Assembly (NCBI RefSeq): GCF_015169395.1
Contig: NZ_CP063458.1
Span: 4,340,001 to 4,404,000, forward strand
Direction of reading: 5' to 3'
DNA: 64,000 nt
DNA from: Humisphaera borealis
GTDB lineage: Bacteria > Planctomycetota > Phycisphaerae > Tepidisphaerales > Tepidisphaeraceae
Shown piece by piece: positions 1-64,000 of the stretch. Both the position numbers and the translations under genes were made by a program. Below the pieces are notes generated by a model. It was not told where the DNA came from and made no database searches. It saw only the letters and a program-made list of their open reading frames with translations. Each line of letters opens with the position of its first letter. The first letter of the stretch is position 1.

Positions 1-2
1 CA

Positions 3-494
3 GGCCCCGCCACGCGACCCACGACCTCCCCGAGCACCCGGCCCGTCTCCGATGCCCTGCGCATCGAAGAGTTCGGCCGCCCGCTGCTGACCGACGCCGC
101 CGGCAACCGCTACTTCGGCGGTGTCGATAGCCTGGTTTGCATCGATAAAGGCGGCAACGTGTCGCGGTGGTCTTTGCCGGCCGCCGCCCGCGGCGACGCC
201 GTCACCGAAGCCCCGACCACGCTGATCCTCGCCGGCGACGCGCGGTTATTCCTCTTCAACCGCGCCGGGCGCGTCCTGCGGATCAAACCGACGCCAGACG
301 GTATCGAGCCGTTTCTGCTGGAGGAAACGTTTACCCAGAACATTCCTGAAGACGAAAGGCCACGCCGAATCTGGGTTGATCCTGACGGCCGAATCGTGCT
401 CGCGTTCGAGAAGCGCCTGGCGATCCTCTTCCCGCAGGGTTTTATTCCCACGCCGATCAGACGGATGATGGACCTCGGCGAGGATGATGATTGA
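3..494 (+). CDS. Beta-propeller-like protein, C-terminal fragment
   Basis: The frame is open from the left edge to a TGA at 492-494, so only the last 163 residues are visible and the start lies outside the window. The text has repeated short beta-strand phrases such as GNRYFGGVDSLVCID, ARLFLFNRAGRVLRI and RRIWVDPDGRIVLAF, typical of blades in two-component-regulator-type or NHL-type propellers. The tail is acidic (GEDDD). No catalytic motif or membrane segment is visible. The next gene is on the opposite strand and converges on it after 47 bases. The function is unknown; the propeller assignment is inferred from strand periodicity only. Confidence 0.6.
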   Translation, partial: GPATRPTTSPSTRPVSDALRIEEFGRPLLTDAAGNRYFGGVDSLVCIDKGGNVSRWSLPAAARGDAVTEAPTTLILAGDARLFLFNRAGRVLRIKPTPDGIEPFLLEETFTQNIPEDERPRRIWVDPDGRIVLAFEKRLAILFPQGFIPTPIRRMMDLGEDDD

Positions 495-541
495 GCGCAC
501 AACGCGTGCTTTTGCATCACGGTCAATAGCCGTCCGCCGCC

Positions 542-1291
542 TCACGGCCGCCTACTCAGCGGACCACCGGAGGACGCGAGCACCTTGAGTCGCTCCGCCA
601 GGTCGCCCCGCGCAACCCACTCTTCATCGCCGTCCGAAAGCAGATAGGCGCCGGCGTTGGGCCCTTCGACCATGTCGAGTGTGTTGGCGACGAGGTAATC
701 GGCACCGCTCGCCAGACGGCTGGCCTGGCCGATGCGGATCAGCGCTTCCCGGTCTATTCCCACTTCCAGTTTGAACTTCACCAGCATGCCCCGATATCCC
801 CACTCGCCGCGAAAGAGGTCCACGATCTTCACCGTCTTTCGGCCCAGAATCGCGATCTCGTCGAAGGTGCTTTTGACCTTGCCGGCGTGCGCATCCTTCA
901 CCACCCATAGTTCCCTGCCGCGTTCGGCGGGGTCCGGCTTGCGGTCGATCACCTGGTATGCCCGCTCGGGTCCATAATCAGATACCGCGGCGGTCATGAA
1001 GACGGCGTCGTAACGCTGCGTCGCCATCAGCGTGGCTAAGGACTGTCTCAGATCCCCGTGCGAGGTGAACGGGACGGCCCGCAAGGCATCGGCCGCGCCT
1101 GCCCCGGCCAGCTCGCGCTGATGATCCCGGTTGCTCGTCACCAGGTCCACACAGCCGACGGTCGACAGTGCCCTGGCAATGCCGTAGCCCGTGTTGCCTG
1201 TGAAGACGTTGCCCCAGTCGCGGACGCGGTCAATCCGCTCTCGGGTACCGCCGGCGGTGACGAGGAATCGCTTGGTGGTCGGTGTGTTCAT
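542..1291 (-). CDS. CoaB-like phosphopantothenate-cysteine ligase domain protein
   Basis: This 249-residue protein begins TKRFLVTAGGTRERIDRVR and continues with a GNTGYGIARAL segment. That matches the nucleotide-binding start of the DNA/pantothenate metabolism flavoprotein (CoaB) family, which joins cysteine to 4'-phosphopantothenate in coenzyme A synthesis. A MTAAVSDY motif near residue 100 and the later VKFKLEV and ADYLVANTLDMV segments fit the same fold. It is a stand-alone CoaB domain with no CoaC decarboxylase half, unlike the fused bacterial Dfp. The ATG at 1291 is the first of the frame and lies back to back with the divergent transporter gene. The sequence is somewhat diverged, so a paralogue with another substrate cannot be excluded. 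Confidence 0.8.
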   Translation of the reverse strand: MNTPTTKRFLVTAGGTRERIDRVRDWGNVFTGNTGYGIARALSTVGCVDLVTSNRDHQRELAGAGAADALRAVPFTSHGDLRQSLATLMATQRYDAVFMTAAVSDYGPERAYQVIDRKPDPAERGRELWVVKDAHAGKVKSTFDEIAILGRKTVKIVDLFRGEWGYRGMLVKFKLEVGIDREALIRIGQASRLASGADYLVANTLDMVEGPNAGAYLLSDGDEEWVARGDLAERLKVLASSGGPLSRRP

Positions 1292-1334
1292 GGTTCAAAG
1301 AAACGATGCCGCAATCGAGGCTTCGGTTACACCG

Positions 1335-2651
1335 ATGACAATAACCGCCGGCGCGACTATGGTCGCCTCGCCGATGCCCACTTTGCCGCGCCGCCAACTC
1401 CTGATTCTGCTCTCATTCGTCGCGTTTATCAGCCTGGGGCTGCCCGACGGTGTGCTGGGCGTGGCCTGGCCGTTCATGCGGCACGATTTTGACCTGCCCA
1501 TCAGCCGACTCGGTTGGTTCCTGTCGTTCGGCGTCGCGGGTTACCTGATTTCCTCGTTCTTCGCAGGGCAACTCGTCCGGTGGATTGGCGTTGGCCGGAT
1601 TCTGCTGTTCAGCACCGTGCTGGTGGCGGCATCGCTGACGGGCTACGCGCTGTCGCCGCGGTGGGAAGTCATCCTGCCGCTGGCGCTGTGCGTGGGCCTG
1701 GGTTCTGGGGCGATCGACGCGGCGTTGAACGTCTTTGTCGCGTCGGCGTTCCCGGCGCGGATCGTCAGCTGGCTGCATGCGTTCTATGGCGTCGGTGCGA
1801 CCATTGGCCCGATCGCCATGACCGCCGCCGTCACCACCGTTACCTTCGCATCCCCGCCCGGCTGGCGATGGGGATACGCGTCACTGGCGATCCTTCAGGG
1901 CCTGACGGCGGTCGGGTTTGCCACGACGCTGTCCATGTGGCGGACGATGCCATCGGCGGCGGGCGTCCCTTCCGGACCACAGAGCCCTGTCGACACCAAA
2001 CCGGTCCTCGAAGCCGACGCCGTCGCCGGTACCGCCGAGACCCTTCGTCATCCCGTCGTCCGCTTGCACGTACTGACCTACTTCATCTACGCCGGTACGG
2101 AAGTTACGGCCGGGCAATGGCTCTTCAGTCTGCTGCTGGAGAGCCGCTCCCTGTCGCCGGCCACATGCGGGGCGGCGGTCACAGTCTTCTGGGCGTCGCT
2201 GACAGCAGGGCGGATCGCTTTTGGTCAGGCGGCCGAGCGATTCTCCGCCGTTGCGATCCTCCGCCTGGCGACGTGCCTGGCACCGATCGCCGCCGGGCTG
2301 ATGTGCGTTCGTTCGGGCGGAGCACCTCTGGCGATCATGGCCGCCGGGCTGCTGGGCTTTTCGCTGGCGCCGATGTTTCCGATGTGGATCTCACTCACCC
2401 CCGCCCGCGTTGGCGAACGGCTTGCGGCGCAGGCGATCGGCTTCCAGGTGTCGGCTGCGACCGTTGGCGTCGCCGTCCTGCCGAGCATCGCCGGCTGGCT
2501 GGCCCGAAACGTCGGGTTGGAGTCCATTCCAGTGTTCCTCATGGCAACGACCGTGGCGCTGCTGTTCATCAACGGTTGGACCGCGCGAAAGGTTCGTGAC
2601 GCAGAACGACGTCCACCCGCGGTGCGGCCGCAGACCGAGGTGCCCGATTGA
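1335..2651 (+). CDS. MFS transporter
   Basis: A 438-residue, very hydrophobic protein of the major facilitator superfamily with about 12 predicted membrane segments. The first helix pair reads LLSFVAFISLGLPDGVLGVAWP, followed by the loop GQLVRWIGVGRIL, which corresponds to the conserved MFS loop between helices 2 and 3. GLGSGAIDAALNVFVA and SWLHAFYGVGATIGP resemble the fucose-permease/YbjJ-like branch that often carries sugars, but the substrate cannot be read. In-frame starts exist at 1191 (GTG), 1290 (ATG), 1335 and 1374. I chose 1335 because the first two overlap the divergent CoaB-like gene; no convincing Shine-Dalgarno sequence decides between them. A promoter for both genes must lie in or near the short gap. 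Confidence 0.85.
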   Translation: MTITAGATMVASPMPTLPRRQLLILLSFVAFISLGLPDGVLGVAWPFMRHDFDLPISRLGWFLSFGVAGYLISSFFAGQLVRWIGVGRILLFSTVLVAASLTGYALSPRWEVILPLALCVGLGSGAIDAALNVFVASAFPARIVSWLHAFYGVGATIGPIAMTAAVTTVTFASPPGWRWGYASLAILQGLTAVGFATTLSMWRTMPSAAGVPSGPQSPVDTKPVLEADAVAGTAETLRHPVVRLHVLTYFIYAGTEVTAGQWLFSLLLESRSLSPATCGAAVTVFWASLTAGRIAFGQAAERFSAVAILRLATCLAPIAAGLMCVRSGGAPLAIMAAGLLGFSLAPMFPMWISLTPARVGERLAAQAIGFQVSAATVGVAVLPSIAGWLARNVGLESIPVFLMATTVALLFINGWTARKVRDAERRPPAVRPQTEVPD

Positions 2652-2742
2652 CCGTCGGACGTCCGGCGCATCGCTGATCGCTTTCGGCGGCGCCGGGTTT
2701 CATCCTTCTGCCCTCTGCCGGTTCTGCGGTTATCATTTCGCC

Positions 2743-4608
2743 ATGAGCCGCGCACTGATTCTGCTTGGGTTTCTGTCGGCACTAACGTCCGTCGCATCCG
2801 CGCAGGCGCCGATCCCGGAACGCCGGGTTGGCGTGGTCGTGTACGGTGCGACACCCGGGGGCATAGCGGCCGCTGTTGCAGCGGCTCGTGAAGGGGCTGC
2901 TGTCACCCTTCTTGAGGAATCCTCGCATATCGGCGGGCTTTCTGCCGGGGGGCTTTCACACACCGACTTCCGCACCTACGAATCCCTCGGCGGACTCTGG
3001 CGCGAGTTCATGGACCGTGTCGACGCCCATTACAAAACCACCTATGGCGACGGCTCGCCGCAACAAAAGGCTTCGATGCTCGGCGGGTACTACGAGCCCC
3101 GCGTCGCCGGCATGATCTTTCGCCAGATGCTGGACGAAGCGAAGGTGGAAGTGCTAACCAGGCACCGACCGACCGGCGTCTACATTCCCTTCACCGCCGA
3201 CGGACGCCGATCGCTGGCGGCCGTCACGTTTACCAACCTCGCCGACGGCAAGCCGACCACGCTTTACGCCGGCGTCTTCATCGACGGAACCTACGAAGGG
3301 GACCTGATGGCGCTCGCCGGTGTGAAGTACCGGCTCGGCTGCGAGGCCAAGACGGAGTACGACGAATCGCTCGCGTTCGAGGAAGCCAATCCCTGGGTAA
3401 TGGCGATCAATTTCCGCGTCTGTCTGTCGAAGAATGCCGAGAACCGCCTGCCCATCCCGCAGCCGGCGGGCTACGACCGCGTGCATTTCACGAAGGTTCT
3501 TGACGCCGTCAAAGCCGGACAGATCAAGAATCTGGACGACATCATCCGCGTTCGCCCGGTGCCGAACGACAAGGCGGACTTTAACGACAAGATGGGATCG
3601 CCGGTCAGCCTGAAGCTGGTCAACGAAAGCGCCGACTGGCCCGAGGGCTCGCCGGAGGTACGGGCGAAGATTTACGACAAGGCCAGGTACCAGGCGCTGG
3701 GCATCCTCTGGTTTCTGCAGAATGACGCAGAGGTACCGGAATTCCTGAAGAAGGAAGTCGCCGAGTGGGGCCTGCCGAAGGACGAATACGTCGACAGCGG
3801 CCACTGGTCGCCGGCGTTGTACATCCGCGAGGGGCGGCGGATGGTGGGCGTGCGCGTGTTTACCGAACAGTTCACCCAGCCCGATGCCGCCGGTGTCCGT
3901 GCGCCCGCCCAGGCGACGGCGATCGCGATCGGCGACTACTCCCTCAATTCGCACGGCGTGCATCGCCTGCCCGATGGCAAATTGCTCGGCGTGATCTCGA
4001 AACAGATCCGCCCGTGGCAGGTGCCCTTTGAATGCCTGCTTCCAAAGGATCTGGACGCGCTGCTGGCCCCCGTCGCCCTGTCGGCCAGCCACGTAGGCTA
4101 CTCGGCAATCCGCATGGAGCCCACCTGGACCGCGCTCGGCCAGGCAGCCGGAATCGCCGCGGGACAGGCGATCAAGGAGAAGAAGAACCCGCGCGACCTC
4201 GATGTCGGCAAATTACAGCGACGGCTGCACGACGTCGGCGCGATCACCTTCTACACCTCCGACGTGCCGCCGAAGCACCCGGCGTTTAAAGCCGTCCAGT
4301 GGTTTGGCAATCGCGGCCTGTTCCAGGACCTGATCCCCGCCAGCCACGCGACCGACTGGAAGCTCGAAAACCTGTCGAAGAACAACCAATGGACCAAGGC
4401 TTTCCCACACCATGCGATGGAACCCGACAAACCCATCACAGCGGAACTGGCCAAATTGTGGATCGATCGCGTGACCGCACTCGGACTAAAGCTGACGACG
4501 GACATCCCGGCGGCTGATGGCGAGAAGCCCGTTTCGCGTGGCGACTTCCTTCGGGCGATGTATCGTGCAGTAGACGCCGAGTACGCACCGAAGCCCAGGA
4601 ACAAGTAA
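2743..4608 (+). CDS. Secreted FAD-dependent oxidoreductase with SLH-like C terminus
   Basis: A 621-residue protein with a signal peptide (residues 1-20, cleavage likely after ASA). The FAD-binding segment VVVYGATPGGIAAA (about 32-44) is followed by LLEESSHIGGLSAGGLS, the signature of the FAD_oxidored (PF12831) family common in Planctomycetes. The middle contains the usual GHWSPALYIREGRRMVG and SAIRMEPTWTALGQAAG blocks. The last ~110 residues resemble a pair of S-layer-homology-like units (HPAFKAVQWFGNRGLF, then SRGDFLRAMYRAV), which could hold the enzyme to the cell envelope. The substrate is unknown; relatives are often found near sugar dehydrogenases, and a Gfo/Idh/MocA gene follows after 55 bases, so the two may share a transcript. 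The ATG at 2743 is chosen because it gives a clean signal peptide; longer readings upstream overlap the transporter gene. Confidence 0.88.
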   Translation: MSRALILLGFLSALTSVASAQAPIPERRVGVVVYGATPGGIAAAVAAAREGAAVTLLEESSHIGGLSAGGLSHTDFRTYESLGGLWREFMDRVDAHYKTTYGDGSPQQKASMLGGYYEPRVAGMIFRQMLDEAKVEVLTRHRPTGVYIPFTADGRRSLAAVTFTNLADGKPTTLYAGVFIDGTYEGDLMALAGVKYRLGCEAKTEYDESLAFEEANPWVMAINFRVCLSKNAENRLPIPQPAGYDRVHFTKVLDAVKAGQIKNLDDIIRVRPVPNDKADFNDKMGSPVSLKLVNESADWPEGSPEVRAKIYDKARYQALGILWFLQNDAEVPEFLKKEVAEWGLPKDEYVDSGHWSPALYIREGRRMVGVRVFTEQFTQPDAAGVRAPAQATAIAIGDYSLNSHGVHRLPDGKLLGVISKQIRPWQVPFECLLPKDLDALLAPVALSASHVGYSAIRMEPTWTALGQAAGIAAGQAIKEKKNPRDLDVGKLQRRLHDVGAITFYTSDVPPKHPAFKAVQWFGNRGLFQDLIPASHATDWKLENLSKNNQWTKAFPHHAMEPDKPITAELAKLWIDRVTALGLKLTTDIPAADGEKPVSRGDFLRAMYRAVDAEYAPKPRNK

Positions 4609-4663
4609 CTCGAGCGCGATCAACCCCTTCGACTGGCATCTGACAAACAGCGAGATCCGAAAC

Positions 4664-5707
4664 ATGACTGCAAAACTGCATTGGGGAATCCTTGGTACGG
4701 GCACCATCGCAAAGACCTTTGCGGCGGGCGTGGCGGCATCGACCAGCGGGGTTGTGGTTGCGGTCGGCAGCCGCGACCGTGTGACGGCCGATGCCTTCGG
4801 CGACGCGTTTGGCGTTCGCAATCGTCACGGCTCTTACGAGTCGCTGTTGGCCGACCCGGACGTGCAGGCGGTGTATATCGCGACGCCGCACACATCCCAC
4901 AAGCGGTGGGCGATCGCGGCCGCCGAGGCGAAGAAGCATATCCTTTGCGAGAAGCCGATTGGCGTCAGCGCCGCCGAGGCCGAGGCGATCATCGCAGCGG
5001 CGCGGAAACATGATGTGTTCCTGATGGAAGCATTCATGTACCGCTGCCATCCGCAGATCGCGAAAGCACTCAAGATCATCAGGTCCGGCTTGATGGGTGC
5101 CGTGAGGGTCATCCAGGCCACCTTCAGTTTTCATTGGCCGATCGATTACGACGCCCGCAGCCGACTTCTTGCAAATGAACTGGCGGGCGGCGGCATTCTG
5201 GACGTCGGCTGCTACCCGACCAGCATCTGCCGGCTGATCGCCGGGGCGGCCGTCGCAAAGCCCTTTGCAGAACCGAGTGAACTCGTGGCCACCGGATACC
5301 TGGGGCGTACGGGGGTTGATGAATGGACCGTCGCCTCGGCGAAGTTCCCCGGCCTGCCGGGCGAGCCCGACATCCTGGCACAACTTTCGACCGGCGTGCA
5401 GTGCGACCAGGAGAACGTCGTCCGCATATACGGCTCGCAGGGTTGGCTGCTCATCCCAGACCCCTGGATTCCCTCCCGCGACGGCGCCAGCAGCCGCCTG
5501 GTGTTGAATGTCCGTGGTCGTCCCGCGCAGGAGATCGTCGTCGATCCAGGATTGACGCTCTATGCGCTCGAGGCCGACACCGTCGCCGCCAATTTGCATC
5601 TGCGACAAGCCCCGAGCCCGGCGATGAGCTGGGACGACACCTTGGGCAATATGCGGATGCTTGACCGCTGGCGTGCGGCGATCGGGCTAAAGTATGCCTT
5701 CGAGTGA
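4664..5707 (+). CDS. Gfo/Idh/MocA family oxidoreductase
   Basis: A 347-residue cytosolic NAD(P)-dependent dehydrogenase. The Rossmann fingerprint is GILGTGTIA (8-16), the catalytic lysine motif is EKP (96-98), and the C-terminal domain carries GGGILDVGCY (175-184), in which the Asp and Tyr belong to the active site of this family. The whole length matches dihydrodiol-dehydrogenase/glucose-fructose-oxidoreductase-like members that oxidise sugars or inositols. There is no twin-arginine or Sec signal, unlike many planctomycete relatives. It follows the secreted FAD oxidoreductase on the same strand after 55 bases, suggesting joint use in carbohydrate breakdown. A hairpin begins about 55 bases after the stop. 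The exact sugar is not readable. Confidence 0.9.
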   Translation: MTAKLHWGILGTGTIAKTFAAGVAASTSGVVVAVGSRDRVTADAFGDAFGVRNRHGSYESLLADPDVQAVYIATPHTSHKRWAIAAAEAKKHILCEKPIGVSAAEAEAIIAAARKHDVFLMEAFMYRCHPQIAKALKIIRSGLMGAVRVIQATFSFHWPIDYDARSRLLANELAGGGILDVGCYPTSICRLIAGAAVAKPFAEPSELVATGYLGRTGVDEWTVASAKFPGLPGEPDILAQLSTGVQCDQENVVRIYGSQGWLLIPDPWIPSRDGASSRLVLNVRGRPAQEIVVDPGLTLYALEADTVAANLHLRQAPSPAMSWDDTLGNMRMLDRWRAAIGLKYAFE

Positions 5708-5763
5708 CAACCTTCCGCATTACAGGCTTCCATTCTGCGAGCTCTGCCGCTCCTCCGGGAACC

Positions 5764-5780
5764 ACAGGCCGCAAGCCTGT
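5764..5780. terminator. Small hairpin after the Gfo/Idh/MocA gene
   Basis: Stem ACAGGC/GCCTGT with a CGCAA loop, 57 bases after the dehydrogenase stop codon. There is no T-run after it, so it is at best a weak terminator or another dispersed hairpin. Confidence 0.35.
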
Positions 5781-5977
5781 ACCATGGCGGTGACGCCCGA
5801 ATAATCCCGATATCAGCGTGCCTTACGGCCCATAACGCCGTAACGTCGCCGATAACGGCTCGCTGTCCCTCCCTTCACACTGGCGTCTTGGCATCCCGTC
5901 CCTGCTGCCAGACCATTCGCCGGTAGGCTGCCGTCAGTCCTTCGCGCAATAACGCAGCGCTGATCGGTATCCGTTTC

Positions 5978-5995
5978 TCGGACGTTAACGTCCGA
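5978..5995. promoter_or_regulatory. Perfect 18-bp palindrome upstream of the giant gene
   Basis: TCGGACGTTAACGTCCGA is a perfect 18-bp palindrome lying 300 bases before the start of the giant surface protein gene. Its length and symmetry suit a dimeric regulator's binding site. No regulator can be named and no second copy was noticed in the window. Confidence 0.4.
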
Positions 5996-6213
5996 AAGCC
6001 GGCTCGGCCTGGTTTATCGCCATCTCCACCAACCATCTCTGAAAACTGCCCCACGTGATCGAAGGCTGTTTAGCGCCTCGGTGCATCCCGCAGGCAGACC
6101 GTCTGCGCACCAATTCCCCAACCGATACGACCCGCAGAGGTTGCGCCAACCGCACAGGCGGAAGGACCGCAGTCTCGACGCCGAACGCCCCCGGGCATGG
6201 GGATGGTCGGTCA

Positions 6214-6286
6214 GCCGCATCGCTCGGAGGTGATGCGGCAAGGAGTCGCGAAGGTGCAAAGGGAGGCGGGCCGGTTCCGCCAAGGA
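6214..6286 (+). promoter_or_regulatory. Leader stem-loops and ribosome binding site of the giant gene
   Basis: A perfect 8-bp stem (GCCGCATC/GATGCGGC, 6214-6239, 10-nt loop) is followed by a second stem GGCGG/CCGCC (6265-6281). The Shine-Dalgarno AAGGA (6282-6286) begins on the very next base and sits 8 nt before the ATG at 6295. This spacing is why I prefer 6295 over the ATG at 6286. The hairpins could protect the long mRNA or tune its translation. Confidence 0.5.
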
Positions 6287-6294
6287 TGAGACGC

Positions 6295-9200
6295 ATGTGG
6301 ACGCCTGATCGTCTGTCGCAGTTGATTCGCCAGTTCCGCGAGCGGAAGGATCTCCTCGCCGCCGGCCCCGGGCGCGGTTCCCGCGCTCACGCCGAGCAGA
6401 TGGAACCTCGGGTGATGCTGAGCATCGCCAAGGCGATCGACGCGGCAGCGCCGGACGTGCGATCGCTCGCCGCCGCGCAGGCGTCGCGTCCCCTGGTGTT
6501 CGTGGATGCCGGCGTCGCCCGGACGACGAACCTGCCCGCCGATGCCGAGGTCATCACGTTTGTCGCCGGGGCTGATCCGATTGCGACCATCACGCGTGAG
6601 CTCGCTGGCCGCAGCAACGTCAGGTCGGTCAGCATCGTCTCCCACGGCGCTTCGGGTGCGCTGAGCCTTGGCGGAAAGTCGGTCGTGCGGCAGGACCTCT
6701 TCGAGAAGGCCGAAGAGCTGAAGAAGTGGTCGGCGAGCCTGGCCGGCGACGCCTCGATCGCGCTCTACGGCTGCGATGTCGCCAGCGGGTCCGGCGGCGA
6801 GCTGTTCGTCGAATCGCTCGCCCGGCTGACCGGCGCCACCGTCGCAGCCTCGACCGACGTCACTGGCCCCGCCGCGCTCGGCGGCGACGCCGACCTGGAG
6901 TTCGTCGCCGGCGACAAGTCGGACGTGCAGAGCCTGCTGGCCGCCGCCGACTTCTCCGCCACCCTCGCGTTCGCCATCACGCCGTCGGGCGGCACGACGA
7001 CGCATGAGGTCAGCGGATCGGCGACGGTGGTTGACAGCGGTGTGGTGGTGACTGCGTCCGGCGACACCAGCACGACCGCGCTGGTGCGGATCGCGACCAA
7101 CTACCGCAACGGCGAGGACGTGCTGGCGGTGAGCTACGGCGGAATCACGCCGGTCTTCACCGCCGGCACCGGCACCCTCAGCCTGACCTCCGCCGGGGCG
7201 CTGACGGCGGCACAGTGGGAGGCGGTCTTCCGCGCCGTCACCTTCACCACGGCAACGTCTGCGCCCAACCTGACCGCCCGCGGCATCACGTTCACGATCG
7301 GGTCCACCACATCGGCCGGCAAATCGCTGACGCCCGACCTGCCGGTCGACACCGCAACGCAGGACCGCATCGTCGAGGCGCTCGACGTAGTCGAGGCGAT
7401 TGGCACCAAGATCGGCACCTTCTCCGGCGCCAACGCCGGCCTGAACAACGACACGGAAGTCCCGTTCACTGGCGGCCTGAAGGTGACTGACCTGTTCTAC
7501 CCGAACAGCGCCGACCTCGATTCCAACGGCAACCCGGTCACCGACTGGGGACGCTCCGTGCAGCCACACCAGATCGGCTCGTACCTCGCGCTCAGCGACG
7601 CAGCCGACAACTATTTCAACGCCGCGGGCACGATCACCGACCTGGCCGGCCTGAAGGCGGCGCTGGAAGCCCGTCTGACGTCGATCGTTCCTGGAACGTC
7701 GGCCGTGCGGAACGTGACCGTCGCGTTCAGCAAGCCTGCCGCGAGCGATGCCCGGTCCATCACGATCACTATCGCAATCGCCAACACCCGCGGCGACGAC
7801 ATCTCGCTCGACCTGCCCGACCTGCAACGCGACCTCGGCCTCTACCTACCGACGCCGCCCACGATCACCGTCGGCGGCGGGGCCGACATCGAGTTTTCCA
7901 TCAGCGTCGATCTGCAGGGCCACACCTATGGCAGCACGCTGGCGCAGAACAAGACCACGCTCGCGTTCACCCGCCTGAACGCGCTCGCCGGGTTTACGTT
8001 CAGCAATGTCACCACGACGGCGGAGTTCGGGCTGATTCGCGGGCAGCTCGTGGGCGCTTCGGGTGTCGTCGGGGCGAAGATCCCCGTCAGCTTCAGCGGT
8101 GCGACCAGCCGCACGCTCAACAGCTGGGCGACCGATGGTTCGGACGTGACGGCATTCTCGGGCACGCTCAGCGGGACGGCGAACCTCGATCTGCCGGTGA
8201 CGGCGAGCCTCGGCGGCGTCGCCGCGACGACCGCCAACAGCAAGATCGTTGTCGTCGACAGCAACATCTTCGACGACACCGCTCCCAGCTACACGACCAC
8301 CGACTTCAGCAACGTGCTCTACTTCAGCACGCTGAAGGTTGAAGACGTGATCGGCGAGATCCTGAAGGTCAAGGACCTCTACACCACGCTCGCCAACTCC
8401 GACGATGCGCTGTTCGGCGTCAATGTCCCGTTCCTGAAGGATAAGACCCTCGGCGAGCTGTTTGACTTCGGCAGCTTGTTCCAGTCGGCGATCGGCGCGA
8501 AGGTGGACATCGTCGAGCCCGTGCTGAACACGCCGGGCCGCGACGCCCTGACGGACTACCGCCTGCCGCTGAGCAGCGACAGCACGCCGGTGCCTTCGAT
8601 GTGGTCGGACCTGCGGGCGGCGTTCAAGTTCGGCGTGGTGGTGAACAACACCTGGCCGATCGTCACCGTGACGGTCGCCGCCGACAACACCCGCGAGACG
8701 CTCGCCGACCTGATCACCGACGTCAACGCCGCCCTGACAACGGCCGGGTTGCAGATCCAGGCGAGCAACATCAGCGGCAAGATGTCGCTGAAGGCGACGA
8801 ATGTCGCGGTGCAGAAGTTCGCGATCGTGCCCGTGGCCCCGGATGCCGCCCGCCTGAACCCCACTGCCCCCGCCAGCGACCTGACGACGCTGACGCTCAA
8901 CCAGGCCTACTACTACACGGTCACGGGGACGACGACAGGAACGGTCACCGGCACGAACTACTACACCACCGCAACACCCGTCGCGGCGGCGGCGGTGCAT
9001 GCGGGCATTCTTGCCAGCGGCACAACGGGCGTGGTGAAGGTCACCCGCGTCGGAGCGATGCCGGTCGTCTGGGGGAGCCAGCGTAACGGCATCACCTCGG
9101 GTGCGGCGGTTCTCACCGGTAACGCCTATCTCATCGAGTCGGCCGAGAGCGATCTGCGTCGGCTGGGGATTGTGGACTACGGCAGCGAACTGACAGCGCT

Positions 9201-12200
9201 CGATCAGTACACCGAAGGCCGGGTTCGGGCTTCGCTGGCACTGCCGGCCGACCTGTCGACCAATGCGCAGTTCGTGGTTACGTCGGGCAACGAATCGGTG
9301 ACGGTGGACATCCTCGACCAGAGCCGCACCAGCGTCGCCGACACGCTGGCCGACGTGCAGGCCGCGATGGCGACGGCGGGACTGACGGGCAAGCTCGCCG
9401 CGCGACTGATCGACAGCGACAACCAGGTGCTCACCGGCGAACCGGAAGTGGGCGAAGACTACCGCCTGGAGCTCTACCTGCCCGAAGGCGGGGCATGGAC
9501 GGAATTCGACATCGAACCCGCCAGCGATGTGGCCGCCTACCGCATGGTCGCGCTCGGGTTCCTCGTCGGCGACGTCTCGGCCACACCTCGGCCGTCGTCG
9601 CTCCGCACGTTCGAAGATTTCAGCAACGGCGGTCTCTTCCCGACCATCTCGATTACGCCGGTCTACGACGCGGTCGCAGGCACCGTCACGCTGCAATTCG
9701 CCGCCACCGGTACATCGACGCCGACGGTCGATGCCGGCTTTGACTTCAACCCCGATCCGGTCGGCCGTATCAAGCCGACCAACCAGAGCCTGACTTTCAC
9801 GCCCACGGTCAACTCCGACATCGCGTTCGGGTTGGAGTTCAAGCTCGGCCCGGCGAACCCCATCTTCTTCGCGTCGGCCGAGGCCGTTCCGGCCAATGGT
9901 CGCCTGACGACCGATGCCCACTTCGACCTGGAGTTCGTCCTTCAGGACAAGTTTGCGGTCACGGTGCCGGCGACCTGGACCAGCGCCAACAACAACGTTC
10001 AGGATCTCGTCGCCGACATCAATCGCGCCCTGAAGCAGGCCGTCCCCAGCGGCGGCGGCACGGCCGACCTGACGAGTGACCGCATGATCGCCCGTCGTCA
10101 GCTCGACAGCGACAAGCTCGAACTGATCACCGCCACCCCCGCCAACGGCGGTTCAGCGACGGCCATCAGTCATACGGCCGGCGTGCTGTCGAGCGATCTG
10201 ACGTTCGCAGTGACCTACGACGGCGATAGCTACCTGGTGACCGTCCCCGCCGCCGACACCACGACCAACACGTCGTTCGCCGACCTGGTGCTGGACCTGA
10301 ACGCCGCGCTCTCGACCGTCACACTCGATGCCGACATCGACGGCGTGATCGACAGCGACGAAGCGACCTTGTCACTCGCTGACAAGCTCTTCTTCACCAC
10401 CATCGCGACCGCGGCCGGCGCGAGCGACAGCAACGTCTACCTCTTTGCCACCTCGCCGGGCTCAACGGCCTGGCCGGCGACAATCACGCTGTCGGCCAGC
10501 CGGACGGACTCAGCAGTCACGGAACTGGGCTTCGACGACGGCGCAGACGGAGACCTCTCCAGCTCGACTGCCCGCGCCAGCGGAACCACCAGCTATCTGC
10601 GCAACCACACCAACGGCAGCGCGCTCGCCGGCGGATCGCTCGCCCTCACGGTCCCCACCTTCGCCGGGTCCGTCACCTACGGCTTCAACAAGCTCGACTT
10701 CGCCAGCATCAGCGGCGGCAGTGTCGCGGCGGAGATGGACGTGCTGATCGGCAGCGGCGTGGACGCCGGCTCGACGCTCATCAGCAACAGCCCCGCGAGT
10801 TATCTCGACCGAACGCTGACCGGCGCCGGAGGCGCCGGCAACGCTGCCGCGGCGATCACGCTTGAAGACATCACCTCGGGCTCGGCCGACATCGACAACA
10901 ACGCCGCCATCGCGATCAGCATCGCAGATATCTCCGATACGACGGCAATCGTGGAGATTCCGGTCGGTGTGCCGATTCCGGTGCCGGGGCAGGTCAACGG
11001 TGTGCTCACTTCGACGGGCACGGTCAACTTCCTGTACGAGGGTGCGAAGTACACCGTCAGCGTGCTGGCGGCGAACACCACTACCAACGCGTCCGTCGCC
11101 GACTTGGCCGCCGACTTCAGCGCGGCGCTGTCAAGTGTCACGCGCACGGTGTCCGGCGTTCCCGCGCTGGGCTTCAACGCTTCGTCGATGTTCACCATCA
11201 CCGCCGGCGACGATGCCCTGATCGTCTCAGCGAAAACCCCGACCGCCAATCCCGACTTTGCCGTGGCGAGCTTCGTGCCCGGCTTGTCGGCGTTCGGCGA
11301 AGTCGGCCTGCAGGGCGCGTTCGGCCCGGCAACGGTCGCCCAGGCGCTGGCCGACGTCATGCCGGTGATGGACACGCTCCAGTCGCAGATGGACGCGTTT
11401 GCGAACATCCCCTTGCCGCTGGTCGAGCTCACGCTCAACGACCTGATCGACATCAAGGGGGACATGCTCCGCCGGATCGAATCGTTCCGCGACATGTCCG
11501 TGACCACGCCGGAACAGATCGCCACGGCCCTCTCGGCGGCGTTCAGCATCCCGACGGATTACGTGAGTGTCGCGTTCGACAGCGCCAACAACGCCTACCG
11601 GATCGATCTGAAGGTCGAGACCGGCGTCGCCACCGAGAAGCCGCTCGATCTGACGCTCGCCGACTTCTACCGTTTCACGAACGACACCGCCCCTGAAGGC
11701 CTCAGCCGCCTGGTGGACACCGGGTCGCGATCGCCGCTGACGGTGAAGATCAAGAGCACGTCGGTACTGTCGATCGGCATCGACCTGACCGACCCCGACG
11801 CGCCGCGCACGTTCCTGTACGGCCACGACGGCTCGGACGACCTGGACCTGGAGAACGGCACGTCGGTTCAGCTCGCGATCGAAGCCTCGGCCGACGGCAT
11901 CAACTTCACCGCCGCCACGGGCGCATTCGGCGTCTTTGTCCGCGACGGCAACGCCACGCTCGGCGGCCCGGTGGTCACCAGCGGTGGCCAGCCGGTCTAC
12001 ACGTTTGATGAGGACACGAACCAGCTCCACTTCGCCCGCCAAGGCACTGCCGCGACGCTGACGGTCACGCTCGGCGGCAACGACGGCAAGTTCTACCTCG
12101 ATCCGGCCGGTGTCGAGAAGGATGCGTTCGATCTTGACAACTTCGAAGCCGTCTTCGAAGGCACGGCGGAAGTGAACCTGCCGATGTTCACGCCGACCGA

Positions 12201-15200
12201 GCTGATGAACCCGTTCACGAACCGCACCGTGAACGTGCGCATCCAGGGCACCGGCCTGACCGATGTCCACCCCGGCGGCAACGTCATGAGCCTGCACATC
12301 GGCGACCTGCAGGCCTATGCAGATCACGTGCTGGAAGCAGTCGATCTGCAGAACCAGATCTCCGACATCTACACCACCGCCGGCGGCAATCCCAACGGCG
12401 CCCAGCAGAACGCAATCGACTCGCTCACCGCCGACCTGACCGATCTCCGCGACGGCGGGGCGGTCGAGATCTTTACTCCCGACGTCGAGGACGCCAACTC
12501 CGGCATCAAGGCCCCGACGCTGCTGGACATCCTGCGCGACCCGGCGATCCTCGTCGATCCGCTCGACATCCTGTTCGGCACCATCGAGACCGGCCTGCGT
12601 GCCCTCGATAACCTCAACATCCCCGTCATCGGCCCGGCACTGGGCGATGCCGTGGATGACGTCTTCGGCTGGCGTACCGGCTGGCTGCTCGACCTGCGCA
12701 ACAACATGCGCGGCAAGGGCGAGGCCGTCTTCGAATCGATCAAGGAATCGATCTACAACGTGCTCGGCCCCGGCGGCATCGATCTGCTGCTCAAGGACAA
12801 CGGCATCCGCAGCGTCGATGGCATGGTCCAGGCCGATTCGATGGACGATGTCGGTCTCGACTTCCTCGACGAAGACGGCAACAAGATGACCGGCCTCGGC
12901 GGGTACGGCGCGCACGCCGTGGAGTTCAAGCTCCGTCTCGGCCAGACGCTGCTCGACACCGGCGCGGACATCAGCTTCAACTTCGACGCGCTCGCGCCGG
13001 CGTTCACGCTGGGCGTGGACGGCGGGCTGAGCTTCAAGCTCGGCTGGGACATGACGTTCGGGTTCGGCTACTCGATTGACGACGGGTTCTACGTCGTTAC
13101 GGACAGCAACCCGGTCGCCAACGAGCTGGAACTGCGCTTTGAAGCCGGCCTGCGCGGCGACGGGTACCATTTCCAAGTCGCGGAGAAGAGCGACAGCCCG
13201 ACCGGTTACGCGATCAAGGACAAGGACGGCAACTGGGTTCGCGGCCCGCGGAAGGGCGACGGCAGCCGGGACATCATCAATGTCCTGCCGGTGGACGAAA
13301 CCGGTACACCGCTCGACGGCAACGATCTGGCCAACGTGCAGATGCCCCAAGAGGTCTGTGACGACGACTCGCTGTCTGCCGCCGGCCCGGGTTTCGACGA
13401 GGAAGTCTACTGGGTGGTCGCCGCACAGGACGGCAGCGACTGGGTGCCGGCGTACATCGACAAGCTCGGCTTCTACCGCCCGCAGCAGGGGGCGACCTGG
13501 GCGGCGATCAACGGCGGTGACGACGAGTTCAATCCCGATCAGATGATCGAGTACAACCAGACCGCGCCGTTCAACGGGTTTGGTTCGCTCTTCTTCCTCA
13601 ACTTGTCGGCGACCGACAAACCCAAGATCGGCCTGGGCGCGCTCGGCGACGCCGAGTACTTCTACGACCCCTCCGAAGCCAGCACGATCACGTCCAACGG
13701 ACGCAACGACGACGAGTTCGGCGTCAACCGCAACAACAGCCTGCCCACCCGCATTGCCGGCCGTATCGGCATCAACCTGAAAGACCCCAGCGACGAAGCC
13801 GGCGGCTATGTCGCCCGGCCGGGCCCGTCGCTCACCGGCTTCCTGCTGATGGACGGAAGCAACCCGCTCGGCGGCGAGCCCGTGCTCGACGACGACGGCA
13901 ACACTATCCCCGTCCTGCTCAATGAGGACGACAACGACACTTGGTACACTATCAAGCCGGCGGAAGGTGTCACCAACCCGACGACCCTTGCCGACTACGA
14001 GTTCGACGCGCCCATCAACGAAGACCCGTCGGAAAACCGCATCACCTGGGGTGAGTTGCGGCAGGGCGGGACGGGCCTGTTCGAGTTCGTGCTGAACGCC
14101 GAGGCAGTCGTCAACCTTTCGATGGTGCTGACGGTGTCGGAAGACGCGAACATCCCGCGCCTGACGGCCGACTTCAACCTGGACTGGCGCACCGATTCGA
14201 TGACGCCGCCGGCCAACCCGTTCGACACCACGACCGAGCAGAAGCGCGACCTGGTGCCGGAAGTCGGGATGAACAACATCCGGCTGGACCTGGGCAGTTT
14301 CCTGACGAAGCTCATCAAGCCGATCGCGGTAGAGGTGGACAAGACCCTCAAGCCGATCGACCCGCTGATCAGCGCCATCCAGACGAAGATCCCCGTGATC
14401 TCGGACATCGCCGGCCGGCCCATCAAGCTGACGACGCTGCTCTACACCTTCGGCGGGCCCAAGGGCCAGGCCGTAGCGACGCTGATCGAGATGGCGATCC
14501 TGGTGCGCGAACTGTCCGGCGTGATGGCCGCCGTTCCGGACGACGCTAACGTCTACCTGCCGATCGGCAACTTCTGGCTCGCCAAGATCAGCAGCGGTCC
14601 GCTCGGCCAGCCCGGCATGGGCAAGACCATCTACTACGACAACAGCGAGGTCTCGGCCCCGTCGATCACGCAGCGCAACCAGAGCCTGATCGCCGACCCC
14701 GGCGCCGGCCTGAACAGCGTCACCAATGCCATGGGCAAGCTCGACGCCCAGGACAAGGAAAGTTCCAGCCAGCCGGGCATCAGCAACCCCAATGACAAGG
14801 GCGGGTTCAGCATCCCGATCCTGGAAGACCCGATCACGATCTTCAAGCTCCTGATGGGCGAAGACGTGCCGCTGGTCACCTACTCGCTGCCGAAGCTGAA
14901 CTTCAGCTTCGAGCAGAGCATCCCGCTGGTTCGCATCATCTGCTTCGAGGCGGGCATCCGCCTGAACCTGCAGATGAAGGGTCAGCTCGCGATGGGCTAT
15001 GACACCCGCGGCATCCGGATGTTCAAGGATTCCGGCGACCCGGCCGACCTGATGCAGGGGTTCTACGTCTCCGACCGCGCCAATGCCGACGGCAGCGGCG
15101 CCGACGTCGACGAGTTCTGGTTCCGCGCCAGCATTGCGATCTACGGAGAGATCGATCTGTACCTGGCCAAGGGCGGCATTGAAGGGGGCTTTGCGCTCAC

Positions 15201-18200
15201 CGGCAGCGTAAACCTCAACGACCCCAACAACGACGGCAAGCTCCGCGTGGTCGAGGCGTACGATCTGGTCAAGTACACCGGCAACCCGCTGGACCTGGCC
15301 GACCTGTCGCTCTCCGGCGAAGTCTACGCCCGTTACTACTACTGGGTCGGCCTGAAGATCTGGACGCCCTGGAAGACGTACAAAATCACGCTCTACTCCG
15401 GCGGCAAGACGTTCGCCCGGCTCGAGCTGTTCAACGTCAGCCGCGAAGGCAATGACGGTCCGCCGACGTTTGCCGGCGTGGTCACCACCATCAATCCTGA
15501 CGGCACCGAAAACCCCAGCACGCTGCTCATCAACGCCGGCCCTGCCGCCGAGAAGCGCGTCAGCAACCAGGACCCACTCAAGGCGCTGGACGGCGCCGAG
15601 CGCTTCCGCATCTGGAACGAAACGCCGGGCTCCAACACCGTCAAGGTTCAGTACAAGAACTGGGACCAGAACTACACCCAGACGTACAACAACGTCTCCC
15701 GCGTGGTCGTCTACGGCGGCGAGTACGACGACTACATCGATGCCTCGGCCCTGAACGGCATCCCTGTCGAGATTGACGGCGGCAACGGCAACGACACCAT
15801 CCTGCTCGGCAACGCCGCTACTGGTTCGCAGTCGATCCTGACCGGCGGCAACGGCAACGACGTCATCACCGCCGGCGGCGGCAACCTTCGTATTGAAGGC
15901 AACGGCGGCAACGACACCATCACTGCCGGCTCGGGCACCAATGAGATCGACCCCGGCGACGGCAACGACACCGTCACCGGCGGCGGCAGCGGATCGACCA
16001 ACAAGCTGTTCCTGCGCCGATCGTTCGGCAAAGACACGGTGACGCTCGACACCGCGGCGTTGATCAACCTGCTCGACTACGTCGACAGCACCCTGCCGCT
16101 GGTGGGCACGCTGCAGGGCGCGGGCAGCACGATCTACGCTGGCGACACCAACGTGACCACGTTCAGTCTGGGCGCGGTGACCGAAATCCGCGGGTCCGAA
16201 GGCCGCGACGTCTTCAACATCACCAACCCCACCACCCGCAACGCCAACAACGGCAAGGGCCTGATCCTTCGCGGGCACGAATCGGTCGACACCTACAACT
16301 TTGTCGGCGACACCATGTCCGGCGTCGCGACCGACGGCATCACCATCGACGACGGCATCCGCCCGACGTCCACGGCGACCATCGGCGACATCACGCTGTC
16401 GGACCCGTGCAAGAAGATCAAGGAGATCAAGGTCGCCACCGGCGGGGCGAGCTACGCCAGTGCTCCGGAAGTCGTCATCACCGACGACGGCGGCACCGGT
16501 ACCGGAGCTCGCGCCGTCGCCAGCCTAGACAAGGATGGGAAGGTTCAGGGCATCTATGTTCTCGACGGCGGCGAAGACTACACCGACCCGGTGGTCGCGC
16601 TGGTCGATCGCGTGAGCTACGGCGACAAGATGATCTTCACGTCGACCACCGCAGGCGCGGTGACGCTCGACAAGCAGGGCAACGGCGGCAGCGACTACCG
16701 CATCACCAGTGGTGGGAAGTCGATCAAGTTCGCCGGATGGACCACGCCCGGCGTTCCGCGGCCCAAGACCTGGAACGTGTCGGAAACGGATAACGTTGAG
16801 ATCAATCTGCCCAACGGCACACTCGAACTCAACGATCACTTGGACATCCAGGAGAGCCTGACGGTCACCGCCAAGCGGATGGACCTCAACGCTGCCATCA
16901 CCGCCGACACGGTGAAGATCACCACCGAGCGCGGGTTTGCCCTGGATCACCCGATCCAGGCAGTGAACAACGGCGACATCTCGATTCGCGTCAGCGGGAA
17001 GAACATCGGCAGCCCGTCGGACATCGCCACCGCGGCGGCGACGGTTGTCGATGGTGAGGTCACCGGCATCACGGTGACCAACCCCGGCGCTCATTACGAC
17101 TTTGCTCCGGTCGTCGCGATCGTGGACGAGCGCGGCTACGCCGCTCGCGCCGTTGCGACCATCAATGGGTCCGGACAGGTGACTGGGATCACCGTGCTCG
17201 ACGGCGGCTTCGGCTACCTGTCGACGCCGGCACCGCGCGTCATCATCTCGCCGCCGGCCAGCATCCGCCTGGCGGCGAACGTCAGCAGCAGCACCGTCGG
17301 TTCCGACCCCGGAGCCGGCGACGGCCGCGGCCAGATCACGCTCCAGGCCGACCTGGGGGCGATCGTCAACATGGGCGAAGTCTTCTTCCCCAACGGCTCG
17401 AACATTGAGTTCAAGCACGGCGACTTCCGCTACAAGAGCACTGATTCGCTCGATGACATCACCACCACCGCGTTCCCCACCACTGCCGGCGGCCAGGGCG
17501 CTGCGGCGACGGCTGTGCTGGATGCCGACGGCCGCATCGAACGCATCGACGTCACCAACGGCGGCTCCGGTTACGACGCCGACCTGCTTCCGACCGTCAT
17601 CATCCAAGGCGCGGGCACCGCGACCGCGATCGTCAGCGGCGGGCAGATCACCGGGTTCAAGATCACCAACCCCGGCGAGGGCTACCCGTCTGCCCCGACC
17701 GTCACCATCCTGCCGAACGGATTCGGCAAGATCGTCGGCGAAGACTCCGACGCCACGGCGCTCAACCGCACCCACATCAAGTCGGCCGGCGGATCGCTCA
17801 AGGCGATCAGCTACTACGGCATTGGCGACCCGTCCCGGCCGATCAAGACCGATGTCGATCGGCTGGTCGCCCAGACACTCGGCGACGGCGCGGGCATTAA
17901 CATCCTCGAGAAGGATGGCGTTCGCATCGGCACGATCGACCATGTCAACGGCATCAGCACGATCGACGGCGACGTTGCCGTTACCACCTTCGCCGGCACG
18001 CTGCACCTGGGCCAGCCGGTGCAGGCAATGAACGCCAACGGCATGCTGCTGTGGCAGGACGCGGCCAAGACGATTCCGATCTACGTCCGCGACAACGCCG
18101 GCAACATTATCTATGAAGGCGGCCAGCTTCAGACGGGCGTCGGCCAGATCAAACTGACGGCCGACGACGTGGACATCAACAGCTTTGTGGGCGCGACCGG

Positions 18201-21200
18201 CGGTCAGCTCATCCTGCAGCCGGTGAAGTTCGACGCCCCGATCGGCCTGAACGGCACGCAGGGTCGGGCCACGGTCTCGGTCTCCGGACCGACCGGATCG
18301 GTCTCCATCAACACCCTCTACAGCGGTCGTGGCTATACGACCACGCCAATGGTCACCCTGCCCGCGCCAGGCGAGCGTGCGTACGGCGTGGCCAACGTGG
18401 TCAACGGTGCGGTGCAGAGCGCTCTGGTCACCTTCGGCGGCAAGCGCTACAACTCGACGTATCAGCCGATCGTTACCTTCGTCGGCGGGGGTCAGAACGG
18501 TGGAACCCCGGGTAGCAACGGAACCCCGGGAACTGCGGCCACCGCGACGGCGGCTTACGATGCCGACGGCGTCGTCACCGGCATCACGATCACCGGCGGT
18601 GGCACGGGATACATCACCGCGCCGGAACTGCGCATCAGCCTGCCGGGCGTGCAGGCGACGGCGGTCGCGACGGTCATCGACGGCAGGATTTCAGGCATCA
18701 CCTTCACCAACCCCGGCGCCAACTACGCCGAGCCGCCGCAGATTAAGATCGAGGCCCCGTACCAGTTCAGCTTGGAAGCCGAGGAAGTGCAGTACCTGGA
18801 GGACGGATTCCGGGAGGTGGTCATCGGCCGCGACGACGGCAGCCACACCTTCCAGGCCGCCAATGCCAGCTTCAACGATGCCGTCCGCCTGCGTGCACCG
18901 CGTACCGGCGGCACGATGCAGGTGGAGTCGCTGTCGGTCGACGCCGGCCCGGTTGTCATCGTGGGCTCGGGCCATACGCTGAACATGACGTCGGCCGCGC
19001 CAAACGTCACCGGCACCTACGTGGAAGTCGACGACAACATTGTCATCCACGACAACGTCAACGCCGCGATCACCGCCACCACTGCGCACGTACTCATCTT
19101 TGGCGTCGGCAAGGGCAAAATCGACGGTGTCGCCAACTCGCTGACCGAGAACCTGACCATCACCGATGTCGGCGATGTCACCGTGACCGGGGCGATTGGC
19201 TCGACCAACCCGATTCACGACCTGACGATCAACAGCAGCGGCGCGGGCAACATCGCGCTCCAACAAGCCGTCACCATTGAGGGCGACCTGCACATCGTCA
19301 AGGGTGGCAACATCACCTTCGGCGGCGCTCTGACCGTCGGCGGGAACCTGATCATCGACGATGGTGCCAGCGTGTCGTTCAACGGCACCGTCAGCGTCGG
19401 TGGGAACATGACCATCTCCAAGGCGACCACCGTCGCGTTCGCGCAGAACGTGAGCGTGGTGGGCAACCTGCTGATGGGCAACTCGTCCGATCCGACCAAG
19501 CTGCAAGCCGTCACCTTCGCCAACAACGCCCGGATGGACGTCGACGGCACCGTACAGATTTACGCCGACGAGGACATCAGCTTCGGAAACCGCGTCGGCA
19601 ACACCAAGGTTCCTGACAGCGTCACGCTGCGGTCGGATACGGGCAGCATCAGCTTCGCGGCTCAGGTCGTTGTGACCGGCGGCACGCTGACGATCCAGAA
19701 ATCTGACGACGTGACGTTCGGCCACGATGTGACCGTTGGCACGCTGAGCGTCACCGCAGCCGGCGAAACGCGGTTCAACCGCGCCGTCAATGCCGGCACT
19801 CTCGACGTGCTGAGCCAGGAACTGGTCGTCTTTAGCAACCAGCTCAACATCAGCACCGGAAATGCGACCATCACTGCCGACGAAGTCGACTTTGCCGGTA
19901 ACAGCTCGACGATCAAGACGGTCGGCGCGGCGATCAACAACGCCGTGCTGACGATCAAGCCGTACACCGCGGGTCGGAACATCGGCATCGGGTCTCCGCC
20001 GGCAGTGTTCGGTGTCATGGATATGAACGACACGGACCTGGCCGCGATCGCGACCGGCTGGGCACAGGTGCACATCGGCGACGAAACCGCCGGCACCGGC
20101 ACGGTCACCGTCGGTTCGATCGGCACCCAGCAGGGCGGCACGATCTCGTACCTAGCCAACAACACCGCCATCCACGGCGGCAATATCACGGTGGTCCAAC
20201 CGGTGGATATGGCCCTCAGCACCGGCACATTGCGGCTGCACGCCCGTACTGGCGATGTCACCACCAATGCGGTGCTCAACGGGACGGCGCTGGAACGTGG
20301 CTCGATCGTCCGAATCGAAGCCGATGCAGGCAACATCAACCTCAACCAGCCGGTCTACGCGACCAGCGAGATTCAGCTCATCGCCTCGGGCAACGTGACC
20401 GAAGGTGCGAGCAGCTTTGTGAGCACCAGCGGGCTGCGGGTAACCGCCGGCGGCAGCATTACCATGCTGCACGCCAGCAATGCCGTCACCACCGTGACGA
20501 TGGCCGCCGCGGACGACCCAATGCAGTTCCGCGAAGACAGCGGCTATGCAATCGGCACCGTCAACGGTCAGAGCGGCATGTCCGCCGGCACCGGCAACAT
20601 CACGCTGACGACCATCGGCGGCGTCGTCACGCAGACACAGGCGATCGTCGCCGGCGGTCTGAGCCTGCAAGGCGCGAACACCACCTGGACGCTGGTCAAC
20701 GCTGGCAACGACATCGATACCCTGACGGCTAACACCGGCAAGGTAACGTTCCTGGATTCCGACGACCTGACGGTCGGAACGATCGGCTCCAGCAGCGGCA
20801 TCACGGTGACCGACGACGTCACCCTGAGCAGCGTACAGGCACTGACGGTCAACAATGCCGTCACCACCAGCGGGCCCGGCGATGTCTCGCTGACCAGTAC
20901 CGCGGCGAACGTGCTGATCAACGCCAACGGCGATATCAGCTCGGCGCAGACGATCGGCATCGCCGCCGTCACCGGCATCGCCAGCAGCGGCGACCTGATC
21001 GCGGCCAACGGCGCGATTACCCTCTCGGCGACCGCGGGCACAATCAATACCTCTGGTGTGGTGACCGCCACCAGCGGCGGCGTCAGCTACACGGCGACTG
21101 GGGCCGTGACAGTTACCGCGGCGGTCACGACCGTCACCAGCGGCAACATCTCGCTGACGTCGAGTACGGATGTGGTTAACCTCGGTGCGGCGGGCGATCT

Positions 21201-24200
21201 GTTGTCCGTAGGCACCATCGCGGTCGCGGGTTATGCCGGCGTCGACTCCGACGCCGACATGACGTCTGCCGGTGCCACAGGCGTCACCTCCGCCAACGCC
21301 GGTATCGATCTGTCCGGCAACTCGGTCACCACGAACGGCGCCGTGACGCACAGTGCCAACACGACCCTTGCCATCACCGGATCCACGACTGCCGGCGGTG
21401 CCAACGGAGCGGTCAGTTTGACGTCGGTCACATCGAGCATCACGCTCGGCGCGGCGGCCGACATCTCGGCCGCCAAGACGATCACCGCGGCGGCAGTGAC
21501 CGATTTCATCAGCAGTGCAGACCTGACCACCGCCGCCGGCGCGATCGGCGTAACAGTCTCCGCCGGCACGCTCAGCTCGGCTGGTGTCGTCAGCGCTACC
21601 GCCGGGAATGCCGGCTTCACCGCCACTGGCAATGTCGCAATGACCGGTCCGGTTACGACCGTGACCAGCGGAAACGTGTCGCTCACATCGTCTGCGGGGC
21701 AGGTAACGACGTCTGCCGCCGCTGATCTGCTTTCCGCCGGCACGATCGCCGTTGCGGCATTCGCGGGTGCGACGCTGACCGGAGATATGACCGCCGCAGG
21801 GGCGGTCTCGGCGAATGTTGCCAACGGCAGCGCCTACATCGACGGCAAGACCCAAACCACCAACGGCGCGGTCACCTTCGTGGCCCAGGACAGCCTGGAT
21901 CTGCTGGGCACCATCACCGCCGCCGGTGCCTCAGGCAACGTCGTCCTGACGTCCAACGGGTTTGTCGTCGTGCTGCAGGGCTCGGCGGACATCGTCGCCA
22001 GCGGAACCATCACGGCGACGGCGGCCGACAACGTCAACAACATGGCCGACTGGACGGCCGCTGGTGCGATCATCGCGACCGCGACCAACGGCGGCGTCAG
22101 CAGCAGTGGAACGATCGTCAGCAGCGGCTCGTCCGTCGCCTTCAGCGGTCCGGTCGTCAGCAACGACGGTCCGATCAACGCGTCGACATCGATCGCGATG
22201 ACCGCCAGCGACACCGTGAGCAACACCGCAACGCTGACCTCCGGGACGACGACGTCGCTCAGCGGCACGAATACGGTGACGACCAGCGCCGCGATTTCTG
22301 CCGGCAGTGATGTGACGATCACCGGGAACGACATCGCTGCATCGACGTCGATCACCACGACCAATGACAACGTCACGTTCACCGGCCGGGTGACGCTCCC
22401 GGGCAACCTGACCATCACCACCGGTGCTGGCGCGGGCAACATCAGCTTCAGCGATACCGTTGACGGCCCCGGCGGCCTGGACCTGACCGCCGGCACCGGC
22501 AACATCACGTTCGACAGCGACGTCGGCGACATGGGTCAGCGGCCGGCGTTCCTGACCATCCACTCGGCAACCGTCGCGCACTTCGATAGGGGCGCCAACA
22601 CCACCGGCGCGCAATCGATGACCGCCGGCACGGTCGAGCTGGGCGGGACATTCGACGCGTCCACGAACCTGGCCTCGATCACGATCAATGCCGTGCTGTC
22701 GCTTCACGGCAGTGCCCGCGTGTCGACGCAGAACGGGACGGTCTCTGTCGCGTCGATCGTCGGCAACAGCAACCATTTCGTATTCTCGACCGGCGCCGGA
22801 ACGGCCACCGTTACGGGCGACGCGACCGGGATCGACATCCTCCACTTCCACGACGAGAACGGGAACAACACCGGTACCATGAACTTCCTGGGCAACGTGC
22901 AGGCCCAGTCGCTGAGCGCCGCCCGCGAAAACTTCTCGATCAATTTCCTCGGCGACAGCACCGAGATCACCAATCACGTCGGCCTGCAGAACATGGGTGT
23001 CGCCACGTTCGGCGACGAGTCGACCGACGAGATTCACCTCATCGGCGGCCTGACCGCGGCCGGCGGGGCGAACAACCCGGCGTCCGTCCACCTGGCCGGT
23101 ACGCTCACCACTGATGCCGCTGCGGTCATCCTCGGCGTCACGATCCTGGACACCGATGCGGCGATCGACACCACCCATGCCGGAAACGGCGGGGCGATCG
23201 ACTTCACCGGCACGCTGAACGGAACGCACAACCTGCGGCTCAACAGCGGCAACGCGACGATCGATTTCGACGCCGCCGTCGGTGCGACCAACGCACTGGC
23301 CGCCGTGACGATCGACGCGCACGCCGGCCTGACGGCCCACAGCACGTTCACCGCCGCCAGCATCACGCAGACGGCCGCCACCGGCGCGACGACCTTCACG
23401 GGGGCCGTTGCGACCAGTGCCGCGGGCGGCATCAACCTGACGGGCCTGGATCTCACGTTCGGCAACACGGTCACCACGACGACCGGCGGCGTGACGATCG
23501 ACGGGGAAGATGTGCTGTTCAGCGGAGCGGTCGATTCCGACGGCAACATTGCGATTACCGCTACAGGCTCCAGCACCTTCAACGCCGCCGTCCTGGGCAG
23601 CGGTGCGACGGGCATCACCGTCAACGCCGCCAGCAGCGCCTTCAACAGCACGGCCACTACCGACAACGACGGCAGCATTAACGTCACCACGACCGGCGAC
23701 GCCCATTTCGGCGGGGCGGTGAACTCGGACGCCAATCTGGTCGTCAGCGGCGACGACGTGGACTTTGACGCGGCCGTCACCACGGCCGGCTCGACGGGCA
23801 TCGACATCACCGCAGGTACCGTCGACTTCGATGCGGCAGTCGCCACGACTGGCGACGGCTTCATGGACATCGTCGCGACCGGCCTGGTGAACTTCGACAG
23901 TACGGTGAATGTTGCCGGGGCCAACGGCATCATCATTGATGCCACCGACATCACGTTCCTGGGTGCCGTCACGACGCCGGGCGAAGTCATCCTCGATCAC
24001 ACCGGCACGCTGACCATCGCTGCCGCGGCGGACTTCAGCATCGGCGGGGCGTTCAGCCAGACGGGAGCCGGCGCGGTCTCCACGGCGGGCGACATCACGA
24101 CCACCAACGACACTGTCAGCTTCAATGGCCCGGTCACGCTGACCGGAAACGTCGCAATTGCGACGGCCGGCGGGGCGATCGACTTTGATTCGACGCTGAA

Positions 24201-27200
24201 TGGGTCCCACACGCTGCTGCTGACCGCCGGCACCGGCGATATCACGACGCATGCCGCGGTAGGGGGATTGACGCCTCTGGGCGCCGTCACGATCGCATCG
24301 GCGGACGACGTCACGCTGATGGCAGGGTTCGCTTCGACGAATCTCACGCAGGTGGCGGGATCGGGAACGACGTCAGTGCAGGGCCTGCTCAGCACGACGG
24401 GGCTTGCGGGCGTATCGATCACCGCCGACACGATCGAAGTCACCGCGACCGGCGATATCACAACGGCCGGCGGCTCGGTCGACCTGAACGCCGACACCGG
24501 CACGCTGACGATTGTCGACGGTGCCACCGTCAACGCCGGCAGCGGAACAATCACGATTGAATCGGTCGGCGATGCGACGATCACCGGGCTGACGACGACG
24601 AATGCAACGGCTTCGGCGGTCTCGATCACCAGCAACACCGGTGCGATTATCGATGCCGGTGAAACGACCGCCGACATCACCGCCAACGCCTCCGGGGCAA
24701 CAACCCGGCTGCGGGCCGCCGGAAACATCGGGGCGTCAACCGATGGTCTCGAAACCAACCTGGCGACGCTCGATGCTGCCGTGACGACCGCCGGCGACAT
24801 CTACATGAGCGACGCCGGTGCGATCACGCTGGCAAGCGTAACGTCTCCGAGCGGCGACATCGCGATCACCGCCGCCGGCACGATGAGCGCCCAACTGGTA
24901 GACGCCGTCAGCGGGACCGTTACGCTGCGGACCACCGCGGGCAACCTGTTGATCGGCGATGTCTCGGCCAGCGACAGCGTCAACGCGACGAGCGAAGCCG
25001 GCAGCATCCTGGATAACGGCGAGAGCGGCACCGATGGCGTTACGTCGCCCGTCGTCGAACTCGCGTCGTTCAGTGGCATCGGTACGACTGGCGCTCGGCT
25101 GGTCGTCGTCACCGACGATCTCACGGCTCTAGTCGAGCATCCGACTACTCACGCGGCGACCAACGGCGACATCTACATCGCTTCGACATCCCTCGCGGGC
25201 CCGCTGGCGGTACGCAACCTCTCGACTGCAACAGGCACGATCGATCTCAGCCACACCGGCAGCGACGCCGAGGTGGAGCTGGCGAGCACCAGCGGCGGCA
25301 GCATCGCGATTTCCGTGGCTGACGGCACGCTGACGGCGACTTCCGTCACCGCCGGCGGCAGCGGTAACGTGAATCTGTCGACCACTACGGCCGACGAAGA
25401 CGTGCTTGTCGGCAGCGTGACCGCCGACGGCAACGCCGTCACGATCACCTCCGCAGGCAGCATCGTGGAAAGCGGCGACGACGTCGGCGTGGATCTGCTG
25501 ACGTCGAGCCTCACCCTGACTGCGGCCGGTTCAGTTGGCGAAGACTCCAACCCGATCGAGATCAACGCCGATCAGCTCTCGGCCGAGGCCGACGGCATTG
25601 CCGGCGGCATCTTCCTTACCGAAACCGACGACGTCGTCGTTACGAAGCTGGTCGCGTCCGGCGACATCACGCTGGCGGCCGGCGGCATCATCGCCTTGAA
25701 CTCGACCGGAACCATCCGTTCCGACGAGAACCTGAACGGTGCCCACGACGCCGTGTCACGCAACATCAGCTTCCTCGGTGCGGTGGAACTGCTCCGCAAC
25801 ACCGCCATCACCACCGGTACCGCCGACGGCTCGATCCGCTTCGCGGATACCCTCGGCGGGGCCCACACGCTCACGCTGACGATGAATGACGGCGCGATCG
25901 ATTTCGACGGCGTCATCGGGACCGGTGTCACACCTGTCACCGCGCTTACAGTCAGTTCAGCGTCGGTCGTCACCTTCGCCGATGACGTGCATGTCGGCAC
26001 CGGCGGCCTGAGCGTGACGGCGTCGGTCGGCGTGACGTTTGACGGTGACTCCACCGTGAACGGCAATGTCGGCCTGAACGTCAACAACGCCGACAACACC
26101 GGCAGCGTGAACGTGAACGGCGACTTCACCACGACCAATGGCGGCAACTTCATCGTCAATCACGACGGCACCGCCACCTTCGCAGACGGCATCGTGTTCG
26201 ATATCGCCGGCGACACCCGCTTCACCGGCACCGGCCGGGTCGAGTTCGGCTCGATCACCTACAACACCGGCGGCGACATCGAGTTCAACCAGGGACCGCT
26301 CGTCCTCACCAGTAACACGGTGATCGACACCGGCACCGGCGGCGGCGACGTCATCTTCCGCGACGAAGTCCGCGGCGGATACGACCTGACGATCATTGGG
26401 TCCGGCGGAGACGTCCTCTTCGAGCAGGCCGCCGGCACCACCGGCGAACCACTCGCCACGCTGACGATCACCGGAGCCGACGACATCACCTTCCAGCAGG
26501 GCGTCGTCACCAGCGGCGACGTGAACCTGACCGCGACGGGCGATGTCGTCTTCGCCGGCACGCTCGATTCGGGCGAATCCATCGACATATCCGCCACGGG
26601 CGTGGTCAGCTTCGCCGATCAGGTGAACGCCGAGGCAGGCCTGGTCGTCACCTCAGGCGGTGCTTTGACCTTCACCGAAACGGTGACAGTTGCCAGCGGC
26701 ACCACCGACCTGACGCACGGCGGCACGCTGACGATCCCGACCGGGGCCGACTTCAATCTCGGCGGAGAGTTCCACGAGCACGGGACGGGCAGCGTTGTCC
26801 TTGGCGAGGTTTCGATCACCACCAGCGATGACGACATCACCTTCGACGGCGACATCAGCCTGACCGGTGCTGCCACCTTCGATACCGGCGATGGCCCGGG
26901 TGATGTGACGTTCAACGGTTCGATCAACGGCCACCACACGATCGTGGTGACGGCCGGCACAGGCGATGTTCGGTTTGACGAAGTGGGGCAGACCGTTGCC
27001 GTCGATACGGTCACTGTGGAAGGTGCGGCGATCACGCTGGTCGACAGGTTCAATACTGCCATTGGCGCAGACCTGCTGTTCACTGCGACGGGCGATATCA
27101 GCTTCGGAACAGCGACAGATGTGAGTGTCGGCGGGCTGGTTGAAATCACCACTTCGGCGTTGTTCGACATGGCCGCCGGCTCGAGCCTGACCGCCCGCGA

Positions 27201-28941
27201 GGGTGATGACATTGTCATCACCGCGAACGATGTGAGCCTGACCGGCGGAACCGGTTCCGTCACGGGCACCGGCCTGCTTATCCTGCAGCCTTTGGATAAC
27301 TCACGCGGCATTGTGGTCGGCACCCTTGGGGTTGCCAGCGTGCAGGCGGCTGGGTCGACCTTGCAGATTGGGGCGAGTGAGATTGCCGCCCTTGGCAGCG
27401 GCTTCGATGCGGTCCTGGTCGGCCGGGGTACACAGGGAGGCTACGATTCGGGCGAGGACGGCGACCATACCATCACGGTTTACAATGCGACGTTCAGTTC
27501 AGATTTCTATCTGCGTTCGCCGGGCGAAGAGGGCCAGATTCGGGTCTCGGGCAACCTTCGCGGTCTGAGCGACGTGAATCTCGAGCTTTGGGCCGGTGAT
27601 GACATCCTTGTGGACGGTACGGTTCGCGCCACCGGGTCGGGCAACATTACGATCCACGCTGACAGTACCGAGGACGGCGTCGGCGCGGTGCGCATCGCTC
27701 AGAGTGGCGATGCCTCGGTCCGGGCCGAACTCGGTGACGTGTTGCTGATCGGCGACAGTGTCTGGGCCGGTTCGACAGGTGGCGCGGCGGAGGTATCGTC
27801 GCGAGACGGCACCGTGCAACTCTCCAGCACCGACGCCGAGGAAGGCCAGATCTTCGTGTTCAATGACCGCTCGCTGATGTCGGCCGGGATTGACGTCCTG
27901 GTGGGCAGCCCCGAAACGCCGGAAAACAGCCCTTCGTTCATTCGCGTGGAAGGCAACGTTCTTGCGGGCCGGCACATCTGGGCGCGGTCGCGCGGGCCGA
28001 TTGAACTGGGCAACTTCCGACTGCGGGCCCGTGGCGTGGTCAGCGTGCTCGCTGACGGCGACCTCCGGATGGAGAACGGCACGGCGGTCGGACAGGGCGG
28101 CCCGGTGAACCTCATCGCCGATGCCGACGCCGACGGTACCGGAACGCCGATCCAGACAGACGTCCGCGTCAGCGAAACCGGCGACGTGAACCTGAGTGTG
28201 CGAGTGAACTCGGTGAAGATCAAGGGCGTGCTGTCGGCCGGCGATAAGGGCAAGGCCTGGGTGACTGTCACCAACAACGCCGCGACCACGATGGAAGGCA
28301 ACGTTCGTGTGTTCCTGTATGCCTCGCTCGATGGAGAGCTCGATGCAAGCGACGCGATCATCGGGCAGTACGCCAAGGTGTTGAAGCTCAAGCCGGGCGC
28401 CGGCAAGAAGCTCAGCTTCGCGATCGCTGTGCCGGCCGATCTGCCGCCGGGCGATTACCGCATCATCGGCGAGGTGCTGCCGTACCGGGCCGATCGCCCG
28501 GCGGCTGCCGCCCCGACGACCGCGAACGATTCGAACGTCGATGCTTCAGGATTGCTCCTGCGGGTCCGTCGGCCGGATCTGACGGCATCGGTTCGGTCGA
28601 GCTTCGACGGCGGAACCTTTGCCGCAGGCCGAGTGGGCAAAGTGACGATCAGTGTTGCCAACCAGGGTGAAGTGCCCAGTGTGGGCAATGGCACGGTAGT
28701 TCTCTATGCCACGCCGGACGGCACGCTGGGATCAGCAGTCGAGGTCACGCGTCTGACCACCGCACTTGCCCTCAAGGCGGGCAAGGCCAAGGCTGTCAAC
28801 CTGAAGGTATCGCTGCCCGGATCGCTCGCCGGCGGAACCTGGAAGTGGCTGGCGGTTGTGAACCCCGACGGCGCGGTCGCCGAGGCTGACCTTTCCAACA
28901 ACAGCGGCGTTGCCGGTAGCGCGTTTAACATGGCGGCGTGA
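6295..28941 (+). CDS. Giant LEPR-XLL / DUF4347 / RTX-like / beta-solenoid surface protein
   Basis: A single open frame of 7,548 codons with no interruption. The N terminus is a basic leader ending in MEPRVMLS (residues 36-43), a variant of the LEPR-XLL motif found at the start of large planctomycete extracellular proteins. Next come a DUF4347 domain (about 66-208) and a long stretch of small beta modules containing repeated (V/L)ADL..D.NAAL units. Then follow hemolysin-type calcium-binding repeats (GNGNDT, 3141-3252), GxGY repeats (about 3376-4156), a ~3,000-residue Gly/Thr/Ala/Asn-rich filamentous-haemagglutinin-like beta-solenoid, and two CARDB-like domains at the end. I can find only four cysteines. 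No sortase, dockerin or PEP-CTERM anchor ends the chain. It is probably a secreted adhesin or matrix/S-layer-associated filament; export route and ligand are unknown. No secretion genes lie beside it. A leader with hairpins precedes it and a strong terminator follows. Confidence 0.93.
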   Translation: MWTPDRLSQLIRQFRERKDLLAAGPGRGSRAHAEQMEPRVMLSIAKAIDAAAPDVRSLAAAQASRPLVFVDAGVARTTNLPADAEVITFVAGADPIATITRELAGRSNVRSVSIVSHGASGALSLGGKSVVRQDLFEKAEELKKWSASLAGDASIALYGCDVASGSGGELFVESLARLTGATVAASTDVTGPAALGGDADLEFVAGDKSDVQSLLAAADFSATLAFAITPSGGTTTHEVSGSATVVDSGVVVTASGDTSTTALVRIATNYRNGEDVLAVSYGGITPVFTAGTGTLSLTSAGALTAAQWEAVFRAVTFTTATSAPNLTARGITFTIGSTTSAGKSLTPDLPVDTATQDRIVEALDVVEAIGTKIGTFSGANAGLNNDTEVPFTGGLKVTDLFYPNSADLDSNGNPVTDWGRSVQPHQIGSYLALSDAADNYFNAAGTITDLAGLKAALEARLTSIVPGTSAVRNVTVAFSKPAASDARSITITIAIANTRGDDISLDLPDLQRDLGLYLPTPPTITVGGGADIEFSISVDLQGHTYGSTLAQNKTTLAFTRLNALAGFTFSNVTTTAEFGLIRGQLVGASGVVGAKIPVSFSGATSRTLNSWATDGSDVTAFSGTLSGTANLDLPVTASLGGVAATTANSKIVVVDSNIFDDTAPSYTTTDFSNVLYFSTLKVEDVIGEILKVKDLYTTLANSDDALFGVNVPFLKDKTLGELFDFGSLFQSAIGAKVDIVEPVLNTPGRDALTDYRLPLSSDSTPVPSMWSDLRAAFKFGVVVNNTWPIVTVTVAADNTRETLADLITDVNAALTTAGLQIQASNISGKMSLKATNVAVQKFAIVPVAPDAARLNPTAPASDLTTLTLNQAYYYTVTGTTTGTVTGTNYYTTATPVAAAAVHAGILASGTTGVVKVTRVGAMPVVWGSQRNGITSGAAVLTGNAYLIESAESDLRRLGIVDYGSELTALDQYTEGRVRASLALPADLSTNAQFVVTSGNESVTVDILDQSRTSVADTLADVQAAMATAGLTGKLAARLIDSDNQVLTGEPEVGEDYRLELYLPEGGAWTEFDIEPASDVAAYRMVALGFLVGDVSATPRPSSLRTFEDFSNGGLFPTISITPVYDAVAGTVTLQFAATGTSTPTVDAGFDFNPDPVGRIKPTNQSLTFTPTVNSDIAFGLEFKLGPANPIFFASAEAVPANGRLTTDAHFDLEFVLQDKFAVTVPATWTSANNNVQDLVADINRALKQAVPSGGGTADLTSDRMIARRQLDSDKLELITATPANGGSATAISHTAGVLSSDLTFAVTYDGDSYLVTVPAADTTTNTSFADLVLDLNAALSTVTLDADIDGVIDSDEATLSLADKLFFTTIATAAGASDSNVYLFATSPGSTAWPATITLSASRTDSAVTELGFDDGADGDLSSSTARASGTTSYLRNHTNGSALAGGSLALTVPTFAGSVTYGFNKLDFASISGGSVAAEMDVLIGSGVDAGSTLISNSPASYLDRTLTGAGGAGNAAAAITLEDITSGSADIDNNAAIAISIADISDTTAIVEIPVGVPIPVPGQVNGVLTSTGTVNFLYEGAKYTVSVLAANTTTNASVADLAADFSAALSSVTRTVSGVPALGFNASSMFTITAGDDALIVSAKTPTANPDFAVASFVPGLSAFGEVGLQGAFGPATVAQALADVMPVMDTLQSQMDAFANIPLPLVELTLNDLIDIKGDMLRRIESFRDMSVTTPEQIATALSAAFSIPTDYVSVAFDSANNAYRIDLKVETGVATEKPLDLTLADFYRFTNDTAPEGLSRLVDTGSRSPLTVKIKSTSVLSIGIDLTDPDAPRTFLYGHDGSDDLDLENGTSVQLAIEASADGINFTAATGAFGVFVRDGNATLGGPVVTSGGQPVYTFDEDTNQLHFARQGTAATLTVTLGGNDGKFYLDPAGVEKDAFDLDNFEAVFEGTAEVNLPMFTPTELMNPFTNRTVNVRIQGTGLTDVHPGGNVMSLHIGDLQAYADHVLEAVDLQNQISDIYTTAGGNPNGAQQNAIDSLTADLTDLRDGGAVEIFTPDVEDANSGIKAPTLLDILRDPAILVDPLDILFGTIETGLRALDNLNIPVIGPALGDAVDDVFGWRTGWLLDLRNNMRGKGEAVFESIKESIYNVLGPGGIDLLLKDNGIRSVDGMVQADSMDDVGLDFLDEDGNKMTGLGGYGAHAVEFKLRLGQTLLDTGADISFNFDALAPAFTLGVDGGLSFKLGWDMTFGFGYSIDDGFYVVTDSNPVANELELRFEAGLRGDGYHFQVAEKSDSPTGYAIKDKDGNWVRGPRKGDGSRDIINVLPVDETGTPLDGNDLANVQMPQEVCDDDSLSAAGPGFDEEVYWVVAAQDGSDWVPAYIDKLGFYRPQQGATWAAINGGDDEFNPDQMIEYNQTAPFNGFGSLFFLNLSATDKPKIGLGALGDAEYFYDPSEASTITSNGRNDDEFGVNRNNSLPTRIAGRIGINLKDPSDEAGGYVARPGPSLTGFLLMDGSNPLGGEPVLDDDGNTIPVLLNEDDNDTWYTIKPAEGVTNPTTLADYEFDAPINEDPSENRITWGELRQGGTGLFEFVLNAEAVVNLSMVLTVSEDANIPRLTADFNLDWRTDSMTPPANPFDTTTEQKRDLVPEVGMNNIRLDLGSFLTKLIKPIAVEVDKTLKPIDPLISAIQTKIPVISDIAGRPIKLTTLLYTFGGPKGQAVATLIEMAILVRELSGVMAAVPDDANVYLPIGNFWLAKISSGPLGQPGMGKTIYYDNSEVSAPSITQRNQSLIADPGAGLNSVTNAMGKLDAQDKESSSQPGISNPNDKGGFSIPILEDPITIFKLLMGEDVPLVTYSLPKLNFSFEQSIPLVRIICFEAGIRLNLQMKGQLAMGYDTRGIRMFKDSGDPADLMQGFYVSDRANADGSGADVDEFWFRASIAIYGEIDLYLAKGGIEGGFALTGSVNLNDPNNDGKLRVVEAYDLVKYTGNPLDLADLSLSGEVYARYYYWVGLKIWTPWKTYKITLYSGGKTFARLELFNVSREGNDGPPTFAGVVTTINPDGTENPSTLLINAGPAAEKRVSNQDPLKALDGAERFRIWNETPGSNTVKVQYKNWDQNYTQTYNNVSRVVVYGGEYDDYIDASALNGIPVEIDGGNGNDTILLGNAATGSQSILTGGNGNDVITAGGGNLRIEGNGGNDTITAGSGTNEIDPGDGNDTVTGGGSGSTNKLFLRRSFGKDTVTLDTAALINLLDYVDSTLPLVGTLQGAGSTIYAGDTNVTTFSLGAVTEIRGSEGRDVFNITNPTTRNANNGKGLILRGHESVDTYNFVGDTMSGVATDGITIDDGIRPTSTATIGDITLSDPCKKIKEIKVATGGASYASAPEVVITDDGGTGTGARAVASLDKDGKVQGIYVLDGGEDYTDPVVALVDRVSYGDKMIFTSTTAGAVTLDKQGNGGSDYRITSGGKSIKFAGWTTPGVPRPKTWNVSETDNVEINLPNGTLELNDHLDIQESLTVTAKRMDLNAAITADTVKITTERGFALDHPIQAVNNGDISIRVSGKNIGSPSDIATAAATVVDGEVTGITVTNPGAHYDFAPVVAIVDERGYAARAVATINGSGQVTGITVLDGGFGYLSTPAPRVIISPPASIRLAANVSSSTVGSDPGAGDGRGQITLQADLGAIVNMGEVFFPNGSNIEFKHGDFRYKSTDSLDDITTTAFPTTAGGQGAAATAVLDADGRIERIDVTNGGSGYDADLLPTVIIQGAGTATAIVSGGQITGFKITNPGEGYPSAPTVTILPNGFGKIVGEDSDATALNRTHIKSAGGSLKAISYYGIGDPSRPIKTDVDRLVAQTLGDGAGINILEKDGVRIGTIDHVNGISTIDGDVAVTTFAGTLHLGQPVQAMNANGMLLWQDAAKTIPIYVRDNAGNIIYEGGQLQTGVGQIKLTADDVDINSFVGATGGQLILQPVKFDAPIGLNGTQGRATVSVSGPTGSVSINTLYSGRGYTTTPMVTLPAPGERAYGVANVVNGAVQSALVTFGGKRYNSTYQPIVTFVGGGQNGGTPGSNGTPGTAATATAAYDADGVVTGITITGGGTGYITAPELRISLPGVQATAVATVIDGRISGITFTNPGANYAEPPQIKIEAPYQFSLEAEEVQYLEDGFREVVIGRDDGSHTFQAANASFNDAVRLRAPRTGGTMQVESLSVDAGPVVIVGSGHTLNMTSAAPNVTGTYVEVDDNIVIHDNVNAAITATTAHVLIFGVGKGKIDGVANSLTENLTITDVGDVTVTGAIGSTNPIHDLTINSSGAGNIALQQAVTIEGDLHIVKGGNITFGGALTVGGNLIIDDGASVSFNGTVSVGGNMTISKATTVAFAQNVSVVGNLLMGNSSDPTKLQAVTFANNARMDVDGTVQIYADEDISFGNRVGNTKVPDSVTLRSDTGSISFAAQVVVTGGTLTIQKSDDVTFGHDVTVGTLSVTAAGETRFNRAVNAGTLDVLSQELVVFSNQLNISTGNATITADEVDFAGNSSTIKTVGAAINNAVLTIKPYTAGRNIGIGSPPAVFGVMDMNDTDLAAIATGWAQVHIGDETAGTGTVTVGSIGTQQGGTISYLANNTAIHGGNITVVQPVDMALSTGTLRLHARTGDVTTNAVLNGTALERGSIVRIEADAGNINLNQPVYATSEIQLIASGNVTEGASSFVSTSGLRVTAGGSITMLHASNAVTTVTMAAADDPMQFREDSGYAIGTVNGQSGMSAGTGNITLTTIGGVVTQTQAIVAGGLSLQGANTTWTLVNAGNDIDTLTANTGKVTFLDSDDLTVGTIGSSSGITVTDDVTLSSVQALTVNNAVTTSGPGDVSLTSTAANVLINANGDISSAQTIGIAAVTGIASSGDLIAANGAITLSATAGTINTSGVVTATSGGVSYTATGAVTVTAAVTTVTSGNISLTSSTDVVNLGAAGDLLSVGTIAVAGYAGVDSDADMTSAGATGVTSANAGIDLSGNSVTTNGAVTHSANTTLAITGSTTAGGANGAVSLTSVTSSITLGAAADISAAKTITAAAVTDFISSADLTTAAGAIGVTVSAGTLSSAGVVSATAGNAGFTATGNVAMTGPVTTVTSGNVSLTSSAGQVTTSAAADLLSAGTIAVAAFAGATLTGDMTAAGAVSANVANGSAYIDGKTQTTNGAVTFVAQDSLDLLGTITAAGASGNVVLTSNGFVVVLQGSADIVASGTITATAADNVNNMADWTAAGAIIATATNGGVSSSGTIVSSGSSVAFSGPVVSNDGPINASTSIAMTASDTVSNTATLTSGTTTSLSGTNTVTTSAAISAGSDVTITGNDIAASTSITTTNDNVTFTGRVTLPGNLTITTGAGAGNISFSDTVDGPGGLDLTAGTGNITFDSDVGDMGQRPAFLTIHSATVAHFDRGANTTGAQSMTAGTVELGGTFDASTNLASITINAVLSLHGSARVSTQNGTVSVASIVGNSNHFVFSTGAGTATVTGDATGIDILHFHDENGNNTGTMNFLGNVQAQSLSAARENFSINFLGDSTEITNHVGLQNMGVATFGDESTDEIHLIGGLTAAGGANNPASVHLAGTLTTDAAAVILGVTILDTDAAIDTTHAGNGGAIDFTGTLNGTHNLRLNSGNATIDFDAAVGATNALAAVTIDAHAGLTAHSTFTAASITQTAATGATTFTGAVATSAAGGINLTGLDLTFGNTVTTTTGGVTIDGEDVLFSGAVDSDGNIAITATGSSTFNAAVLGSGATGITVNAASSAFNSTATTDNDGSINVTTTGDAHFGGAVNSDANLVVSGDDVDFDAAVTTAGSTGIDITAGTVDFDAAVATTGDGFMDIVATGLVNFDSTVNVAGANGIIIDATDITFLGAVTTPGEVILDHTGTLTIAAAADFSIGGAFSQTGAGAVSTAGDITTTNDTVSFNGPVTLTGNVAIATAGGAIDFDSTLNGSHTLLLTAGTGDITTHAAVGGLTPLGAVTIASADDVTLMAGFASTNLTQVAGSGTTSVQGLLSTTGLAGVSITADTIEVTATGDITTAGGSVDLNADTGTLTIVDGATVNAGSGTITIESVGDATITGLTTTNATASAVSITSNTGAIIDAGETTADITANASGATTRLRAAGNIGASTDGLETNLATLDAAVTTAGDIYMSDAGAITLASVTSPSGDIAITAAGTMSAQLVDAVSGTVTLRTTAGNLLIGDVSASDSVNATSEAGSILDNGESGTDGVTSPVVELASFSGIGTTGARLVVVTDDLTALVEHPTTHAATNGDIYIASTSLAGPLAVRNLSTATGTIDLSHTGSDAEVELASTSGGSIAISVADGTLTATSVTAGGSGNVNLSTTTADEDVLVGSVTADGNAVTITSAGSIVESGDDVGVDLLTSSLTLTAAGSVGEDSNPIEINADQLSAEADGIAGGIFLTETDDVVVTKLVASGDITLAAGGIIALNSTGTIRSDENLNGAHDAVSRNISFLGAVELLRNTAITTGTADGSIRFADTLGGAHTLTLTMNDGAIDFDGVIGTGVTPVTALTVSSASVVTFADDVHVGTGGLSVTASVGVTFDGDSTVNGNVGLNVNNADNTGSVNVNGDFTTTNGGNFIVNHDGTATFADGIVFDIAGDTRFTGTGRVEFGSITYNTGGDIEFNQGPLVLTSNTVIDTGTGGGDVIFRDEVRGGYDLTIIGSGGDVLFEQAAGTTGEPLATLTITGADDITFQQGVVTSGDVNLTATGDVVFAGTLDSGESIDISATGVVSFADQVNAEAGLVVTSGGALTFTETVTVASGTTDLTHGGTLTIPTGADFNLGGEFHEHGTGSVVLGEVSITTSDDDITFDGDISLTGAATFDTGDGPGDVTFNGSINGHHTIVVTAGTGDVRFDEVGQTVAVDTVTVEGAAITLVDRFNTAIGADLLFTATGDISFGTATDVSVGGLVEITTSALFDMAAGSSLTAREGDDIVITANDVSLTGGTGSVTGTGLLILQPLDNSRGIVVGTLGVASVQAAGSTLQIGASEIAALGSGFDAVLVGRGTQGGYDSGEDGDHTITVYNATFSSDFYLRSPGEEGQIRVSGNLRGLSDVNLELWAGDDILVDGTVRATGSGNITIHADSTEDGVGAVRIAQSGDASVRAELGDVLLIGDSVWAGSTGGAAEVSSRDGTVQLSSTDAEEGQIFVFNDRSLMSAGIDVLVGSPETPENSPSFIRVEGNVLAGRHIWARSRGPIELGNFRLRARGVVSVLADGDLRMENGTAVGQGGPVNLIADADADGTGTPIQTDVRVSETGDVNLSVRVNSVKIKGVLSAGDKGKAWVTVTNNAATTMEGNVRVFLYASLDGELDASDAIIGQYAKVLKLKPGAGKKLSFAIAVPADLPPGDYRIIGEVLPYRADRPAAAAPTTANDSNVDASGLLLRVRRPDLTASVRSSFDGGTFAAGRVGKVTISVANQGEVPSVGNGTVVLYATPDGTLGSAVEVTRLTTALALKAGKAKAVNLKVSLPGSLAGGTWKWLAVVNPDGAVAEADLSNNSGVAGSAFNMAA
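6490..6918 (+). other. DUF4347 domain of the giant protein
   Basis: Runs from PLVFVDAGVA to LEFVAGDK (residues 66-208). It shows the family's conserved marks: VSIVSHGASGALSLGG (a His-Gly pair) and IALYGCDVASG...GELFVESLARLTGATVAAS. DUF4347 usually sits at the N terminus of very large bacterial adhesins. Its SHG and YGCD elements recall clan CD peptidases, so self-processing is conceivable but not shown. Confidence 0.8.
8662..11150 (+). repeat. Degenerate 'ADL-D-NAAL' modules in the giant protein
   Basis: At least five diverged copies of a module in which a beta-hairpin (for example VTVTVAADNTRETLADL) leads into an amphipathic helix (ITDVNAALTTAGL). They are visible near 8662-8755, 9298-9390, 9958-10041, 10201-10320 and 11026-11150. 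They probably come from an old internal duplication of an adhesin-like domain; the family name is not recognised. Confidence 0.55.
15715..16050 (+). repeat. RTX-like calcium-binding repeats
   Basis: Residues 3141-3252 contain nonapeptide-like units GGNGNDTIL, GGNGNDVIT, GNGGNDTIT and GDGNDTVTG, introduced by GGEYDDYIDAS. These are hemolysin-type calcium-binding repeats, which form a Ca2+-dependent beta-roll outside the cell. They would make folding of this part depend on extracellular calcium. Confidence 0.85.
16420..18762 (+). repeat. GxGY / 'G-ATA' repeat cluster
   Basis: About nine copies of a roughly 35-residue unit with the pattern G-x-x-Y-x-x-x-P-x-V-x-I followed by A-x-A-x-V-x-x-G-x-V-x-G-I. 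Examples are GITVTNPGAHYDFAPVVAIV and ITGFKITNPGEGYPSAPTV. Blocks lie near 16420-16620, 17035-17255, 17491-17720 and 18262-18762, separated by solenoid-like text. Similar repeats occur in other huge surface and phage-tail-like proteins; their role is unknown. Confidence 0.65.
18970..28190 (+). repeat. ~3,000-residue FHA-like beta-solenoid
   Basis: A low-complexity region dominated by T, G, A, V, N, D and S with a period near 20 residues, for example DVTFGHDVTVGTLSVTAAGE and GNVSLTSSAGQVTTSAAADL. It includes near-duplicate blocks, such as FNGPVTLTGNVAIATAGGA (nt 24.1 kb) and FDGDISLTGAATFDTGDG (nt 26.8 kb). The pattern predicts a right-handed parallel beta-helix like filamentous haemagglutinin. 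At about 4.8 angstrom per turn it could reach tens of nanometres from the cell. Confidence 0.7.
28195..28938 (+). other. Tandem CARDB-like domains at the C terminus
   Basis: Two Ig-like units of about 120 residues each. Unit 1 contains VTVTNNAATTMEGNVRVFLYAS and ends LPPGDYRIIGEV. Unit 2 has VTISVANQGEVPSVGNGTVVLYA and ends WLAVVNPDGAVAEADLSNNSG. Both match the CARDB (cell adhesion related, found in bacteria) pattern, and a similar domain is present in the lectin-like protein at 40-42 kb. Confidence 0.75.
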
Positions 28942-28986
28942 GCGGAATCGTGCCGTTTCCGCGAATCGAGTCGATTGCTCAATGAA

Positions 28987-29023
28987 AAGATCCGCAGGCG
29001 TTCAATGAACGCCCGCGGATCTT
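28987..29023. terminator. Bidirectional terminator between the giant gene and the sigma factor gene
   Basis: AAGATCCGC-a-GGCGTTC / GAACGCC-c-GCGGATCTT forms a 16-bp stem with one internal mismatch and a 3-nt loop. It lies between two convergent genes and ends in TT on one side with AA on the other, so it can stop transcription from both. Confidence 0.85.
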
Positions 29024-29050
29024 ACTTGGTACTTTGTTGTCAGCTGACGG

Positions 29051-30196
29051 TTAGAAGGTGCCGGGCAGTACGAAACCCGCCGGCACCGGCCGACCTTCGG
29101 CTTCCAGTTCCGATTCGGTCTTGGTCTTCACGCGGAGCACGCCGTCTTCCATCACATGGCGGATTTTGGCCAGCGCCTTGTTCTGGATCTGACGGACGCG
29201 TTCCTTGGTCACACCGATGATCCTGCCGACTTCTTCAAGTGTCAGGGGATGTTCATCTTCCTGCTGCCAGTTGAAGCGACGCTTGATCACGGTGTTCTCG
29301 ACCTCGGTCAGGTCGGCGAGGTTGCGATCGACGATCTGCTTGAGTTCGTCAATGCAATCTTCCTCGACGATGTCGCGCTTGCGGTCGGACCAGTCAGACT
29401 TCTCCATGTCCGGCTCGAACTCCACCGGGAAGCGCGTCTTGTGCCGGTTGGCCTTGAGAGCCGTCCGGCTGAACGCCTTCAGGATGGCGCGGCAGGCGTA
29501 GGTGCTGAACTTGAAGCCGCGTTCGACATTGAACTTGTCGACCGCGCGGATCAGCGCCATGTTGCCTTCCGACACGATCTCAGCAAAGTCGATATCGCCG
29601 AGACGCGTCCGCTTGGCCATCGCCAGCACCAGCGCGAGGTTGGTGCGGGTGAGGTACTCGCGGAAGTGCTCGAACCGGCGATGCCAGTCGACGAACTTCA
29701 GCGCCAGTTCCTTGGTCAGGCCCTCGCGGGCGATCTTCTTCTGCAGCGCGGTCAGCTTCCGCTTGCTGTAGTTGAAGCGCATGAACATGAGCCGCTCTTC
29801 GTCGGCCTTCATCAGCTGCGGCGCACCCGTGGTCGAGGCGTCAAGCGCTTCGTCCCGGGTCGGCTGATACCAGGCCACCTTGGGCAGTACAGGCTCTGCG
29901 TCCTCGAACAGCGTCTTTTCGATGCCGGGCTGGCGGAAAATCTCGCTGTCCATGAACGCGTAGGTCTGAGCGATCAGCGCTTCAGCCTGGGCTCGCAATG
30001 CCTTGGGGATGGGCGCTGTTCGGACGGTCTTGCTAGTCATTGTTGAGGCCATATCCGCCCTCTCTTGTTCTTCTGTCAGATTAGACGTCACCAAGGCGGC
30101 GTCTCTCACACCCTGCCCGACTGGCAGGTACTGGGAGTCGATTTCGGCGGTCTCGTCTCCTACGGTATTATCAGTCTCGAAGGTTTCGTATTTCAT
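29051..30196 (-). CDS. RpoD-like sigma-70 family RNA polymerase sigma factor
   Basis: A 381-residue sigma factor. Region 2 is clear: LTRTNLALVLAMAKRTRL, then IVSEGNMALIRAVDKF and RGFKFSTYACRAILKAF, containing the core-binding and -10-recognition helices. Region 4 is LTLEEVGRIIGVTKERVRQIQ, the -35-reading helix-turn-helix. Region 3 is short and region 1.1 is absent. The ~110-residue N-terminal part is lineage-specific, and a Lys/Arg-rich segment precedes region 2. It belongs to the group 2/3 RpoD-like factors multiplied in Planctomycetes rather than to the primary factor. The ATG at 30196 has GGGAG six bases upstream; a TTG at 30217 is the only longer choice. It is divergent from nadD, with two copies of a palindrome in between that may govern it. 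Its regulon is unknown. Confidence 0.92.
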   Translation of the reverse strand: MKYETFETDNTVGDETAEIDSQYLPVGQGVRDAALVTSNLTEEQERADMASTMTSKTVRTAPIPKALRAQAEALIAQTYAFMDSEIFRQPGIEKTLFEDAEPVLPKVAWYQPTRDEALDASTTGAPQLMKADEERLMFMRFNYSKRKLTALQKKIAREGLTKELALKFVDWHRRFEHFREYLTRTNLALVLAMAKRTRLGDIDFAEIVSEGNMALIRAVDKFNVERGFKFSTYACRAILKAFSRTALKANRHKTRFPVEFEPDMEKSDWSDRKRDIVEEDCIDELKQIVDRNLADLTEVENTVIKRRFNWQQEDEHPLTLEEVGRIIGVTKERVRQIQNKALAKIRHVMEDGVLRVKTKTESELEAEGRPVPAGFVLPGTF

Positions 30197-30318
30197 GATT
30201 CGCTCCCTGCTCCGCAACAGCGGAGCGATTCAAACCATATGAACACAGCCACTTACGTCAGTATTCTGAAGACTACTGAAAGTTCCAAATCACTGTGGAC
30301 ACCTTTTATACGACAGAA

Positions 30319-30358
30319 TCAAACAGATGTTTGAATGGCTTGCCAAACATGCGTTTGA
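30319..30358. promoter_or_regulatory. Twin CAAAC-N4-GTTTG palindromes between the sigma factor and nadD genes
   Basis: Two palindromes, TCAAACAGATGTTTGA (30319-30334) and CCAAACATGCGTTTGA (30343-30358), share CAAAC-N4-GTTTG and are 24 bp apart centre to centre. They lie in the AT-richer 218-bp gap between divergent genes, 123 bases before the sigma ATG and 57 before nadD. The layout suits two dimers of one repressor on the same DNA face region. The regulator is unknown; the shape recalls LexA-type boxes (GAAC-N4-GTTC) but differs in sequence. Confidence 0.55.
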
Positions 30359-30414
30359 AAAGTGATCGGCAATTCAGATGCCGCAAGGGGTGATAAAATA
30401 GGGCTCATCGTCTA

Positions 30415-31029
30415 ATGGAAGCATCTTCGGACCGAATCCTCTGCTACGGCGGCAGCTTTAACCCCATTCATAATGGTCACTTACTGTGCGCGCAGGCGGT
30501 CGCCGAAGCCGCAGGATTCTCTCGCGTACTGCTCATCCCCAGTGGTCAACCCCCACACCGAGCCCGGCAGAACGACATGGCAACCGCCCGGGACCGCCTG
30601 ACAATGTGTCAATTGGCAGTTCGGAACTCCGCACTTTTTGACGTAAGTGACATCGAACTTCGTTTGGACGGTCCGAGCTACACTGTTCAAACCGCAAGAG
30701 CTCTAAAGCAGCAGAGGCTGTCGATTGTCAATTGGTTGATTGGAAGCGACACAGTGCCGCGGTTAGCAACCTGGTACGACTTTCCGCGTCTGATGGAGGA
30801 AATCCAATTTGTCGTTGTGGCCAGACCGGGGGCGGAAATGATGTGGGACAACCTTGATGTCGCACTGCAGCCCCTGCGTCAAAATGTCGTTCGAGCGCCC
30901 CTTGTCGAAATCAGCGCCAGCGATGTGCGTGATCGTGTCCGACACGGTCGGTCAATTGACTACCACGTGCCTGCGGCAGTCGCGTCGTATATCGCCGAAC
31001 GCGGCTTGTACCGCGAGCCTTCGGTGTGA
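30415..31029 (+). CDS. nadD: Nicotinate-nucleotide adenylyltransferase
   Basis: A 204-residue enzyme that transfers AMP from ATP to nicotinate mononucleotide to make deamido-NAD. The nucleotidyltransferase signature GGSFNPIHNGH is at 12-22. The later WLIGSDTVPRLATWYDF segment and the C-terminal EISASDVRDRV...SIDYHVPAAVASYI block (the ISSTxIR-type motif of the family) are both present. Length is normal. GC content looks lower than in its neighbours, with many AT-rich codons. The ATG at 30415 is the first of the frame; no strong Shine-Dalgarno sequence precedes it. It is divergent from the sigma factor gene and convergent with the FlgG-like gene, which ends 27 bases after it. There is no rsfS or proA neighbour as in many bacteria. 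Confidence 0.94.
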   Translation: MEASSDRILCYGGSFNPIHNGHLLCAQAVAEAAGFSRVLLIPSGQPPHRARQNDMATARDRLTMCQLAVRNSALFDVSDIELRLDGPSYTVQTARALKQQRLSIVNWLIGSDTVPRLATWYDFPRLMEEIQFVVVARPGAEMMWDNLDVALQPLRQNVVRAPLVEISASDVRDRVRHGRSIDYHVPAAVASYIAERGLYREPSV

Positions 31030-31056
31030 GTGTCGGTGGAGTTCGCTTGGTCAGGG

Positions 31057-32247
31057 TCAGCGCTGCTCGAGCTTGGTGGAGCCGTCGAGCGCGCCCACGA
31101 TGCTCGCACGCCAGTTCTGAAGGAACTTCAGACGCATCCGTTCCTTGATCAAATCGAGGTTGCTCCGCTCAAGCTGCCCCTGGGCGATCCGCCCGACAGC
31201 CCGGGTTCCCGGCGTCTGCTCGGTCGCCGGACCTGACGCTTCCGTTTCGGCATACAGTCCCCCACCGAGCGGGCGAAGCGCCGTGGGGTCGGCGAACACC
31301 GCCAGGCGAATGTGGCCAAGATCTTTGGGCTGATCGCTGCCGGCGATACCCACCTGCATCCGCCCGTCCTGCGTAATCGTGACTTGTGTGACGCCAGGCG
31401 GGAACTTCATCGCAGGCATGAGAGAGAAGCCGTCGATGTCTCCGACCACGATATCGCCGGTAGCGTTCATGAACAGTGCGCCGTTCCGCGTGTAGGCGAC
31501 GGCGCCTTCCGGTTTCTGCTTGGTGTAGAAGCGAACGGGGAGGAAGCCTTCGCCTTGGATCGCGATATCCAGCGCGCGGTCGGTCACCTGCAGTTCGCCG
31601 GCCGAGACATCCAGCTGCGAAGCGGCGTCGCGACCGTCGCCGATCGCGGTGCGGGTTACCTTGAAGCCCGGCACGTCGGCATGACGAAGATTATCGACGA
31701 TCGCCCGCGTGCCGGCGTCGATGGCGGCCAGGGTATCGGTCAGGGGTGCAACGGCGCGGTCGGCTTCCCCGAGCACGCCTGCGCCGCCGCGACGATACGA
31801 CGGCATCGGGCCGGGGGTTGTCGCTTCAACGATCAGATCATTGATCGCCTGGGGGCTGGCCCGCTGCTTCTCAAGGTTCGTGGCGTATTGACCGTCTTCC
31901 GGGCCGATGACCGGTCGCTTGGCCGACGGTCGCGACGGCAACGGCCGGGTCGGATCGTCGAAGATCGCCGTCTCGGGCTGGCGATTCAGCGGGGCGGCCA
32001 TCGTCGGGTCCGCGACGCCGGTTCCGGGCTGGGCGTAGCCACGCTGGCCGGTTGTCTTGGACTGTCCGTAGCGCTCGGGCGGCGCCATCGTCGCCGGGGC
32101 GGCGGTCGCCGACGCTGCCGGCGCGCGACTGCACCCGGTGAACGCAAGGACGCCTGCGACGGCGGCACCGGCGATCAGCACCTGGCGGGCAGCGGCAACA
32201 ACAAGTGAAAAAGTCGACCCCGTTCGGGAATGAAAGACCAGCGTCAT
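31057..32247 (-). CDS. FlgG-like flagellar rod/hook family protein, predicted lipoprotein
   Basis: A 396-residue protein whose C-terminal ~240 residues follow the FlgF/FlgG pattern. These are AIDAGTRAIVDNLRHADVPGFK (the N-terminal rod motif, here internal), GELQVTDRALDIAIQGEGF, VAYTRNGALFMNATGDIV, then GHIRLAVFADPTALRPLGGGLY and a terminal GRIAQGQLERSNLDLIKE. Unlike true FlgG, the rod motif is preceded by a lipoprotein signal (LAFTGC, lipidated Cys39) and about 120 Pro/Ala-rich residues. FlgG is normally exported by the flagellar type III system without a cleaved signal. The ATG at 32247 has AAGGGA six bases upstream. No other flagellar genes are visible. A PilZ protein lies 137 bases upstream on the same strand, which would suit motility or attachment. 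It may be an envelope protein recruited from the rod family. Confidence 0.8.
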   Translation of the reverse strand: MTLVFHSRTGSTFSLVVAAARQVLIAGAAVAGVLAFTGCSRAPAASATAAPATMAPPERYGQSKTTGQRGYAQPGTGVADPTMAAPLNRQPETAIFDDPTRPLPSRPSAKRPVIGPEDGQYATNLEKQRASPQAINDLIVEATTPGPMPSYRRGGAGVLGEADRAVAPLTDTLAAIDAGTRAIVDNLRHADVPGFKVTRTAIGDGRDAASQLDVSAGELQVTDRALDIAIQGEGFLPVRFYTKQKPEGAVAYTRNGALFMNATGDIVVGDIDGFSLMPAMKFPPGVTQVTITQDGRMQVGIAGSDQPKDLGHIRLAVFADPTALRPLGGGLYAETEASGPATEQTPGTRAVGRIAQGQLERSNLDLIKERMRLKFLQNWRASIVGALDGSTKLEQR

Positions 32248-32384
32248 AAGGCGTCCCTTCCATGGGAGTTTGACGGCACCCGCGTACGGGCCAGGCGCGG
32301 CCGTCATCCTGACGGCCTCTGCACAAAGTTCTAGGGATTATGCAATTTTTACTAAAGAATTGGAAGGGCGCGCGATGTTCTCCA

Positions 32385-32831
32385 TCACGCGGCCTGGCGC
32401 GACAACTCATTGCCTACAAACTCTGCCCCCACGTCGAACGTCTGGCTGTCCTCATGATGGCGGCAGGAGACGATCCGCATGCGGCTCGACCACTTCATCG
32501 GTCCCAGTTCCAGCGTGATGCGATACTTTTCCCCGATCGCCAGTGGCTTGCGGGTGTGAAAGCCAACGCCGTTCATGGAGATGTTGCTGACAAAGCCGGC
32601 GGAGGTCAGCGATCCCATCTGCACGGCGGTGTCCGGACGGATCGACGCCTTGGCGACCAGCGTCTGGCGGGGCGCGCGGCGTCGCTCGATGGCTGGTTTG
32701 CTGCCGGCGGTGGACATCACGATCCGGGGTACGACCGCAGAGCCCACCGGCGTGGAGTCGGCGACCGGGTCGGTATCCTGTTTCTCGGCCGGACGGTTAA
32801 ACGGAAAGTCGGGCGGGAAATCGAGTGCCAT
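32385..32831 (-). CDS. PilZ domain protein
   Basis: A 148-residue protein. After a ~45-residue flexible leader, the PilZ c-di-GMP-binding marks appear: RRRAPRQ (the RxxxR element) and SNISMNGVGF (the D/NxSxxG element), followed by beta strands ending CRHHEDSQTFDVGAEFV. PilZ proteins bind c-di-GMP and steer motility, attachment or polymer synthesis. The usual aspartate of DxSxxG is Asn here, a variation seen in binders and non-binders alike. The ATG at 32831 is preferred over a TTG two codons earlier. It lies upstream of the FlgG-like lipoprotein gene on the same strand. The 137-base gap holds an AT-rich stretch (near 32336-32362) that may be a separate promoter. Confidence 0.85.
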   Translation of the reverse strand: MALDFPPDFPFNRPAEKQDTDPVADSTPVGSAVVPRIVMSTAGSKPAIERRRAPRQTLVAKASIRPDTAVQMGSLTSAGFVSNISMNGVGFHTRKPLAIGEKYRITLELGPMKWSSRMRIVSCRHHEDSQTFDVGAEFVGNELSRQAA

Positions 32832-32978
32832 AGGCAAGGTATCGGGCCGCCCCGATCACGACCTTAGCCGCGCGCGACTCCCGGTAAAACCGGCCTCGGC
32901 GCGACTATGAGGAAGGCCTGCCCTGGTACCGGCAGTGCCGCGTTGGCACGAATCGATGTCTGTTAAGCGAGGCGCGTC

Positions 32979-33209
32979 CTAGGCGGCGGCGGACGAACGA
33001 CCGGTCAGCCGCTTCCGAACGATCCGAACGTAGTTCAGAAAAGCCCGCCCGCAGTCCACCAGGTCCTGTCGTGTCCACGTCTGTTGTCCGACGGGTTGGC
33101 CGTTGCGGACGATGCCGAATTGCCCGTTGTTCCAAGCGACGATGTAGGCAACATCGCCGGCGGCAAACTCCGCTGCACAGAGATGAGACATGATGGCGAC
33201 TGAATCCAT
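32979..33209 (-). CDS. Small hypothetical protein
   Basis: A 76-residue frame starting MDSVAIMSHLCAAEF and containing GDVAYIVAWNNGQFGIVRNG and DLVDCGRAFLNYVRIVRKRL. The mix of hydrophobic strands and a basic amphipathic tail looks like a folded small domain, perhaps a short SH3-like barrel plus helix. I do not recognise a family. No clear ribosome binding site is seen. It sits between the DUF1080 gene's terminator and the PilZ gene, on the same strand as both. It may be spurious. Confidence 0.45.
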   Translation of the reverse strand: MDSVAIMSHLCAAEFAAGDVAYIVAWNNGQFGIVRNGQPVGQQTWTRQDLVDCGRAFLNYVRIVRKRLTGRSSAAA

Positions 33210-33280
33210 GACGGAAAGCCGATGGATGCAAATCGCTTGCCAGGCCGAATTTCTCGCTGGTGCCGGAACCGCGACTGAAC

Positions 33281-33316
33281 GCAGGCACGAAGGTTGAATC
33301 CAACCTTCGTGCCTGC
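33281..33316 (-). terminator. Terminator after the DUF1080 gene
   Basis: GCAGGCACGAAGGTT / AACCTTCGTGCCTGC is a perfect 15-bp stem with a 6-nt loop, 34 bases after the stop of the DUF1080 gene. It lacks a long T-run but is very stable. Confidence 0.75.
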
Positions 33317-33349
33317 GTGCCTCAGCGTCGCCGTGTCTGCTCGTCGAAC

Positions 33350-34129
33350 TTACTTCGCCACTTCCCGAATCTTGATGTTTCGGAACGCGACTTCGTTGCC
33401 ATGGTCCTGAAGGCAGATGTGGCCCTTTTTGGACTTGCCGAAAGCTTCCCATTTCGCAAACTTGCTTTTAGCGAGCCGGGCGTTCCAGTCTTCGCTGCCG
33501 ACTTCGAACTCGACGTACTTCACGCCGTTCATATGGACGGTGCCCTTGCCACCGGCCAGCTTGAACCGAAGTTCGTTCCACTCGCCGACGGGCTTGGTGG
33601 CATCGAGGGGCTTGCCGGTCTTGAGGTCGATCGGCGGCTGGTAAAGCTGGTAAAGCCAGCCGGCCTTCTGGGGGTCGTGACCGTCAACGTTGTCCTGGAT
33701 CTGGATTTCCGGGCCGCTGTCGTAGGGGGGCTTCTTGGGCTGTTCGATCACACCGAACATCAGGCCCGAGTTGCCGCCCTTGGTGATCTTGTACTCGAGT
33801 ACCAGTTCGTAGTTCTGGTACTGGTCCTTAGTGATGATATCGCCGCCGCCCTTGCCGGTGAGCACCAGCTCCCCGTCCTTTACGACCCACTTGTCGCTGA
33901 CGGGGCCGGTCGGCTTGTTGTAGTTGCGGAAGTGTTCGATCGACTTACCGTCGAACAACAGCTTCCAACCTTCGGACTTGTCCTTATCGGACAAGGTGTT
34001 CGCCGCCGAGGCGTGCCCATGAGCCGCGGCGGGCTTCTCGTCGGCGGCGCGGGTGTAGGAACCGTTCGACAACACAAGGCCGGCCAGGGCCAGCGCCGCG
34101 GCGCCGGCGATCAACTTCTTCTGAAGCAT
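33350..34129 (-). CDS. Secreted DUF1080 (3-keto-disaccharide hydrolase domain) protein
   Basis: A 259-residue protein with a signal peptide (LIAGAAALALAGLVLSNGSY, cleavage near residues 26-28). A single concanavalin-like DUF1080 domain follows: WKLLFDGKSIEHFRN, WVVKDGELVLTGKGGGDI, YELVLEYKITKGGNSGLMFGV, EIQIQDN and a terminal HICLQDHGNEVAFRNIKIRE. These are the hallmark phrases of the family, abundant in Planctomycetes. It is annotated as a 3-keto-disaccharide hydrolase domain, though many members have no tested activity. The ATG at 34129 gives the signal peptide directly. A perfect hairpin terminator follows the gene and a long heptamer-built inverted repeat lies upstream, so it is probably transcribed alone. 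Confidence 0.92.
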   Translation of the reverse strand: MLQKKLIAGAAALALAGLVLSNGSYTRAADEKPAAAHGHASAANTLSDKDKSEGWKLLFDGKSIEHFRNYNKPTGPVSDKWVVKDGELVLTGKGGGDIITKDQYQNYELVLEYKITKGGNSGLMFGVIEQPKKPPYDSGPEIQIQDNVDGHDPQKAGWLYQLYQPPIDLKTGKPLDATKPVGEWNELRFKLAGGKGTVHMNGVKYVEFEVGSEDWNARLAKSKFAKWEAFGKSKKGHICLQDHGNEVAFRNIKIREVAK

Positions 34130-34475
34130 TTCTCGTTTCCTCGTAAGGGGTTGGGGGAACAACAGGGCAGCTATCAATACCCGCGTCGGTCTGAAACGTG
34201 AAGAGAAAACGGCTCTGTGCCGCTCGGTGCCTGCATCGATAGGCCAATGAGACGAACGCCAAGCCGCCAAGCCGCCAAGACTCCAAGAACAGAGAGAAGA
34301 TCATCAAGATGACTTGGCGATTTGGCGTCTTGGCGTTCATCTCGTTTTTCGGACCGGTCTGGCTTTTCGTCCTCTCGCTTTGAGACGACGCCGTCTATTC
34401 ATGTCGAGTTGCCGCTTCTGCCGATCCTTATCGGACGTCTGTCACTGCGCCGTTTCCGAACCACGAACGTACCCC
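34130..34475. other. Divergent intergenic region with heptamer inverted repeat
   Basis: A 346-bp gap between the divergent DUF1080 and penicillin-binding protein genes. Apart from the inverted repeat at 34250-34344 I see no gene. Both promoters must lie here. No strong -35/-10 pair stands out. Confidence 0.5.
34250..34344. repeat. Inverted repeat built of CGCCAAG heptamers
   Basis: The left arm (34250-34280) is GAGACGAA followed by three CGCCAAG-type units. The right arm (34314-34344) is its reverse complement at 27 of 31 positions. The 33-nt centre is AG-rich. It would fold into a long hairpin and resembles short tandemly repeated heptamer elements of other bacteria. Confidence 0.7.
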
Positions 34476-36257
34476 ATGACCCGTTTCAGCTTTCCCCGAG
34501 CCGCGTTCGTCTTCATCCTTCTCGGCGCGATGTTCGCGCTGCTGATTGCCCGCGTGACCTGGCTCCAGACCACTGGCCGGGAACAGACGCTGCGGCAGGC
34601 CGATCGCCAGCAACACCGCCGCGAACCTCTCCCGGCGCGCCGGGGTAGCATCTACGACCGCAATGGCGTCGAGATGGCCGGCACCGTCCAGACGCAGGCG
34701 GTCTTCGTCGATCCGAAGTTCATGCTGCAGGTCGCCCATGAAGACCCCAAGGGACTGATCACCTTCGACGCCAACATCGCCAGGCTCTCCAGCCTGCTGG
34801 GCGTCAACGCGTTCGACGTGAATGAGATGATCTCGATGCGGTTTAACGACCGCTTCGTCAAGATCGCCGAGAACGTGGACGAAGCGACCAGCGAGCGCGT
34901 CCGCCGACTGAACATCTCCGGCGTCGGTACCACGCCCAGCGACGTTCGCTTCTACCCCATGGGGTCGGTCGCGGCGCATATCCTCGGCGGGGCGGGCCAC
35001 GACGGCAGGGGACTCGAAGGCGTTGAGCTGAAGTTCGAGAAGTTGCTCGCCGGCAAGGACGGCTCGATCCGCAGCCGCAAGGACGCCCAGCACCGCCCGA
35101 TCAATGTCGCCGAGGACGACTACGTCCCCCCGACCCACGGCCAGCACCTGATGCTGACGATTGACGCCAACATCCAGCTCATCGTCGAGCAGGAACTGTC
35201 GGCGACGTGCCGGCAATACAAGGCCGCCCGCGGCGAGTGCGTGATCCTCGACCCGCGCACGGGCGAAGTGCTGGCGCTGGCGAACTGGCCGGCGTATCAC
35301 CCGCAAAACCTGGTCGACACACTCAAGACCCCGGAAATCCGTCGAAACAACGCGCTGGTCGCCCCCTACGAACCGGGATCGACGATCAAGCCATTCATCG
35401 CCGGCCCGGCGCTCAAGTGGAAGATCACCAGGGTTGACGAGGTCTGGGCGATTCCCGGCATCAAGTACAAGACGCCCTACGGCCGCACGATCACCGACGT
35501 TCACGGCTACGGCCCGCTGACCACCTGGGACGGACTGGTCAAGTCGAGCAACATCCTCATGTCGATGCTCGGCGAACGCATGGGCAACAAGAAGCTCCAT
35601 ACCGCGCTGACGAGCTTTGGCTTCGGACAGACGACGGGCATCGAGCTGCCCGGCGAAGACCCCGGCCGTGTCAACCCGCTGGGCAAGTGGACCAAGTACA
35701 GCACCGAATCGGTCTCGCAGGGTTACGAACTGATGGTGACGCCAGTACAACTGGCCCGCGGCTTTGCCGCCTATGCCAACGGCGGGCGGCTGGTGAAGCC
35801 GACGATCATCCGCGGCACGCTCAACCCCGCGGGGCAGATCGTGTCGCGGCAGGAACTGCAGTCGCTGGCGATGATGCCCGAGGTGATCGATCCGATGACG
35901 TCGCTGGATGTGAAGCGCATCCTGAGCGATGTGCTGGTCCGCGGCACGGGGTCGAAAGCCCGCAGCCCGATCTGGAACGTCTTCGGCAAGACCGGCACGG
36001 CCCACGTGAGCCAGGGCAAAAAGGGCTACTCCGACAGCAAGTACACCAGCAGCTTCCTGTGCGCCGCGCCGGTGGAGAACCCGCAACTTGTGGTGGCTTT
36101 CATCGTCCACGAACCGGACAAGAGCCTGGCCCACTACGGCGGCACGGTCTCGGCGCCGGGCGCGGTGAAGATGGTGGAGCGCATCCTGGCGTATCAGCAG
36201 ATTCCCCCAGCCCCGAACTGCAGCCGCCACCGGCGAACCTGCAGCCCAAGCTCGTGA
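34476..36257 (+). CDS. Penicillin-binding protein 2 / FtsI-type D,D-transpeptidase
   Basis: A 593-residue class B penicillin-binding protein. One membrane anchor (residues 8-26) is followed by the dimerisation domain with RRGSIYDRNGVEMAGT. The transpeptidase domain has all three active-site motifs: S302-T-I-K305, S357-S-N359 and K505-T-G507. It cross-links septal or side-wall peptidoglycan in the periplasm, notable because Planctomycetes have a reduced but real wall. No PASTA domain is present and the gene lies outside a dcw cluster. The tail is odd. After a C5 run (36204-36208) the frame ends in CSRHRRTCSPSS, while the next frame reads on as PELQPPPANLQPKLVNFD... to a stop at 36322. This looks like a one-base deletion, slippage or sequencing error; the intact product would be about 615 residues. 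Confidence 0.93.
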   Translation: MTRFSFPRAAFVFILLGAMFALLIARVTWLQTTGREQTLRQADRQQHRREPLPARRGSIYDRNGVEMAGTVQTQAVFVDPKFMLQVAHEDPKGLITFDANIARLSSLLGVNAFDVNEMISMRFNDRFVKIAENVDEATSERVRRLNISGVGTTPSDVRFYPMGSVAAHILGGAGHDGRGLEGVELKFEKLLAGKDGSIRSRKDAQHRPINVAEDDYVPPTHGQHLMLTIDANIQLIVEQELSATCRQYKAARGECVILDPRTGEVLALANWPAYHPQNLVDTLKTPEIRRNNALVAPYEPGSTIKPFIAGPALKWKITRVDEVWAIPGIKYKTPYGRTITDVHGYGPLTTWDGLVKSSNILMSMLGERMGNKKLHTALTSFGFGQTTGIELPGEDPGRVNPLGKWTKYSTESVSQGYELMVTPVQLARGFAAYANGGRLVKPTIIRGTLNPAGQIVSRQELQSLAMMPEVIDPMTSLDVKRILSDVLVRGTGSKARSPIWNVFGKTGTAHVSQGKKGYSDSKYTSSFLCAAPVENPQLVVAFIVHEPDKSLAHYGGTVSAPGAVKMVERILAYQQIPPAPNCSRHRRTCSPSS

Positions 36258-36454
36258 ACTTTGACGCCAGGGTGTACCACCAGCGCGACAAGGTGATCGC
36301 GGCGAACGACATGCACGACTGAGTGATCGATTCCCTCCCCCATTCGGCGGATCCCCGGCGAGATTTTGCTTGACAGAATGCGCGCGCCGGAGACCATTGG
36401 TTTGGTATTAGTACGGTGTCTGGTGTATCTGGTGTCGAGCGTTGAACATCACGA

Positions 36455-36545
36455 GAAGACGCGCTCCGCTTCGCGTCGCGGCTAACCATGTCGGGTTGTG
36501 TTGATCGCGCACGGTTAGCCGCGACGCGTAGCGGAGCGCGTCTTC
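36455..36545. repeat. 33-bp inverted repeat, GCGACGCG..GCGGAGCG family, copy 1
   Basis: The arms 36455-36487 and 36513-36545 are reverse complements at 32 of 33 positions, around a 25-nt centre. Left arm core: CGCTCCGCTTCGCGTCGCGG then CTAACC. A second copy with the same arm ends but a longer centre occurs at 58313-58453. There are no coding features and no transposase. It lies in the 288-bp gap after the penicillin-binding protein gene. Confidence 0.85.
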
Positions 36546-36610
36546 GGCCCGCGCACGCGTCCTCCACACCGTAAGCGTCTTCCACTCCTGAGAGACAGAT
36601 CGGAGTTCCT

Positions 36611-38611
36611 ATGCCCACCACCACCACGGACATCGATCCGTTGCTTTCTCCGTTGTACCTCGCGTTTCCACTCGCCGAATCGCAAATCAAAGCCCTGGCG
36701 GCCGAGATCCTTCGGCTCTATCCGCCGGTGCCTACCATCGAGCGGATCGCGATCGTGGACCCCGCGACACAGAAGGAAATCCGCGTGCTCGACGGAGATA
36801 CATCGATCCGCCAGCGCGAACTTCCCGCCGGCGCGACGATCGCCGCCGTCGTCTCGGCACCCTGCACGCTGGTGTTCGAGTTCGACGGCAAGGTCGTCCG
36901 GCAGGAGAGCAATCCGCCTTACAGCATCGGCGGCGACGGCATTGGCGGCCGGCTGAACCGATGGGACGGCCTGTCGCCCGGAGAGCACACGCTGCGCGTG
37001 ACGCCGTTCGACAAGCCGGGCGGCAGGGGCGGAACAGCCGTCGTGATAAGCCTGGTGATCGTCGCAGAACCCACCATTCCACCCGACAGTGGCTCGCCGC
37101 CGGTGGTTGTTACGCCTGATGATCTCGGGTTTACGGTCTTCCCGCTTGCCGACGGCGCAAAGCAGTTCTACATCCGCGCCGACGGCGACGACGGCAACAC
37201 CGGCGACGCGCCGAACCGCCCGCTCCGCAGCATTGCCCGGGCGATGTCGCTCCTGCGCGATGACAAAGGCGATCGCATCCTGCTGTTTGCCGGTCATCGC
37301 TTCGAATCGCCCATCGGCGCCTGGCGCGCCAGTGGCATTCCCGGAAAACCGGCGGGCGTGTTCGCGTACGACGACGGCTCGGCCGAGAGCGCCGGCAGGC
37401 GGCCGATCATCGCCTGCCGCAATGCCAACGCGATCGATATCAGCACGCCCGGCGTACACGACGTTGCGTTTGTCGGCCTGCACCTTACCGCCGTCGACCG
37501 CGACCCGGCCGATGCCGGCTTTCGCGTTTCCTCCGCGTCGAGCTACGGCATTCAGGCGGTATTCCCTACCCAGTCGATCAGGATCGAAGACTGCCGCATC
37601 GACCACTTCGAATACAACGTCAGCTTCGTTTGCGCCGGCGACAAGGGGCAGCACCAGAGCGTTACGATCCGTCGATGCCTGCTGCTGGACGCATGGGGCA
37701 GGCCCTCAGAGTTGTTCCGTGGGCATGGCCTCTACATGGTGCGGTGCAAAGGCGTTCGCATTACCGAGTGCGTGCTCGATCACAACGGTTGGATCGACAA
37801 CGCGCCCGGCGTCAAATCCGTCCGCAACATCTATCGCCACGGCGCCTATCTGAACGATGCGGGCATGGAAGACATCGTCTTCGAAGGCAACCTGGCGTCG
37901 CGCAACGCCAACTACGGCATGCAATCCCGCGCCGGTGGGTTCGTTCGGCAGAATGTGTTTTTCGACAACGCGACCTGCGTCGGCGTGGGCGGCGAAACCG
38001 CCGAGGTGACGGACAATCTCTTTGTCGGCGGGCACGACACGGACTTGTACGGCCAGGGCATTGCGGCCGAGATCTTTGCCCGCCGGGCCGTGATGAGAGG
38101 CAACGTGATCCTCGATTTCGAAGGGCGAAGCCATCCCTACCCCGCGTCGCGCATCCACATCAGCCGCCGGCCCTGGACGCCGGGTGGCGATCGCGCCATT
38201 CGCATCGAGCGCAACGTCATGCGCGGCAGCGAAGGACCGGGGCTTTGCATCGATGACGCACTGGCCGAGCTCACACTCGGCGACAATGACTTCCTCGGCG
38301 TGAAGAGGCAGGTCATCGCATTTGAGAAGCCTGTCGGAAAAATGTTCTCTTCGGGCAATGCCTACGGCGGCGTAACTGCCACGCATTTCACGCACTACGC
38401 TGCGAAGAATCAAAAGCTGACGCTGCAGGATTGGTCGACGATAACCGGCGACCTTTCGCGGCAAGCGACGTTGCGGGCAGGCGGCGAAAGCTGGCGCTTC
38501 GACGTGGCGTTCATCGCCCGAAGCCGGGATCGACGCCGGGGCCACTGGGCGAGCGAGCTTGACCCGGCGACGATTGCATTGGCATTGCGTACTGCGTACG
38601 CGCGGAAATGA
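36611..38611 (+). CDS. Right-handed parallel beta-helix protein
   Basis: A 666-residue protein. Residues about 45-150 look like an Ig-like domain (AAVVSAPCTLVFEFDGKVVR, SPGEHTLRVTPF). From about 180 onward the chain shows the start of a right-handed beta-helix (FYIRADGDDGNTGDAPNRPL, SIARAMSLL) and repeated coils such as NIYRHGAYLNDAGMEDIVFE and ENLFVGGH-like turns. These match the parallel beta-helix repeat family of pectate-lyase-like and polysaccharide-binding proteins. No signal peptide is visible at the N terminus (MPTTTTDIDPLLSP), which is unusual for this fold. The ATG at 36611 is the first of the frame, with a GGAGT upstream. Catalytic residues cannot be assigned. A secreted role is expected for the fold but not supported by the N terminus. 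Confidence 0.8.
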   Translation: MPTTTTDIDPLLSPLYLAFPLAESQIKALAAEILRLYPPVPTIERIAIVDPATQKEIRVLDGDTSIRQRELPAGATIAAVVSAPCTLVFEFDGKVVRQESNPPYSIGGDGIGGRLNRWDGLSPGEHTLRVTPFDKPGGRGGTAVVISLVIVAEPTIPPDSGSPPVVVTPDDLGFTVFPLADGAKQFYIRADGDDGNTGDAPNRPLRSIARAMSLLRDDKGDRILLFAGHRFESPIGAWRASGIPGKPAGVFAYDDGSAESAGRRPIIACRNANAIDISTPGVHDVAFVGLHLTAVDRDPADAGFRVSSASSYGIQAVFPTQSIRIEDCRIDHFEYNVSFVCAGDKGQHQSVTIRRCLLLDAWGRPSELFRGHGLYMVRCKGVRITECVLDHNGWIDNAPGVKSVRNIYRHGAYLNDAGMEDIVFEGNLASRNANYGMQSRAGGFVRQNVFFDNATCVGVGGETAEVTDNLFVGGHDTDLYGQGIAAEIFARRAVMRGNVILDFEGRSHPYPASRIHISRRPWTPGGDRAIRIERNVMRGSEGPGLCIDDALAELTLGDNDFLGVKRQVIAFEKPVGKMFSSGNAYGGVTATHFTHYAAKNQKLTLQDWSTITGDLSRQATLRAGGESWRFDVAFIARSRDRRRGHWASELDPATIALALRTAYARK

Positions 38612-38708
38612 GCGGGTCGTCAATTCAATGCGGCAGTTTTGGGTGCCGCAGGCAGACGAGTACATCAGCCCATGGCACGCAGCCCGGACTATTCACTAAG
38701 ATGGTTCC

Positions 38709-39191
38709 ATGAGCACAGCCGTCCCCGAACCGATCACCGCAAGTTTGCCTAGTGACGTCCGCGTAGCCGTTGTTGCTGCGCGCTTTAATGCGCACATCAC
38801 CGATGAACTGCTGGGCGGCTGCGTGTCGCGACTGCAGGAGCTCGGGCTGGACAAGGAGCGGATCGAGGTCTACCGCGTTCCGGGTGCTTTTGAGCTTCCG
38901 GTGACGGCCAAGGCACTGGCGTCAACCCATCGCGTGGCGGCGGTCGTGTGCATTGGGGCGGTGGTGCGGGGCGATACGCCTCACTTCGATTACGTCGCCG
39001 GTGAAACCGCGCGCGGATGCCAGCAGGTGGCCATCAATGAAGGAATTCCGGTGATCTTCGGTGTGCTCACCACCAACACCGAGCAGCAGGCGTTCGATCG
39101 CACGGGGGGCAGTCACGGCCACGCCGGCCGCTTCGCCGCCGAGGCTGCCGTCGAGATGATCTGCGTGCTCGCTGCAGCGAAGCGGAGGTAG
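38709..39191 (+). CDS. ribH: 6,7-dimethyl-8-ribityllumazine synthase
   Basis: A 160-residue lumazine synthase, the penultimate enzyme of riboflavin synthesis. It condenses 5-amino-6-ribitylaminouracil with 3,4-dihydroxybutanone phosphate in icosahedral or pentameric shells. Diagnostic parts are VVAARFNAHITDELL, YRVPGAFELPVTAKAL, CIGAVVRGDTPHFDYVAGE (with the catalytic His and substrate loop) and PVIFGVLTTNTEQQAFDR followed by a GGSHGHAGR phosphate loop. The length is normal. It stands alone here, away from other rib genes. nusB, often next to ribH, is not nearby. Confidence 0.97.
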   Translation: MSTAVPEPITASLPSDVRVAVVAARFNAHITDELLGGCVSRLQELGLDKERIEVYRVPGAFELPVTAKALASTHRVAAVVCIGAVVRGDTPHFDYVAGETARGCQQVAINEGIPVIFGVLTTNTEQQAFDRTGGSHGHAGRFAAEAAVEMICVLAAAKRR

Positions 39192-39229
39192 TGAGTATCG
39201 CCGGCCAGGCGAAACCGCGAGTTAACCGA

Positions 39230-39970
39230 TCAGCACTGCTGCGTGTTCCACGTCCGCCGGACGGCCACGATGATCGCCATCGCCATCAGGACGCCCAGGC
39301 CGCTGTAGGCGGCGGGGGGGAGCGGGATGGCCGTCGGAGGGACCTGTCCGCTGCCGCCGCCGATCGTGGGCTGGAAGGCTCCTTCTATGGTGGTGCTGCC
39401 GATGACGGCTTTCGTTGCGTTCAGGGTCAGCAGTTCGTCGCCGGCATGGAAAACGGCCGAACCGCTTTCGCTGTAGCTGGTTGCGTCGGTCTGAACCAGA
39501 AGGGCTGGTGGACCGCCGAGTCCGGGGGTATCGCTGAAGAGAACGATCTGTGCCCCATCAACGGACCGCGACGCCTTGATCGCCTCTTCATAGTCCAGCA
39601 TTCCGCTGACGGTGGTGGCGAAGCCGGCAAACGAAAGGACGGTCAGTTCCGATTGCTCGGTGGCACCGCTGACGAAGTTGTTTGAGTCGAGGTCGACATC
39701 GTAAAAGAACGCCAGCTTCCCGCCGACGTTGTAGACCGCGCTGTGAAGTGTGCCGTTGAGCTTGCCATCGAAACCGAAGACCGGATCGGCTCCGTAATCG
39801 ATGACGAAAGGCGAAGACTTCTCGGCGAGCTTGATGCCCACCGGGCCGCCGAAATCGCCGGAGCTGAGGCTCACGGTCTCGCCGGGCGAGATCAGGCCGG
39901 CCGCGGCGGGGGACGCGAGAATCAGCGAGCAGACGATGGCAGACAGTGTGGCGTGAAATGCGCGTGACAT
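39230..39970 (-). CDS. Exported protein with PEP-CTERM-like sorting tail
   Basis: A 246-residue secreted protein with a signal peptide (ILASPAAA). The body is a beta-rich domain of unknown family containing VFGFDGKLNGTLHSAVYNVGG and FFYDVDLDSNNFVSGATEQS. The C terminus is a classic tripartite anchor: VPPTAIPLPPAAYSGLG, a hydrophobic helix LMAMAIIVAV and basic RRTW. It is a variant of the PEP-CTERM/VPxP signal handled by exosortases. An AAAGGA lies 10 bases before the ATG at 39970. It is convergent with ribH. No exosortase gene is in the window. The protein probably belongs to the cell surface or matrix. Confidence 0.85.
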   Translation of the reverse strand: MSRAFHATLSAIVCSLILASPAAAGLISPGETVSLSSGDFGGPVGIKLAEKSSPFVIDYGADPVFGFDGKLNGTLHSAVYNVGGKLAFFYDVDLDSNNFVSGATEQSELTVLSFAGFATTVSGMLDYEEAIKASRSVDGAQIVLFSDTPGLGGPPALLVQTDATSYSESGSAVFHAGDELLTLNATKAVIGSTTIEGAFQPTIGGGSGQVPPTAIPLPPAAYSGLGVLMAMAIIVAVRRTWNTQQC

Positions 39971-40180
39971 GGAAACCGAATCCTTTCGCCCGAATGCCGC
40001 TGGAAGTGACGTCGGCCCTACTAGATCGGTGCGTTTTCCTGCTCGCCTCTACAAAAGGTCTTTATCGGACGCGCGACCAGCCCGTCCGATGCCGAGAGGC
40101 GCCGACGGCGGACCCCATGAATCGCACGATTCCACCTTTCCCCGTGCAACGCGGTCCTGAAACAAGTCGATACAGGGAGG

Positions 40181-42331
40181 ATGCGGAGTTCTCATTTGGC
40201 ATCGGTCGAGTCTCTCGAATCGCGGCGGCTGTTTGCCGCCAACCCCGCAGTCTTGGCGACGTTCGTGAATCCCGCCAACGGACACACCTATAAACTGCTG
40301 GACGCCGCCACCTGGGACGAAGCACAGGACAAGGCAGTAGCGCTCGGCGGAAACCTGGTCACCGTCAATGATGCCGCCGAACACAACTATGTGTGGGGCA
40401 CGTTCTCCGGCACGGCGTCGCTGTTCTGGATTGGATACAACGACGCGGATCGTGACGGCGTCTACCGTTGGGTGAGCGGTGAGCCGGCGACCTATACCAA
40501 CTGGCATGCCGGCGAACCCAACAGCTTATGGGACCCCGGCGAGGTGTGGGGCACGATGTGGTCCGACTACGGTGGGGAGTGGAACGACCTGGGTGTTGAA
40601 TCATTCCAGGGGAGTGTGCACAAGTCCGTGGTGGAGATCGCCACGGGTGCGGACTTGTTTGCGTCGCTGTCAACCGCACCTCCCGCCGCCGAGCCCGGCG
40701 CCTCTTTCGCCGTCACCGCGACGGTCAGAAACGGTGGCTCGTCCACCGTCACGACGCCGGTCGCTGTGCAGTTCTACCTCTCGAGCGACGCAACCTTCGA
40801 TGACGGTGTAGACATCCTGGTTGGTTCGGCGGTAACCGATGGCAGTGCCCTGGCGTTCAACGGTTCTGCGTCGGCGGGCACCTCGGCAACGGTCCCGCAG
40901 ACCGCCGCCCCCGGGCGCTACTATCTGATTGGTGTAGTAGATCCGGCTAATCTGGTCGCCGAGGGGGATGAGGCGAACAACGTCGTCGCCGGCGGCATCA
41001 TCGATGTCGGCGCGACCAGGACACCGGTCCTCCGTAATCTGGTCGGTTACGTGCGCGACGGCGTCGGCGGCGCACTAAACGGGGTACGCGTCGACTACGA
41101 CGGCAAAACCGTCTTCACCGATTACGACAAGGGACGCCGACTCGACAGCGAAATCAACGGCGACTTCATCGTGTTCAAAGCGGTCGTGGGATACAATGTC
41201 AGCTTCAACGGCGCTTTCAGTCATTTCCGTCCCACCGACGTTACCGAGAAGCCGCTGGTTCTGACCGCGAAAGATCTCGCCGGCAATACCTACACAAATA
41301 CGATCGGCGTCGGGAATGTCATCGCGTTCGATCCTGCGCAGGTCGATGGGGCGGTCGGCCCTTTCATCGCGACACGGGTTCTGTTTCTTGGCGACTACAC
41401 GCTAACCGACAGTGCCGGGGCGATCCTGTTGCACAAGGACCTTCGCAACGACAGGAATTCCATCCACCCGACCTACAAGTCGCCGCCGCAGCTCGCTGCC
41501 GGCCGCCGCTTCAAAGACACGGTCGAGACGGCCCTGGAGAAGTTGTCGGCGCTCGGATACTGCGAGCCCGACGGCAGCCCCCTGGTCGCGGTGACCGCAC
41601 TGACAAAGGGTTCGTCGGCGGTGTCGGCGGTCCAGCTCTTCAACGACATCGCTACCGGGTATGCCGCGGCAGACCCGACCACCAAGGCAAAGTCTAAAGC
41701 CCCGGCCGGCGTGATCGATGAGGCGTTCATCAATCGACTCAATGGCTTGGTGACGACGACACACGGCTGGACGGCCTCACTCCCGTCGGGGTGGACTGCA
41801 GCAGCCGGCCTTGCAGACACCTGGGTCAACCGCACTGTCTTCCTGCGCATGACGTCGCTGGCGTCGGCAGTGCCCGGCGTCTCCACCTGGACGCTCTCAA
41901 AGGCCAGCCCGGCGACCGGCGGCACCACATCGATCGGATTCCCAGCCGGTGTCGGCCGGGCCGGCGCGGACATTGCGTTCGGATGGATCAACACCAGTGG
42001 CGTCAGTATCGCGGGAACGACATTTTGGGAGCCGATCGGTGGCGCAACCCTGGAAACCGTGAAGCGCATCGGCGGGAAGAAGCTGGCGATCCCCGACCCC
42101 AGGGAGCTCGGCGTGACCTGGGCGTACCGCGCCGACTACGACGCGGTCGCCACCCAGGCGGCGATCACCGCGCTGCTGGACGGGGGCAATGTGAGGGTGG
42201 CGTACAATGACCCTCAGATCCTTACCGCGCTCAACGCCGTCAGCATCAACGGTGCGAAGGTCAAGCTGCTCCGTGCGGATCTGACACCTGCTGCGGGATA
42301 CGACACGCAGGTGGGCGCGCGTGTGAAATAG
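40181..42331 (+). CDS. LESRR-motif surface protein with C-type lectin and CARDB domains
   Basis: A 716-residue protein whose N terminus carries SLESRRLFA (11-19), a planctomycete relative of the LEPR-XLL leader. Residues about 28-155 form a C-type-lectin-like domain: WDEAQDKAVALGGNLVTVND, LFWIGYNDADRDGVYRWVSG, YTNWHAGEPN and the calcium/sugar-binding-type GEWNDLG. A CARDB domain follows (about 160-285, ending DPANLVAEGDEANNVV). The remaining ~420 residues are unfamiliar; they contain a beta-sandwich-like start (LVGYVRDGVGGALNGVRVDY) and later mixed alpha/beta text. The gene is likely exported and binds glycans. AGGGAGG touches the ATG at 40181, unusually close; a TTG at 40196 would have 15-nt spacing. 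The same CARDB type occurs on the giant protein. Confidence 0.82.
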   Translation: MRSSHLASVESLESRRLFAANPAVLATFVNPANGHTYKLLDAATWDEAQDKAVALGGNLVTVNDAAEHNYVWGTFSGTASLFWIGYNDADRDGVYRWVSGEPATYTNWHAGEPNSLWDPGEVWGTMWSDYGGEWNDLGVESFQGSVHKSVVEIATGADLFASLSTAPPAAEPGASFAVTATVRNGGSSTVTTPVAVQFYLSSDATFDDGVDILVGSAVTDGSALAFNGSASAGTSATVPQTAAPGRYYLIGVVDPANLVAEGDEANNVVAGGIIDVGATRTPVLRNLVGYVRDGVGGALNGVRVDYDGKTVFTDYDKGRRLDSEINGDFIVFKAVVGYNVSFNGAFSHFRPTDVTEKPLVLTAKDLAGNTYTNTIGVGNVIAFDPAQVDGAVGPFIATRVLFLGDYTLTDSAGAILLHKDLRNDRNSIHPTYKSPPQLAAGRRFKDTVETALEKLSALGYCEPDGSPLVAVTALTKGSSAVSAVQLFNDIATGYAAADPTTKAKSKAPAGVIDEAFINRLNGLVTTTHGWTASLPSGWTAAAGLADTWVNRTVFLRMTSLASAVPGVSTWTLSKASPATGGTTSIGFPAGVGRAGADIAFGWINTSGVSIAGTTFWEPIGGATLETVKRIGGKKLAIPDPRELGVTWAYRADYDAVATQAAITALLDGGNVRVAYNDPQILTALNAVSINGAKVKLLRADLTPAAGYDTQVGARVK

Positions 42332-42359
42332 CGTCCCGACTGGCGTCTGGCCAACTCGC

Positions 42360-43751
42360 TCAAATCTTCCCCGGCTCCCGCACGCCGCCGCCCGCCTGCT
42401 TCGTCCGCGACTCGCCCAAATCTTCGCGAATGGTCTGGGCGAACTTCTGTAGCTTCGCGACGACGTCGGGGTTCGCAGATGCGACGTTCTTCTCTTCGCC
42501 GATGTCTGCTTCCAGGTCGAACAACTCGTCGCCGATCTGCAGATTCGCGTACTTTCCCGGCTTGCCGCTTCCGCCGGGCGGAGCGGGTTTGGGGTACGCG
42601 TGGGCAAAGTGCAGCTTCCACTTGCCGCTGCGGATGGCGTGCAGTTCGCGACCCCAGTAGATCGCATAGAACTCGTGCGGCGATTTGGCTGTAGCGGGCT
42701 GTGTCATCAGTGGCCAGATGTCCAGGCCGTCGATCTTTTTGTCCGATCCGGCCGCGCCGATGAGCCTGGCCATCGTCGGCAGCACGTCGATGGTGGCGGC
42801 GACTTCCTTGCAGACCGAGCCGGGTGCGATCTTGCCGGGCCAGCGGGCCAGGAACGGCACGCGCACGCCGCCATCGAATGCCGTTGCCTTGCCTTCGCGC
42901 AGTGGCAGGGCCGAGCCGGCGTGGTCGCCGTAGAGCAGCCAGGGCCCGTTGTCGCTGCTGAACATGACGAGCGTCTTCTCGTCGATGCCGGCTTTCTTGA
43001 TCGCCTCAAGCACCGAGCCGACGCTGTGGTCGATCTCGGCGATGACATCGGCGTGTAGCCCCTTGCCGGTCTTGCCTTCGAAAGCCTTGGAAACGCCCAG
43101 CGGCACGTGCGGCAACGGGTGGGGGATGTAGACGAAGAACGGTTTGTCCTTGCTGCGCTCGATGAACTTGACGGCCCGATCGGTGATCGCGCCGGTCAGT
43201 TCGCCGGGCTCGGGGTTGAGCTTCAGGACCTTGTCGTTCTCCATCAGCGGCAGGTCGGGCCAGGCCTTGGGGCTGGCCGGATGGCGCGGCCACATGTCGT
43301 GCGAGTAAGGCACGCCAAACCATTCATCGAAGCCATGATTGATGGGCAGGAACTTCGGCGCGTCGCCAAGGTGCCACTTGCCGTACATCGCGGTGGCGTA
43401 GCCCTTGCTCTTAAAGACTTCGGCGAGGGTGCGTTCGTCGGGGTTGATGCCGATCTTGCTCTTCGGCCCGAGTGCGCCGGTGATACCGACGCGAAGGTTG
43501 TAGCACCCGGTGATGAGCGCCGCGCGGGACGCGCTGCAGACCGCCTGAGCCACGTAGAAGTCGGTGAACTTGACGCCCTCGGCGGCGAGCCGGTCGATGT
43601 TGGGTGTCGGGGCCTTGCCGCCGTAAGGACCGATGTCGGCGTAGCCCATGTCGTCGCAGTAGAATAGTACGACGTTGGGTGTCTCGGCAGCGCTGGCGAC
43701 GGGCGCGAGCAGCAGCAACGCAAGCGAGATCAGGCGAGCCAAAGCGGGCAT
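42360..43751 (-). CDS. Secreted arylsulfatase
   Basis: A 463-residue sulfatase with a signal peptide (LISLALLLLAPVASA). The metal-binding start NVVLFYCDDMGYADIG and the formylglycine site C72-S-A-S-R76 are intact, so it is a type I sulfatase needing the formylglycine-generating enzyme. YGKWHLGD, VYIPHPLPHVPL and SSDNGPW complete the usual active-site set. It removes sulfate esters from polysaccharides or small aryl sulfates; the substrate is not readable. Planctomycetes carry many such genes. The ATG at 43751 has a strong GGAGGA five bases upstream, so the TTG six codons earlier is rejected. It converges with the lectin-like gene. Confidence 0.95.
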   Translation of the reverse strand: MPALARLISLALLLLAPVASAAETPNVVLFYCDDMGYADIGPYGGKAPTPNIDRLAAEGVKFTDFYVAQAVCSASRAALITGCYNLRVGITGALGPKSKIGINPDERTLAEVFKSKGYATAMYGKWHLGDAPKFLPINHGFDEWFGVPYSHDMWPRHPASPKAWPDLPLMENDKVLKLNPEPGELTGAITDRAVKFIERSKDKPFFVYIPHPLPHVPLGVSKAFEGKTGKGLHADVIAEIDHSVGSVLEAIKKAGIDEKTLVMFSSDNGPWLLYGDHAGSALPLREGKATAFDGGVRVPFLARWPGKIAPGSVCKEVAATIDVLPTMARLIGAAGSDKKIDGLDIWPLMTQPATAKSPHEFYAIYWGRELHAIRSGKWKLHFAHAYPKPAPPGGSGKPGKYANLQIGDELFDLEADIGEEKNVASANPDVVAKLQKFAQTIREDLGESRTKQAGGGVREPGKI

Positions 43752-43859
43752 CAGGATCCTCCGGGGCAAATGGGGCTAAGACGTAGATCGTAAGACCCGG
43801 AGTTTAATTCCCTGATGCCGCGACCGACAGGAAGGGTCGTGCGTCGCCGACAGCTGCCA

Positions 43860-44993
43860 TCATTCCTTCATCGCATCCGGTTCGACGCCCATCTTCCGGC
43901 ACCAGGCGGCGTACGCCTGCGGGGCGATCTCGCTCGGCTTGATCTCGCTACGGCCGCCCCAGAAGACGTTGGTGTACGTCACCGGAATGCCAATGCTCAC
44001 CAGGTGTTCGTCGATTGCCTTCTTGTGCGCCAGGACCAAGTCCTTGTCGGTGCCGTGGGCAACACCCATCACGTTGACGTTGCCGAACTCTTCGCCGGCC
44101 TCGCGCCAGTAGGCGTGCGTCATGATGTGAAACCGCCCGACTTCGCGGCCGGCTTCCAGTTCACGCCCTACGGGGACGGCCCAGTGGAACAGCGCGTTGT
44201 ACCGCGTCACCTGCTCGCCGGCCTGGGTCTGCTTGACGTGCTCCAGGAACGTGCTGAACCGCCCGACCACCTTCCGCTCGTTGAGCGACCGGGCGACACG
44301 GTTGAACTCTTCCAGGCTGACGCCGGCCTCGGTCGCGCGGGCCTGCCAGAGGTTGGGCTTGATCTCGTCGGCGGCAAACTCGCGCTTCAGCGGTACGAGC
44401 ACCCGCCAGTCGAGTTCCGACAGCTCGACGATATCCGTATCGGTGACGTCGGCGAGCACGTCTGCCTTGGAGCCGGGCTCCAAGCCGCGGCGGCGGACAT
44501 GGCCGACGCCCAGTGCGAAGAGGCGCTTGGCGGGGAGGAGCTTGAAGGTCGTCGCGCCGGTCTTCTCGCAAAGCAACTGACAGTGCTTTTCCAGCGAGTA
44601 GCCCTGCGGCACCTTCAGTGTCGTCCAGAGGCGGTAACGCGAGGCGGAGATTTTCTGATCGGTCGATCGGATGACGACATGCCCGCTGAACGGGTCTTCC
44701 TTGAACATCCAGTCGAACGTCGCGTTGAGCTTTTCTTCTGGGACTACCCATGCCACCAGCGCGCCCCTGGCCAGGTTCGTCGCGAGCATGGTCTGCCGCA
44801 CCCGGCGAATGGTTCCCGCCCGCAGCATTGCCTGGATGCGCTCGATCACCACCGGCAGTTCGACCCCCGACAGCCGGCTAATCTCACCGAACGGATCGGC
44901 CTGAAATCCCTGAATCTTGTCTTCGGAGACGGCCAGGATGGCGGCGTTGACGGGATCCTTGGTATCGACGGGAGTGGCTTCGGTGGTGGTCAT
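43860..44993 (-). CDS. Fused AhbA/AhbB-like (Lrp-type) siroheme decarboxylase family protein
   Basis: A 377-residue protein made of two Lrp/AsnC-like halves. Half 1 (about 30-165) has DPFGEISRLSG, RIQAMLRAGTIRRVRQTML and YRLWTTLKVP...TGATTFKLLPAKRLF. Half 2 (about 190-350) has LDWRVLVPLKREF, FNRVARSLNERKVVGRFSTF, THAYWRE and VNVMGVAHG. These follow the AhbA and AhbB subunits of siroheme decarboxylase, which makes 12,18-didecarboxysiroheme in the alternative haem pathway or in haem d1 synthesis; there the two chains are usually separate. No ahbC, ahbD or nir genes are visible. A regulatory or haem-sensing role is possible. AGGAA lies eight bases before the ATG at 44993. Confidence 0.75.
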   Translation of the reverse strand: MTTTEATPVDTKDPVNAAILAVSEDKIQGFQADPFGEISRLSGVELPVVIERIQAMLRAGTIRRVRQTMLATNLARGALVAWVVPEEKLNATFDWMFKEDPFSGHVVIRSTDQKISASRYRLWTTLKVPQGYSLEKHCQLLCEKTGATTFKLLPAKRLFALGVGHVRRRGLEPGSKADVLADVTDTDIVELSELDWRVLVPLKREFAADEIKPNLWQARATEAGVSLEEFNRVARSLNERKVVGRFSTFLEHVKQTQAGEQVTRYNALFHWAVPVGRELEAGREVGRFHIMTHAYWREAGEEFGNVNVMGVAHGTDKDLVLAHKKAIDEHLVSIGIPVTYTNVFWGGRSEIKPSEIAPQAYAAWCRKMGVEPDAMKE

Positions 44994-45163
44994 GCGGCGG
45001 ATTCCTACAAGTGACGGCAGGACGAGCGTTTTCTGCCGGGAAGTTCATTCTACGCTGGCGCGGGGATGCTCACCATTGAATTGCCGCGCATCTCCGAATG
45101 AGGTGCTGGGTCGCATGGGCAACGCTACGCCGATGCCCATGGTGAACCCTGTTCCGCGTCCGC

Positions 45164-45195
45164 CACGGGCAAGCGAGTACGCTTGCCCATGCCAC
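45164..45195. repeat. CACGGGCAAG..CTTGCCCATGCCA hairpin, copy 1
   Basis: GGGCAAGCG/CGCTTGCCC forms a 9-bp stem with an AGTA loop (45167-45188), flanked by CAC and ATGCCAC. A close relative is found at 58853-58879. This copy lies 21 bases after the stop of the P450 gene, in the gap before the AhbA/B-like gene. Confidence 0.7.
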
Positions 45196-45215
45196 CCGAA
45201 CATCACGAGGCGTCA

Positions 45216-46637
45216 TCAACCCCTACGCCACTTCAGTGTCGCCATCACGCCGTGCCTCGGCCGCAGCGTGATCATCGCCCAGGGCGTAACCGGCGGATCT
45301 TCGGTGGGCTCGATTCGCACCTGCTGCGCGATGGTGGCAAGCATGAGCGTGGCTTCCATCATTGCGAACGTCGCGCCGACGCAGAATCGCAATCCACCGC
45401 CAAAGGGGAGGTACGCGAACTTGGGCAACGCGTCGCTGCGGCCGTCGATGAAGCGGCCTGGGTCGAAGTCGCTGACGTGGTCCCACAGCTTGGCGTTGCG
45501 GTGGGTGACGAATGGGCTGACGAGCACAAACTCCCCGCCGCGAACGGTATAGGGGCCGAAGGTGTCGTCCTTGATCGCGGCCCGGCCGATCATCCAGGCC
45601 GGGGGGTAGAGCCGCATCGCCTCCTCGATCGCCGCGCGGGTGTACTTGAGGTTCGGAAGGTCGTCGACGGTGGGTGTGCGGCCGGCAAGGACGCGGTCGA
45701 GTTCGGCTTCGAGCGCCTCCCGGGCTGCCGGGTGTTTGGCGACAAGGTACAGCGCCCACGTGAGGGCGATCGCCGTCGTCTCGTGGCCGGCGATCAGGAT
45801 CGTGACCGCCTCGTCCCGCAGTAGTGTGCGGCTCATGCCTTCGCCGGTCTGTTCGTCGCGGGCCGCCAGCAGCATCGACAACAGGTCGGTCGCGTGTTGG
45901 CCTTCGGCCTGCTCCTTGGTGCGGCGATCGATCGTGGAGTAGACGAAGCGGTCGAGCGTGTCGATCGCCCGGCGGAAGCGGATGTGCTTGGGTGTCGGCA
46001 CCCATTCGGGGAACGACAGCGGGTTGGTGATGATGTCGTTGGTGCGTTCCAGAACTTCTGAAACGGCGGGGGAGAGTTCGTTCAGTTCGTGCTCGGCGGA
46101 GGTGCCCAGCAACGTGTGCAGCGCGATACGCAGCGTGACGCGCATCATCTCCTGAAAGACGTCGAGCATCGGAAGGCCTGCTGACGACGAGCGTTGCCGC
46201 CAGCCGTCCAGCATTGCGACGGTCGCATCGGTCATGATCGACGCGAAGCCGATGATGCGCTGGCGGTGAAACGCGGGGGTCGCGATCCGGCGTTGGCGCT
46301 GCCAGAGTTCCCCTTCGCTGGTCACCAGTCCGTCGCCGAGCACGATGCGGGCCTTGGCGTAGCCGCGGGTTTGCTTGGAATAGTTGGCGGCGTTGTCGAC
46401 GAAGACACGCTTGATGTGGTCGGGGTTGCGAAGAATGGTCGCCTTGTACGGCCCGAGCTTCATGAAGACGGCGTCGCCGGGGTTTTCTTCGAAAGCGCGA
46501 AGCAGCACCTTGAGCGGATCATTCCGCATGTGCCAGGCCACGCCGAGGATCGGCCAGCCTTTGATCAGTGGGGCGCGGGCGGGAGCGGCGGGAGGAATCG
46601 GGGCGATCGAGGCGGCGGGCTGGGTCATCGCCCGCAT
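45216..46637 (-). CDS. Cytochrome P450
   Basis: A 473-residue soluble P450. The I-helix oxygen-binding motif is AGHETT (283-288), the K-helix ExxR is E339-A-M-R342, and the haem loop is FGGGLRFCVG with Cys419 as thiolate ligand. In the loop the usual Pro/Ser before Arg is Leu. An N-terminal ~25 Pro/Ala-rich residues have no membrane anchor. The family resembles the CYP102/CYP4-like long-chain clade by its VTHRNAKLWDHVSDFDPGRF text, but the substrate cannot be assigned. Two in-frame ATGs exist (46637 and 46628), neither with a clear ribosome binding site. A ferredoxin-reductase-like gene at 52.2 kb could supply electrons, though no ferredoxin is seen. Confidence 0.94.
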   Translation of the reverse strand: MRAMTQPAASIAPIPPAAPARAPLIKGWPILGVAWHMRNDPLKVLLRAFEENPGDAVFMKLGPYKATILRNPDHIKRVFVDNAANYSKQTRGYAKARIVLGDGLVTSEGELWQRQRRIATPAFHRQRIIGFASIMTDATVAMLDGWRQRSSSAGLPMLDVFQEMMRVTLRIALHTLLGTSAEHELNELSPAVSEVLERTNDIITNPLSFPEWVPTPKHIRFRRAIDTLDRFVYSTIDRRTKEQAEGQHATDLLSMLLAARDEQTGEGMSRTLLRDEAVTILIAGHETTAIALTWALYLVAKHPAAREALEAELDRVLAGRTPTVDDLPNLKYTRAAIEEAMRLYPPAWMIGRAAIKDDTFGPYTVRGGEFVLVSPFVTHRNAKLWDHVSDFDPGRFIDGRSDALPKFAYLPFGGGLRFCVGATFAMMEATLMLATIAQQVRIEPTEDPPVTPWAMITLRPRHGVMATLKWRRG

Positions 46638-46638
46638 T

Positions 46639-46659
46639 GTAGGGCGGGTACCGCCCGCC
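46639..46659. repeat. GTAGGGCGGG..CCCGCC palindrome, copy 1
   Basis: GTAGGGCGGGTACCGCCCGCC, a near-palindrome in the 44-bp gap between the carbonic anhydrase and P450 genes. Close copies occur at 61086-61106 and, inverted, at 61489-61509. Confidence 0.7.
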
Positions 46660-46681
46660 GAAGAAATCGTGACCGGGCGGG

Positions 46682-47767
46682 CTACGAGCGTCGGCCGTTG
46701 ATCAGGTGGATGATCGCGTAGGAGACGGCCGCACCGCCACCCAGCAGTCCGCCGAGCGCGACGAAGTTGTGCTCCTTGGCCGATTCTGGCGATGCCGGGC
46801 CATCGGCAGGGGCGGGGACGGCGGAATGTGGATCGCCGTGCGGATCCTTTTTCGGTGCGGCATGTTCGTCGGCCGCGCCGTGTCCACCTTTGCCGGCAGT
46901 CCCACCGGGTGCGACAACGCCGGCATCCTGTGCGACCGGCTTTTCCGACGGTTCCAGCCAGTCGGCCTCGCCGGTGTGCAGGTTGTAAACGCAGCCGATC
47001 GCCTTGAGCTTGCCGCTCTTGAACTTCTCGCGGAGCAGTTCACTACGCGACGACAGGTCGGCGATCGACTGCCGAACGTTCGCCCGGATCGCCTTTTCCA
47101 CCAGGCGAGGGCCGGTGAGCTGTGGGAACGATTTGCGGGCCTCGTCGGCGGCGGGCGCGATGTTGTCGACGAGTTTTTCGATGTTCGGCGTCACGTGCGC
47201 CTTATCCACCACCGCCGTCACCGCACCGCACTTGGCGTGACCCATGACGACGATCAGGTTGATCCCCAGATGTTCGACTGCGTATTCGAGCGAGCCGACT
47301 TCATCGACATCGGCGACATTTCCCGCGATGCGCACGACGAAAAGGTCCCCGATGCCGGTGTCGAAGATCAGTTCCGGCGGCACGCGGCTGTCGGCACAGG
47401 AGAGAACCCCTGCAAAGGGGTGCTGGCCGTTGGCGAAGGTGTCGCACAGCCGCGACTGGTTCTGATTCGGCCGGGCGGGTGTCCCGGCGACGAACCGGTC
47501 GTTTCCGGCCGTCAGCTTTTTGATCGCCTCGTCGGCGGGCATTCCCGTGGCGGGCGCGTGGGCCGCGGCCGCGGGTAGAGTGGCAGACGGGGCGGCGCCG
47601 TGGGCATCGACGGCCACACTTGCGGTAGGCGCCGGGGCGGGTGCTCCGTGCGCTGCCGGCGACGGCTCTTTCGCATGTCCGCCGTGCGAATCCGCCAGCG
47701 TGACGGCCGCGCCGACGCTCACGAAGGTAACGGCGCCCAGAAGACGAAGAAGTTTTGATCGCTGCAT
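46682..47767 (-). CDS. Exported beta-class carbonic anhydrase with C-terminal membrane anchor
   Basis: A 361-residue protein. A signal peptide (residues 1-25) precedes a Pro/Ala/His-rich linker (26-75), and the beta-carbonic anhydrase domain follows. Zinc ligands are visible as Cys124 in SCADSRVPPE (with the Asp126/Arg128 dyad), His177 and Cys180 in GHAKCGAV. The enzyme interconverts CO2 and bicarbonate. After another Gly/His/Pro-rich linker the chain ends in a hydrophobic helix (about 333-355) with basic NGRRS. Export and a C-terminal anchor are unusual for this normally cytosolic class, so it would act in the periplasm or paryphoplasm. The ATG at 47767 has AGGAG nine bases upstream. The gene is followed by the P450 gene on the same strand. 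Confidence 0.92.
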   Translation of the reverse strand: MQRSKLLRLLGAVTFVSVGAAVTLADSHGGHAKEPSPAAHGAPAPAPTASVAVDAHGAAPSATLPAAAAHAPATGMPADEAIKKLTAGNDRFVAGTPARPNQNQSRLCDTFANGQHPFAGVLSCADSRVPPELIFDTGIGDLFVVRIAGNVADVDEVGSLEYAVEHLGINLIVVMGHAKCGAVTAVVDKAHVTPNIEKLVDNIAPAADEARKSFPQLTGPRLVEKAIRANVRQSIADLSSRSELLREKFKSGKLKAIGCVYNLHTGEADWLEPSEKPVAQDAGVVAPGGTAGKGGHGAADEHAAPKKDPHGDPHSAVPAPADGPASPESAKEHNFVALGGLLGGGAAVSYAIIHLINGRRS

Positions 47768-47884
47768 GAAGGGAGGCTCCTGAGCCGCCGGCAGGCGGCC
47801 TCACCTCGTCTTCGGTTGCAGGGACCCCTCCCTTGGCTCGCGGCGTTGGTTATCGGGCCCTCGGTATCGTCGATCGGAGCGAAA

Positions 47885-49165
47885 CTACTTTGCCGGCGGG
47901 TCAATCACGACCAGTCCCGTCGGCGGAATGATGGTTCCGCCCACCGGCTTCTCCCCGGCGAAGGTCATCATCTTCCGAACCTGCTTCGCCGCGTCGGCAG
48001 GTGACATCTCCTGGGTGAAGATCAACTCGAGGTAGGCAAAGTCCACCAGCGCGCTGCCGGCCCAGTCGGCCGCCTGCGAGAAGCCGGAGATGGGAAAGGT
48101 TGCTCCCTTTCCCAGACCTTCGTGGATCTTCTTCGGAATGTCGCCGCCGGCGACCAGGCAGGTGCCGAAGTGGAGGAGCTTGATGTTTCCGGCGTCGCGA
48201 ATGCATTCCGTCAGCACATCTGCACCGATCGGCTTGCTGCCGCCAACGGTCAGGCCCTCGGCGGTTCCGTGCGACGAGAAGTAGAGGACGACCGGCTCGG
48301 CAAGGTAAGTGATCTCGCCGCACCAGCGGCGGACGTCGGCCTCGTCGGAGATGCTGCGGTGCCGCACCTGTACCCGGGGTATGCGGGCGAAGTAGGTGCG
48401 GAGCATCAGGCCATAGGAGAATTCGTTGTCGCGAAGCTGCGCCTCCCACGGGGCTTCGAGGACGATCAGCCAGATCACGCCGGGCTTGGGGACGATGCGG
48501 GTTCCCGTCCAGGGGCCGCCACCTTTCTTGCCGTCTTTGACAGTCGTCCAGGTTCCGGAGAACGACCCGCCCGCCGCCGAGAGTGTGAACTGCCCGTCTC
48601 CTTTTTCGCCGTCGGGCTGGTCGTACTTGAAGGTCAGGACGCCTTTCTCGTCGATGTCGCCGGTGATGGTCGACCGCCCGGCAAAGGCGTAGGTGCCGTG
48701 GACCTTTCGCCCGTCCTGGTGAAGCCGCATGGACCCAAAGGAGGTGTTCCAGACGCCGGCAAAGGTGGCGCCCGCGGCCGCGACGGCGGGGTCAACGCGC
48801 TGCCCTTCCCACTGTCCCCACGGCTGCGTGCCCTTCACACGCCACTTGCCGGTGAAGGTCGCGCCATCCGGCGACAGATCGAACACCCCTTCGCCTTCGG
48901 CGACGGCTTCCTTATAGGTGAACGTAAGCGTTCGGCCCTCCACTTTGCCGGTGACGACACCCGTCAATCCGGCCGAGACGTAAGACCCGGTGACATCGGC
49001 GCCGGTCTGCGTCAGCGTCATGTCGCCAAACGTCGTCCGCCACGCACCGGTGAAGGTGGGGGCGGGCTGGGTGGCGGGCTGCTGTGCGCTGGCCTGGCCG
49101 AGCACAGCAAAGACGATCAGCGCCAATGCCGGGACACGAATCCATGAGGCGAGCGAGCGAGACAT
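47885..49165 (-). CDS. Exported protein with two beta-barrel-like repeats and a caspase/CHAT-like domain
   Basis: A 426-residue protein with a signal peptide (about 1-27). Two related ~95-residue units follow, starting FTGAWRTTFGDMTLTQTG (38) and FAGVWNTSFGSMRLHQDG (135); both run to a GTFSGTW-like end and look like small beta-barrels. From about 228 an alpha/beta domain carries the marks of clan CD peptidases: a strand ending VVLYFSSHG (His299) and a second strand KLLHFGTCLVAGG (Cys336). This is the His-Cys dyad layout of caspase and CHAT folds. Substrate and activity are unknown; the pocket could be inactive. The ATG at 49165 has GGAG seven bases upstream. It is followed by the carbonic anhydrase gene on the same strand after 117 bases. 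Confidence 0.7.
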   Translation of the reverse strand: MSRSLASWIRVPALALIVFAVLGQASAQQPATQPAPTFTGAWRTTFGDMTLTQTGADVTGSYVSAGLTGVVTGKVEGRTLTFTYKEAVAEGEGVFDLSPDGATFTGKWRVKGTQPWGQWEGQRVDPAVAAAGATFAGVWNTSFGSMRLHQDGRKVHGTYAFAGRSTITGDIDEKGVLTFKYDQPDGEKGDGQFTLSAAGGSFSGTWTTVKDGKKGGGPWTGTRIVPKPGVIWLIVLEAPWEAQLRDNEFSYGLMLRTYFARIPRVQVRHRSISDEADVRRWCGEITYLAEPVVLYFSSHGTAEGLTVGGSKPIGADVLTECIRDAGNIKLLHFGTCLVAGGDIPKKIHEGLGKGATFPISGFSQAADWAGSALVDFAYLELIFTQEMSPADAAKQVRKMMTFAGEKPVGGTIIPPTGLVVIDPPAK

Positions 49166-49549
49166 GAGAATGCTCCGGTAGCGGTTCGGACGTGTGAATG
49201 GCAGTACTCTGAACCGGTTCGATGTCGCGGGAAATCGGAACGCCATGTCATGATAACGTCGTGGGCTTCAATGAGCGCTGCATGCGTCGATCAAAGGCGA
49301 ATAGACGTCGAGGACTGTCAGGTGCGGCGGGCAACATGAACTCCTCGAGACGGAATTCGCGTACACAAGCTCGTCCCGACTTCGCAATCTTCAAGACAAC
49401 TTGGATTAGCGCCGCCTATCGGCAGGATATCGCGTCATCCTGTGAATCCGTCAATCGGTTGAAAAGCCGCTCACGCGACCGCAACGAAAACGGGTCCGGA
49501 CACCCAGCGGTATCCGGACCCGAAACAGCCATAGTTCGGTTTTCAGAAA
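49166..49549. other. Intergenic region upstream of the caspase-like gene
   Basis: No convincing gene; a possible plus-strand frame here runs into the ahcY gene from the opposite side and has an Arg/Ser-rich text without family resemblance. The region holds the ahcY terminator (49491-49522) and presumably the promoter of the caspase-like gene. Confidence 0.55.
49491..49522 (-). terminator. Rho-independent terminator of ahcY
   Basis: CGGGTCCGGA/TCCGGACCCG forms a perfect 10-bp stem with a 12-nt loop, 28 bases after the ahcY stop. On the minus strand it is followed by TTTTCG, a short T-run. Confidence 0.85.
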
Positions 49550-51055
49550 TCAATACCGATAGTGATCCGGCTTGTACGGGCCGTCGAGCGGGACGCCGAT
49601 GTACTTGGCCTGCTCTTCGGTCAGCTTCGTCAGCTTCACGCCGAGCTTGTCCAGGTGCAGCCGGGCGACCTTTTCGTCCAGCTTCTTCGGAAGCACGTAC
49701 ACCTTCTTCTCGTACTTCTCGTTGTTCAGGGCCAGTTCGATCTGGGCGATCGTCTGGTTGGTGAAGCTCGCGCTCATCACGAAGCTCGGGTGGCCGGTGG
49801 CGCAGCCGAGGTTCATCAGGCGGCCTTCGGCGAGGATCAGCACGCTCTTGCCGGTCTCGGTGAAGGTGTACATGTCGTACTGCGGCTTGATGTTCGTCCG
49901 CTTGACCTTCCCCTTCTCTTCCAGCTTCTCGACGCCGGCCATGTCGACTTCGTTGTCGAAGTGACCGATGTTCGCCACGATCGCCTTGTCCTTCATCGCC
50001 TTCATGTGGTCGGCGGTGATGATCTTATAGTTGCCCGTGGTGGTGATGTAGATGTCGGCGTAGCTCAGGGTGTCTTCCAGCGGAAGGACCTGGTAGCCCT
50101 CCATCGCGGCCTGCAGGGCGCAGATGGGGTCGATCTCGGTGACGATAACGCGGGCGCCCTGGCCCTTGAGGCTCTGGCAGCAGCCCTTGCCGACGTCGCC
50201 GTAGCCGCAGACGACCGCGACCTTGCCGCTGATCATGACGTCGGTGGCGCGATTCAGGCCGTCGATGAGCGAGTGGCGGCAGCCGTAGAGGTTGTCGAAC
50301 TTCGACTTCGTGCAGCTGTCGTTGACGTTGATAGCCGGGAACAGCAGGGTGCCGGCCTTCTGCATTTCGTACAGGCGGTGAACGCCGGTGGTGGTTTCTT
50401 CCGAAACGCCGCGAACCTTCTTGCCGACTTCGGTCCAGCGCTTGGGGGTTTCCTTCAGCGTCTTGGCCAGCAGGTTCAGGATGACCTTGTATTCCTTGTT
50501 GTCGGTGGTGTCGGCTCCCGGAACCTTGCCGGCCGCTTCGAACTCAGTGCCCTTGTGGATGAGCAGGGTGACGTCGCCGCCGTCGTCGACGATCTGGTCC
50601 GGACCCTGGCCGTTGCCGAAGTCGAGGGCGCGCTCGGTACACCACCAGTACTCTTCGAGGGTCTCGCCCTTCCAGGCGAAGACCGGGATGCCGCGGGGGT
50701 TCGAAACCGTGCCGCCCTTTTCGGGCCGGCCGACGGCGATCGCCGCCGCGGCGTGGTCCTGCGTGCTGAAGATGTTGCACGAGCACCAGCGGACATCGGC
50801 GCCCAGGATCTCGAGGGTCTCGATCAGCACGCCGGTCTGAATCGTCATGTGCAGCGATCCGACGATCTTCAGGCCCTTGAGGGGCTTGGACGCGCCGTAT
50901 TCTTCGCGGCAGGCCATCAGGCCGGGCATTTCCTGCTCGGCGAGCATGAGTTCCTTGCGGCCCCATTCGGCGAGGTTCAGGTCGGCGACCTTGTACTCGA
51001 GACTCTTGGGCTGGGAATGGACGGTGGATTTGGGGGCGTCTGCGAGAAGGGTCAT
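49550..51055 (-). CDS. ahcY: Adenosylhomocysteinase (S-adenosyl-L-homocysteine hydrolase)
   Basis: A 501-residue NAD-dependent enzyme that splits S-adenosylhomocysteine into adenosine and homocysteine, relieving inhibition of methyltransferases. Recognisable parts are [51 protein letters not shown] (with the NAD-site Lys/Asp), the Rossmann loop GYGDVGKG and the C-terminal [12 protein letters not shown], which closes the NAD site of the neighbouring subunit. The length includes the ~40-residue insertion of the long bacterial form. TAGGAG is five bases before the ATG at 51055. The ArsR-methyltransferase gene ends 45 bases upstream on the same strand, so the two are likely one operon. Confidence 0.97.
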
Positions 51056-51100
51056 GGGGCTCCTAAAAGGTTTTGCGTGATTCGGTCTCGGTTACCAGCG

Positions 51101-52057
51101 TTAGTTCGGTTTCAGGCCGGTCGCCAGGAAAAGTGCCGGGCCCTTCGCCGACGCTTCGGGCGGCAGGGGCCTGATGTTTGTTTCGTGCAGCTTCGCGTCG
51201 TTCATCGCACCGGCGACGAACTCCGGCGACAGCCCGAGGGACAACTGTCCCATCTGCCGGCGAAAGTCATCCCGGTCGTGCGGCAGCAGGTCGACTACGA
51301 CCAGCTTGCCGCCGGGTTTCAGCACCCGTGCCGCCTCGGCGATCGCCGACTTTGGCTCGGGGACGTACGTCAGTGCCAGCACCAGCAGTGCCGCGTCGCA
51401 GCAGGCGTCGTCGATCGGCAGGTTCGCCAGGTCGCCCCGACGTAGATCGACATTCGGCGCGTCGGCCAGCCGCTTTTTCGCGGCTTTCAGCATGTCCGAC
51501 GAGTTGTCGATGCCGATGATCTTCGCCACGTGTGGCGCCAGGTCGGCGATCAGCGGGCCGGTGCCGCAACCGAGGTCGGCGACGGTCAGATCCTTCGGCA
51601 GAAGGGCGAGCAGTGCGGCCGCCGAGAAGTTTCGGCCGTACAGCTCGCCACGCAGCTTGTCCCACTGCCCGGCCGCACCGGCGAAAAACGCCTGCGGGTC
51701 GGATTGCCGCTTTCGCAGCGTCTGGTTCAGCCTCAGTTCGTCCTGGGCCGTCGTCGCCCAGCCTTCGGTCTGCTCGCGGGCGATCAGCCAGAGCTTTCGC
51801 GGCGTCGGATCGAGCTCGTCGAGGACGGTACGATATAAGTTCGTCGTTCCCTGGCTGCGACTTCGCACCCACTCCTGCTCCGAAAGCACTTTCAGATGTC
51901 TGCTGACGGTGGACTGGGGCAACTGGATGATCTCGCACAGCTCGGCGACCGATAACTCGTGCCGTTCGAGCAGGCGGACCAGCCGCAGACGGGTCTCATC
52001 GGCCAAGCCGTCCATCCAGGCGAGCAGGGCATCGGGCTTGGGCGTTCTTTTGACCAT
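51101..52057 (-). CDS. ArsR-family regulator fused to a SAM-dependent methyltransferase
   Basis: A 318-residue protein. Residues 10-80 are a winged helix-turn-helix of the ArsR type (LADETRLRLVRLLERHELSV, then the recognition helix QSTVSRHLKVLSEQEWV). Residues about 155-270 are a class I methyltransferase with motif I DLGCGTGPL (161-169), followed by IIGIDNSSDML and VLKPGGKLVVVDLLP. No arsenic- or metal-binding cysteine pair is visible in the DNA-binding part. Its position before ahcY suggests that it senses SAM or SAH and controls methyl-group recycling, as the ArsR-type SahR does elsewhere. A short palindrome lies 18 bases before the ATG at 52057, a plausible autoregulatory site. Whether it also methylates a substrate is not known. 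Confidence 0.92.
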   Translation of the reverse strand: MVKRTPKPDALLAWMDGLADETRLRLVRLLERHELSVAELCEIIQLPQSTVSRHLKVLSEQEWVRSRSQGTTNLYRTVLDELDPTPRKLWLIAREQTEGWATTAQDELRLNQTLRKRQSDPQAFFAGAAGQWDKLRGELYGRNFSAAALLALLPKDLTVADLGCGTGPLIADLAPHVAKIIGIDNSSDMLKAAKKRLADAPNVDLRRGDLANLPIDDACCDAALLVLALTYVPEPKSAIAEAARVLKPGGKLVVVDLLPHDRDDFRRQMGQLSLGLSPEFVAGAMNDAKLHETNIRPLPPEASAKGPALFLATGLKPN

Positions 52058-52074
52058 CCGTTAATCCGGATTCA

Positions 52075-52085
52075 TTGTTGAACAA
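52075..52085. promoter_or_regulatory. Candidate operator of the ArsR-methyltransferase/ahcY operon
   Basis: TTGTT-G-AACAA is a symmetric 11-mer 18 bases upstream of the regulator's start codon. It sits in an AT-richer island, as expected for an ArsR-type operator overlapping the promoter. It is short enough to be a chance match. Confidence 0.4.
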
Positions 52086-52203
52086 CCTTTGCAAAATGTC
52101 AACCGCGATCTGCTCGGGTTTGACAGACCTACTATTCCAAGTGGGAGTTGGGGTCGGGGCCGTTAACCGATTAAGATAGCGCCACCGCGCCCAACACGGA
52201 TGT

Positions 52204-53493
52204 ATGTCTATGACCGTCCTGCACGTGAAGTATCTGCTGGTCGGAGGCGGGGCCGCGAGCATTGCGGCCGCCAAGGCGATTCGCTCGCTCGACGTCGAAG
52301 GATCCATGCTCGTCGTCGGGCGGGAGGTCCATCGGCCGTACCTGCGGCCGGAACTGAGCCGCCGGTACCTCCGTCGCGAGTCCACCCGCGAACAGCTCTA
52401 TCTCGACGATCCCGACTGGTTCAATCGCCACCATGTTGCCCTCAAGACCGGCCGCAACGTTTCGCGCATCGATCCGCCACGCTCGGCGGCCACGCTCGAT
52501 AGCGGCGAAGAAGTCAGCTACGACTTCCTGCTGATCGCCACCGGGGCGACGGCGGCGGGGCTGGCCATCCCCGGCGCGCAGCTTCCGAACCTGTTTTCCC
52601 TCCGCACCATCGACGACGCCGACCTGCTGCGCAACGCCGTCGAAACGGCGATCCATGAAGGTCGCCCGCACGGGGAACTGTCCGAACTGCCCCGCGCCCG
52701 CGGCCGCGTCGCTGTCATCGGCGCTGGTCTACTCGGCGTCGAAGTCTCGGCATCGCTCCGCCGCATGGGCATGGCGGTCGATCTGATTTCCGGCAGCGAA
52801 CACCCCTGGGCCAAGCAGGCCGGCGAAGCCACCGGGCGGTTCGTGGCGAAGCTGCTCGCGAAGCACGGCGTCACTCTTCACGCCGGCCGGCATCCGCTAC
52901 GGCTGGAAGGCGACAGTCGGGTGCAACGCGTCGTTCTCGACGACGCCGCCAAGACCACCCTCGACTGCGATTTCGCCGTCGCGTGCGTGGGTGCCGTCGC
53001 GACGAAGGACCTTCTCCGCGGCACGACCATCGGCGCGGGCAAGTCGATCCTCGTCGATTCCACCGGCCGAACGAGCGTGCCCAACATCTTCGCCGCCGGC
53101 GATTGCTGCGCGATTCTCGACCCGCGGTTCGGCAAGCACCGCTGGCTGGAACACTGGGACGGCGCACAGGCCACCGCCACCCTTGCCGGCCGCAACATGG
53201 CCGGCGCGAACGAGACGTTCACCGCGCTGCCCGGCTTCGAGACCGAGATCTTCGGCGTCAAAGCGCGGGGCTGGGGCGAGTCGCGCCTCGTCGATCGCCG
53301 ACTCATCCGCGGCAGCACCGCCGCAGACACCGGCTTCGCCGAGATCGGCATCGCCAAGGACGGCCGGGTGGCACAGGTGCTTGTCGTCGGCGACCTCGAC
53401 GAGACGGCGGCCCTGCGGCAACTGGTCTGGGACCGCGTCAACGTCAGCGGCCGCGAAGACAGCCTTCGCGACCCGGCGGTGGCGCTTTCCTGA
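52204..53493 (+). CDS. FAD/NAD(P)-dependent ferredoxin-reductase-like oxidoreductase
   Basis: A 429-residue two-dinucleotide-binding flavoprotein. The FAD site is YLLVGGGAASIAAAKAI near the N terminus, the NAD(P) site is VAVIGAGLLGVEVSASL in the middle, and the second FAD motif is VPNIFAAGDCCAI. The text PYLRPELSRRYLR near the N terminus matches the rubredoxin/ferredoxin-NAD reductase and AIF family, which passes electrons from NAD(P)H to small redox proteins. It could feed the P450 at 45.2 kb, but no ferredoxin gene is in the window and the link is only suggestive. The start is the ATG at 52204. The stop codon is followed at once by a hairpin repeat and the convergent ABC gene. Confidence 0.9.
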   Translation: MSMTVLHVKYLLVGGGAASIAAAKAIRSLDVEGSMLVVGREVHRPYLRPELSRRYLRRESTREQLYLDDPDWFNRHHVALKTGRNVSRIDPPRSAATLDSGEEVSYDFLLIATGATAAGLAIPGAQLPNLFSLRTIDDADLLRNAVETAIHEGRPHGELSELPRARGRVAVIGAGLLGVEVSASLRRMGMAVDLISGSEHPWAKQAGEATGRFVAKLLAKHGVTLHAGRHPLRLEGDSRVQRVVLDDAAKTTLDCDFAVACVGAVATKDLLRGTTIGAGKSILVDSTGRTSVPNIFAAGDCCAILDPRFGKHRWLEHWDGAQATATLAGRNMAGANETFTALPGFETEIFGVKARGWGESRLVDRRLIRGSTAADTGFAEIGIAKDGRVAQVLVVGDLDETAALRQLVWDRVNVSGREDSLRDPAVALS

Positions 53494-53517
53494 TTAGCGG
53501 TCGCACCGAAGGTGCAC
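53494..53517 (+). terminator. Stop-codon-adjacent hairpin repeat, copy 1
   Basis: TTAGCGGTCGCACCG followed by AAGGTGCAC begins on the base after the TGA of the flavoprotein gene and fills the 27-bp gap to the convergent ABC gene. GCACC-GAA-GGTGC is the hairpin. A 23/24 copy lies at 56547-56570 after an unrelated gene. Confidence 0.6.
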
Positions 53518-53520
53518 TCT

Positions 53521-54261
53521 TCACCGTGACACCTCACCGGCTTCTGTCGCGCGAAAAAAGACTTCCTCCAGAGAGTCATCGCCCACATTCGAAAACGCCG
53601 TCCGGGCTTCTTCCGGGCTGCCGAGAAACAGCTTCTTCCCGCGATTGACGATCAGCAGATGCGTGCAGAGCCCCTCCACCAGCGACAGCAGGTGAGAGCT
53701 GATCACCACCGCGTTCCCCAGCGCCGCCTGCTCGACGAGGGACTGCTTCATCGTGCGGATGCCGCGCGGGTCGAGGCCGGTCAGCGGCTCATCGAGCAGC
53801 AGCAGCCGCGGGCGATGCAGGTAGGCACAGCAGATCGCGACCTTCTGGCGCATGCCTCGGGACAACTCCTGGGCTAGGGTGTCGCGTTTTTCCGTCAGTT
53901 CGAACTTCTCCAGCAGCACCTGGCCGTAAACGTCCAGGTCAGGGACTTCATACGCGGTCGCGATGAACTGCAGGTGTTCCCAGACGGTGAGGGTCTCGAA
54001 CAGCCGGGGGTCGTCGGGGACGTACGCCAGGCGTTTCTTGGCGCCCACGGGGTCGGCGGTGATCTCGAAGCCGTCGACCTTCAGTTGCCCGCGCGTCGGC
54101 GGGATAATGCCGGCGATCGCCCGCATGGTGGTCGTCTTGCCCGCGCCGTTTGGCCCGAGCAGCCCGACGATCTGCCCGCCTTCCACGCCGAACGAAAGCG
54201 AGTCCACCGCGACAAAGTCGCCGTAGGCCTTGTGGTAGTCGATGACGTCGAGAATCGGCAT
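53521..54261 (-). CDS. ABC transporter ATP-binding protein
   Basis: A 246-residue ABC ATPase. Walker A is GPNGAGKTT, the signature is LSRGMRQK, and Walker B is RLLLLDEPLTGLDP, with the switch His in VVISSHLL. A DPRLFETLTVWEHLQF block matches the CcmA/NatA type of exporter ATPase. The ATG at 54261 starts the conserved N terminus; a longer reading upstream is non-conserved. No permease partner lies on either side. Its product may pair with a permease encoded elsewhere. It is flanked downstream by the stop-adjacent repeat and upstream by a 163-bp inverted-repeat element. Confidence 0.93.
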   Translation of the reverse strand: MPILDVIDYHKAYGDFVAVDSLSFGVEGGQIVGLLGPNGAGKTTTMRAIAGIIPPTRGQLKVDGFEITADPVGAKKRLAYVPDDPRLFETLTVWEHLQFIATAYEVPDLDVYGQVLLEKFELTEKRDTLAQELSRGMRQKVAICCAYLHRPRLLLLDEPLTGLDPRGIRTMKQSLVEQAALGNAVVISSHLLSLVEGLCTHLLIVNRGKKLFLGSPEEARTAFSNVGDDSLEEVFFRATEAGEVSR

Positions 54262-54561
54262 GGGTGAAGTTGTAGCGAAAGCGAAGTCGTTCGTCTGCTC
54301 ATTTCGTTCAAGAGCGATCGCGTCAGTCTTTGTTTTAGCGTCATCCCCGAAGGGGTGAGGAGTCGCGCCGTGGACTGAGGAACTCCAGTCGATTCGATTC
54401 CCGGGTTCGCCGACACCAGTGTCGCTGCACGTGAGCAACGGTCGACTACCGCGCTGACCGCGCGAAAGCCCACCCCTTCGGGGATGGCGCTAAAAGTCGG
54501 ACGCAACCATCACGCAGGAAACAATTGACGCCGCCTCCACTCATTCCGTACCCTTTCATTT
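54262..54561. other. Intergenic region with inverted-repeat element
   Basis: Exactly 300 bases between the divergent ABC and SMP-30-like genes. More than half is the inverted-repeat element at 54333-54495. No gene is visible. Confidence 0.6.
54333..54495. repeat. 163-bp inverted-repeat (MITE-like) element
   Basis: Terminal arms 54333-54357 and 54471-54495 are reverse complements at 24 of 25 positions. They begin TTTTAGCG and contain ATCCCCGAAGGGGTG, itself a small hairpin. The 113-nt centre has no frame. It is the size and shape of a miniature inverted-repeat element; no target-site duplication is obvious. Confidence 0.7.
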
Positions 54562-55713
54562 ATGCCAACCGCCAAAACCGCCCGTCTGCTTCGCCTCGCG
54601 CTTCTCGCCCCGTTGTCGCTCGGCTTTGCCGGGTGTAACACCGACTCGGCCGCTACCAAGGCCAAGCAGGCCAACGCCGGCGAAGGCACCTGCGCCGACT
54701 GCTGTGCCCCGGCTACCAAGCCCACCTGGACGCACGGCGGCCTGGCCGCCAATAACACGAACAAATCGATGCCCGGTAAGCTCTCCAGCGGCACGCTGGG
54801 GACGATCGAACGCCTCGACCCGCGGCTCGACAAGGTGCTCTCGCAGAGCGCCAAGATGGAAAAGATCGTCGAAGGCCTCGACTGGGCCGAAGGCCCGGTT
54901 TGGGACACCAAGAACAACTGCCTCTACTTCTCCGACGTCCCGCAGAATGTCGTCTACAAGTGGGACGGCAAGGCGCTCACCGAACACCTCCGCCCCAGCG
55001 GCTTCACCGGGGCCGATCCCCGTGGTGGCGAGCCCGGCTCCAACGGCCTGACCCTGCACAACGGCAGCCTGTACCTCTGCCAGCACGGCGACCGCCGGGT
55101 GGCCAAATGGGACGCCGAGGGTAAGGCTTTCGTCACCGTCACCGCCAAGTACGACGGCAAGCGATACAACAGCCCGAACGATCTCTGCTTCGACAGCAAG
55201 GGCAACCTGTTCTTCACCGATCCCCCCTACGGCCTGCCGAAAAACGTGGATGACGCCACGAAAGAAATCCCGTACCAGGGCGTCTACCGCGTGTCGCCGG
55301 ACGGCAAGGTCACGCTGCTGACGCAGGAGATGACTCGGCCCAACGGCGTCGCGCTCTCGCCGGACGAAAAGACGCTTTACATCGCCCAGTCCGACCCGAA
55401 GCTGGCGATCATCAAGGCGTTCCCGATGAAGGACGACGGGACGCTCGGCGAAGGCAAGGTGCTCTTCGACGCCACCGCGATGGTCGGCAAGAAGAAGGGC
55501 CTGCCCGACGGCCTGAAGGTCGACAAAGCAGGCAACCTCTGGGCCACCGGCCCCGGCGGCGTCCTGATCATCGCCGCCGACGGCACCCACCTCGGCACCC
55601 TCGCCACCGGCGAAGCAACAGCCAACGTCGCGTTCGGCGATGACGGGTCGACGCTCTACATCTGCGCCGACATGTACATCGCGAAGATCAGGACGGATGC
55701 GAAGGGTTGGTAG
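54562..55713 (+). CDS. SMP-30/gluconolactonase-like lipoprotein
   Basis: A 383-residue protein with a lipoprotein signal (LGFAGC, lipidated Cys25) and a short Cys-containing spacer (GTCADCC). A six-bladed propeller of the SMP-30/gluconolactonase family follows: GLDWAEGPVWDTKNNCLYFSD, GSNGLTLHNGSLYLCQHGDR, YNSPNDLCFDSKGNLFFTDPPYG, RPNGVALSPDEKTLYIAQ and PDGLKVDKAGNLWATGPGGV. The conserved Glu, Asn and Asp metal ligands of this family are present. It probably opens a sugar lactone in the envelope. It would suit the sugar oxidation suggested by the FAD and Gfo/Idh/MocA enzymes at 2.7-5.7 kb, but that link is inferred. Confidence 0.93.
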   Translation: MPTAKTARLLRLALLAPLSLGFAGCNTDSAATKAKQANAGEGTCADCCAPATKPTWTHGGLAANNTNKSMPGKLSSGTLGTIERLDPRLDKVLSQSAKMEKIVEGLDWAEGPVWDTKNNCLYFSDVPQNVVYKWDGKALTEHLRPSGFTGADPRGGEPGSNGLTLHNGSLYLCQHGDRRVAKWDAEGKAFVTVTAKYDGKRYNSPNDLCFDSKGNLFFTDPPYGLPKNVDDATKEIPYQGVYRVSPDGKVTLLTQEMTRPNGVALSPDEKTLYIAQSDPKLAIIKAFPMKDDGTLGEGKVLFDATAMVGKKKGLPDGLKVDKAGNLWATGPGGVLIIAADGTHLGTLATGEATANVAFGDDGSTLYICADMYIAKIRTDAKGW

Positions 55714-55886
55714 GGCATACCGCGGCGGAACAAGTAACGAGTGCCGGTGGGGTAAAGTTTCACGCTACGCGTCTCTTATTTGCCTTTTCCATCTCGGTCG
55801 CGATGAGGCTGCAACGCTCGATCAACCGCATTGGTTGTATGCGGTGACGGTGCGCTGAAGCGGGTCGATCTCGAAAATTACCTGCA

Positions 55887-56441
55887 CTAACTCGTCGTCT
55901 CCGTCGCCCAGAGTGAGACGCCATACTGCGAGCTCGGCGGAACGATGACGACTACACCCTTCTCAGGATCGATTCCCTCGAGATTCTGCCAGGTCAACTG
56001 ATCGACCTCGTCAGGTTCGATCTGGCCGTCATCTAGCAGCGCAAAACGCTTCTCTGGGAACGCGGCAGGGTAGTTCTTGTAGGGCCATCCGCTGGTTGGC
56101 ACCGATGGGTTCAGCTCCAGAAGTTCGACTTGGCCATCCGCCACTAACTTGTACCGCAGCCTGCATCCGTTCAGGGTGAACCCATAGACCAGAGGAAGCT
56201 CCGTAACGCCGGGGATCGCCGAGCCAAGGTTCGGATCCCGTTGTGACAGAGTCAACACACGTTGCAGTGGCGGCAATTTGCCCTTGGAGTGGACAAAATC
56301 CAGGCGGAGTGGGCCACCAAATCGGTGCGGCCCGCTGGGATCAGAAAAGTCTGCAAGACGAATGCGCGTTTGCGCGGAGATGACAGGGCCGTTCATGGAT
56401 TCGGCCGGATGCTGCCCTTCTCCACTGAAATCGAATGGCAT
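55887..56441 (-). CDS. Hypothetical protein
   Basis: A 184-residue cytosolic protein of unknown family. It starts MPFDFSGEGQHPAESMNG and has several beta-strand phrases (GPLRLDFVHSKGKLPPL, LPLVYGFTLNGCRLRYKL) and an acidic centre (LLDDGQIEPDEVDQLTW). No signal peptide or membrane helix is seen. The ATG at 56441 has a strong AGGAGG five bases upstream and is preferred over the ATG at 56468. GC is lower than in neighbouring genes, hinting at recent arrival. It converges with the SMP-30-like gene and follows the glycosyltransferase gene on the same strand. Confidence 0.75.
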   Translation of the reverse strand: MPFDFSGEGQHPAESMNGPVISAQTRIRLADFSDPSGPHRFGGPLRLDFVHSKGKLPPLQRVLTLSQRDPNLGSAIPGVTELPLVYGFTLNGCRLRYKLVADGQVELLELNPSVPTSGWPYKNYPAAFPEKRFALLDDGQIEPDEVDQLTWQNLEGIDPEKGVVVIVPPSSQYGVSLWATETTS

Positions 56442-56546
56442 GACGCCCTCCTGTTTTGCTCCGTACATGAAATCCGGTGATGCACACGCTACGACAAGGC
56501 GGTACGCTAAAGATCTTCATCGAGCAGAACTTTCGTGAACGTGTCA

Positions 56547-56570
56547 GTGCACCTGCGGTGCGACCGCTAA
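56547..56570 (-). terminator. Stop-codon-adjacent hairpin repeat, copy 2
   Basis: Read on the minus strand, TTAGCGGTCGCACCGCAGGT then GCAC follows the TGA of the glycosyltransferase gene after 3 nt, with one mismatch against copy 1 (53494-53517). Same orientation relative to the upstream gene in both cases. Confidence 0.65.
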
Positions 56571-56573
56571 AAG

Positions 56574-57839
56574 TCACGAGTCCCGTCCCTTTTCCTTCCT
56601 CAACCCCCGAATGTCCTGCATCAACTCCTTCCGCAGGGCGTACCGCGCCACGGTCGCCACGGCGAATGTCAGCACGAACAACTCGACCGTGTGAATGTTC
56701 CAGTGCCGGCTCAGCAGGTAGCTGTTGGCGAGCGTGCAGGCGATCAGTTCGCCGAGCGCCACGATCGCGAAATCCCGCCAGGGGGACCTTGTCACCAGGA
56801 ACTTCCGCTGCGTCCGCACATAGCGGAAGTGGAACGCGAGCGTCGTCGCGATCGTCGCGAGGTAGGCGGCGGGGATCGCGACCTGCGGCGGGGCGTTCAG
56901 GTTCAACAGCAGCACATATGCCGCGAAGCCGACGAGCCAGCCCAGGCCGGTCGCGAGGACGAACTTCACGATCGGCGACAGCCGGGGGTAGCAGAAGTCG
57001 TACAGCCGGCTCAGGTGCTCCAGGTATCGGAACTGCTGCTTGAGCGTCAGCTTCGATTCGCCGGCCGATCGCGTGTCGAAGTGGATCGGCACTTCCTTCA
57101 CCGCCGCCACCCGGCACTTGCACATCAGCTCCAGGCCGATCTTGTAGCCCAGCGGCGTCAGGTATTTGCCGCGTTCGAAGACGCTCCGCGGCAGCGCGAA
57201 AAAGCCGCTCATCGGGTCGCGCGTCGGCCCGGCGAACGGGCGGGCCAGGACGGTAGCGATCCAGGAATTGATGCGCCGGGCGATCGACCACTTCTCGGCC
57301 GTGCTGCCGCCGGGGACGTAACGGGAACCCAGGGCGAACTCCGCGCCGCCGGCTTCCACCGCCGCGATCAGCTCCGGCAGTTTCTCCGGCGGGTGCTGCA
57401 GGTCGGCATCCATCACGACCAGCGTCCGCCCGCGGGCCAAAGCGAAGCCTTCCAGCACCGCGCCGCTCAGGCCGTCTTCCGGCCGGGGGCGGACGTGCAG
57501 GCGCAGGGGGTAAGTCTTCGCCAGTTCGGCGCAGACGGCAGGTGTGCCGTCCTGACTGTTGTCGTCGACGATGAGCAGCTCGTAGGACACGCCGGGAGCG
57601 CGGGCGTCCCCGCCCCCATCGGTCCCCGGGTGACCGTCCTCGCCAGCCGCGGGCACACGGCCGTGTGCCCCTAGATCGATGGATGTCATCGTCGGCAGCG
57701 CAGACATCGCCAACATCGCCGAATGAACCCGGCGGGCCAGTTCCGGCAGGTTGGTCGCCTCGTTCAACGCCGGCACCACGATCGACACGTCGAGCGAAGG
57801 GCGGGTCGAGGGATCGGTGGTCGGCGTTGGGGAAGGCAT
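56574..57839 (-). CDS. DPM1-type glycosyltransferase with C-terminal GtrA domain
   Basis: A 421-residue protein. The N-terminal GT2 domain has VSIVVPALNEATNLPEL, YELLIVDDNSQDGT and VVMDADLQHPPEKLPEL, the nucleotide-sugar and metal sites of polyprenol-phosphate mannose/glucose synthases. The C-terminal ~125 residues are a GtrA-like four-helix membrane domain. The product probably makes or flips polyprenol-phosphate-linked sugars for envelope glycans. Between the first helix and YELLIVDD lies an unusual ~38-residue insert (about 47-84, SIDLGAHGRVPAAGEDGHPG then TDGGGDARAPG). It is encoded by a palindromic element and is not expected in the family. The ATG at 57839 starts the conserved domain closely; longer readings run into repeats. 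Confidence 0.9.
   Translation of the reverse strand: MPSPTPTTDPSTRPSLDVSIVVPALNEATNLPELARRVHSAMLAMSALPTMTSIDLGAHGRVPAAGEDGHPGTDGGGDARAPGVSYELLIVDDNSQDGTPAVCAELAKTYPLRLHVRPRPEDGLSGAVLEGFALARGRTLVVMDADLQHPPEKLPELIAAVEAGGAEFALGSRYVPGGSTAEKWSIARRINSWIATVLARPFAGPTRDPMSGFFALPRSVFERGKYLTPLGYKIGLELMCKCRVAAVKEVPIHFDTRSAGESKLTLKQQFRYLEHLSRLYDFCYPRLSPIVKFVLATGLGWLVGFAAYVLLLNLNAPPQVAIPAAYLATIATTLAFHFRYVRTQRKFLVTRSPWRDFAIVALGELIACTLANSYLLSRHWNIHTVELFVLTFAVATVARYALRKELMQDIRGLRKEKGRDS
57590..57690. repeat. Palindromic element inserted in the glycosyltransferase gene
   Basis: GGGCACACGGCCGTGTGCCC (57651-57670) is a perfect 20-bp palindrome. Beside it lies GCGGGCGTCCCCGCCC, which is hairpin-forming. Together they encode the Gly/Asp/Ala-rich insert of the glycosyltransferase without breaking its frame. 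Edges are approximate. Confidence 0.6.
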
Positions 57840-58184
57840 GGGTCCGAGTCGAGGCGTAAACAGAGAGTCGAAGAAGCGATCCGTACCGTAGCACGGGCGA
57901 CAGGTGATTCCAATCGGCTGAGAACGGCGGTATGCCGGGCGTCTCCGCCGAACGAACCCGAGGATGAACGTCAGCATCGAACATTGAACACCCAACACCC
58001 ATCATCGAACACCGAATCGTCAAGCGCAGATCGCCGAACGAACCCGAGATCCCCTCCTGTCCCCTCCTCCGGTAATCCAGGCGAGGGCTAGGGAGGGGTT
58101 GCGGCCTAGTCGCGTTCCCATGCGTCATCGCGTGGCCGAACGAACCCAGCGCAACCCGGCCGAACGAACCTGACGCGATCGTAG

Positions 58185-58202
58185 GGTGGGGTTCGCCCCA
58201 CC
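58185..58202. repeat. GGTGGGG-TTCG-CCCCACC hairpin
   Basis: A perfect 7-bp stem with a TTCG tetraloop inside the repeat-rich region. The TAGG in front recalls the GTAGGGCGGG palindromes elsewhere in the window. Confidence 0.5.
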
Positions 58203-58312
58203 GCACCCCGTGGACCACCGGCGATGTTCCCAGCGTCCGTCATTCCGTCCCGCGCCGAACGTACCCGGCGTGGTCGGACGACGCTCGATCAGGGCGACCC
58301 ACACGTCCGGGG

Positions 58313-58453
58313 ACGCTCCGCTTCGCGTCGCGGCTAACCCGTCGCCGGTAGCGCGTAACCCGTCGCCGGACGTACGTAACGCGTTGTCGCGCAATGTGTG
58401 CAGGGTTCGTTCCATCCCACGAAGATGGTTAGCCGCGACGCGGAGCGGAGCGT
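58313..58453. repeat. 27-bp inverted repeat, GCGACGCG..GCGGAGCG family, copy 2
   Basis: Arms 58313-58339 and 58427-58453 are reverse complements at 26 of 27 positions. They share the 27-bp core with the arms at 36455-36487. The centre is 87 nt against 25 nt in copy 1 and itself holds repeated CCCGTCGCCGG units. Confidence 0.85.
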
Positions 58454-58852
58454 TCGCCCAACGTTGCCGAACGAACCCAGGGAATACGTCGCCGAACGAA
58501 CCCAGGACGACATTGCCGAACGAACCCAAGTGATCGATCAGCCTGCGCACTTCGTGTCTTTCGTCTCAAAGTCTCCGCTTCTCTTAAGAGCGCCAACATC
58601 ACCACCCCGGCCCGACCGCCACCGATCGTCCTAGGGACGGCGACCTCCACGGAGTAGACGCCAATGCCGACAGATCACACCCGCCGACCGGCGCATGGAG
58701 GAAGGACGCCGCCCGTCCCAGGGCGACGCCGGATATTTGTTCTATATATGTTAGGTTCGCGGCGATAGAATGCAACTGAATTCCGCCCGTTGAACGGTGC
58801 TGCCGGACCCCATTTCAGAACCGTCTGCCCGCGTCTTCGCTCGATCGGCCGA

Positions 58853-58879
58853 CACGGGCAAGGGTACTTGCCCATGCCA
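58853..58879. repeat. CACGGGCAAG..CTTGCCCATGCCA hairpin, copy 2
   Basis: GGGCAAG-GGTA-CTTGCCC (58856-58873) with the same CAC and ATGCCA flanks as the copy at 45164-45195. Confidence 0.7.
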
Positions 58880-59098
58880 TCCTGGCGCGGCTCTACCGCC
58901 TGCTGATCCAGCGCCTTGCGTTGACCCTGCGGGTCGATAGGTGTTGCCGGCGTCGCCGCGCGCACATTTAGTTCGCGCATAGTCTTCCCACCGCTTTGAC
59001 AACCATGCTCAGACCGTTCTACACTCTTCCCCTTTTCCCCCGGTATTGGCGACGCGCCGGGCGCGTCCCGCCGGTGTGAAGTTCGAAGGAGCATCGCG

Positions 59099-60034
59099 GT
59101 GGCAGAAGGCCAGTCCGACAATCAAGCAGCCGTCAATCTCGCGGCCGACCAGCAGGCGCTGTCCGAAGCATCCGACAAGGCCCGCGGCCTGGTCGAAGCC
59201 CTCTCCTACATCCAGCGGTTCCACGACAAGGTGATCGTCGTCAAGGTCGGCGGGTCGATCATGGACGACGAGAAAGCCCTTTCGAACATCCTGACCGACA
59301 TCGTCTTCATGAACTACGTCGGAATGCAGCCGGTCATCGTGCATGGCGGCGGCAAGGCGATTAACGACGCGATGGAGAAGTCCGGCCTGACGCCGCAATG
59401 GGTGCAGGGTCGCCGCTACACCGACGATCGCACGCTGGCGATCGCCGAGCACGTGCTGTGCAACCAGATCAACCGGTTCATCGTCGATTTCATCCAGGCG
59501 CAGGGGTGCGAGGCGATGGGCCTGCACAGCCTGGCCAGCACGGTGCTGTTCGCCCAGAAGACGTTCCTGCAGGGCGAAGGGGGCCGGCGGATCGACCTGG
59601 GGCAGGTCGGCGAGGTGACGCGCGTCAACTCGCGGCTGCTGCAACTGCTGGTGCAGGCCGACAGCATTCCGGTCATCGCCACGATTGCCCGCGACGACGC
59701 CGGCGGCAAGCTGAACGTCAACGCCGACACCGCCGCCGGTGCCGTTGCCGCGGCGATGAAGGCCGAGAAGCTGATCGTGGTGTCTGACACCCACGGCATC
59801 CGCCGCGACGCCAAGGACCCGGCGACGCGCGTCAGCACGCTGACGGTGGCCCAGATCGACGACATGGTCAAAGACGGCACGATCAGCGCCGGCATGCTGC
59901 CGAAGGTCGAGGCGTGTATCGCCGCACTCAAAGGCGGGTCGAACAAGACCCACATCATCGACGGCCGCATTCCCCACGCGCTCATGCTCGAGATCTATAC
60001 CGAAGCGGGAATCGGGACGGAGATCGTTCTTTAG
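59099..60034 (+). CDS. argB: Acetylglutamate kinase
   Basis: A 311-residue kinase of the amino-acid-kinase fold that phosphorylates N-acetylglutamate, the second step of arginine synthesis. Motifs are VIVVKVGGSIMDDEKAL, PVIVHGGGKAINDAM, LNVNADTAAGAVAAAM and the C-terminal HIIDGRIPHALMLEIYTEAGIGTEI. The ~25-residue N-terminal helix (LSEASDKARGLVEALSYIQRF) is typical of arginine-sensitive hexameric forms, suggesting feedback control. The start is a GTG at 59099 with AAGGAG seven bases upstream. argF follows after a 101-bp gap, so the two probably share a transcript. Confidence 0.96.
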   Translation: MAEGQSDNQAAVNLAADQQALSEASDKARGLVEALSYIQRFHDKVIVVKVGGSIMDDEKALSNILTDIVFMNYVGMQPVIVHGGGKAINDAMEKSGLTPQWVQGRRYTDDRTLAIAEHVLCNQINRFIVDFIQAQGCEAMGLHSLASTVLFAQKTFLQGEGGRRIDLGQVGEVTRVNSRLLQLLVQADSIPVIATIARDDAGGKLNVNADTAAGAVAAAMKAEKLIVVSDTHGIRRDAKDPATRVSTLTVAQIDDMVKDGTISAGMLPKVEACIAALKGGSNKTHIIDGRIPHALMLEIYTEAGIGTEIVL

Positions 60035-60036
60035 AA

Positions 60037-60133
60037 AAGTAGGCAGTAGGCAGTAAGCACCACGCAGAGAAGAACTCGGCGTCCTGCTTCACTTGCTTGC
60101 CTTTCTTTACTGCCTGCTGCTTACTGCTTACTT
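60037..60133. repeat. Heptamer-built inverted repeat between argB and argF
   Basis: The left arm (60037-60059) is built of GTAGGCA and GCAGTAA units; the right arm (60108-60133) is an imperfect reverse complement ending three bases before the argF start. The middle is pyrimidine-rich. It resembles the CGCCAAG-built repeat at 34250-34344 in design. Confidence 0.7.
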
Positions 60134-60135
60134 CA

Positions 60136-61059
60136 ATGGAACACTTCATCACCATCGCCGAGACGCCGATCGATCGGCTCAAGCATTTCCTGGCGGTTGC
60201 GCATCAGCTCAAGAAGCAGCACAAGACCACCGGCAAGAACGATCCGCTGCTGGTGGGCAAAACGCTGGCGATGATCTTCGAGAAGCCCAGCCTGCGCACC
60301 CGGGTGAGCTTTTCCGTCGCGATGGAACATCTCGGCGGCAACGGCCTGGTGTTGCGGCCGGACGAGGTGGGCATCGGCACGCGCGAGCCGGTGCAGGACG
60401 TCGCCCGAGTCCTCGGCGGTATGTGCGATGGCATCATGGCGCGGACCTTCGAGCACGACAAAGTCGAGAACCTGGCCAAGTACGCCGGCGTACCGGTCAT
60501 CAACGGCCTGACCGACTACACCCACCCCTGCCAGGCGATGGCCGACCTGATGACCCTGCAGGAACACTTCGGCCACGACCTGACCGGCCGAACGCTCACC
60601 TACGTCGGCGACGGCAACAACGTCGCCCGCAGTCTGTCGGTGGCGTGTGGCAAGTTCGGCATGCACTTCGTGCTGGCCTCGCCCGATGCATATCGGTTGC
60701 CGCAGGAGGATGCCGATCGGGTGATGTCGATCGCGCCGGACATGGATTTCGTGATGACGTCCGACCCGATGGAGGCCGTCGCTCAGGCCGATGCGATCTA
60801 CACCGACACCTGGGTGAGCATGGGCCAGGAAGCCGACAAGGCGCGCAAGGTGAAGGACTTCGCCGGGTTTGCCGTCGATGAAAAGCTACTGGCGGCCGCC
60901 CCCAAGCACGCGGTGGTCCTGCACTGCCTGCCGGCGTATCGCGGGTACGAAATCTCCGAAGGCGTCATGGAAGGCAAGCAGTCGCTCGTCTTCCCGCAGG
61001 CGGAGAACCGGCTGCATTTCCAGAAGGGTTTGATTGCGGCGCTGATGGGTGGGATGTGA
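60136..61059 (+). CDS. argF: Ornithine carbamoyltransferase
   Basis: A 307-residue trimeric enzyme that makes citrulline from ornithine and carbamoyl phosphate. The carbamoyl-phosphate loop is FEKPSLRTRVSF (S52-L-R-T-R56; Leu in place of the commoner Thr). HPCQAMADLMTLQEHFG, VGDGNNVARSL and the ornithine-site DTWVSMGQE are present, and VVLHCLPAYRGYEI carries the catalytic HCLP. Length and order are normal for a catabolic or anabolic enzyme; adjacency to argB points to arginine synthesis. The ATG at 60136 follows an inverted heptamer repeat, with no strong ribosome binding site. Confidence 0.96.
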   Translation: MEHFITIAETPIDRLKHFLAVAHQLKKQHKTTGKNDPLLVGKTLAMIFEKPSLRTRVSFSVAMEHLGGNGLVLRPDEVGIGTREPVQDVARVLGGMCDGIMARTFEHDKVENLAKYAGVPVINGLTDYTHPCQAMADLMTLQEHFGHDLTGRTLTYVGDGNNVARSLSVACGKFGMHFVLASPDAYRLPQEDADRVMSIAPDMDFVMTSDPMEAVAQADAIYTDTWVSMGQEADKARKVKDFAGFAVDEKLLAAAPKHAVVLHCLPAYRGYEISEGVMEGKQSLVFPQAENRLHFQKGLIAALMGGM

Positions 61060-61085
61060 TGCGGGCTCTGTAGAGCGGCTTACGC

Positions 61086-61106
61086 GTAGGGCGGGCACTG
61101 CCCGCC
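61086..61106. repeat. GTAGGGCGGGCACTGCCCGCC palindrome, copy 2
   Basis: Twenty-six bases after the argF stop. GGCGGGCA-C-TGCCCGCC is an 8-bp-arm palindrome. An inverted copy lies at 61489-61509, so the pair brackets the small membrane-protein frame. Confidence 0.75.
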
Positions 61107-61198
61107 GAACAGGTTGGTCGATCCCTGGCGACGCGATCCTCGCTGTCTTTGCGAGCGGCTACTTTGAAGATAGAATTCGCGCAGTGTTAAACCGTGCG

Positions 61199-61429
61199 AT
61201 GCAGCTTTTCTTTCGACAGCCGACGCGATATCCCACCCGTCCGCATTCCGTCGCGAGTGCATTGGTCGAGGCGGCATTCGTTGCGGGAGTGATATGGTTT
61301 CTTATCGGTTTAATGTCGTTCGACATGGCTAACTTGTCCCGCGCGATATCCGCACCCCTGTCCGGGATCGCCTTCTGCAGTTTTTATCTGTTCCGACGAG
61401 TGACCAACCGATGGACGCGAGAGACGTGA
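61199..61429 (+). CDS. Small membrane protein (hypothetical)
   Basis: A 76-residue frame with a basic start (MQLFFRQPTRYPTRPH), two hydrophobic segments (EAAFVAGVIWFLIGLMSF and ISAPLSGIAFCSFYLF) and a basic end (RRVTNRWTRET), consistent with two membrane helices. I do not recognise a family. A GTG at 61184 is an alternative start. It is bracketed by inverted copies of the GTAGGGCGGG palindrome. GC is lower than in neighbours. It may be real, but support is only its amphipathic layout. Confidence 0.45.
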   Translation: MQLFFRQPTRYPTRPHSVASALVEAAFVAGVIWFLIGLMSFDMANLSRAISAPLSGIAFCSFYLFRRVTNRWTRET

Positions 61430-61488
61430 TGGTCAGGCGTACGCGACGACATCAACGGGATCGGTCCTAAGTTTCGCTCGCTCTCTCC

Positions 61489-61509
61489 GGCGGGCAGTGC
61501 CCGCCCTAC
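61489..61509. repeat. GTAGGGCGGG palindrome, copy 3 (inverted)
   Basis: GGCGGGCAGTGCCCGCCCTAC is the exact reverse complement of the copy at 61086-61106. It lies 18 bases before the amidohydrolase start. Confidence 0.75.
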
Positions 61510-61526
61510 TTGGTATCATCTGCGGC

Positions 61527-62465
61527 ATGACCCGCCGCGAACTGCTCCTCGCCGCCGTCGCTTCCGCCTCGACATCCCTGCTTCCGATCGCCGCTCCGGC
61601 GGACGCTGCCAAGGCCTATCCGCCCGGCCAATTCGTCGACATGCATACCCACGTTGGCCAGACGTGGAACACCACGAAGATGCTGTCGCCGGCGGACCTG
61701 CTCAAGTGGATGGACGAGCACGAGATCAGCCAGGCGATCGTGCTGCCGCTGGTGTCGCCGGAGTCTTCGAGCTATCCGATCTCCGCGCAGTTCGTGCTGG
61801 AGCAGACCAAGCCGCACCGCGACCGTTTGATCCCCTTCTGCTGTATCGACCCGCGCACGACGATCAACGGCGGCAAGAAGGGGGCGGCGGACATGTTCAA
61901 GTCCTACGTCGATGCCGGGTGCAAAGGCTTCGGCGAGCACAAGCCGGGGTTGCCGATCGACGATCCGCTGTCCATGCGGCTGTACAACCTGTGCGGCGAG
62001 TTCAAGCTGCCGGTGCTGTTCCACCTCGATTCCCAGCGCAACACCGACAAGCCCGGCCTGCCGGGGCTAGAAGCAGTGCTGAAAGGCAATCCGCAGACGA
62101 CGTTTATCGGGCATGGCCCCGGGTTCTGGGCGAGCATCTCGGGCGATGTCAAAACGGCGGCCGACCTGGGCGGGTATCCGAAGGAAGGTGTCAGTGAAGG
62201 CGGCGCGCTCGACCGGCTGATGGAGTCTTACCCGAATCTGTGCGGCGACCTGTCCGCCGGCAGCGGGGCGGGGGCGCTGAAGCGAGATTTGAAGTTCGCG
62301 GCGGGTTTCATGACCCGCCGGCAGGACCGCCTGATGTTCGGCACCGACTACCTGTCGCCCGGCCAGCCGGTGCCGCAGTTCGAGGTGCTCAAGTCGATCG
62401 AGATCCCCGACGCCGTGCGGCAGAAGATCTACCGCGACAACGCGAGGCGGCTGTTGGGGTTGTAG
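61527..62465 (+). CDS. Secreted amidohydrolase-2 family hydrolase
   Basis: A 312-residue TIM-barrel metal hydrolase. The N terminus MTRRELLLAAVASASTS with LLPIAAPADA looks like a twin-arginine or Sec signal. The metal site starts FVDMHTHVGQ (HxH), continues with GFGEHKPG and LFHLDSQRNT and ends RLMFGTDYLSPG, where the Asp is the last ligand. The family (amidohydrolase_2) includes decarboxylases, lactonases and hydrolases; the substrate cannot be assigned. The ATG at 61527 lies 18 bases after a palindromic repeat. A large inverted-repeat element follows the stop codon. Confidence 0.9.
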   Translation: MTRRELLLAAVASASTSLLPIAAPADAAKAYPPGQFVDMHTHVGQTWNTTKMLSPADLLKWMDEHEISQAIVLPLVSPESSSYPISAQFVLEQTKPHRDRLIPFCCIDPRTTINGGKKGAADMFKSYVDAGCKGFGEHKPGLPIDDPLSMRLYNLCGEFKLPVLFHLDSQRNTDKPGLPGLEAVLKGNPQTTFIGHGPGFWASISGDVKTAADLGGYPKEGVSEGGALDRLMESYPNLCGDLSAGSGAGALKRDLKFAAGFMTRRQDRLMFGTDYLSPGQPVPQFEVLKSIEIPDAVRQKIYRDNARRLLGL

Positions 62466-62493
62466 GAGTGACCCTGGGAGTACGTCAGATCGG

Positions 62494-62637
62494 GTGACTC
62501 TTAAGTGGCCGCGCACGGAGTGTACTCACGGAGTAAGCGGGAGCGTTGACGGTCGGGAACCCACTTCTGCTGACTGCGTGTCGCCGTGCCCGCTTACTTC
62601 GTGAGTACACTTCGTGCGCGGCTCCTCAGAGAGTCAC
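62494..62637. repeat. 144-bp near-palindromic (MITE-like) element
   Basis: Outer ends GTGACTCT (62494-62501) and AGAGTCAC (62630-62637) are perfect inverses. Inner 34-nt arms (62508-62541 and 62589-62622) match at 32 of 34 positions and contain GTGTACTCACG and AGTAAGCGGG. The 47-nt centre has no frame. It fills most of the gap between the amidohydrolase and ceramidase-like genes. Confidence 0.8.
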
Positions 62638-62703
62638 AAGCGCTCAGCTCAGGGTGATGATTCGTGTAGCTGGGGAGACATCAATTCGAGAGGAGGATCG
62701 GCG

Positions 62704-64000
62704 ATGAACGCTTCCTGTTCTTCCACGCACCGTGCACGGGCCGCGAGCCCGTGTCACTTTGGCGCGATCGGTTTGCCCCTGCTGGCCTGCCTGCTCTCCA
62801 CGAACACGATACTCGCCGCCGACGCGCCGGCCGCCTGGCGGGCGGGCGTGGCGCGGACGAAGATTACGCCGCCGCAGCCGGTCTGGATGGCGGGCTACGC
62901 CTCGCGGACCAAGCCGGCGGATGGGACGCTGAACGATCTCTGGGCCAAGGCATTGGTGTTCGAAGACGCCGGCGGCAAGCGCGTCGCGCTGATCTCGCTC
63001 GACGTCTGCGGCATCGACCGCGACACCTCCGTGCGGATCTGCGATCGATTGAAGGCCAAATACGCGCTCGACCGCGATGCCGTCGCGATCTGCGTCAGCC
63101 ATACGCACAGCGGCCCGGTCATCGGGCACAACCTGCGGCCGACGTACGTCTTCTCGGCCGAGGAGTCGGACAAGGTGCGGGCGTACACCACCTGGATGGA
63201 AGAGCAGGTCGTCGAGACCGTCGGCAGGGCGGCGGGGCAGATGGCGCCGGTGTCGATGAATTATGGCGTCGGCACGGCAGCGTTCGCGACCAATCGCCGG
63301 GAGAACAAGGAAGCCGAGGTCACCAAGCTCGCCCACGGCGACGCCGGCGGCACCGCGGCGTGGCGCAAGACGATGAAGGGGCCGTTCGATCATGACCTGC
63401 CGGTGCTGTCGGTGGTGGCGGCGGGCGGGGCGTCTGCCGGAAAGCCGATCGCCGTTCTCTTCGGCTACGCCTGTCATGCGACGACGCTGTCGGGTTACGA
63501 ATGGTCGAGCGACTGGCCGGGCTTTGCCGCCGAAGCGATCGAGGCCGATCTGCCCGGCGCGACGGCGATGTTTGCCGCCGGCTGCGGCGCGGACCAGAAC
63601 CCGTTCCCGCGGCGGGAGGTGGCGTTCGCCAAATCGTTCGGTCGGCAGATCGGCGACGGCGTGAAGGCCGCCTTCGCGGCGGAGATGAAGCCGATCGGCG
63701 GAACCATCGCAGCGACCTACCGCGAGATCGATCTGCCGTTCGGCGAGATGCCGTCGCGTGAATTGCTGGAGCAGCAGAAGGCATCGACCGACCCGAAAGA
63801 CCGCTATCTGGCCCGCAGGGCGTCGCTGCTGCTGGAGCGAATGGCCCGCGACGGCAAGCTGTCGACCACGTACGCCTACCCGGTTCAGAGCTGGAAGCTG
63901 GGCGACGGGCCGACGCTGGTGTTCCTGGGCGGAGAGGTGGTGGTCGACTATGCACTTCGGTTGAAGAAGGAGCTCGGCGGAACTGCCGCCGTCTGGCCGA
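62704..64000 (+). CDS. Neutral/alkaline ceramidase-like protein, 5' part
   Basis: The frame is open from the ATG at 62704 to the right edge (432 codons seen, end missing). AGGAGG lies seven bases before the start. A signal peptide (GLPLLACLLSTNTILAADA) is followed by the N-terminal domain of neutral/alkaline non-lysosomal ceramidases: AGVARTKITPPQPVWMAGYA, SLDVCGIDRD, ICVSHTHSGPVIG (zinc-binding HTHSGP), LFGYACHATTLSG and AAGCGADQNPFPR. Family members cleave the amide of ceramide. In Planctomycetes many copies probably act on other amides or sugars, so the substrate is open. Confidence 0.92.
   Translation, partial: MNASCSSTHRARAASPCHFGAIGLPLLACLLSTNTILAADAPAAWRAGVARTKITPPQPVWMAGYASRTKPADGTLNDLWAKALVFEDAGGKRVALISLDVCGIDRDTSVRICDRLKAKYALDRDAVAICVSHTHSGPVIGHNLRPTYVFSAEESDKVRAYTTWMEEQVVETVGRAAGQMAPVSMNYGVGTAAFATNRRENKEAEVTKLAHGDAGGTAAWRKTMKGPFDHDLPVLSVVAAGGASAGKPIAVLFGYACHATTLSGYEWSSDWPGFAAEAIEADLPGATAMFAAGCGADQNPFPRREVAFAKSFGRQIGDGVKAAFAAEMKPIGGTIAATYREIDLPFGEMPSRELLEQQKASTDPKDRYLARRASLLLERMARDGKLSTTYAYPVQSWKLGDGPTLVFLGGEVVVDYALRLKKELGGTAAVWP

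Follow-up and report, generated by a model that had tools for sequence, protein, structure and literature searches.

A predicted exported caspase-fold protein with two avidin-like barrels in Humisphaera borealis and its relatives in other bacterial phyla

The locus encodes an exported protein with two barrels and a C-terminal alpha/beta domain

The gene lies on the minus strand of a 64,000-nucleotide stretch of the Humisphaera borealis contig NZ_CP063458.1, referred to here as the window, and occupies exactly the open reading frame that the original prediction, made from the sequence alone, had delimited (Table 1). Conservation at the protein level across an alignment of 42 sequences, which share 32-54% identity with the window protein, shows that this is not a chance open reading frame. 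The view that the product is exported is borne out by a signal peptide that ends in LGQASA/QQ. An N-terminal hydropathy peak is present in most of the 42 family sequences, several of which have lipobox-like ends (..AC), so that most relatives look like proteins with signal peptides and some like lipoproteins.

Table 1. Features of the gene and of the encoded protein (positions within the window)
Feature	Position	Strand	Description and evidence
Gene for exported protein	47885..49165	(-)	426 aa + stop; signal peptide, two avidin-like barrels, predicted caspase-fold domain; open reading frame and translation
Shine-Dalgarno-like GGAG	49173..49176	(-)	7 nt upstream of the ATG at 49165; read from sequence
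Sec signal peptide, residues 1-27	49085..49165	(-)	Hydrophobic core, A-S-A cleavage motif
Barrel 1, residues 38-125	48791..49054	(-)	Eight strands, G40-x-W42 and R123; DSSP of model, conservation, Foldseek match to zebavidin
Barrel 2, residues 133-225	48491..48769	(-)	Eight strands, G137-x-W139 and R223; DSSP, conservation; aligned in 42/42 sequences
C-terminal predicted caspase-fold domain, residues 227-426	47888..48487	(-)	DUF6642-related; hhalign to DUF6642 proteins; Foldseek to SAVED-CHAT, CED-3, caspases, MALT1
His299 codon, candidate catalytic base	48269..48271	(-)	SSHG, end of strand 3; invariant 42/42
Cys336 codon, candidate nucleophile	48158..48160	(-)	HFGTC, after strand 4; invariant 42/42

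The next gene downstream on the same strand (46682-47767) encodes a carbonic anhydrase that has a signal peptide and, at its C-terminal end, a hydrophobic segment; the original prediction had noted it as a neighbour and had seen no obvious partner for the exported protein. Clustering of 487 neighbouring proteins from 45 loci yields only a few general families, among them sulfatase-like, ABC and response-regulator genes, or reflects synteny among close relatives, and beyond the family itself no recurrent partner or substrate gene is seen across these loci. An operon or partnership with the carbonic anhydrase, which does not recur beside relatives, was rejected, and we regard it as an incidental neighbour because the clustering gave no partner gene.

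The C-terminal domain is predicted to adopt a caspase-type fold

The AlphaFold (AF2) model of the full-length protein, built with 42 sequences, has a pLDDT of 91.5, and the C-terminal domain modelled alone reaches a pLDDT of 95.8 and a pTM of 0.92. Within the alpha/beta domain, DSSP places His299 directly after the strand spanning residues 292-297 and Cys336 just after the strand spanning residues 328-333. The clan CD arrangement, in which strands 3 and 4 end in a His and a Cys, respectively, is recovered by DSSP in two models and by Foldseek. The best fold match of the domain in the PDB is SAVED-CHAT (8tl0, TM 0.68; for SAVED-CHAT in general TM 0.66-0.68 by query, with E 4e-7 at TM 0.67), and further matches include CED-3 (TM 0.65), caspase-3 (about 0.63) and MALT1 (0.52), all with a probability of 1.00, as well as caspase-7 and caspase-11. 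Viral structural matches include giant-virus caspase-domain proteins and a few phage proteins. The model and these matches agree with the caspase/CHAT-like fold put forward in the original prediction, which had itself proposed this comparison, and no fold at odds with it was obtained. Structure prediction strongly supports a caspase-type fold for this domain, which we consider very likely, and His299 and Cys336 would then occupy the positions of the caspase dyad, a placement made by topology and motif.

The two candidate catalytic residues, located in the motifs SSHG (residues 297-300) and FGTC (residues 333-336), had been singled out beforehand, and both are retained in every one of the 42 sequences, which come from five phyla, such that the conserved His-Cys dyad of clan CD is present throughout. 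Cys336 is the sole invariant residue among the three cysteines of the window protein, and His299 and His332 are its only invariant histidines. The position of His332 is occupied by Tyr or Phe in some DUF6642 relatives, which leaves His299 as the likely base. Together with these three, the residues of the domain that are invariant among the 42 aligned proteins are E237, W240, F259, R268, R270, G361, W368, S371 and A392. This conservation bears on whether the domain could be without catalysis and serve as a caspase-fold scaffold for binding proteins or ligands. Catalysis is putative, and planctomycetes commonly have inactive caspase homologues, with the C-H dyad kept in only 64% of their metacaspases (PMC3501461); nevertheless, a dyad that is invariant in 42 diverse sequences is unlike one in decay, and we judge a dead scaffold very improbable.

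The domain is related to DUF6642 and shares features with CHAT and C14 peptidases

Searched alone, the window protein has no match in Pfam or NCBIfam, which includes the profiles of CHAT (PF12770) and Peptidase_C14 (PF00656) and that of DUF6642 (PF20347) at its curated cut-off (27 bits), and nothing significant is found in the PDB by sequence. Profile-profile comparison by hhalign establishes homology to DUF6642, at E 7.6e-17 with the whole protein and at 3.8e-20 with the domain; His299 and Cys336 align to H85 and C126, which are invariant in DUF6642 proteins, and the E..W, HG, F.SC and GY..DW..S motifs are aligned as well. The DUF6642 proteins compared are stand-alone, about 190-275 aa in length and without barrels. 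The original remark that no described family with this layout was known holds in that no Pfam or NCBIfam family covers the window protein, but has to be amended in that the domain is related to DUF6642. DUF6642 is not named in the literature searched, and the succession of signal peptide, barrels and caspase-fold domain was not found there either, in a search that was incomplete.

Matches of single family members to Pfam are weak, with DUF6642 found below E 1 in nine of 42 (best 0.0018), Peptidase_C11 in two, and CHAT (E 0.15) and Peptidase_C14 (E 0.29) in one each. Membership of CHAT by sequence was rejected, the hhalign probability being 1.8%; a small CHAT profile aligns the HG and the Cys without reaching significance. 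In the genome of the window, neither CHAT nor C14 gave a hit at the thresholds applied. The 212-kb viral contig IMGVR_UViG_3300025319_000005 (L100:5977-6546, plus strand) codes for a DUF6642 protein (Pfam E 1.4e-32) that stands alone, carries HG and GSC motifs and is possibly a phage caspase-fold protein.

With the CHAT peptidases SAVED-CHAT and Csx29, the window protein has in common a His-Cys dyad on a caspase-like core, but it is exported and lacks a SAVED or TPR part as well as a CRISPR or partner gene. The predicted fold, the beta-hairpin after the HG and the topological positions of the dyad are likewise those of caspases, the paracaspase MALT1 and orthocaspases/metacaspases (C14), whereas calycin-like barrels take the place of the death, NACHT or Ig domains of those proteins.

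The barrels are of the avidin/calycin type and are re-used on other proteins

The tandem related barrels of the original prediction reappear in the AlphaFold model, in Foldseek and in the sequence as eight-stranded barrels of the avidin/calycin type, which span residues 40-123 and 137-223 in the model and are 40% identical to each other. Calycins are marked by a G-x-W in their first strand and an Arg in their last, and DSSP, conservation and Foldseek concur in finding this signature in both barrels. The full model matches the biotin-binding protein zebavidin through a barrel (E 3.6e-4), and the eight strands, the G-x-W start and the W-x-G-x-R end of each barrel are shared with avidins. The zebavidin segment TGVWRNELGS...GVY aligns with the first strands of the barrel, the sequence similarity being marginal (E 0.2), and the Asn of its W-R-N is a Thr in the barrel. 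The barrels do not qualify as avidins proper, the Avidin profile being absent among the Pfam matches of 15 barrels and the comparison of biotin-binding residues consisting of this Asn-to-Thr position. Because conservation in the barrels is highest at mainly structural positions (G, W, Y, F), no ligand site is evident in them. Matches of the barrel profile to MORN repeats (E 0.013) were put down to a similar G-Y/G-W composition, given that the barrel is closed in the model.

The barrel is a mobile, widely re-used module, with profile matches in 30 of 246 genomes of the phylum, and its presence on several types of hydrolase is what one would expect if it served exported hydrolases as a binding module. 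Six esterase-like alpha/beta-hydrolases of Planctomycetota (L025, L026, L028, L029, L031 and L032) bear one or two such barrels on their N-terminal side, and two planctomycete proteins of ~1,200 aa (L080:252-3902, plus strand; L081:1041-4523, minus strand) combine the barrel with a middle beta-rich part, TPR repeats and CHAT. A protein of Acetoanaerobium noterae (L102:1906-3258, plus strand) has copper-amine-oxidase-like repeats, a HEISH motif and the barrel; as read from its sequence, the motif resembles that of Zn-peptidases. The 2.63-Mb record that holds it is labelled a plasmid and may be a mislabelled chromosome.

The same barrel on alpha/beta-hydrolases, and the lack of an assigned function for DUF6642, would also suit a caspase-like fold with another chemistry, namely a cysteine hydrolase, a transpeptidase/ligase or a thioester enzyme acting on envelope components, with barrels that bind a small molecule or glycan. 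Clan CD does include legumains, some of which ligate. However, the closest solved folds are endopeptidases, and we know of no clan CD member that uses its dyad beyond peptide or thioester chemistry; we therefore consider a non-proteolytic role unlikely.

The family is patchily distributed over several phyla

The search for the same architecture in other genomes, as suggested at the outset, located it in several phyla, with some relatives carrying a single barrel. Among 392 genomes of the phylum, 32 contain matches, about 18 of them (the genome of the window included) with a closely related C-terminal domain and the remainder with the barrel only or with DUF6642-like proteins. A full-length relative is present in one of 100 nearer genomes (G092) and in none of the same genus or family, and the gene is therefore patchy. 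When each species is represented by one genome, a 7-sequence profile finds 44 loci, which belong to Planctomycetota, Verrucomicrobiota, Elusimicrobiota, Legionella and Fermentibacterota; the profile from all 19 first homologues was too diverse for scanning, and a scan of genome contigs with the window protein as single query gave no match. In the domain tree, the Verrucomicrobiota, Elusimicrobiota, Legionella and Fermentibacterota sequences each form one clade, and the window protein groups with a Phycisphaerales sequence (98/83), adjoining Verrucomicrobiota (94/75). The Legionellaceae members (L048, L049, L050 and L070, from L. steigerwaltii, L. steelei, strain km772 and one MAG) have signal peptides, and their single clade suggests a single entry of the family into Legionellaceae. 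Searches of plasmids and viral contigs yielded no instance of the full architecture, and the sole plasmid match is to the barrel alone.

Patchiness, together with SAVED-CHAT as the best structural match and the fusion of the barrel to TPR-CHAT proteins, is what might be anticipated for a sensor-protease working in conflict or programmed death, in which the barrels would sense an envelope ligand and then release the protease. We hold such a role to be improbable, given that the protein is exported and not cytosolic, that no partner is conserved and no mobile or defence neighbourhood recurs, that relatives with the full architecture are absent from the plasmids and viral contigs searched, and that the PADLOC match of a single member out of 42, at E 7e-4 with a cyclase model, is unconvincing.

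Proposed function and implications

Overall, we favour as the probable function that of an exported clan CD-type cysteine peptidase, with His299 as the base, Cys336 as the nucleophile and the avidin-like barrels as a binding, targeting or gating module. The protein would first be exported by the Sec pathway, with some relatives becoming lipid-anchored, and the C-terminal caspase-fold domain would then cut protein or peptide, while the two barrels would recognise a ligand or surface and so target or gate the protease. Peptidase activity of the domain is likely in view of its predicted fold and conserved dyad, and ligand gating by the barrels is speculative. The missing sequence relation to CHAT and C14, the lack of a recurrent partner or substrate gene and the largely structural nature of the conserved barrel residues count against this reading. 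In the CHAT protease Csx29, cleavage requires H615 and C658, which an allosteric signal brings into position (PMC10028731), and a comparable gating by the barrels is possible by analogy.

The relatives constitute a family that has no name as yet, occurs in five or more bacterial phyla and probably consists of secreted cysteine proteases. It is tempting to go further and see in them an undescribed group of bacterial caspases from several phyla, secreted and gated by ligands, whose avidin-like barrels would act as the switch of a caspase-fold protease outside the cytoplasm. On this view, the barrel would have been combined with caspase-fold domains on at least two occasions (DUF6642-like and CHAT). 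This broader proposal is tentative, and we regard it as rather doubtful. The DUF6642 group gains a predicted fold and a candidate catalytic dyad, and an exported branch would be added to the bacterial caspase-like proteins, a branch that would escape surveys based on C14 or CHAT profiles. A recurring barrel module, carried by exported hydrolases from several phyla, is defined as well. Since the proteins are small and exported, their activity and ligand binding should be accessible with purified protein.
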